Positions 1 through 64,000 of a DNA stretch of 64,000 nucleotides are shown here, one piece after another. This DNA is from Micromussa lordhowensis (Eukaryota > Cnidaria > Anthozoa > Scleractinia > Lobophylliidae). Each line of letters begins with the position of its first letter. The first letter of the stretch is position 1. Where the stretch lies: assembly GCA_964020085.1 (NCBI GenBank), contig OZ026600.1, positions 18,846,302-18,910,301 of the forward strand, read 5' to 3'. Made by a program: the position numbers and the translations under genes. The notes under the pieces were generated by a model. It was not told where the DNA came from, did no database searches, and saw only the letters and a list, made by a program, of their open reading frames with translations.

Positions 1-3000
1 CAACATGGAGGTCTGTGCCCCAATGCTGTCAACTTGGGTTCATTCAAGGTTATCACGTGACTTTGACAGACCCGAGCAACTCTTCAGCAACGATAACAAA
101 TACAGTTGCCGAATTGTTTACGCGGTTCATAAATCTGAAAAAGTTTCACATGTACCAGTTGTCCATAACAGCGTTTACATCCAAGGGTTCTGGACCCAGC
201 GCGTCTACAACGGCATCCACTGATCAGGATGGTATGTTTAGTTTAAAAAGTAATTTACTGGTATTAATAATACTTTGAATTTGGGGTTTTAAAGGGGTTT
301 TCAATTCAGTGCTACATGAAATCAAAGCAACGGAGTTGGGGGACGGACCATTATCTTTTTGAAGGGGGGTGAGGGAGCGGGGGGGCGGGGGGGGCAATTA
401 AAAGAAATCCCGCGCAGCAAAATCTGGTGAAATCTGGCCATGGGACAAAACAAATCGCGCAAGTGCTTTCTACTAACCAGGACCTGTTTTTTGATGTTAA
501 AAAGTCCTTGCACAAGCTTTTGCCGACCAAAAAAAATCATGCACAATCTGAAAGTGACTTACCCAACCCACTTCCCCCCTCAAAAAATAATGGTCCGTTC
601 CTAACCAATCATAACCAACGTAAGCAATGCAACCAATGGAAGTTCAAAGCAAACCCACGAGACCGGCGCCAAGGGTAGGAAAACGCGCATGCTCAAGTCA
701 CGATTGATTTCAGTTTTCAACCTGGAGTTGAGTAAGAGGCGTGGGTTTCGTTAACCAATTAACAAATTGACGTCAGTTTTTCATGCACCTGCCCTGTTAT
801 TGATCATAAATTTCGTCATTACATTGTCAAAGTAGTCTGCGGATCCACTCGGCTATCGCCTCGTGGATCCACAGCTACTTTGACAATGTGATGACGAAAT
901 TCATTGTCAATAACAGGACGGACTCATCAAAAACTGACGTCAATTTGTGTTTTACGATAACAAATGGTCGAATTGCCCGCTCTCGCTCGCTGACGCGTCG
1001 CACGAATTTCAAATTCATGTGTCTGTCCGCATATTGACGATAAAAATTAGCCAATGAGCGCGCGAGAATTTCTGCAGTTATCGTAAAATCATGGATCGTA
1101 GCAAAGCAAAACCAACGCAGTTTTGGGTTACTTTTGGCACTCAATTGAAAGCCTCGCAATTGCAACGTAATTCCCTCTAAAAAAACTCAGATCACTTATT
1201 TTTTTTTTAATGCAATACATTTTTAGTATTTAAGGATACTTTTTAACCTTCTATGTGTATATGTTAAATAGTAATTTAAAGAAAGTGAGAAAAGAACACA
1301 CTATTTCAAATGAGTCATAAGATATTTTTATCTAAAGAACGAAGCATTTTACGCCTATTCTAAAAAGTAGAAACACGAGTGGCGGTTTGAAAGAATTCAC
1401 GTCAACATACATAGTGGTTCTTAGTTTTCTGTACAAGATTATTTAATACGCCTCACAAACGTTTTAAAGTTATTGCAATCATTGAAAAGTAATCTTTTTC
1501 ATTTCAGTTCCAGAAGCACCTCCGCAAAATGTCAGCGGCTACAACATGAGCCAGACAGAAATCCATTTATTTTGGGCCCCAGTTCCTGCAGACAAAGTTA
1601 ATGGCATTGTAACAGGCTACAAAGTCTCATACCGAAAGGCTCAAGGCCATCAGCCTGTTCAATACAAAAGCTTTAATAGTTCTTCTTTCCAGGCGGTAAT
1701 GGATGGACTAAGTCCTTTCACAGTCTACAACATTGACGTAAGGGCATTCACCATTAGAGGAGATGGGACTCCCAGTCCCTTTATTACTGTACAAACTGAA
1801 GAAGAAGGTTGGTAGGTTTGACGAATACGCGACTAGTATATAACAAAATGCATCACTTCTTTGCTCGAAACGCCTTGCTTCCTTAAGCTTGGTTTTCACT
1901 ACTACATAAGCACATAAGCATAACGTGAAGACGTCCACAACACAAGCAAAATCACGTAGGCATGCAATGCATACTTGCGCTTCCAGACCTCCTCGATACT
2001 GTAAAACAAGATGGCGGGCTTTCGCTTGTGATAATTATGCTTACAGCAGCGCATTCTCAGATGGCATAAGCATAAGCTCAAGCTTGTGCTTATATCGCAG
2101 TGAAAATCAGGCTTTAGTCCCTTACTGCCTTGCTTCCCTTACTTACGCAGGGGCCTCACTAGGAGCGTGCAGCTACCCCATAGTCCTGTCAAGGCGTTTT
2201 CACAGACCGATCTATTTTTAGTCTGAATTTACCGCGAATTCAGACCCCCACGCAGGAACCTCAGTGACCAATCACAAGCACGGACTTAACTGACGTCATC
2301 ATTTCACCGGAAGGTTAAAAAGAAAAACAACACGAGGTCGCCATTTTTTCCCTTACCGATGCGCGCTCATGTAGACCGGAACTGACTTATTTCGCGGGAA
2401 AAGAACCCTAAAAATAGACCGGTCTGTAAAAATGCCGCGACATAGGCTCAGGATGGGAATTGCATGCTCCTAGTGATGGCTGGCTCCTGACCTACGTCGT
2501 TACTTGTTCACTCGCTCGTATTTTTCAATTCTCTTCTTCCTAACCTACTGCCAACGCTTGTGTTATTAGCTCCTCAAGTTGCACCGGGGACATTTCAAGG
2601 CTTCAATTCAAGCTCAACTTCCATCGTGCTGAGTTGGGACCCAATTCCTGTAGGGCAAGTCGCCGGAATCCTAAGAAATTTTCACATCACGTATCGCCCG
2701 TTAGATACCGCTGACAACACCACATACAACATTTCGTTACCGATCACGAACTTGACGCTTGAAATAACTAATCTACAGAAATACACCAACTATAGCTTTG
2801 AAATTAAAGGAGTTACGAAGTTCATTGGAGCACCAACGGAACCGATTATCGTCACAACTGGCGAAGACGGTACGTCTAGACTTTTGTTTCTTCATTGATG
2901 TTATTTTATTGATGATTTTACTGTGGTAACCAGAGTTTCATTCGCAGGAGATTCGTCCTGTGAAGTTACTCGAGAATCTATGCAGCCACAACGGAGACGC

Positions 3001-4665
3001 GGAGGATCACGTCAATTTATATATTAATTTAGTTCTCCTTAAGAATTTTTCAGAACCCCTGATAAATTCAGTTTCTCTATCAGTGTAAGAACTATCTCCT
3101 GGTGAATGTGCAAACACAGGTCATTAACATTGGTCATTAATCTAATAGTAAGATTGCTCACGCATGTGCAGCGCCATTGTACCAATCATTAAGCCTTTTG
3201 TTTCGGAATGTTCTGGTCGCCGTCGTGGTTGGTGTAAGCTTCTACCTGAGCCTGCTTGCTGGTCAGAGAGGTTACTTGGCAACGTTACACGTTCTTTTGC
3301 CGTCATCGCCGTTGATGAAACAGTGACTTCCCTATTAAAGCACACCAACAGTTCTTAAGCATAACAGTGCTTGTATCATAGTCAGTAACAGCAACATCTC
3401 GAACGAAATCCTCCACTGAGCTTAAAGGTCGGCAGACACTAGGGAACATGCGCGAAGCGGGGGCTTGTCGCAGCGACAGTTTTCCTCGGCACGATGTTGC
3501 GAAAAATCAGTGTTAACGGGACAATTTTTTCCCCGAAACATGTTGGATGAAATTCGGTTGGTTTGAATTCGTGCTCATCATGATGAAGCAAGAAAACAAA
3601 TGACCTCAATTTTCAAGGTCGCATCGTGTGCTCTCCTCTCGCAAACTGTCCCCGCTACAACAGATTTTTATGCCTCAATCCGCGTCGCGTGCACCAGCTT
3701 GCGGACTGTCTCTGCAACATGTATCATATCCGCACATACGAAGGGGCTTGCACCCGCTTCCCGTGCCCGCAGCATGTCCCCTTGTGTGTACTGACTTTCG
3801 CTACAATGACAACATTTCATTACTCGGTTAGACGTTTTATACAATTAGTTAAAAAATGATCTTTTAGCCCTAACCCTAATGGTTACCAGCTTCCTGAAAT
3901 AACTAAAAAGCCAAAAATGGCAGGGAGCTGGTTAAAATGTATCAGTGTTAACGTCCTATTTTTTTCTGTCGTTTAGTTCCCAGCCTGCCTCCTCAAGATA
4001 TCAAGATACAAAATTCGAGCTCTACAAGCATTTCAGTTCGGTGGAAACCGATCCCCAAAGACCACGTTAACGGCATACTCCTGGGAATGAAACTTTTATA
4101 TCGATCTGCTCCAAGAGACAACAGCATAGTGTTCAGGTCCCGCGCGAGGCGTTCAACAGAGGAACGCTGGTCTGAGTATACCAACATCACTTTACCTCCG
4201 GGCGCATTATCCTATGAAATGACTTCTTTGAAGAAATTCACCAACTACAGTGTCGTCATACTGGGTTTTACATCCAAAGGAGATGGAAATGTTAGTCAAC
4301 AATTTGTTGCGTCTACGGATGAAGACGGTCAGTATGACGGGGTAGACATGTTCCAAATGTTCCTATTTTTAGTAGACTGCGCGCGAGCATTCTCTTTTTC
4401 CTCGTTTTCCTCGAAGATTCCGTGAGGAAACAGCACAAACGAACGAGAAGAGGAGATCGGCGGCTGTTCGTTGGCGTTCTTCCCCGCGCCATACAATTGT
4501 AAAAAATCTTGTTTTTGTCCGCTTCTTACTCGAACTTGTGGTGGATTCCTTCTTAAACTCTTTAGGAACGTAAACTTAAGATTTCCTAAGATTTTTCTTT
4601 TTTAATGAATTTAGTTCCGCGCAGGTGAAAATGTATATTGATACTTGCGCGTTATAAGTAAATAA

Positions 4666-4706
<41 letters not shown>

Positions 4707-7700
4707 CATTATCATTATCATTATCATTATCATTATCATTATCATTATTTCCAAAAGACGCGCAGAATTATTCAGAGTCTAACTTTTGTTATATTTTAGT
4801 TCCCAGCATGCCACCGACCAACTTTATGCCCATATCACGCAGCGGAGACTTCAAGATGTCGGTGACCTGGGACCCAGTACCAGATGGCTTTGTTCACGGT
4901 ATTCTGTTGGGCTACCACGTTTATTACACGAAGATTCAACAGACAGGCCGGCCTGTTACCACCCTGATAGATAAAAAAATCTTTGGGCCATATGATTACA
5001 ACACCACCATATTGCTTCTCGATAACTTCGCCATTTACAATTTGGAAATTGCAGCTTTCACGATTAAGGGTGACGGAGCGAGATCGCAGATCAAAGACGG
5101 ATGTAAGTAAAGCGTTTATCAAGCCATAGAATTTTTCGACGGTTTTCTTTTAGCACATTTCCATAGCTTTCTCTAGAATGGTCACACACTAGGTTCTCAT
5201 ACACAGACTTGAAATCTAGGAACACTTTAATGGTTACACACGATCATTTCATTCACAAATTCAAGAGTTAAAACCACCTTACACAGCATAGTTAAGAAGT
5301 ATCACATTATTTTATTATTATTAACTAATTATTAACCGAGAGTGAGGTCTTTAAGGGAAAATCTCAGACCGAGACCTTGCTGTATTGACCGAGCGATAGC
5401 AAGGTCAATACGGCAAGGCCGAGGTTTGAGATTTTCACTTAAACTGAGACCGAACGTTCGAAGTTAATACGTTGTTTATTATATGGCTCTTTGCTTTGTT
5501 TTTGTAACCCCGTAATCGGCCCGTGGGCATTACGGGAGAATAATGCCCGAGAATTAGCCAATCAGAGCGCGCGTTATATCGGGTACAAGAACAAGCCACA
5601 TAATAAATGAAAGTACTGCACAGTCTCTTTCATTTGAATGGTCATATGCTACCTAGGGGTTCATCCACAGACTTATAAGCTAGACCTGCCTTTTACAGCA
5701 GAATAAACGGTTACACATGGAAGTGCACGCAATAACTTTCATCTGAAAGCTCACATTCTAGGATTTCATACACAGACCACCTTGTGCGGCATAAGAAAGA
5801 GTCACATGATAGTGTCCTTAAAAAGCTTTTATTTGAATGGTCACACTCCGAAACCTCATCCATAGACGAAAACGTAGGCAACCGTTAACTCACTTCAAAT
5901 TCAACTCCAGGACTAAAAAGGCCACCTCAATCTTGACTCTTCTTTTTCTTCATCCCATCAAATCTAATTTTGGAGGCTAACTCCACATAAGCCTCACCTC
6001 ATTTCAGATGCCAGTGCTGTTTTTCATTCTTGTTAAAACTGTGGTACTTAGGGCACCAGTCTCTCGCCTCAATAGAACCTCCAACCTGTTAGACTTCAGG
6101 AACTCAATTGCGCTTGATTTTCAGCCACGTGTAATTGCCCACGGGTGTTCAAAACGACGTGGTACCCATTCCCCCCGTACGTTACGTACGAGGACGGCGT
6201 AGTGGGAGGTTTTATTCCTCGCATCTTAGAAGACGCCGTTGAATATTGCTGCAGTGACTGTCTCTTACCCAATGGGAGATCAGCGTCTGCCATCAACTTT
6301 GAGCTGGACGGAAGAGGAAACCTGGCGCCGAAGTCCGGCGTCGAGGAACTAATCAGCAGCATCGATTCCTTGACGGATTTTAGTGTTCCAGTGAATGGCT
6401 ATCAAGGACAGACTCACTACTCTATCTATCGTTACGTAAAGTTGGCTGAGTCTCCGGGTGTGGCCTTTATAACTGTTATGGACCCCAGCGAGAAAACGTT
6501 CGCCATCGCAAACGTTTTCATTCAATCATGGCCGTTGCTTGTGTTGACGTTTATCATGATGCTTGCGGCAGGCATGGCGATGTGGATGATGGTATGTGAA
6601 CCGGGGGGGATAAGCCATTTCCGAGTTGCTTTTGCCTCTGTTTCAAAACGAGTGTTCGTGCAAACGTTTATGAAAATGAGTTTGATTTGCATGAAAATAA
6701 ACTCATAGATAAAGCGCATTTTTATTACAATGGTTTCCTGCGAAGTCTAGTTTTGACACGGAGGAGAAGGACAACATCAGGAATGGCCTATTCGCGTTTT
6801 TAGATGTAGAAACTCAATTCGATTCATTTCTATGACAAAGCTAGTCGGAAATTCGTTAAATTACAAGAGGAAGGCAATGTTCTGCTATGTTTTTTTGTGG
6901 AGGTCAAGTTAGAGGCGAAATTAAAACCTGTCACCAAACTGTAAGAGTTAACTTATTAGTTAGCAGGGTTGGCCGCACAATCCCGGTATCATTTGGTACA
7001 CGATAGAGGAGAACTGGGAGCAGCTTTATCATTGTATTTTAGCACGTTAAACGGCAATAGTATAATAGGAAGACGTAATCAACATAGACTTAATCAATGT
7101 GCATACATTTGTTTACCTTTTAGGAAGCTCAAGCAAACAGAACAGAATTTCCAAGATCCTTCTTTCAAGGAGCCTCTGAAGGAGTCTGGTGGGCTTTCGT
7201 TACGTCTACTACGGTGGGGTGAGTCAGACTTTTGTCATGTCATGTCAAAATATGTAACTACTCAGTATTCTTCGTGAGTCGTCTTGAAAGGTTATCTTTC
7301 TACCGATTTGACCGAAGCCAAAGTCTCGATAATTTCGCCATATACAATTTGGAAATTACCGCTTTCACTGGTGAAATGAACTGGGAAACAGTCGGAAACT
7401 GGCTCTTGTGTACTTTTGGCAGCGCCAGCCGATGATCGATTCTGTTAACTGACAACACTTTCCCGCAAAGACACTTGGTTATCTAGCAGGGAAAATAGAC
7501 CGAGAAGAGGAGCGGGCTAGGGGACAAATAACCCACGGGGAACTGTACGAAGGAAAAAGGGAACAAGTTAACTCCGTGTGCGCTTCCCTTTCTATTTCTC
7601 ACTCGTTTTAATGAAGGAGACCACAGGAAAAAAAACTTATAACATTATCATAAAACAGTGAAACAAACTAAACTTCCTCAAGCCATTTCACTGAACAGAC

Positions 7701-10700
7701 TTTCAGTTTTTGTAGTAAGTAGGTAGTATCTCTAGCTTGCCATACGTCATTTGTGTCACCCATTGCAGTGATCCTTCTTATTTCTAAACATGTTGTTTAG
7801 GGTACAGTAACACCACCCCGATATACCACCGACAGTTGATCGATATTTAATCGATACTATCAACCGATACATCATTGCATAAAGAACCGAGAGTCGAGCG
7901 ATACTCGGCGAAACTCCGCCGAGTATCTGCCGCCGGCAATCGGTTAATAGTTAATCTATACCTAGCGATGCACGTGGGCGCTACCAAAATTTAGCCCGCG
8001 GTCAGTTTTCTCGTCTTGTGATGAGGATAAGTTTGAAGTCCCTCGACGAAACTCTTTCAGGTACGGTGACCGCTGTCCGAGATGGGTGCTGTCTCGTATG
8101 TTTGCCATTGCTTGGACTGTGTGTGGATTGGTTGTAATTGCCATATTGACTGGAAAAATCGCCACGGCATTGACTGACTTCGGATATACAGGACCGTATA
8201 TACCACTGTACGGGGCCGAGGTAAGTATAATCAAAGGCGCGAGTTTGATTGGTTAGAAACCATTATTGACAACATTTTACCAGATCAAACAGAGCTATAA
8301 ATCTTAAGGACGTTCGCGCGAAAATTTTCCAGTCGATAGAATTTTTTTAAATTTTTACTGCAGGCAGATAATGAGTTACTTGTGCCAGATATGCAAAAAT
8401 TGTCCCATATAATTGAGCACGGTCTACAGGGATTTACAGTTAAAAATATCGAAGGTGAGTCAACGGAGGCAAACGATCTTAGTCATATTTTGTAGAAGTG
8501 GGTCTGTTGCCTAAATAATTTCAAATGTTACTAACGTTTTCACAAAATTTAACCCTTTAAGAGGCATTTGAAACCGCCGCACAGGTGCACAAAGAGCTAT
8601 TAAGAACGGAATTCGATGGTGCATTTTGCCAAAAATTCAGTTTTCTAGTCGATAGATTTTCTTCATTTTTTCCCTAAAATCAGTAGAGGAAATGATTTAT
8701 CCAAAGAAAAATTGGGGTCACCGAACGTCCAAGATCGTTAAATCCAGGCAAAGCTCTAGCAATGGCCATCTGCCTGCCATCATTTGTTTATTTTCTGACT
8801 TAGCGCGCGCTCGATGCATGACGTGGCATGTGAATTTGCGTGCGCAGTAAGGATGCGCAGAAACAATTAGCGCGAACGTCCTTAAGCCTCGTCAAATACT
8901 CCAAAAGCACGAGATGATTTTAAACTTTCCTCTTAATCACGCATTTGCTTACATACCAGTTCTGATGTACGCTAAAAATATTTAATCGGGACTGGGAGTA
9001 TGAAGAGCGTAGAAATCGAATTCGTCATCCGTGCATATTTCCTTTTTTGCATCATGAACAAAGGACCACGTCAATTTTATTGCATTTGTTTTATAAAAAT
9101 GGATCCCATTAAAGCCAACCGAAATTTACGCCTACCTCTCAGCTGCATCCATGACATGATTCACCCTTACAGCAAACCATTCAGAGAACCTCATTTATAA
9201 ATATATTTTAATAAGGATGCTTTGAAGCCAGTTTGTTCTTCTTGTTCTGACTGTGTCTGTCTGTCTATGTCCTTTCTTTCTGCTTTTTTTTTTTCCAACC
9301 CTGTATGTATAGGTTGCAGCTATTGCAAATAATTCTGACTTTCGACTCGGTGTCCGGAAAAATGCCAGGGTGAACACAGGTAAGTCTCTTAGGTGAACCG
9401 CCATGACCCCAGGTCAGGGCTGGAGTTCAATTGTTAAACCCACGACAGTTCCCTTTAAAAAAGAATGAGACCCAAGTAGGATGCAAACGGTCAGATGTTT
9501 CTCTTGTGAAGTGGCAATCAAGTTGTTCTATGAAAATGTATTCTACTTGCACTAGGTACCGATCGAGTTGTCATGCAACTATAGTAACGATGCTTCCGCA
9601 CAATCAACTCGCCAGAGTGGAACGTTTCATCCCTAACATTTCTGCTAATGACCTAAAGCAGATACTTATACGTATTGTTACCTCGCTTGCATCAATTCAG
9701 TGCGTAACTACAGGACGTACGAGGAAATCAGCCAAGCACTAAAAGACCAGGAAGTCAAAGGAGCCTTAGTGGACCTATATGTGCTGTCCTCTCACAAGCA
9801 TCTGTTTGATGACCCTCGCTTCAGGATCGTCCGCGTCTACGACTACAAGGCTAGTTACGGTGTGGTCCTAGCTGGTCACTCCATGAAGCTAGAAGATTGC
9901 TTTACAGAACACATTAAGGCGCATACAGCGAGCGTGTTCCAGAAGATCGAGGAAAATGTCAAGATTCTTAAGGTGAGATTGGGCCTATAAGACAACTGAA
10001 GTAGTCCATCACTGCCAGCCTTCCACGCACTCGTTCTTTTTGCTCGTTGTGCAATCTTGTTTTGGCTGTATGCTTGCTAGCTAGCTGGGAAATGTTTTTG
10101 TTGGGGCCTTCGTGGGAAATGGATATGTCAGACACGTTCCTCCTCGGAATGCGGAACAGATACAAATTCTCCCAACAAATGGAAGACTTCCCTATTCATT
10201 TACTTATTCATTTTTTATCGAAATGGATTTTGTGGCTCGTAATCAAATCTTGCAAATCTGCTCGCTGGCTGCTCCTGAGCTTAGAATTGGTTCTTCGAAT
10301 ACCAGTCTATAGCACGGTTCCTAGAAGTTTCCACAAGACTGAAGTGCCAATACCTTATTGAAGGCGGTACCAGGTCCCCAATGGCCGGCTACGTCATGTA
10401 AAAACACTACTATTTTGATTTTCTTAGGAACCAGACGAAAGCCCAGCTGAACAGCAGTCCACAAGTCTTTTTGCCGTGAGCTCACCGCAATTCATAACCG
10501 CAGTCATAATTATCGCTTCTTTGTTGCTTCTTGCTTGTGTTTTGGGAATCATCTACGAAAGTCGTCGAAGGAAGACCAATAAAGGTGTGTTCTGTCACTT
10601 GTCTTATCAGCTGCAACTTCATAGTTACAAAATTAAAATTCTCTGATCACTCATCTTTGTTTTCTACGAGCGATTATAGTTTACCACTAAATTTTCTCCG

Positions 10701-12350
10701 ATTCGTACTGGTTTGAATTGATCACGTGACGCGATAAGGAGACTACCGGCGTATAGTGCCCCGTCCCAGGAAAATGCCCGGATGGACAATACTCGTCCGT
10801 GAAAATTTTTCTGTAAGCAAGCTGGCTATTGGAAAACAAACAATTGAAAGACGCAATTTGTTGTGAGAAGTATGGCTACTCGCTTCGTCGTTGTCATCTA
10901 AAAAAGTTGAAAGTAATTCAATATGATTTTTGAACTGGCGCGAAGAAGAAAATTTACTTGTAAACAATAAAGACAATAGATTTATGTCTCGAAACTATCG
11001 GTCTGATAGTTGCCCCTTGGAAATGTGACGTTCTTAAAACTAGCATATTTGTCCTCAAAGCTTTGCTTCTAGGGTTAATATTTGATTTAAGAACATCAAA
11101 TTCACGCGGGTCAACTATCAAGCCGATAGTTCCTCGACAGAAACACTCTATGGTTTAAATTGTCAAAGAGGCGCAGCGTTAGTTGCCTATCGCTCATAGA
11201 AAACGAGACACTCTAAAAGGTAACAATTGTATATGTATATAGAGCGCACAAACCTCCAGCTTTCATTCGCCGAAATATGAGGGCTTCAGGTATTAACGTA
11301 CTTCAAAATTTGAACAAGAACACGACTCCAAAACTTACGAGTTACACCAAACGTTTTGTTAGTTAAGACTAGGAGGTCATCCTTTCCTTTTCTCTTAAAG
11401 TTCTGGGCAAAGAGGAACGAAAATCGGATATCCGCAATAGTTGACTCCAGTTCGACCTAATTGATTTTCATCAACCCTCCTGCGATCTCAAAGAATCTGA
11501 AACCTAGTTTAAAAACTTTGGTGGTGCGGCAATCCCACGGGCTTCTCGGTCGCTATTTCGAGAAAACCTAGGATACCCTGGAGACGAAGTTGGTTTACTC
11601 TCGTTTGAAAGCCAGATGGCATCACCTCTAAAGGTTACCATCCAACAGTACAAATTTCATACAAATCTTCTTATATTTTTATAGCTTTTAAACCGCCTTA
11701 AAAGTTTACATTTAGAGATCATGGACTCAAAGTAGACGCCTTACTTTGTAACCCTAACCCTAACCCTAAGGTCATGTGACAGTGTTATACAAAGGTTTCC
11801 CATAATATTTTAACTTTCTAGTAAAAGAGAGTGCAAGTCAATGCTTCTTGTTCAAGAGTACCAGACTCGCATGACTACGAGTTTACTTTTATCGTTTCTT
11901 GCAGTTTTAAAGCAAAGTAAAGACCTCAAGAACGAGATGTCTCCGCTTGTCGACAGTTTCCTCGTCAGCATCAAGAAAAAAGTAGAAGCTCTATCAAAGA
12001 GGCACCGTCAAGACAGATGTCACGTGATGCGGCTGGAAAAGGAGCGTGACCAACAAGCAGGCTACGCAGTCAACAAGTATTACCAAGTGCTAAGCATGCG
12101 TGACATTCGACAGCAATGGTCCCACCGCCCTTTGTCTGTCATAAATGTGGCGTCCTCATTGAATGGCAAAAATTCTTACAATCCAACGCTGTGGCCCTTT
12201 ACTGAGGCAGCTAAACCTTTGTCACCCAATGTCACGCAATCCTGGAAACACGGTTCTCTTCCCTCGGGAAGAAAGCAGGGATTTGACCTCCCGGCTGCTC
12301 CTGTCACACTGGAGCCGAACGTCCGTGTCATAGATGAAACAAGCTTGTAG
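1..12350 (+). CDS. FN3-repeat ionotropic glutamate receptor-like channel with K+-type selectivity filter (5' incomplete)
   Basis: Twelve exons can be joined in phase: 1-231, 1508-1807, 2570-2869, 3977-4327, 4800-5102, 6125-6591, 7124-7218, 8061-8220, 9313-9379, 9701-9972, 10428-10584 and 11905-12350. They give 1048 visible residues ending at a TAG. The first five exons each encode one fibronectin type III domain (W.P.P..G.I.GY core, YN..I.AFT.KG end) and have symmetric phase-1 borders. Exon 6 (about residues 495-650) begins an extracellular ligand-binding lobe (WYPFPPYV, then GGFIPRILEDAVEYC) and ends in M1 (about 628-650). Exon 7 is the pore helix, ending TTVG; exon 8 continues YGDRCP and M3 (about 691-712). 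Exons 9-10 are the second ligand-binding lobe. Exon 11 holds M4 (about 870-892) followed by ESRRRK, so the tail is cytoplasmic. The topology M1-P-M3-S2-M4 is that of iGluRs; the filter is that of K+ channels and of bacterial GluR0. No LIVBP-like amino-terminal domain is seen. Ligand and ion selectivity are inferred. The start lies outside the window. Confidence 0.85.
762..950. repeat. Foldback element (MITE-like)
   Basis: The arms starting AAATTGACGTCAGTTTTT and ending AAAACTGACGTCAATTT are inverted copies over nearly 90 bp each. They meet at GGATCCAC...GTGGATCC around 842-872. Intronic in the channel gene. Confidence 0.75.
1892..2125. repeat. Dispersed repeat, related copy at about 52100-52425
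   Basis: The AAACAAGATGG, CAGCAGCGCATTCTCA and GCTTATGCTT.. blocks occur in the same order in both places, and the copy's ends contain inverted CATAAGCAC/GTGCTTAT. Confidence 0.5.
2157..2476. mobile_element. MITE with about 65-bp terminal inverted repeats
   Basis: The left end CACTAGGAGCGTGCA...CAGACCGATCTATTTTTAG is inverted at the right end (CTAAAAATAGACCGGTCTG...GCTCCTAGTG). No coding capacity. Confidence 0.75.
3427..3802. repeat. Imperfect inverted-repeat element in channel intron 3
   Basis: GTCGGCAGACACTAGGGAACATG at the left is roughly inverted by CATGTCCCCTTGTGTGTACTGAC at the right. The interior is CG-rich relative to its flanks. Short open frames here are not coding. Confidence 0.5.
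4663..4749. repeat. Microsatellite (ATT)n then (ATCATT)n
   Basis: A few ATT units are followed by about eleven ATCATT units, just upstream of the FN3 exon at 4800. Confidence 0.95.
5313..5610. repeat. Foldback-type dispersed repeat in intron 5
   Basis: GGGAAAATCTCAGACCGAG and GGTTTGAGATTTTCACTTAA are inverted around a TTGACC...GGTCAA hairpin core. A GC-richer tail (AATCAGAGCGCGCGTTATATC) follows. No gene. Confidence 0.55.
7327..7372 (+). pseudogene. Relic of an FN3 exon inside the channel gene intron
   Basis: The intron between exons 7 and 8 contains a stretch reading DNFAIYNLEITAFT. It closely matches the end of the FN3 exon at 4800-5102 (DNFAIYNLEIAAFT), with only a few base differences over about 45 bases. 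No flanking domain start or splice sites remain. This looks like a decayed partial duplication of that exon. Confidence 0.65.
8304..8885. mobile_element. TTAA-flanked non-autonomous element (piggyBac-like ends)
   Basis: The ends read TTAA-GGACGTTCGCGC and GCGCGAACGTCC-TTAA, so TTAA could be the target duplication typical of piggyBac. The interior is AT-rich and non-coding, with the GTCGATAGA block repeated twice. It lies between exons 8 and 9 of the channel. Confidence 0.7.
10988..11137. repeat. Inverted repeat in the last intron of the channel gene
   Basis: AACTATCGGTCTGATAGTTG...GTTCTTAAAA is inverted by TTTAAGAACATC...CAACTATCAAGCCGATAGTT. The rest of 10585-11904 shows no coding signal. 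Confidence 0.6.
11750..11768. repeat. Short interstitial telomere-type tract (CCCTAA)3
   Basis: ACCCTAACCCTAACCCTAA, the animal telomere unit, about three copies. It is too short to mean a fused chromosome end. Confidence 0.8.
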
Positions 12351-24660: not shown

Positions 24661-25030
24661 AACTACTTTGAATACATCAATCCAAAACTAGATACCGCAA
24701 GTATTGCTTGTTTTGTCTTTTATTAATTAGCTTGTATCAACTTTAAAAATAGAATGAATTAATCAATAGTATCTCTTTGATAGCTATCATGTCTAGTCGA
24801 GAAAAATCAACAGCAAGTCTTCGTCAAGATAAGGTTTTTGAATGGATTTCTAAAGAAGATCATAGCAATATTGAAGTCTATTGACACGCCAACTGCTATT
24901 CTACTTACACAAGCTCTCATACGTACCGAGCCTTACTCGGGAGGCATTGTTCTAAAAAAATCCGATGTCTAACCTTTTCTAGTTCGTGGGTTGAACGAAA
25001 CGCTGAATTTCCGGTCTCTGCTACTGGACT

Positions 25031-25186
25031 CAGTGGCGGATCCAGACCTTGAGCTAAGGGGGGGGGGGGGGGGGGTCTTGATTTACTTGCCATGGCGGCC
25101 ATTTTCCCTTCAGTCATTTCTTCTTTTTTTACCCAAAATAAAGGGGGGACGGGCCCCCCGGGCCCCTCCCCTAGATCCGCCACTGG
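25031..25186. mobile_element. Small TIR element, CAGTGGCGGATC ends
   Basis: CAGTGGCGGATCCAG at the left is inverted by CTAGATCCGCCACTG at the right. The interior has a long G run and no coding content. It lies about 330 bp upstream of the acidic-protein start. Confidence 0.65.
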
Positions 25187-25517
25187 GATTATTAGATCTG
25201 TACAGTTTATATTTATTCACACGTTATTTTCTGAGCATGCGCAGATTTTTCGTTTCCTATTCTCAGCCAATCAGATTTGTCAGATTTGACGAACGTCCGT
25301 AAATCGTGGATTTCCGGTGTTGGACCAGCACAGAGGTTGCGATTCTTGGTGCCGACCGGTCAGTGTAATAGTCTGTAATACGCAGACTGCAGACTGCAGA
25401 CCGGGGGTAAAATGCAGACTAAACACGAGTCATAAGGATGAAATAAAAGAGTGTTCGTACCGGTCACCTCAGGACTCACGCCTACTCAGTAAAGTCACGT
25501 GGCCCTAGACTGGAAAC

Positions 25518-28500
25518 ATGTCGGAAAGCGAGGACGACGATCTCATGGTAATTTTCGATAATTTGCTTTAAGACAACTCATTCCAGTTTACTGGAAAAAA
25601 CTACCTCCAAACACATGGCGGGATCTAACGTGGCGGTAGCTTTTGCCAACATCTTTATGGGAAAGGTAGAATGACGAATTTTAAACCTAAGCGCACAAAA
25701 ACCACTCGCCTGGAAAAGGTATATTGACGATATATTCTCTATCTGGAATATAAACTAGTAATAGTTCACACTAAATCTGCCCCGCATCTATTTTACCCGT
25801 CAAGGATATAAAATTCTTATAAAAATTCCACTGCGTTAAAGGAAACTATTATTTATTGTATGAACTGAAATTTTATATTTTTAGTAAACTATATCACTCA
25901 TACTGTTCAAGTAACTTAGGCATCTTATCATAAATGTGATCGAAAGACTTAATTCTGTTTAACTCATTCTACCACATGATACTCTTTACCAAATACTTTC
26001 ACGAAGTGCATTCTGGAAAATATATCAAACCACTCTGTTATTCTAGTTTGATACTGAAACAAACCGTTTGTCTGGATATACGAGGACTCTACCGTATCTC
26101 GAAAGCAGAACAGAAGTCGAGATTTATTTTCCGAGATGTAAACAGAAGTATCGCTTTACAGTCGCCATATATGCAAATTAGAGTCATACTTTTTGTCTTC
26201 AAAGAAAACGCCGCAAACATTTAGTTTTACATCTGAATCCCTTCCAGTCAACCCAGCCATCGCATGGGCTCTACGCCACGTAAGATTACTCAGTAAAAAT
26301 AAGCGATCGAAATAAACGTGATCTTTATACGTGTGGTGTTTGGGTCGAGTTTGTCGACCCCGTTGCTGATTTGTGTCCGACAAATCAACTTTTGTACCAA
26401 ACAGTTCAATCTGGTACCGCCGAATGACCTTTGAATTCAAGATATGAAGAAATCGCTGTCATGACAGATACCCGAGCCCTAAAATATATTTTGGTAAGAT
26501 CCTCTCCTCCTCGTACAGCAAACAAGACGATCTAAGATCGTAAGTCGGGCTACAGGAAGATATGCTGCTACTAGTTTTGACCAGTTACTTGTTTGTCCAA
26601 TGTCCTCGTTTGTGGGCGTGGCGTACTTTTTTTTATCCCCCAAGGCTATTGCCCGTTTTCGCGTTTTCCAAAAAAATATTATGAAGAAGGTAATTACACA
26701 TAATTCCAATACAGTCAATGTTCTATCATCTTTTTTTCGCTGTTCACGTTTGAGTTTAACCACGTCTTGCCGTTTCCAGGCTCTGCATGTTATTATGCTG
26801 AGGTACTAGGCCTCCTAGTTCGAGTCTTCTTCTTTTTTTTTTTTTCATGTTTTGGCTTTTTTTAATTTCCGACTGACCAACCGACAGACCGATAATCAGA
26901 GAACGCATTCGACAGTAAACAAAAAAAAAGTAAATGGCCTAAGAGGTAGCACTCCTAAACAACACACTATCAACCTCGCTCCTAGGGCCTTTTTCATGGT
27001 GTGGGAAGGGAAAAGGCCCTGGGACCAAGGTTGAACACACTGTGATGTATGTTTTGGGTCAGTACTCTAAAAGGTATAGAGCATCTTTTATACTACAAGT
27101 AAATGTTAAAAATATTCTTAAAAAGGACGCTTAATGGCGGTGTAAGTGAGCCGACGTTTCTACATTAGTGCCTTCGTGTGGGTGAAACTGTTTGCGCGTT
27201 CCAAAATATTTTTTATATTTACCCTAACAGGAGAGAGAGAGAGAGAGGTTGCCGCGATCTGAGGTTCGACTGTACACAGAAATATGCAAGTTGAAGTGAA
27301 TTTTCATGGTTTATTTTCAACCAGCAAAATTTTATTAACCGTGCATGATAACTATTAGTGAACCACACTACTTATTGTTTCACTCGGCTGATCGTAAATA
27401 CACTGTAGTTACAAGACAACGTAACCAAAATATTAACGCGTGGGAAGAGTGTTCTCTGATTGTTTTACATTCTAGGAGGTATTAAAACAAGCTAGAGAAC
27501 TACGGCGTTCATAAACAAAACTTTGATTACTTTAGATTTTAATTCTCATGAAACAATAAACAAGGCTAAAAGAAACGTATCAATGTCTGATATCAACGTC
27601 TGCTAGCGAATACTGAAAAATACAATAATGAAAAACTGCTGTTGACCTCCTTGGAGGTATTCATGACGAGCCAGAGAATGACAGCTTTCATAAACAATAT
27701 TTAGATTACTTAAGATTTCAGGTCTATCGAACAATAAACAGGGTAAAATAAACTTATCAATGTCTGATATCAACAGCTGACGCACATGGTACTCAGGATT
27801 GTTAATATTACAGTGATAAACAAACATCATGTAACAAGACCTGAATTTTATTTCCTTTGCAACATGAATTTGTTGTACACACAACGCTGGTTCGTCATTC
27901 TTTTGTTGTATACATAGGGTATCCATACATAGCGCTGTCTTGTCCAATACAACATGATCACATTCATCTGCCACCACGTTATTTGATACGAAACGAATAT
28001 AATGTACGCATAAAAGCGACAAAACTAATGAAACAACGAGAAAAATAGCAGCGGATAATGTACTCAGTTTGAGCAAAAACATAAAGCGGATGTAATCTTG
28101 GTAATCAAGATAGACGTTACATAATGCAAAAAAAATTATTCAACCGCAAAAGCAGAATGCATGTGTGAAATTGTAACAAAAAAAAACACTGTGGAGTGGA
28201 ATTTTAAGCTCTTATTTTGCATGTCATATTTTTGGTACTTGTGTTGTTTTTCTAATGGCGAAAGGCTTCAGAAAGGCAGTACTGTTTGTGAGGGTGGTTG
28301 TAGCATTGCCAGCTCAAGATGTTTGCTCATATCACAAGATATTTTGGGCTCAGCTCAAACAATATCAGCATTTATTCACTGGTTTCAAGATGAGTTGATT
28401 TCTTGTCAGATTCTTTCAGACTTTCCTAATTTTATGAACTAAATAAAATATTAATCTTTTTTTGGACACTGCAAAGATGAAGGTGAAGATCTATTCTGAG

Positions 28501-31143
28501 ATGTTGCTTGCCATAAGCTGGTGTATACCGAACTAAGTTGCAACTTTGTTTTTGTGAAAGATTTGGTTTTGTAACCTGGGTATGGCCACCCTATTTTTGC
28601 ACCAGAATGAAACCAAGAAAATAAAATGCTGTTGATAATTATAAATATGTCAAGATTATGGCGAAAAGAAGACAATTATAAAGCGTTAAGTCTGGCAGTA
28701 CTAGTTCTCAAAAAGATAAAGTTCCTCACATACATTTGTACAATTTTATTCATATGTCATAGCCAAGTATGATATGTGATAACAAAGATATCCTGTTAAT
28801 TTTTAGCTAGGGAATTCACCTCTAGATACCCCAATTTTTGTAAATTGAACCATTTTGATGTTGCGCTAATAGCGACTTAGCCAATAAAGGAGCTCAGATT
28901 AATTTAATTATCACATTTCTGCTCATCAGCTACTAATAGCTTCTGTTGCCATGGCCCTATTGTTTTTACTATCCTAGCGTTACTTAAAAACCTAGATCTT
29001 AATAAGATAGTCGTACATTGTGCTCTTGCATTTGTTCTTAGTGAATTTTGTTTTCTTGTAAATTTCCCTTTACTGGTATACTGCTTTTATTCTACAAGCC
29101 TGTATGTTACTGTAGAACAGTCAGTATAACTTAATAAAATATTGCATTCGTGTGATTTTGTGTTTAAAAAAAAGTCTTTGAATTTCTGTTTTAGCGTTAA
29201 TGGATGATGATCAAGAGTTGGACGAGGGAAGGAATACACAAAGTGAAGAAAGTCTTAGTAGAAAAGAGGCTAGGGATGGTGAGCATCAACCTTAACTATA
29301 TGTGTATCAGTTGCCATGTGTTGATATTGTCTAGCCAAAATGATATTATTCCTTTTTTGCACGTATGTAAATGGGTTTAAAAGGTTTAAATGCCTATACA
29401 GTATATCATGGTTCAATATCTTGTTAACTTGTAATGAATTTTTTCTTAGACACAAATTGTCCAGCAATACCAAGAAGAACATTGCAAACCAAATGTGTTA
29501 GAGAAAGCAAACTAATAGTTTTGGCTATTACTTTTGAAAACACATCTTCTCTGAGCCTGGATAAATTAGCCAGTTTCTAATTTTTAATTCCTTTTCATCC
29601 CTGCTATTAAGTTTAAAAATTTAGCATTGGGAGTGTTTAGTAGATGGGATTTCCAAATCTTAAGGAAGAAAGATATGATTGCACAGTGCCAGTTAAATGC
29701 CAGTAAGAATAAATGGTGTTATCCTTTTGTTACAATATGACAAACAGTGGGGCTTGGCTTTTCAAAATTACAGAAAAATTCAAATTTCAGCCAGGGCCAT
29801 CCTGATCACAGTTTCCATGCATCATACATTTAATTAGAAAGGAATTGTTAGCCAAATTAACTTAATTAACAGACGGTTTTTTTCAAAATAAACTGGTTCT
29901 CTATTAAACAGTTAAAAAAAGTCCCCTTACATTGCTAATGTGGAAACATAAAACCACCCACATATGGTACTCTTCTGTGTAGATGTGTAAGGAAAACAAC
30001 TTGTTTTCACTCTAAGAGGAATTGGGTATTACTCTCCCGTGTGGTTGCGAGAAGAAAACAACTCATTTGCACTCTAAGAGGAAATGGTCATTACTCTGCT
30101 GTGTGGATGAATTAGTATTTTGGGATTTAATGATATTTTTATTTTCATCAACATTTTAGTGTACGACAGTGGAATGCGTGAAGATCTGTGAATAGGTTTT
30201 CTGAGGAGATTTAAAGTCTTGTGGTGTATGAAAAATAGAAGTACAAATATTAAAAGTTAAAAAGACTATCTAAGGAAAGTTTGTTTTGTTTGGAGTTAAT
30301 GATGATAAAGTGTTTAACACCAAATTAAGTGAAAGAAAACTCAACAAGCAAATTGATTCCATTTTGTTGGGTTCTTCAGCAAGCCATCTTTTTTTAATTA
30401 TAGAACTCAATAATGATATTCTTCGTAAAATACTTGATAGTGGCCAATGTAACTGAGTAGTTTTATGAATGTTATTAAAACGACATACTGTTGATGGACG
30501 AACCAAATAAATCCGACATGTTTTACAGTCAACTAATTTGAAGATGACATGGTCCATTAACTGGACATTTCTCTGAAAAGAACACCCATTGATGTTTATA
30601 GGAAGCACACACTGGACAGTAGGTCTTGTTTTCTACTCATGAGCGTTGGCCTTGCAAAATTGCTTGGGTTAGAGCCCTGTTGCACCATTCTTCTCATATA
30701 TGTCATATCGGGATTAATATTGCAAACAACACAACAGAGAAACTACCGGATGCAAAATAGAGCACAGTGATGCAATCCCAAATTTAATTTTGTAACCCAA
30801 TTAAAATTAAGCCCTTGAGCAGCCACGAAGTTTCAAGAAAGGTGCCCCTTCACAGTAAGTGTCAGTTTACCACAATATTGTGTTGTTTATTAACGATGTA
30901 AATCCCTTGCCATATTTTTAAAATAGTCTGGCCAAACCATACCTGGAGGCATTAGATCACATTATTGATGAGGAGGAGGAAGATGAGTTAGAAGAAGCTG
31001 ATAATGATGAAGAAGGACAAGAGGATCAAGAAGAAGAGGAAGGGCAAGAAGAACAATACGATGATGATGAGGACCTGTACAGAAAGTTTATAGAGGACGA
31101 GTTTAGTGCCAGTGATGTAGAACAATCAGTCTTTATTTTATAG
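25518..31143 (+). CDS. Acidic low-complexity protein, multi-exon, not identified
   Basis: Four exons are supported. Exon 1, 25518-25547, starts ATG and encodes MSESEDDDLM before GTAATT. Exon 2, 29195-29278, lies between TTTTAG and GTGAGC (LMDDDQELDEGRN...SRKEARD). Exon 3, 30160-30187, is VYDSGMREDL between ATTTTAG and GTGAAT. The last exon, 30927-31143, starts LAKPYLEALDHIID, runs into Glu/Asp-rich sequence and ends DVEQSVFIL with TAG. Exons 2, 3 and 4 join in phase (1, then 2). Exon 1 ends in phase 0 while exon 2 needs phase 1, so at least one exon between 25548 and 29194 is missing from this model, or exon 1 belongs elsewhere. The product would be a small, strongly acidic, probably disordered protein. 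I do not recognise the family. The splice-compatible codons across 20-30-nt exons argue for a real gene. Confidence 0.55.
25614..25757 (+). mobile_element. Penelope-like reverse transcriptase relic
   Basis: Two adjacent fragments in different frames resemble Penelope-like element RT. The first reads GSNVAVAFANIFMGKVE (25620-25670; compare the GSP..P..ANI.M motif). The second reads PLAWKRYIDDIFSIWN with the catalytic YIDD (about 25702-25750). A frameshift and stop codons separate them. It lies in intron 1 of the acidic-protein gene. Confidence 0.6.
26970..27033. repeat. 64-bp hairpin, AACCT.G.TCC.AGGGCCTTTT arms
   Basis: CAACCTCGCTCCTAGGGCC is imperfectly inverted by GGCCCTGGGACCAAGGTTG. Confidence 0.6.
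27474..27782. repeat. Local direct duplication, unit about 130 bp
   Basis: GGAGGTATT...AGCTAGAGAA/AGCCAGAGAA...CATAAACAA...TCAATGTCTGATATCAAC occurs at 27474-27604 and again at 27648-27782 with about 20% difference. Confidence 0.65.
27603..28082 (-). CDS. Uncharacterised 159-residue ORF with N-terminal hydrophobic segment (doubtful)
   Basis: A single open frame starts at ATG (28082, minus strand). Residues 5-30 are hydrophobic (AAIFLVVSLVLSLLCV), fitting a signal anchor or signal peptide, and five to seven Cys lie in the middle part. Its 3' part overlaps the second copy of a local duplication (27648-27782), whose first copy lies at 27474-27604, which lowers confidence. No family recognised. 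It is antisense to an intron of the acidic-protein gene. Confidence 0.25.
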   Translation of the reverse strand: MFLLKLSTLSAAIFLVVSLVLSLLCVHYIRFVSNNVVADECDHVVLDKTALCMDTLCIQQKNDEPALCVQQIHVAKEIKFRSCYMMFVYHCNINNPEYHVRQLLISDIDKFILPCLLFDRPEILSNLNIVYESCHSLARHEYLQGGQQQFFIIVFFSIR

Positions 31144-33203
31144 ATTTTTTTTTCAATTTTGTCAGTATTTCTTCCATAGATGTATTAATAATTTAAAATT
31201 AAGTAAGTAAAGGATGAGTCTGAAATTGTTTTTATTGCTCTGCATAATTTACAACAGCTTCTTCAAATTAGCCCCCGCCAAAAGGCTGAAAAAATATGTC
31301 ATTACCGTTTTTTTTTTTGCTAAATGAACCATAAATCATTCTGTTGTCTGTGAATAGTTTTGTTGGATCGAGATTTAAGGAACAAAAGACGGTGACAGAA
31401 CATTTCATCTTTGTTATAAGAACCCAGTCACAGTCGTGCATGACTACCTGTGACCACCTTCCTTAATTTTCTGGTCAAATTAGCTAATCAAAATGCATGA
31501 ATTAGGTACGCTGAAAATATCAAGCACCATGTAACCTGTCAGTCAATCGACTACTACGCCTCTCATAATTTAGGGTTTGCTAGCTGAGAATGGACGCTAT
31601 GAGGAAGTTGTTGAAAAGATGTCAAAAAATAATGAAAAAAATATTAGTTTGGTTGTCTGTGTTAGAAGAGCGCCACTGTAAATGCAGTGATACGTGTTAT
31701 ATTATATATGTCCAAAAGGCAATTACCTGTCAAAAAGAGAATTTCCAAAACTAATTCTAACTTTGGTTATTTTGCCGTTGCAACAATACAAATGTCAAGA
31801 TTATTTAAGAAATAGAAAACGTGTACCGTGTTTCTATCCGGTTATAGAAACACGAGTGAAAGTGTGGGAGAACGAGAAATGCTGTGCTAATTCAAGCCAA
31901 TTAATTCATGGTCATAACTGAGTAAGGATTGCTATGGTTCGCCCGTTTGTAAAAGATCTATAGGATTCCAGGTGATAGTGGTATTGGTAATTAACCTGTT
32001 CATGAAAACACCAGTTGTATATGTTCCAGTCTAGCCATAAATAAAAAAAAGATTTGTAATCTTCATTGCCATAACCGAATTATCAGTGTTATTGCACTAG
32101 TGTGAGGTCCGTGTTTGTAAAACATTGGTCGAGTTCTTTTTATAATGTTATGACGAGATCCATAGACTTGTAAAAAAAGTACCCATATCAGTGTCCGACG
32201 TAAGTTTCATTCCATGTTCAATGCCCCCCTTTTCCAGAGCGGTGTGCCTACAAACAAGGACTAACAATAGAGCTATAAATCAATGAACATATCGTAGATC
32301 CTTCTAAGATTCTCCAACTTAAAAAAGTGATATGTTGTTGAGATATCACTAAACTCCTAATTTTCGACCCTTTCTTCTGCTTTCATTTCATTGCTTCTCC
32401 CGGTTAATAACAGGCAACCGTTTGAGCTAGTTCCAGCCGATCCTGGGTATGCAAATTGTTAGTAGTCGGTGCTCCATCTTATAACCTTTAACGAGTACTT
32501 TTCTGACTTTTAAGGGAATTAAGTCTTCTATTGGAGATTCGGTGATATTTCGTTCATCAAACACTAGTTGTATATGTTCCAGTCTAGCCATAAAAAAGAT
32601 TTGTAATCTTTTTCAATGTCATACTGAATTATGTCATTGAACTAGTACGACGCCCGCGTTGGTAAAACATTGGTCGAGTTGTCATGGCGAGATCCATGAC
32701 TTGTAAAAAAAGAAATACCCATATCAGTGTAATATATCAAACACAAAAGAGCGTGTTTGACCACATTTCCAAACACCGAGAAGAGAGCTGAAAATACCAC
32801 GCACAGCAGAGTATTTTTGACGAACTTTGAGGTTTTTGGAAATGTGGTCAAATACTGTCGTGAGTGTTTAATATATCTTAACAATCGAAACTAAAATTAA
32901 GGAGAAAACGGAGAAATAAAATCGTAAAAATCTACGCTAATTAAGATCAGATATCCAAACACTGTCACCGTCATGATTTCGATCCTTTGCTTAAGGTGGT
33001 CTTCTACCCTCAAATTTAATTTTTGCCTAAAAAGCCATTTTGGAACATAAAGATTCAACATGCCTGACCATTTGCAAAGCGTATTTTGAAACGATTTCGC
33101 TCTGATTACTCCTTGATTAACATTAAAGTTAAAAAATCTGCACACTGGTAGCTACATCATACATAGCAACACCCATAGCAACACAAAATGGATTCAATTC
33201 AGT
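31144..33203. repeat. Intergenic stretch with a diverged direct repeat and a foldback
   Basis: About 190 bp at 32007-32200 (TTGTATATGTTCCAGTCTAG...ACATTGGTCGAGTT...CCCATATCAGTGT) recur at 32555-32740. A foldback at 32732-32877 has GTTTGACCACATTTCCAAA and TTTGGAAATGTGGTCAAA arms. No gene seen. Confidence 0.6.
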
Positions 33204-33398
33204 TCATTTTAAAAACACTTTACGGGAAAGCTTTAGAGATGTGCACTTATGAGGATTGTGCATCATGGTCCTAAACATTGTTTCCCTTACCATCTTAGAC
33301 GCTCCTTGTACTTGGTTAACATTTCTAGGAGTGTTGGGTATTCGGGTTCTCAATGGAACAAGTAAAACCTTTCGATATACCCCTCTCCCTACCTCTAG

Positions 33399-33822
33399 CG
33401 CTTTGTGGTGTTTTAAATAGGCCATAAAGCGCTTTGTGGTGTTTTGAATAGGCCACAAAGCGCTTTGTGGTGTTTTGAATAGGCCATAAAGCGCTTTGTG
33501 GTGTTTTGAATAGGCCACAAAGCGCTTTGTGGTGTTTTGAATAGGCCACAAAGCGCTTTGTGGTGTTTTGAATAGGCCACAAAGTGCTTTGTGATGTAAA
33601 AAATCGGAGAAACCAAATTAATTCGGAAAATAGCTGTGAGATATCTGCGAGTGAACGAGCCATCCAGTTTTCAAAGTTAAATCCCAAAATAAAACGCCAC
33701 AAAGCGCTCTGTGGCGTTTTAAGTAAGCCACAAAGCGCTTTGTGGTGTTTTGAATAAGCCACAAAGCGCTTTGTGGTGTTTTGAAAAGGCCACAAAGCGC
33801 TATGTGGTGTTTCGAATACTAC
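33399..33822. repeat. 31-bp minisatellite with palindromic AAAGCGCTTT core
   Basis: The unit CAAAGCGCTTTGTGGTGTTT plus TGAATAGGCCA repeats about 6.5 times (33399-33595) and again about four times (33697-33822) around a unique 100-bp spacer. Because 31 is not a multiple of 3, every frame cycles through the same peptide (HHKALCGLFKTPQ...) on the minus strand. These open frames are artefacts. Confidence 0.9.
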
Positions 33823-34680
33823 TGCTGTTTTATAAAGCAAAGCGAACTAGGAACAGTTAGAAAGTACTCCGGCCATAAAATATAATCAGCAAGAAAGTTC
33901 CTGTAATAAATGTTCGATGCAAAAAATCCACGAGAAAGGCTTGGGCCAAAAAGGTTCAGTCAGCTTCAACAAACATGTTATGAGAAGAAGGCTTTCAGTC
34001 GCGAACCGGCGTGCGAGTGACAAGATTGGGAATAGAGAAATATTGCGCAGATTGAGTGGTAGTTTTACAGCACCGAAACTAAAATTGGTTACGCTGCTTC
34101 TCAGAGATTTTGTTTTGCCCTTGTAATATCATTAAACGATCTGAATGATTTGAGGATAATCGAAGCGCGGAGTTTAAACGTGGCTGGCCTGGAACACGCA
34201 GTTCGCAAACCAGAGAGCAACCACTGTTTTGAAATTTTCCATCGAGCATTCATGATGAATTTGAAACTAAAAATATACTAAGCGATCAATTTGCGACAGA
34301 AATCTTGTAAGGTAAATGCAATTCTTGCCAAAAGCTGCTGTATGTTTCCGTTGAGAGTCAAAACATAAATACAAAGTCAAATATTGCTCCGTGCCCTACC
34401 CCTCGAAAACTCAGTTTTACTCGAAGACCGAACTGCCACGGAGATTAGTTACCAGTCTTATGTTGCGTGTTATCAGATAGAACACATGATATGATTGGCT
34501 CAGAATATCCCATTACGTCAGAGGACATGTCTGCTACATAGGACATAACTGCAATGGTACACGCGTGCCGCATCTGGAGGAATTCTCGTCCCCAGAATCT
34601 TCGCGCTCGTGACTGACCACGAAGGCGAAGGCTCTGGGGTCGAGGCACCAAAATCTTGTACTTTTCGCGAGAAGAAAGAT

Positions 34681-35095
34681 ATGGCGTCGAAAAATCGTGG
34701 CAAAATTTGCTTCTGGAGCAACGATGCCACAGAAATGTTGATCGCCATCTGGTCGGAGGAAACTATTCAGTTCGCTTTAGAAAGCAGTAAAACCTCAAAG
34801 GAAACGAGAGAAGTGTAGCACGCTTCAGGTAAGTAACACATTCTACTAGATTCAGTTCGACAACATGCACTTTAAAACTTAAAAATCGGTTGTCGATCGA
34901 TGTCAGAGACAAACTTTAATCGCAAATTTTCCTCGTTTTCTTTTTGAAGTCATGTACAAGCTTTAAATAAACTTAAGCCTTAAAAGCTGTTAATATAAAG
35001 GTAAAATGTTTAAAATCTTTTCGTGTATCAGGTACAGCTGCAATCCAAGGGTCGTGAGTTCACTGTCAAAAAAGTCATTAGTCATTTTCTTTTTG
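34681..35095 (+). pseudogene. Myb/SANT-like DNA-binding domain relic (Harbinger-type or domesticated gene)
   Basis: From the ATG at 34681 the sequence reads MASKNRGKICFWSNDATEML, then IAIWSEETIQFALE, the N-terminal pattern of Myb/SANT-like (trihelix/MADF-like) domains that accompany Harbinger transposases or occur as cnidarian multicopy genes. The frame stops at a TAG (34816-34818) a few bases before a good donor (CAG|GTAAGT, about 34829). A second fragment after an acceptor at about 35032 (VQLQSKGREFTVKKVISH) fits the rest of the same domain, but the phase does not join cleanly. A perfect palindrome starts at 35103. I read it as a broken two-exon copy. Confidence 0.5.
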
Positions 35096-35102
35096 AACAG
35101 CC

Positions 35103-35178
35103 CCAATCTCGTTCCCAGAGGTCGCGTTCCCCTAGTCCCGCGGGACTAGGGGAACGCGACCTCTGGGAACGAGATTGG
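35103..35178. repeat. Perfect 76-bp palindrome without spacer
   Basis: The left arm ends CCCCTAGTCCCG and the right arm starts CGGGACTAGGGG. All 38 base pairs match, out to CCAATCTCGTTCCCAGAGG. The CGTTCCCAGAG edge is related to the CGTCCCCAGAGCC repeats at 23779 and 34588. Confidence 0.9.
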
Positions 35179-35782
35179 AACAGCCCGCGAAAGCGCGCCG
35201 AATGCGCGCCTGAAATCATATGTGAACTGCTGTCATATAAGCGCAGGGACTCACAAATTTGAGTGTGCCGTTCTTGTTTTAGGGGTGCCGTTCCAAAAAT
35301 CAACATTGAAAAAAACTCGAACATATTTTGCCGTGTAAATCAAGCGGACCGTGCCCAAAACTATTGGCCCGCGTGCCAAAATTTTGGAGTGCCGTGCCCA
35401 GAATGAATGTCGTATAAATGCGCCTTAAGACACGCGGTGGTTTGAACGTTATAAGACCAGGATGAAGGAGGTTGGTCGGTCCCAGACCTAACCTGATCGC
35501 GTAAACAAGATTCAAAATGGCCGACAAGTAAACAAAGGTACGATGCACAGAATTACAATTAGTTCGGGCCCTTGTGGGAAACTTGGCTCAACAAAATGGG
35601 GAGGTCAAGAACTCGAGGTTGATATAATATTTGACTAAGGCTAGGAAACGCCTTTTGGTTTGAGTTTTCGGGATTTTGGAAAAAAAAACCAGGTACGCGT
35701 ACGAATACTCTCAGGCTTCATTTGAACCGGATTTGTTCGGATCCTCGCGCGTGTTTTTTATTATTACTATTTAATTTTACCC

Positions 35783-35940
35783 TCAGTCTGCATTTTACCC
35801 CTAGTCTGCAGTCTGCAGTCTGCATTTTACCCCCAGTCTCCAGTGTGCAGTCTGCATTTTACCCTCAGTCTGCATTTTACCCCCAGTCTGCAGTCTGCAT
35901 TTTACCCCCGCTCTGCAGTCTGCAGTCTGCGTTTTACACT
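35783..35940. repeat. Minisatellite of CAGTCTGCATTTTACCCCC units
   Basis: About six variant units with interspersed CAGTCTG triplications. The same sequence occurs inverted at 25379-25421. Confidence 0.8.
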
Positions 35941-36700
35941 CACCGGGTGCCGACCAAAAGTAGCGCGGCCTCTGGGGACGAAAATGTGGCTGTGCAAGGC
36001 CATTACGTGGAACATAATAGTCTGTGTGCAACGTAACATTAGGTGTGCAACTCGACATTGGGTGTGCAACATTTGAATAATTACCACCACCTGTGGTTCC
36101 TCGAGTAATCTAACACCGCGTCAGTTCAGACGTAGCCTGCGTACCTTTTTGTTTTTTGCCGACCTTCCTCCTCCCCTCCCCCCTTTATACGCCCGCTACG
36201 TAGGCTAGTTCAGACGTACCGGGGCTCTTTTCCACCCAGGACTCATAGAACGCGTGACCCTATTCGCTTTTTCTGTAGACGTGATCTTGGGGGGACTGTG
36301 ATGAAACATGTGATGACACATGATCTGAAGAGTCACACCCGTATGACGTAACGAAAACAGCTCTTGCTCGTGGTTGATTTGATTTTCTAGCTACAGTTGA
36401 AAGAGTTTACAACTTATATGATTTGTTGCCCGTACTGGCTCGTGTGCACAGTCGTATGAAACTTTTCATTTGTACTAGAAGTGAAGCGACAGTCGATAGA
36501 GGAACACTCCATCTTCGTTTGCTGTATTACCCTTGTTGTCGTCCGAACGAATATTGCGTTACAGTGCTCTTGACTGATACGGTGTAATCCCAATATCTCT
36601 TTCGCCGTTTCGCTTCTGTTCTCTGTTCCTATTACTTCTCTTGGTGGATTTAGGATTTTATAGCCACTGTTGGAATTGTGAAGGGTTTACAACTGATGCG

Positions 36701-37807
36701 ATGGGCAAGAACGAATCTAAGTTTCCTCAAACGTGTACAACAACCGACGGTTTGAAAATGAATTCTGTATTACTGGCGAAAAACCTGCTTTCTTCTAAGT
36801 TTGAAGACAGCGAGCTTGTCGCCAGGCCAGCGAAGGAATCGCTCAAGCGTTACACTGACTCCTCCGAAGACGTGGTACCTGCTTTGGGGTCAGTGGAGAA
36901 CATTTATTTCTTTGGAGATTGCGGATTGTTTTCTTCCATTATCACAGCCTACAACAACCACTGGAAACTACGAACCTCTCCAGATGACTGGTGGTTCTGT
37001 GTTATTAAACGAGTCGCTTGTGCAATCGACAAAAACGCCAAGAAAGAGTCCGTTCGTAAGATGTTCGTTGATCACGCAGGGAAGAAAACCATCGAGGTAG
37101 AAGTGCCCGATACAAGCATCTATACTGTCGACTACAGCTGGTTCTTTGATCAAATAGCGAAAGGAATACAAGAGAACGTGAAAGTACCCGAGTTCGTGGA
37201 TGGAATGACGGCAGATTTCAGCACCACTACTACAGTGCAGAAGATTGTTTCGCAGATTACATCAATGTATTCAGTTCAAGAGTATTTCCACTTTAAACTG
37301 GTCTTCTCGTGTGGAATCCCTGCAGTGGAGATGCTAGGTACTGAAGACGACTGGAGCAAGTTACAGTCCAAACTGAAAGTACTGCGAACACTGCTTGAAC
37401 CCATAGAGAACGACCTTGATTTGTCGTCAGAGTGGTGGGATCTTGTGGAAAAAGTATTCCGCGAATTGTTGGCTACTTACCAAGGAAGACCAGATAAAGA
37501 ATGGTGGAGTCATATTATCAGCTACGAAGAAAGCTTTGGATCAGGTGGTCAAAAACGTTACAGGGGCTGGATTACCGACTTTCTGGAGGGGACTAATCAG
37601 CCCATAGATATCGACGACATGACCACCGGCCTGGTAAGCGTTCCACTCATCATGGAAGACATTGCCCTTGGTAGGAAAGACAACGCCACACTTGTAGCGG
37701 GAATGCTGGGCTTCACTCTCCACACTGATGAAACCAAAGAGTTGTCTGTGCAGCCATTCCAAGGTTGGTCTCTTCTGCTGTCTAAAGACTCGCCATTTCG
37801 CAAGTAA
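36701..37807 (+). CDS. DUF4419 domain protein, intronless
   Basis: One uninterrupted 368-residue frame; the first in-frame ATG (36701) is taken as start. The frame is open 20 codons further upstream from a TTG, and a possible 3' splice acceptor (GGATTTAG) at about 36654 suggests a spliced 5' UTR. The sequence shows the DUF4419 hallmarks in order: an N-terminal FFGDCGLFSSIITAYNNH, SPDDWWFCVIKRVA, AGKKTIEVEVPD, DYSWFFDQI, the conserved ADFSTTT, FSCGIPAVEMLGTEDDW, the Trp pair SSEWWDLV, a second WW in DKEWWSH and the RYRGWITDFL end. This matches the usual family length. The function of DUF4419 proteins is not established; they are widespread in fungi, protists and some invertebrates. Nothing appears truncated. 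Confidence 0.85.
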   Translation: MGKNESKFPQTCTTTDGLKMNSVLLAKNLLSSKFEDSELVARPAKESLKRYTDSSEDVVPALGSVENIYFFGDCGLFSSIITAYNNHWKLRTSPDDWWFCVIKRVACAIDKNAKKESVRKMFVDHAGKKTIEVEVPDTSIYTVDYSWFFDQIAKGIQENVKVPEFVDGMTADFSTTTTVQKIVSQITSMYSVQEYFHFKLVFSCGIPAVEMLGTEDDWSKLQSKLKVLRTLLEPIENDLDLSSEWWDLVEKVFRELLATYQGRPDKEWWSHIISYEESFGSGGQKRYRGWITDFLEGTNQPIDIDDMTTGLVSVPLIMEDIALGRKDNATLVAGMLGFTLHTDETKELSVQPFQGWSLLLSKDSPFRK

Positions 37808-38540
37808 GCGACATACGACTCCCCAAATGGCATAATCTAAAGAGCCAAAACAAATAGTTTAATAGTTGGATGTTTTGTTAAATTAAATTGTACAAATGCA
37901 GCCGAATAGTGACTGTAATAATAAACCAAAGAAAAGTAACTTTGATAGACACTTTGGACACAAACAATCTAGGGCGCTTAATTTTTTAGTTATATTGGAC
38001 TCTGGGGGGTAACATTGATCTATTGATTGAAATATTCGATCCCCAGGACCACTCACTGCTATTGACTTATTCCTGTCTGAGTTCCGTGTTGTCGCAATGT
38101 TGCCATCAACTGGAGAGATAATAACAGTCCTTATTTTTACGACTGCGGCAGGATAGTGACTGTAATAGTAATCCAAAGAAAGGAAATATCAACTGTCACT
38201 TTGAACCCAGTCGTTTATATTCCAGTAATGTTGGACTCGGCAGCACACAATGAGTCTGTCACTTAAAATGTTTCACGCAGCCCTTGCTGTTTGGGAATCC
38301 TGGGTCCATTCAGTGTTATTATCTTAATCCAAACACCAAATTGCACGTATTTTTCTTGGGTTATATTGTCTGTTGTTGATAGGGTGGCTTCATGGCTGGG
38401 ACATTATTTGCCTGGAAGTTTACTGAGATGTCTGAGTTCCGAATTGTCACAATTTTGCCATCAACAAGCAATGACAATCCTTATTTCTTGGTTACTTCGT
38501 GGCCTTATAATTGTTCCAGAAGAACTCTGAAAACTTACCT
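37808..38540. repeat. Diverged duplications downstream of the DUF4419 gene
   Basis: ATAGTGACTGTAATA.TAA.CCAAAGAAA occurs at 37905 and 38153; GTCTGAGTTCCG..TTGTCACAAT.TTGCCATCAA occurs at 38075 and 38430. These look like old copies of one unit. No gene. Confidence 0.5.
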
Positions 38541-39438
38541 TGTTTTGTGCCCTTGAAAAACACATTAACGCCAGAATACATTCAGGCAGTAAGAGTGACG
38601 CTAATTTACCTTCTAACTCAAAAAACGCGACCAGAGAGCGCTAGCTTATCGTTATTAACGTCCACCCATGGGCAAATCAGTATACACGCTGAATTTTATC
38701 GGCAATCGGAGCGCGCTCTTCTACAGTTTTTCTTATAAGACACCGCGGCAATTCGTAGTCTTGTTGTCTTCGATTGACACTAAAAGTACCATCATTTTTG
38801 AGCTTACACAGGCAAATTTAGACAGTTTTATTTCTAAAATTTCGCCATTCACAAATAGATTTAGATTTGAATTTTCGTATCAAAATAGTTCAGTTGTTCA
38901 CTATGATTATTAATGAAATGCACGGTCAATGATTTACATTTAAGATAATGATGTTTAATAAATTGTCACAATAAATTATTTAACTGTACTTATGCTGTAT
39001 TTTGATCATATTAGATTGGAGGGCCTGTAACGTTATCGATCATAACTGAATTAAGATCAGTTCACTAGATATCTTGTTCAATGGTTTTACAGCCGATGCC
39101 AATCCGACAATATTCAAAGTACAAGAACCGCCTTTAAGGGACCTACCCTATTTACCGACCACCTCCCATTTCCCATTTTCTTCTATCCCCTTCCATTTGT
39201 TGTCAGAAGTCTAGAGGAGATTGCAACGGCTTAGGGAGGAGGGAGCAACGGCCGAAAAAAATAAGGAAGAAGGGAAAAACGAGGTGAAAAAATAAGGGAG
39301 AAGGGGGAATCAACACAGAGAGGGAGATGGGAGAAAATAATTTTGGTAAAGTTAATTATTTCTTGTTTTAGATGTTTCCTTGTTCTACTCGTTATTTATG
39401 GCGTTCAAGCCACAGTCTAAACAGCAAACATTTGTTCC

Positions 39439-39513
39439 CTGAGGTTCCCAGAAAGACAGAAATCATGATATATCACTGATATATCATGATTTCTGTCTTT
39501 CTGGGAACCTCAG
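39439..39513. repeat. 75-bp near-perfect palindrome
   Basis: Arms of 37 bp (CTGAGGTTCCCAGAAAGACA...ATATATCA and its exact complement) surround one central C. Intergenic. Confidence 0.9.
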
Positions 39514-39862
39514 AATGGAATCAGGTGTTTTTTAAATGGATGAGATGCAAGGGAGGGTATGATCGCAGGTTACGTTCCATATGGGCCTGTATGATACCCC
39601 GCTTCCAAGAAAATTAGCCCCCAAATCTAGAAAAGACTGGGTTAACTATCTTGCCGGCATACGTCTGGTGACTGTGGTATGATCGATCTTCACAAAATTA
39701 TTTTCGTGCTTCTTGCCACCACTGAGACAACAGCCTGCATTTTTGCTGGAAATGCACCCGCCTAGACACTAGTATTGAGGGTAATTTCCCTAGAGAAGAT
39801 GTAGCCATTCTTCTCTAACCTAACCGTTGTCCACTGACAACTCATCCACAGCGTTACTCGTC

Positions 39863-40465
39863 TTAAGGTGGTTCGAAGTAGTTTTCATTTTCCCGAGACA
39901 AGTTCACAAATTCTTTTCTAATTTATGTATGGTTCATCGTATTACTGTGAAATTTGGCACAGAACTAAAAGAAACATCATAGATTCATTACATGACATTC
40001 ATTTCAGAAAAACTGTTTCCATAGCAACCATATGACGCATTCAGTTGAGCCCCAAAAATCGAAATCTATTGCCTTTTTTAAAAAATTGGTCGGTGAAATC
40101 TTCTCAAACTGCAATATTATATGTCACCAGAAATGATCTTCAACATATTTCAGTTTAAAAAAAATCTGTAGGGTAGATTAAGAAAAAATCCTCTTTTTGA
40201 CTATTGTTCTCTTATTTTTTTTCCTGCCTACAGAATTTTTTAAAAATTCGGACTATGTATGCAGCCAATTAATCTTGGTTATCCCCGAAAAAATGAAAAA
40301 AATCCACCGAGCGGAAGCGGAAATATGAGCGATTAAAGTTATAAAAACTCCAAAATTTCGACACGACAAGATCAGCATTTGCGCATGTGCGTCAACTGCA
40401 CGCGCGAGGCTTGTTGATTAGAACCCAGTTTGCGCGCGCCATAAAACTGTTTCGAACCACCGGAA
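39863..40465. mobile_element. Non-autonomous element with GGTGGTTCGAA ends
   Basis: TTAA-GGTGGTTCGAAGTAGTTTT at the left is inverted by AAAACTGTTTCGAACCACC-GGAA at the right. The flanks fit a decayed TTAA duplication, similar in plan to the element at 8304-8885. AT-rich, non-coding. Confidence 0.6.
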
Positions 40466-43400
40466 TAGGCCTCTATTTCGCCGACCACGTGACCAAAAGA
40501 AACGGAGGCTCTGGAGGCAAGCTACAGAAAACAAAACAATCAAAAACCAAACTACTTAGTCGTCGACGACTAAATAATAGCGTTTAGTTGTAGACAACGC
40601 ATCTCACATACAATATTTCTAGTCTTTGGAGGCACTTAACTATCTTCTCCTCTTAAATCAGTTGTTTTCGGACCCTCAGTTCGGTGTAATGTAGCTACGT
40701 CACACAACACTCCTCAAGAACGTTTCCTTTATTGAGGAACAAAGAAAATGAATCTCGCTGTTTGCTTGAAACCGTTTATTTTTGTTTAGATATGATTCAT
40801 TCCCATAAGATTATGAATGTCAACTACAAATATAAACATGAAGTCATTGTATTTTTGAACACAAAAATAATCCCCTCAAAATACTGTGGGGCGTACATAA
40901 CAAAAATTAAAAGCAGAGGTCTATAGTTAATTTCTTGTTAAAAGTGACTAAAACGTTAGGCACTTGATCAAACAAGTAAGGGATATCATCACCACAGAGA
41001 AAGTTGTCTCGATTCTTGATTACGTTATTAATTCTTCTTAGCAATGTAGGAAATGCATGGAGACAAGACAGGAGAACTTGTAATCTACCGTTAAAGCCAA
41101 CACCCTTGAGACTCGTAGGTTTCATTTGGTCTTGGATATCAAATAGACCAATATAAATTTCGATATATCAAAATTCAGCCTAAAACAATAGACCTCAGCA
41201 CGAGGCTCCGGAGAATAACTACAGAGTTTGTGGGGTTTATTCCCCAGAGCCTCGTGCTGAGGCCTATTGTTTTAGGCTGCATTTGATATATCAAAATTGG
41301 TCTATTATAGTGCAATCTTTGTGTACATCAGTGGTCTTTCATATGCTAATTAGCATAACAATTCCGATGTTCCATAAAATAACCACACCTCTCCCATGAA
41401 GGTTTTTTCTTGGTTTGACCCCTTCCCCCTAAAAATCTTGGCTTTTGACACCCACCTCTCCTCTGCAATTTCCAATAACCCTCCTTGGGGTGGGTAGGAA
41501 TATTTTCTGGAACTACACATTATGAATGCAATATGCCAAAATGAGCTCTCCAATCATTTCCTTTCAAACTTGGCATTTAATCATTCAATTTTCGTATTCT
41601 AATTCTTCATCATGCTAGCTAATTGTTCATACTTTTAATAAAAGCCAAAATTTTAAAATTACGACGGAAACAATGATGTCAGCAAAGATGTAACTATAAG
41701 GAGCACATCTTTCCAAGGCGTTCTGGTAGTGCAGGTCGACTAAAACAACTTAGGATATGCATGTCGTTGGGATCATAATTCAAAATTCTCCCAACAAGTA
41801 CAATGTAAATGTCCAAAGACCGGGGGTGCATGCAATTACAACTTGTAAACTACAACAGCTCGTACATTTGGTTAACTAGAGTATCATTGCCAGGAAATAA
41901 CATTCCCATGGACTGGAAAAAATAAAGAACTCAAGAACAATATTATTAATACTCCATAACAATCAAATCTAAACAAAGGTTACACTGTACAGGACAATAA
42001 TGCATTAATGACTGCCACACTTAGTAAAGTGTCAGACAAAGGCTACCATACATGTAGGTAAAATTGAAGAACCTCATTGTGAGCAATAACTCACAGTGGA
42101 GAGCTAGACTGACAGTTGCTTCTTGTGAGAAAACTTAACATGAAGAAGCTGAAACTGCAACTGAATCTTCCCTTTCCTAATTAAACAATTAACCTTCCCC
42201 TTACCTATTTAATGTTACATACAGTGTATAAGACAAAAACTACAAGCCTTCCTGACAAGTACAAAGTTAGGTACATGTACGCAAAAATAAAAACTCTTTA
42301 TGGGTTCAGACTCTTTGTCCATCTTAACCTACACCATCATTGTGCCAATAGTGATGTTCCATGCAAATAAGAAATAAGTTTCATTTACTCGTACAGCCCG
42401 AGTGTCATTTTACTGCACTTTGCTATCTCAAGGACATTGCATTCCCTTGTAAATCTTCCTCTTACCGATGCTGCCACATTTGTAAGGTGTTTTGGGTAAG
42501 TAATAATAAATACTACAAAACCAGTCAATTTTAAACATTTACAAGAGGTGACAAATGCTGAGAAAACTCTTGTCAGTGACTATAATTATTTAACTTCTCT
42601 ATTTAACTACAGCACCCCACCCAGCTCTATTTCAAATTCAGCTCTGTCAGCTATTGTACAAAGGTTTATTTGTCACTCAACTGTTACTTTCATTATGTTG
42701 CTTTATTATATTATAAACCTAATTCGGTTAACTTGTAATCTAAGATGAGTGTTATCAATTTCTGGGCAGTTTGGCCCTTAGGTTTTTAACGTGTGATTAG
42801 TTACTTGAGCTGGGCAATTTGGAAGAATAAAATAGAAAATAATAGAGATGGCAGTCTTTTTGTGAACAGACTAATGATGAGAAAACATCCGAATGATATG
42901 CTTTGTAAAAATATAAAAGTTGAATCCAAGCGAAAGAAATGAAAGGTCTGTTTTACTTAAATTCACAGAGTACTTTAAAGATCCATATTTTTGCAAGAAA
43001 TAACTAGAGCTGATTTTATAATTTTTATACAACATTAACTTCTTAGAACTGCTTGAAGTTTAGGATTGAAATCCACAACTCGAAGCCTAAAAAAAGTACA
43101 GAGTTTCTTGAGAAGTCTGCAACTTACTTTGCTAATAATTTGCTTAATTTGCCAACTTAATTAACCAATAACATTGATTTCTTGTCTGCATGCTTCAACC
43201 TTGGTTATTGGTCCAAGTGTAAAACATTTTGCTATCCTCTGTTCTCTCAATTAATGACACTGTTATGACCAGAAGCTGTAGCTGTTGCTTGACATTTGTT
43301 TATTTTCACTGCAGCTATGTTTGTCATTTTGTGCACGGTGTACATGGAGATTAAACCAGTTCAAAAAAACAATTTGTGAGTACATTTGTTGGCATTTACC

Positions 43401-44311
43401 AGTTTCCCAAAAATACTGTGCTTATTTTAAATTGAAGCAGCCCAGTTTAAGTAGTTGCAGTGTATCTTATCACTTCCAGTTCTAGTCAACAATTAAGTTA
43501 TTTCTAGACGCACAAAACATTTCAAAACCATGTTATAACTTAAAAGCGTTTAAACTTTCATGTGAATTTAAAGCTAAGAAATAACTTTTCTACAAGTAGA
43601 TCTAGTTTGACTGAGTTATTCAAGTACAACAGACTAGCCTTTATTCGAATTTTAAACTTCCTATTACGAGATCAGTTTTACATGTATCTGTAGGATCTAT
43701 TCACATCACACAAACAAATCTGTTGAAAATACTGGGGGCTATGAAACAATAAGATCATGTAAAATGAACAGGCCTTAAGATGCATGACCAAGTCAACTTC
43801 TCTGTTCATGAATTTCAAGTGCTAGTGGAATTATTATTCATCCTCTTTTTACCACTTTACTCATGGCCCAAATCCATAAAAAAAGTCCAATGCCTCACAA
43901 AATAAAACTTAATTATACAAAGTACATCCAAAGACATCCCAGCTCGCATTAACCTGTACAAAGATATTTTGCTTTCACTCCTGATGGTTTACATTTGTAA
44001 TCTTAGTGTTAATCACCTTGTTGCATTAACATACATGTTAATTATTTAGTAAGTGTCTCATGAGGCACTGTTGTTTATTATTGTCCTTCATTATAGGCAC
44101 TTCCCGAGAAAATTATGTCAGATAATTATTTCTATTATGAAGTATAAATTTTCTACTTGATATTAAGTCAACTGTCTGGAGTTTGCTTTCAGTTTTGTCC
44201 TTGACATTTTTTATGATGTCACAATGACGAACAAAAATCTTATTTCATTCCATTAATCACAGCGTCACCCTTGATTTAATTACATCTTAAGAGGACTGTC
44301 TCCAAATTCAT
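40466..44311. other. 3' flank / possible 3' UTR of Ena/VASP, no other gene seen
   Basis: AT-rich with many reverse-strand AATAAA possibilities (seen as TTTATT on +). One foldback lies at 41149-41307 (AATAGACC...CCTCAGCACGAGGCTC and GAGCCTCGTGCTGAGG...TTGGTCTATT). No codon-like stretch with splice sites was found on either strand. Confidence 0.5.
41149..41307. repeat. Foldback element
   Basis: Arms of about 65 bp, including GATATATCAAAATT.AGCCTA and CAATAG.CCTCAGCACGAGG, are inverted around a 30-bp core. Confidence 0.8.
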
Positions 44312-55045
<10,734 letters not shown>

Positions 55046-55627
55046 ACTGAAGTATGACAATCAATGATTATCGTTACAAGGCAATTGAACAATCCAATGC
55101 TCGTCTGAACGACTGCTATTCCAAAACTGCTCAATGAATAACTCGTAAGATTGGGAAATTCAAGCTCGGGTATTTCAAAATCGCCGCACCCAAACTGTTC
55201 TTTCTCTTGAATTGGTCGACTGCACTCGACTCGGATGCCGTCTAAGTCCCGTGATTAAGAAATAAAGGTCCACAACAATTCAATAGAGCGCCGATTGGAA
55301 CGTTCACTTCCGAAAATTGGGCCACAAGGAAGGCATGAGAGTCTTTATCTTGTGGTGTATTCCACCGGATATGCCCACCTCACACTGCCGCCATTGCCGC
55401 CATATGACGTCATTCGAACTCGCCCCAATCTGCCACTCGGGCGATATCACCCCCACGTGATTTTTCTTGTTTGTTCCGCATACCTGGGTAAGGTTGGTAG
55501 TCTGCCTGGTAGTCTCCTCTACAACTGTAGTCTCCTCCGCAGCCGTTTTTTTTTACAGAATCGTGAAGAATTAGAACGACAGGAAAAGGAGCTTCAAGTG
55601 GTAAACGAAGAAATAATTAAACCACGC

Positions 55628-56287
55628 CAGGAGCCCATTACCCATTACGATTGTCTTTTAAAATACTGTCGGAACCCCTCCAAAGAGGATTCCTTCAAGG
55701 TGTCCGCCATATTTATTTCCCATGTGGACGAGTCATAGCCCATTGCAGAAACGTGAGAGGACTGGGACGAGTTTCTTATATTGATTAGATTGAAAATCTA
55801 AACATTTCAACTGAAATGTTACTGAATGAAAAGCTACCCAGCCAAGTTTGAGAGTTTTCAGTTGAAAATTGTTCAAATGGGAGAATCTCAAAAGTTGCAA
55901 AATTCCATACTCCTTATAATTTTGTGGCTTGTCTACCCAATCCATACAAACTCTCTATTTTAGGTGATATTTGAAGAGCTACCATTTAACCATTTTCCTT
56001 CTCTAAATACTTCTATTCTTGGTAAATATTCTCAAATATAGATGATCTTTCATTTGAATATCTTAGTTTTTCAAACAAACGGAAAACAACCATACTCTTT
56101 CCCAGTCCTCTCACGTTTCTGCAATTGCCTATTCCTAGTTACGTATTAACAGTCTCTTACGCAATCGCTTATGATTGGTTACCCAACTAATTCGCGGGAA
56201 AGGCTGGTTTAAAAATAACTCTACTTGTGAAAACGCCGTTTCACAGACTCTGTATGGAAGTTGCACGCTCCGGGTAATGGGCTCCTG
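55628..56287. mobile_element. Non-autonomous DNA transposon inserted in BEL/Pao gag
   Basis: The ends are exact inverted repeats, CAGGAGCCCATTACCC and GGGTAATGGGCTCCTG, 660 bp apart. A second inverted pair lies inside (GCAGAAACGTGAGAGGACTGGG at about 55744 and its reverse complement at about 56104). The flanks are imperfect duplicates (CCACGC/CGACGC). Removing it rejoins gag as KPRQ-ELENEVDE, so the insertion boundary is well supported. No coding capacity. Confidence 0.75.
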
Positions 56288-57813
56288 ACGACGCCAGGAA
56301 TTGGAAAACGAAGTAGATGAGCATTTGATTCTAGAACAGGAATTACCGAGGAATATCATTCGCTTCCCTCACAACAGAATAAATCAATTGCAAACCCTCA
56401 GCAACACCAAGAAAACAAGGCAGCTCAAAAATCACGCGACCACGTGTACGCAGTTGAAACAACATCCGTTCCATCAATGTTTCTGACGCCGGTTCCATCG
56501 CTAATAACCGTGAAATGCATGGGCAATTGGAAAGAATCCGAATTCCAATTTTTTCAGGAAATAAGATGGACTTTCAACGCTGGAACGCGGCTTTCACAAG
56601 TTGTGTTGACATGACTTCATTATCGCCGCAATTCAAGATGTTGCGCTTGGAGGCATGTCTAGCCGGAGAGGCCGCGAACACAATTAAAGGATTAGGATAC
56701 TCATTATCATTACGGGATAATAAGCATCGTCATTCTAGAAGGTTTACTAGAAGCTATTTCAGCGACAAGAACGGAAAAGGCAATCAAAAGTGTTGTGTAT
56801 GTACCGGGAACCAAGTACTGTTACAGTGTGAAGCATTTCAAAAACTTCCCGTTGACGAAAGATGGCAAATTGTCAAACGATTTGGTCTGTGCTTCCGATG
56901 TTTGGCGGATAACCATCATGGCAAGCCCTGCCCAAGAAGCAAGCAATGTGGCATTAACGGATATACAGGAACTCATCAAAATATAAGGCGCCACCTGCTC
57001 AATTTCGTCTGCGACCAGAAGCAGAATCGTACGTTCAAACTTCGACCACGCCCCTTCAGCCAACGACCAACGCAAATGAGAGATCGAGAGAAACCGTGGA
57101 GGGGAATGGTACCAGGCAATCCGTTACTATGGAAACGTTTGGACATCAAGAAGGACAACCAGAGGTGGCGTTACGAACAGTCCCGATCATCTGAAAGAAC
57201 GGAAACAGGAGAATTATGGTTTACTGTTTGTTAGATGAAGGTAGTGACACGACTTATGTGAATGAAGATGTCGTTAGCGAGCTCGGACTAACAGGCGAGA
57301 AAGAACCAATCACAATCAACGTAGCAAATGACCAAACCCTCCGCTTTATGTCAAGCTCATTTGAGATTGGACTTGAGAGTACCGACGGCCGAGTAGACAC
57401 GAAGAAAACCGCCAAGACTTCAAACAAAATCTGCGGTGGTTTGTTAACGTTCCCAAGGCTCGCAAAGGGAAATCGAATCGACGTAGTTCTGGGAGCAGAC
57501 CATTACGAACTGATTTATTCGATGAAAGAAATGACTGGAGACCCGAATGAACCCTGCGCGAGACTATGCCCCATAGGATGGACTGCCATTGGAAAGATTC
57601 AGAACCTGGACACAAAGGAGAGTCACTGCACTGGCTTCCATCGCATATTTCGTCTGCAAATCGAGAGAGGAGAGCCCACGTTACCTGAGAAGGACACCTT
57701 AGAGCTAAACCACTTGCTGAAACGTTTCTGGGATCTGGAAAGCATTGGAATTATCCCAACCGGTCCGCAGCTGACACCGGAAGATAAGTTGGCATGGGAT
57801 AAAGGAAGTAGCC

Positions 57814-58479
57814 GTGGCATATCAACAGGTGATTAACGACTACTTGGATAAGAAGTATATTCGCCGTGTTCCTGATGATGAGCTAACGCCCAAATGTCGG
57901 TGGCTCGTACCCCACTATCCAGTCGTGCGACCGGAGAAAGCAACATCCAAAGTGCGACTAGTCTTCGACCGTTCAGCGCCTTTTGAGGGAAAGAGTTTAA
58001 ATACTGAAGCCCTAACCAGACCGAAACTTCAAAGTGACGTCTTTGACATCCTCGTGAAGTTCAAAAAGGAATGGGTGGCTCTCGTTGGAGACATCAGTCA
58101 AATGTGCTACCAGCTTCTGTTATTTCCAGAAGACCGACCGATGCATCGTTTTCTTTGGCGAAACATGGAGATTAACAAAGAACCCGAAGTGTACGAGTTT
58201 CTCCGCTTCGTGTTTGGTGGTTGCTACTGCCCATTCTGTGCGCAATTTACCTGGCAGAAGCATGCAGAAATCCACTCGTACTCTCTGGCTGCGAGTGCAG
58301 TAAAGAATCTTTGTTACATGGATGATCTCATGCCGTCCGTGGATATCATTAAGAAGGCCATAGAAACAAGACGCCAGTTGACAGAGATGGGCGATAAAGC
58401 TGGATTCCACGTGAGAAAGTGGGTTTCGAATCTTCACGGAAGTGTTAGCAGATGTTTCCGTAGATGTCCGTGCTTCTGA
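57814..58479 (+). pseudogene. BEL/Pao reverse transcriptase fragment
   Basis: A 221-codon open stretch carries palm/finger motifs: KCRWLVPHYPVVRPEKAT, KVRLVFDRSAPFEGKSLN, LVGDISQMCYQLLLFPEDRP, HRFLWRN, LRFVFGG and the active site NLCYMDDLM. The first catalytic Asp is in GDISQMC. The frame breaks at about 58440 after KWVSN and the RT/RNase H region continues in other frames, so this is a fragment of a longer pol. Confidence 0.85.
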
Positions 58480-60124
58480 AATTGATCTAGAGAAGAACTC
58501 ATTGCCCGTAACGAAAACGCTTGGTGTGTCCTGGACCGCACGAGAAGACCAGTTCCTGTTTTATTATTCGCCTCCTTCGAAGGACTTTGAATTCACTTAG
58601 CGGAACGTCCTAAAGAAGACAGCAACCTTATTTGATCCACTTGGATTTTTCTCCCCGTTCGTGGTTAAAGCAAAGCTGTCCATGCAGAAAGCATGGCTGG
58701 ACGCATTGGAATGGGATGAAGGCCTCCCGTCTGAGCAAAGAGAACAATGGAAGACCTGGTTCAGCGAATTGCCCCTCCTTGAAGAAATCAAAATTCCGCG
58801 TTGTTTAAAAGACACAAGTAAGAAAGAAAGCTCTATCACTCTGCACACCTTCTCCGACGCAGCCGTCTATAGCGGACACAAATTCGACGATGGAAGTGTC
58901 ACTACTCGTCTTATCGCATCCAAGACCCGTTTGGCTCCGTTTAAGACTGTGAGCTTTCCTACGCTTGAGCTTATGGGCGCTGTCATCGGTCTACGATTGG
59001 CAAATCAAGTCTGTTCAGCACTCGGATCCCTTCAAGCAATGTCACATACTGGGTGGACCACTTGAATGTGGGCTATTGGATCAGGGGACAGAGCCGCGAA
59101 TATAAACCCTTCGTTGCTTACCTCGTGGGCGAGATTCACGAAAAATATAACCCTGACCAACGGCGTTACATACCAACAGATATGAATCCCGCAGATCTTG
59201 GAACCAGAGGGATGACAGCGCAAGAGCTAACCGACAGTACAAAGTGGTGGAACACGGGCCTAATTTCCTATACAGTCCCGAGGCAGAGTGACCTGAACGC
59301 AAGTTTGACAAACCGTCACGTGAAGCACTATGCGAGCGCAAATAAACATCCAGACCGATTAACGAAAGCTCAACAAGCTACAATGCCATTCAGCGGTTGG
59401 TCAATGAGCCCGAAGTAGAAGAAGTAGAGTGGCGTTTAGAACCCTCCAGATATTCCAAGTGGTATAAAGTGAAACCCAAAGGACAGTTGGAGGTCGGATT
59501 ATCATTGGTGCGGGTCAAAAGTTTGGTAGAACGATTTGTCAGCAACTGCCGTAGGCCTGAAAATCACATAGTACTTGGAGAACTAACTCCAGTAGAGCTC
59601 ATGACAGTCAAAACAGCAATCATCAGAGAAGCCCAAAATGAAGCATACAGTGACGAAATCGAGGCACTGGCAAAGAACAAACCTCTCCCGCGGAAATCCA
59701 CCCAGGATTGTACATTCGAACACGAGGCTGCGGCACTCCAACGATCACCCAAATGATGTAAAATTCCCTATTATTTTGCCAAAGAGGAATCATGTCACCC
59801 GACTAATTGTGAAGTACCATCACGAAAGTGAAGGCCATCAGATGGCTGTGAACTACACCATGAACCACTTGCGAGAGAAGTACCTAGTTATCCATGTCCG
59901 TGAGGAGGTCAAACGAGTAAACAGAGACTGCCGTGAATGTGCAAGGCATTTTAAAGTCCAGCCAGTCCAGCAGCAAATGGCTCCATTGCCAAAGATCCGT
60001 CTCCAAAACCGTTCGCTAACTATGGAGTTGATTTTGGAGGACCGTACCTTACCGTTCAAGGGCGTGGACGATCTCGTGCCATTGTTTGTTTTTGTGCTTG
60101 CAAACACACTGCTGCCATTAAGAG

Positions 60125-60514
60125 ATGGCGACTTCATTGGATACTGGGGCGTTCCTCAACGCTTTGGTGCGAATGGCGGCAAGGAGAGGATGGCCGACGA
60201 AAATGCTGAGTGACAATGGAACGAATTTCCTGGGTGCCGAGAAAGAGATCAGGGACTTAGTGAATCAACTAGAGCATGATCGGCGCCAGCGTATGACATC
60301 AAATCACGGCGTCACTTGGTATTGGAATCCTCCGGCTGCTCCCCATTTTGGAGGTGTGTTTGAATCGATGATCAAATCGTCAAAGCGAGCAATTTATGCT
60401 GTCCTGAAAGATGCAGATATCAACGACGAAGAGCTGCAAACAACATTCATTGGAGTCGAAAGTCTAATGAACTCAAGACCGCTGATCACATCGAGTGACG
60501 AGTCCGCCGAATGA
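60125..60514 (+). pseudogene. BEL/Pao integrase core fragment
   Basis: The frame contains AFLNALVRMAARRGWP, MLSDNGTNFLGAEKEIRDL, WYWNPPAAPHFGGVFE and LMNSRPL, the DDE integrase segment with the second Asp (SDNG) and the Glu (GVFESMIK). The region with the first catalytic Asp, just upstream, is frame-disrupted. The frame stops after SSDESAE. Confidence 0.85.
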
Positions 60515-61006
60515 CGAGCCAGTACTCACACCAAATCACTTCCTAATTGGTCAAATCATAGTTAGTATGGTCAAATGGGTGGTGATTTCATTCCCGAAAG
60601 TGTGGAGAGTAAAGCATTTAATCCACGGAAACGCTGGAGGCGTGTGCAAAAATTAACTCGACATGTGTGGGGACGCTGGATGAAAGAATACCTACCCCAC
60701 ATCGGCTCCTGTCAGAAGTGGTTCTTTCCTACGGAGAATTGACCTTAAAATTGGAGATGTCGTAATGGTCATCGATCCTTGTGTAGCTTGAAGAGAGTGG
60801 AAAGTTGGCCGAATTGAACGCACTTATCCGGGCAGTGACCAGCTCGTCAGATGATGATGTTAGAGTTGGAGACAAGGTTCTCAAGCGACCTGTGTCAAGA
60901 ATTTCCCCGTTGGAATTTGCCAATACTGATTAAGACCTGCGAATGTCGAACAGTGACTTTTACTTAAGTTTACTTGTATAGACGAATTGTAAATCTCACT
61001 TTCCAA

Positions 61007-61230
61007 TTCGGGAGGGGAAAATGTTAAGAATGATAGTTCCGTGACCGTGACACGTTGTGTTACCGAGTTAACAATTACATGTAATACGAGATTTTGTATT
61101 TTGAGCCTTTTGTTAGATCGTTCGTGTCGTGTTATTCGCATACCGAGGAGAATAAACCTACAAGTTGAACCGTTTAAGTTACTTCGTTGTTGTTTCGTTA
61201 TTTTACGATTGCTACCGTCAGTCGATTACA
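61007..61230 (+). repeat. Polypurine tract and 3' LTR of the BEL/Pao element
   Basis: GGGAGGGGAAAA immediately precedes TGTTAAGAATGATAG. A candidate LTR (61022-61230, about 209 bp) ends in GATTACA and contains GAATAAA at about 61150. No matching 5' copy was seen upstream, so the outer end is a judgement from the TG...CA convention. Confidence 0.55.
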
Positions 61231-64000
61231 ACCGGGGCCACTAACTCTTCCATTGTGGCGAGGCTTCGAATGATGGGTTTTAAAATTCACAGAGGTAGAG
61301 GAGTATTGTCCAGTCTCTGAACTCTCCCTTCCCATGTGCTATCTAATAGGGGTTGAGCCCAGGCTCGAGAAGAGGAAGCCTGTACCTCTCGCCTGGTGTT
61401 CAACCCCTATCTAAGGGAAAGCCCTACGAAGAAGGTTGACTTCAGGGATTGCTTGGACCAAGAGGGGTACGGGTGCGTAAGGGGGTGCTAACGTTGCCCG
61501 GCATACGCCTAACCCAACCGTGTATGGAGATTGAGCAGAATCGAGGAAATTCTATTCATCCTTATAGCTAAGTTCCTTAGGGTCCAAAACCTAAGCTAAA
61601 CTGGTTTCCTTGTTGTTCAGCGCAGAGGAGAAAAGATGGTACAAAGAAATGCTGATTATAGGCACGCAATACATGTAGACTTTTCTGAATTCTTCTTCCT
61701 GATCCTAGTTGTGCTTCCGTTTTTACACTGGACGTAAATTGAAACTTCGCAGTTGTAGACTGCAGTCGGGTTTTGGCCTGTGACTAGCATTTTTCTGGTT
61801 GTTGCAAGCTTTAATCCGATCCTTCACAACTTTTCTGGTCAAGTCCGGATGGACACAGTTCAGTGCTTGTGTTAGCATCCAGAGCAAACAAAAAAGGTTT
61901 TCAAGAAATCAGCACGCTGTATAAGCTTGGCTGGCTTTAGAGGACGCTGCTGTATCTCCCTCTCAGGCTTGGCTCGCTTATGCTCCCTAGTGATTATTTC
62001 GATTTTTCGTACTTAATTAATGTTTTTTTTTTCCGGAACAGGATCAAAAAGGGATCGAAGAATACCAGCTCCATAATATTATAGCAGTTACAGTTTTCTA
62101 GTTGTACTTCTGCTTTCCAACATTTCCCAACATACTGTAAGTAATAGCGATGTTCGTCATTTTTCTCACTTTTCAGTAAAAGTTGTCATTTCAATTTTAA
62201 TTGTAACTTTATATTATATATTGTTTCAAAGGATGGCTGTATTTCAGTCAGTTCTTCTTCTTTCATGAATCAGCGCTGCTCGTCTTTCTCGGTCGATATA
62301 ATAACAGGGCAGTTGCCAGTATGAGGCAAATTACAAACTGAGGCACATGCCACAGTAATTTTTTTTTTTCTGAATGGGGAAAGTAAAACACTGCTCAATG
62401 CCTAGGAAAAAATTATAACCATGGATACTTCCTCAGGCAGTCCTTATTTGTTTTCTAGGGGAGCTCCTGGTTTTGTTTTTTTCTCCCATTGGATCGCGGC
62501 TCAAGTTAAGTTATTACGCTGGGGGTAGAAGGAGGGAGTACGTGCAAAGGCAAATTTCGGCGCAAATTAACCCCTGGCGCGTTGTTCACTTTTCTCCAGA
62601 CACATTCTTTCCACAATCGTATTTTGGAAAGTCCCTGATATTGCGTACGTAATTTCTGCAATGCTGGTAAAGACTATTGGGCATAGTTTGTTAAAATTTA
62701 ACCGCAAAAATAGCGAAACTACACGCTGAACAATTACATCATTCCCTAATTTTTATTTTCTGGTCCAAAAAAAAGAAATCTCATTTTTATGGTTAATTAT
62801 TGCAATCAGGAGCTCCGCTTTTAGGCTTGGCTTAATCTATATATTACTATGCAGGGGTCCACAAGAGGCTATGTTACACTTGCGTTGATAAAACAAGGTC
62901 ACCTCCAGCTTTGCTGACATTCAAAGGCCAGGTCACTGCGCAGACCACTGTAAAATGGTCTATTTAACCATGGACATTGCATCAGTCATAATTTTGTTCT
63001 ACCGCTACGGCCATGAATAATGACGTAAAACACACTTCATTTCAGCTTTGACTTCTTTTAAAAACTGAAAAAGGGAGGAAATAGTCCGGTGAGGTCGTTC
63101 AATTGTAAATTTTTGCCAAGTTTGAATAAAATTAAGGGAGAAATTTCTATTAGGCTTTGTGTAAAGTTTGATCATGACATGTTGATGACAAATTGACAAT
63201 TCGATGATAAAAGTAGGGCTCACCAAGCAGCTCGTTTTTGAGTTGTAAGCAATGGCTTTTACACGTGCACCGGAAGATAATTTAAAAACCGCAACCTCGT
63301 TACCAGGCTCTCTCTCTTCTGCCTCCCTTGTCGTTGGGAGGAAGATCCCGGTTGCGGCTGGTCACGTGACCACCTGTGGCACAAACTTGTCCGCCGGGGT
63401 ATAGTCAACAAATAAATTTTGTCGATTTCAAATGAAGCGAAAGAAAGGCGAGGGCTGATCACCACACACGGGTAAATACACCTTTGGAATTCTCCATTCT
63501 ATATTCAGCGTATTGAAGTATCACTCTGATTTCAATATCAGCCGGTCGAACTAAGAAGTAAAACTGTTTCTCCGTTTCATTTCGCCTGAACCTCACGGCA
63601 CATTATTCACTATATATAAAACGATGGAACCGGCGGCGAGCGAATAAAAATTTTCCGCCGCTCCACCTCGAGGCTATTAATCCCACCGCCTCTACCCACG
63701 GGCATTTTGTACTCTCCCCAGTTTCGCTCGCATTAAGAGACCAAAATGGCGGCCCGTCGACTCAACGATCGACTTATACGATCTCACGTTACGTTTACAT
63801 TAGATATCTCACTTTTTACGAAAATGAAACGTCGCCAAACCATAGAGTAGATAATTTGGGTACCAGCCTCTCAAGATGTGAAGAGAAACTCGCGAAAGAC
63901 GAAGCAAAGCCGGGGAAAAAAATTAGGCGTGTGAGGCTTTTATTTTCACCAAACTCCACTGATAAGTCACCGAAGCGAAATTTTTTTCTAGTACTAGTGT
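61231..64000. other. No supportable gene; hairpin and promoter-like end
   Basis: A hairpin at 61337-61418 pairs AATAGGGGTTGAGCCCAGGC with GCCTGGTGTTCAACCCCTAT. Near the end, TATATATAAA (63611-63620) precedes CG-rich sequence and an ATG in AAAATGGCGGC (63746), which could be a promoter and first exon of a gene continuing past the window. That reading is speculative. Confidence 0.3.

Follow-up and report, generated by a model that had tools for sequence, protein, structure and literature searches.

The predicted gene and its exons

The 64,000-nucleotide stretch of the genome of the coral Micromussa lordhowensis analysed here (the window) carries, at its upstream end, a predicted gene whose 12 exons, from 3-231 to 11905-12350, join in frame to encode 1048 residues with the domain order FN3(n)-S1-M1-P-M3-S2-M4-tail, the N-terminus lying beyond the window. 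Its features, with the basis for each, are:

3..231, plus strand: FN3 exon 1, partial (frame from base 3, in-frame phase-1 end; tblastn match to FN3 repeats)
1508..1807, plus strand: FN3 exon 2 (GT-AG, phase 1-1; fn3)
2570..2869, plus strand: FN3 exon 3 (GT-AG, phase 1-1; fn3)
3977..4327, plus strand: FN3 exon 4 (GT-AG, phase 1-1; fn3)
4800..5102, plus strand: FN3 exon 5, membrane-proximal (GT-AG, phase 1-1; fn3; join to the next exon found in relative P0005)
6125..6591, plus strand: ligand-binding domain, S1 half, with helix M1 (alignments; AF2 models of relatives)
7124..7218, plus strand: pore helix with the initial STTVG portion of the filter (Ion_trans_2)
8061..8220, plus strand: remaining YGD portion of the filter, with helix M3 (Ion_trans_2; alignment to bacterial GluR0 types)
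9313..9379, plus strand: start of the S2 half of the ligand-binding domain (conservation in relatives)
9701..9972, plus strand: S2 half, including GALVDLY with its conserved acidic residue (alignments)
10428..10584, plus strand: helix M4 (hydrophobic; modelled by AF2 as a long helix in two relatives)
11905..12350, plus strand: cytosolic tail, with the stop codon at 12348-12350 (open in frame; aligns to the tail of Acropora P0053)

A preliminary description of this DNA had placed the receptor at 6125..10584, an interval that captures the six channel exons, all with GT-AG borders and matching phases, and falls short of the full gene, which has FN3 exons upstream, to 5102, and a C-terminal exon at 11905-12350. 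Its proposal that the junction of exons 7124-7218 and 8061-8220 falls within the selectivity filter (...STTVG followed by YGDRCP...) holds, again with GT-AG borders and matching phases. The gene extends upstream of the window, whose start truncates exon 3..231; what is left of this exon is similar by eye to approximately residues 570-648 of Acropora P0053. An extra exon at approximately 8364-8453, open and with splice-like borders by eye, was rejected, as it would introduce an insert absent from all relatives in alignment A1.

The predicted Acropora palmata protein (P0053) is 58% identical to the coral protein over 940 positions. Among relatives on contigs that leave little space for introns, P0005 (325 aa, 1200-base contig) spans the joins from 4327/4800 to 6591/7124, and P0003 (351 aa, 1405 bases) and P0004 (336 aa, 1228 bases) span those from 8220/9313 to 10584/11905; the filter join, 7218/8061, is covered only by the predicted proteins P0001 and P0053 and by transcript-like relatives that are more distant (e.g., P0007 and P0056).

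Core, filter and ectodomain

Of the domains that the preliminary description had proposed to look for in the spliced protein, Pfam finds Ion_trans_2 (E 5e-11) and fn3 (E 6e-39, in four stretches, besides the fifth, partial FN3 exon; Acropora P0053 has six); Lig_chan reaches 10.5-12.3 bits, below the cut-off of 30.8, and SBP_bac_3 is not among the Pfam matches of the coral protein. Lig_chan does exceed its cut-off in five of ten relatives scanned (P0009, P0010, P0011, P0013 and P0056), and at E <= 0.1 it is found in 9 of the 12 rows of alignment A2, with SBP_bac_3 in 2. With the pore removed, the ligand-binding domain of the family aligns in hhalign to that of bacterial GluR0-type receptors with E 5e-15 and a score of 100, against 17 for the best of 20 shuffled controls. 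Two relatives were modelled with AlphaFold; the 50 rows that Foldseek lists per model are without exception ionotropic glutamate receptors (iGluRs), and the 50 VIA-align matches listed, largely amino-acid-binding clamshells, have GluR0 ligand cores on top, tied with glutamine-binding proteins; animal AMPA and NMDA ligand cores are not among these 50, an absence that carries no evidential weight. The family thus belongs to the iGluR superfamily, with an S1/S2 clamshell flanking M1-P-M3, and the association in one gene of an FN3 ectodomain, an iGluR-type core and a K+-channel filter, GluR0-like as first described, is borne out by Pfam, the alignments and hhalign.

The filter of the coral protein, TTVGYGD, follows the T-x-V-G-Y-G pattern. 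GYGD is present in all 19 family core rows, V being replaced by L in two, and an aromatic pore-helix motif is almost invariant across the family; K+ selectivity of the coral channel is predicted from the filter motif only. An M4 helix follows S2 in the AF2 models (residues 495-529 in P0006 and 434-473 in P0013); in two alignments, with 5 and 19 bacterial rows, nothing on the bacterial side corresponds to it.

Protostome IRs are iGluR-like receptors that frequently lack the classical glutamate-binding residues; they are not known to have a K+ filter, and their ectodomain differs from that of the family. Animal iGluRs (AMPA, kainate, delta, NMDA, epsilon and lambda) share with the family the fold made of the ligand-binding domain, M1-P-M3 and M4; their pores are of the Q/R/N-site kind and their amino-terminal domain is LIVBP-like, whereas the coral protein has a TVGYGD filter and adhesion modules. 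This picture of the animal pore site and amino-terminal domain is backed in part by PMC12226733 and PMC2924276. No LIVBP-like family is found by Pfam at E <= 0.01 in ten relatives, the coral N-terminus itself lying outside the window. Bacterial GluR0 types (Synechocystis GluR0; ‘Group 1’ of PMC2950845) share with the family the S1-M1-P-M3-S2 order, the K+-channel filter, the clamshell fold and homology over 305 columns; unlike it, their rows stop after S2, without M4 and without an adhesion ectodomain.

A K+ filter is not new for animal iGluRs, and on this point the preliminary description does not hold as written. The rotifer AvGluR1 (Adineta vaga), with a K+ filter and the eukaryotic four-helix architecture, is already described in PMC12332018, PMC11479355 and PMC12226733, the last of which reports that glutamate activates it, as do several further amino acids, and it is the only animal K+-selective iGluR named in the available text of the literature cited here. 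Compared through these partial published descriptions, AvGluR1 differs from the family in that no adhesion ectodomain is mentioned for it.

The agonist site and gating

The agonist carboxylate is held by an arginine, R485 in GluA2, which is kept in 16 of 19 bacterial rows as against 1 of 19 in the family; for the bacterial motif’s T the figures are 18 and 1. The coral protein has T at the arginine column, and the nearest basic residue in this stretch is a histidine. The column immediately following that of the arginine holds K, H or R in 12 of the 19 family rows, and hhalign aligns the arginine loop differently, which leaves room for a shifted basic residue. The S2 acidic residue that binds the amino group is conserved as D or E in 17 of 19 (16 D, 1 E), and is D in the coral. 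Classical amino-acid gating is doubtful because the agonist arginine is so rarely kept. The term ‘ligand-gated’, used at first, is an inference: the arginine is absent from its column in 18 of 19 family rows, coral included.

Taking the explanation as a whole, we think it probable that the coral gene encodes one subunit of a predicted plasma-membrane K+ channel of the iGluR superfamily, of the GluR0/AvGluR1 type. Four subunits would assemble around an inverted K+ pore that opens when the clamshell closes; K+ would leave and the cell would be damped. The adhesion-type ectodomain, in place of the usual amino-terminal domain, would anchor the channel to the matrix or to an adjacent cell. Since the agonist arginine is replaced, the clamshell may be gated other than by a plain alpha-amino acid held classically, perhaps by a ligand that uses the basic residue in the next column, or may respond to the ectodomain.

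An orthodox K+ receptor gated by an amino acid (glutamate, glycine or other), as in GluR0 and AvGluR1, with the shifted K, H or R replacing the arginine, is a tentative alternative: the retained S2 acidic residue, the displaced basic residue and the amino-acid-binding clamshells prominent among the listed structural matches speak for it, as do placozoan GluE2-alpha receptors, which according to PMC12226733 lack R485 and are still predicted to bind glutamate, but the near-complete loss of both the arginine and the bacterial-motif T, and the coral’s histidine, speak against it. The clamshell might instead be degenerate or structural, the protein being a constitutive, contact- or tension-gated K+ channel under the control of its adhesion ectodomain; the loss of the arginine from its column and the fixed filter beneath varying ectodomains (FN3, TSP1-SEA-FN3, CUB-Ig, EGF) fit this possibility, which is as tentative as the previous one; against it, S1/S2 is clearly conserved in anthozoan and hydrozoan members and three of the ten relatives scanned (P0013, P0014 and P0056) have no recognised extracellular domain before S1/S2. 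A non-conducting shell serving as an adhesion or signalling receptor is very improbable: a filter motif is by itself no proof of conduction, but filter residues kept in every family row and a nearly invariant pore helix are not what would be expected of a dead pore, which should drift. Least credible, and rejected, is an artefact in which a neighbouring FN3 adhesion gene and a channel gene were read as one, since, although the 1022-base intron between 5102 and 6125 is joined on splice signals only, the identical fusion recurs among the proteins predicted for Acropora (P0053), Porites (P0006 and P0008) and Nematostella (P0055) and on the 1200-base contig of P0005.

A family with members in cnidarians, and its possible meaning

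The coral gene does not stand alone: it belongs to a family of 23 close members, ten of which carry an organism name, in every case cnidarian (the other 13 are P0003, P0004, P0005, P0007, P0010, P0011, P0012, P0014, P0015, P0017, P0018, P0056 and P0057). Relatives occur in sea anemones and hydroids with other outer parts, and the ectodomains among those scanned are FN3, TSP1-SEA-FN3, CUB-Ig, EGF or none. The protein searches behind this census scored approximately 8000 candidates each and reached only relatives sharing 5-residue words, which may favour proteins that keep the filter. The UniRef name of the Desmophyllum cluster P0002 starts with ‘Receptor ligand binding region’; the 351 residues examined run from M3 to the tail only.

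In a tree of 27 rows and 375 columns, which omitted P0054 and P0017 and took 9 of the 19 bacterial rows, 17 family rows are split from the 9 bacterial rows and P0023 by a branch with support 100 and a length of 1.21; deep nodes within the family, on which a count of ectodomain swaps depends, have support of 42-93. A scan of prokaryote genomes gave at least 593 stretches and at least 431 relatives, of which the best 80 match parts of the core at 26-45% identity. Recent transfer from bacteria was rejected on account of this low identity in the 80 loci kept and of the long, fully supported branch that separates the bacterial rows. Viral genomes yielded 63 loci, mostly matching only approximately residues 175-223 (filter and M3).

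Such cnidarian proteins are unmentioned in the available portions of two metazoan iGluR phylogenies (PMC6307864 and PMC12226733), and among the papers listed in searches of the open-licence PMC literature none describes the family; a K+-filter animal iGluR is already known from AvGluR1, and it is the family with adhesion ectodomains for which no description was found among these open-licence papers. Speculatively, the family could be an ancient cnidarian branch of K+-selective iGluR relatives in which modules of adhesion and matrix type (FN3, TSP1-SEA, CUB-Ig, EGF) took over from the amino-terminal domain and the classical ligand site was rebuilt, giving contact- or matrix-tethered inhibitory channels for a new class of ligand.

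K+-selective iGluRs are an evolutionary link between K+ channels and glutamate receptors, and an anthozoan-hydrozoan family of them would supply many sequences with which to test whether animal iGluRs had a K+-filter stage in their ancestry. Such a family would further suggest that adhesion modules can take the place of iGluR ectodomains, and that early-branching animals had fast K+ inhibition gated by ligand or contact. The coral gene and its cnidarian relatives suggest that animals have a group of receptors, so far little studied, whose effect would be to quieten cells, not to excite them.

Exon structure of the channel gene

Twelve exons make up the rebuilt coral gene, with a joined frame of 1048 residues and zero internal stops; every internal exon border is AG/GT and the phases are mutually consistent.

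Exons of the channel gene (window coordinates)
3-231, plus strand: exon 1, FN3, truncated by the window start
1508-1807, plus strand: exon 2, FN3, phase 1-1
2570-2869, plus strand: exon 3, FN3, phase 1-1
3977-4327, plus strand: exon 4, FN3, phase 1-1
4800-5102, plus strand: exon 5, FN3, phase 1-1
6125-6591, plus strand: exon 6, AG/GT borders
7124-7218, plus strand: exon 7, ends in filter half STTVG
8061-8220, plus strand: exon 8, opens with filter half YGDRCP
9313-9379, plus strand: exon 9, AG/GT borders
9701-9972, plus strand: exon 10, AG/GT borders
10428-10584, plus strand: exon 11, AG/GT borders
11905-12350, plus strand: exon 12, last exon

As the preliminary description proposed, exons 7 and 8 meet inside the selectivity filter, which intron 7219-8060 interrupts between AG/GT borders. 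The predicted Acropora palmata protein P0053 (LOC141890705, 1586 aa) aligns with the coral model from FN3 through the tail (58% identity, 940 positions, 7 gap positions). Three relatives derive from short contigs (P0005, 325 aa, 1200 bases; P0003, 351 aa, 1405 bases; P0004, 336 aa, 1228 bases) that, since the matching coral stretches extend over several kilobases, are most likely spliced transcripts, and together they cover joins 4327/4800 to 6591/7124 and 8220/9313 to 10584/11905. For the filter-internal join, coverage comes solely from predicted proteins (P0001, P0053) and remoter transcript-like relatives (e.g., P0007, P0056).

A tblastn search of the 64 kb with the 972-residue model (exons 2-12) found no second channel copy, its other matches being FN3 cross-matches and one 15-residue intronic FN3 fragment. 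Within the filter-splitting intron lie 45 bases left over from the last FN3 exon (7324-7368, 41/45 identical), a hint of past exon duplication or rearrangement, and a long ATTATC-type microsatellite (about 4665-4750, by eye) lies in the intron directly before that exon. Unrelated to the channel gene are minus-strand ORFs at 14420-18027, with tetratricopeptide repeats (15578-16768, 17233-18027) and an adjoining CHAT domain (14420-15577). On the plus strand, a 409-residue open frame (36578-37807) has a DUF4419 domain (E 4e-62), and a retroelement-like ORF run (56458-60514) was judged by eye except for 57775-58479, a weak reverse transcriptase match below cut-off (E 5e-4).

Domains and ligand site

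Pfam bore out the proposed union of FN3 and filter in the 972-residue coral protein (fn3, E 6e-39, four stretches; Ion_trans_2, E 5e-11; Ion_trans, E 7.5e-8), but Lig_chan stayed sub-threshold there (10.5 bits whole, 12.3 with the channel part alone); it passed its cut-off in five of ten relatives scanned. Among the 60 matches listed by PDB sequence searches, all were K+-channel entries, and the iGluR half therefore called for a different kind of test. At E <= 0.1, Lig_chan matched 9 and SBP_bac_3 matched 2 of the 12 rows in an alignment of relatives.

In a core alignment of 19 family and 19 bacterial GluR0-type rows, the filter is [TS]-T-[VL]-G-Y-G-D in all 19 family rows, and the S2 acidic residue is retained (D 16, E 1, S 1, gap 1). 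The arginine (R485 of GluA2) described in PMC12226733 as holding the agonist carboxylate is present in 16/19 bacterial rows and one family row (P0015); this coral has T. Judged from the alignment, the ligand site is altered relative to the bacterial rows. In the next column 12/19 family rows have K, H or R (H in the coral), and hhalign gives a different alignment of this loop, so the arginine's role may have passed to a shifted basic residue. These counts include partial rows (P0012, P0017) and close pairs (P0053/P0054, P0056/P0057); P0023 was left out because it retains the arginine and clusters with bacteria, and P0001 to P0005 are absent from the core alignment because their core is incomplete (the filter is present in P0001, P0005 ends within it, P0002 to P0004 begin after it).

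Family members and their varied ectodomains

Protein searches gave 23 close members (P0001-P0018, P0053-P0057), and all ten bearing an organism name are cnidarian: Desmophyllum (two), Porites (two), Acropora (two), Nematostella, Actinia, Oculina and Hydractinia.

Ectodomains typed by Pfam in ten relatives
Corals: FN3 (Acropora P0053, six stretches; P. evermanni, three; P. lutea, one)
Nematostella: TSP1 x3, SEA, FN3 x3
Hydractinia and P0011: CUB and Ig
P0010: EGF, five stretches
Actinia, P0056, P0014: none recognised

P0014, which starts with a histone-fold, is perhaps a merged gene model. An LIVBP-like amino-terminal domain was found in none of the ten at E <= 0.01. In the Nematostella ectodomain (P0055, LOC5496379), two near-identical serine/threonine-rich plus TSP1 segments, seen by eye, seem to reflect duplication of that ectodomain. 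The tree (27 rows, 375 columns) gives support of 100 to the coral gene with Acropora, to the CUB-Ig pair and to the P. evermanni and Nematostella pair; deeper nodes are weak (42-93).

Proposed mechanism and precedents

The coral protein is shown to have the domain order, the filter and the clamshell homology of such a receptor, and is probably a K+-filter iGluR-type channel with an adhesion ectodomain. A tetramer of such subunits would enclose an inverted K+ pore under the clamshell, the arrangement of GluR0, and activation would hyperpolarise the cell; tetramer, conduction, ligand and ectodomain role we infer. For gating, two options appear about equally probable: an amino-acid site rebuilt on a different basic residue, or control that is non-classical or exerted by the ectodomain.

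GluR0-type K+ receptors of bacteria are catalogued in PMC2950845, which in 2010 stated that, to its authors' knowledge, a glutamate site and a K+ filter occurred together in bacteria alone. A 264-kb IMG/VR viral contig carries a 337-residue GluR0-type ORF (L081, 2959-3972) with a TTVGYGD filter and, by eye, an agonist-motif arginine; this suggests a K+ glutamate receptor that is either carried by a virus or mis-binned. The rotifer AvGluR1 is an exception to the bacterial rule, according to PMC12332018, PMC11479355 and PMC12226733. Passages retrieved by term search from two metazoan iGluR phylogenies (PMC6307864, PMC12226733) show no cnidarian K+-filter family ('potassium', 'GluR0' and 'fibronectin' absent from the former's main text, 'fibronectin' not found in the latter), nor was one listed in the open-licence literature searched. 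The architecture was initially thought unusual for an animal; given GluR0, AvGluR1 and this literature, the channel is of a known kind, and what is new is its ectodomain, ligand site and lineage.
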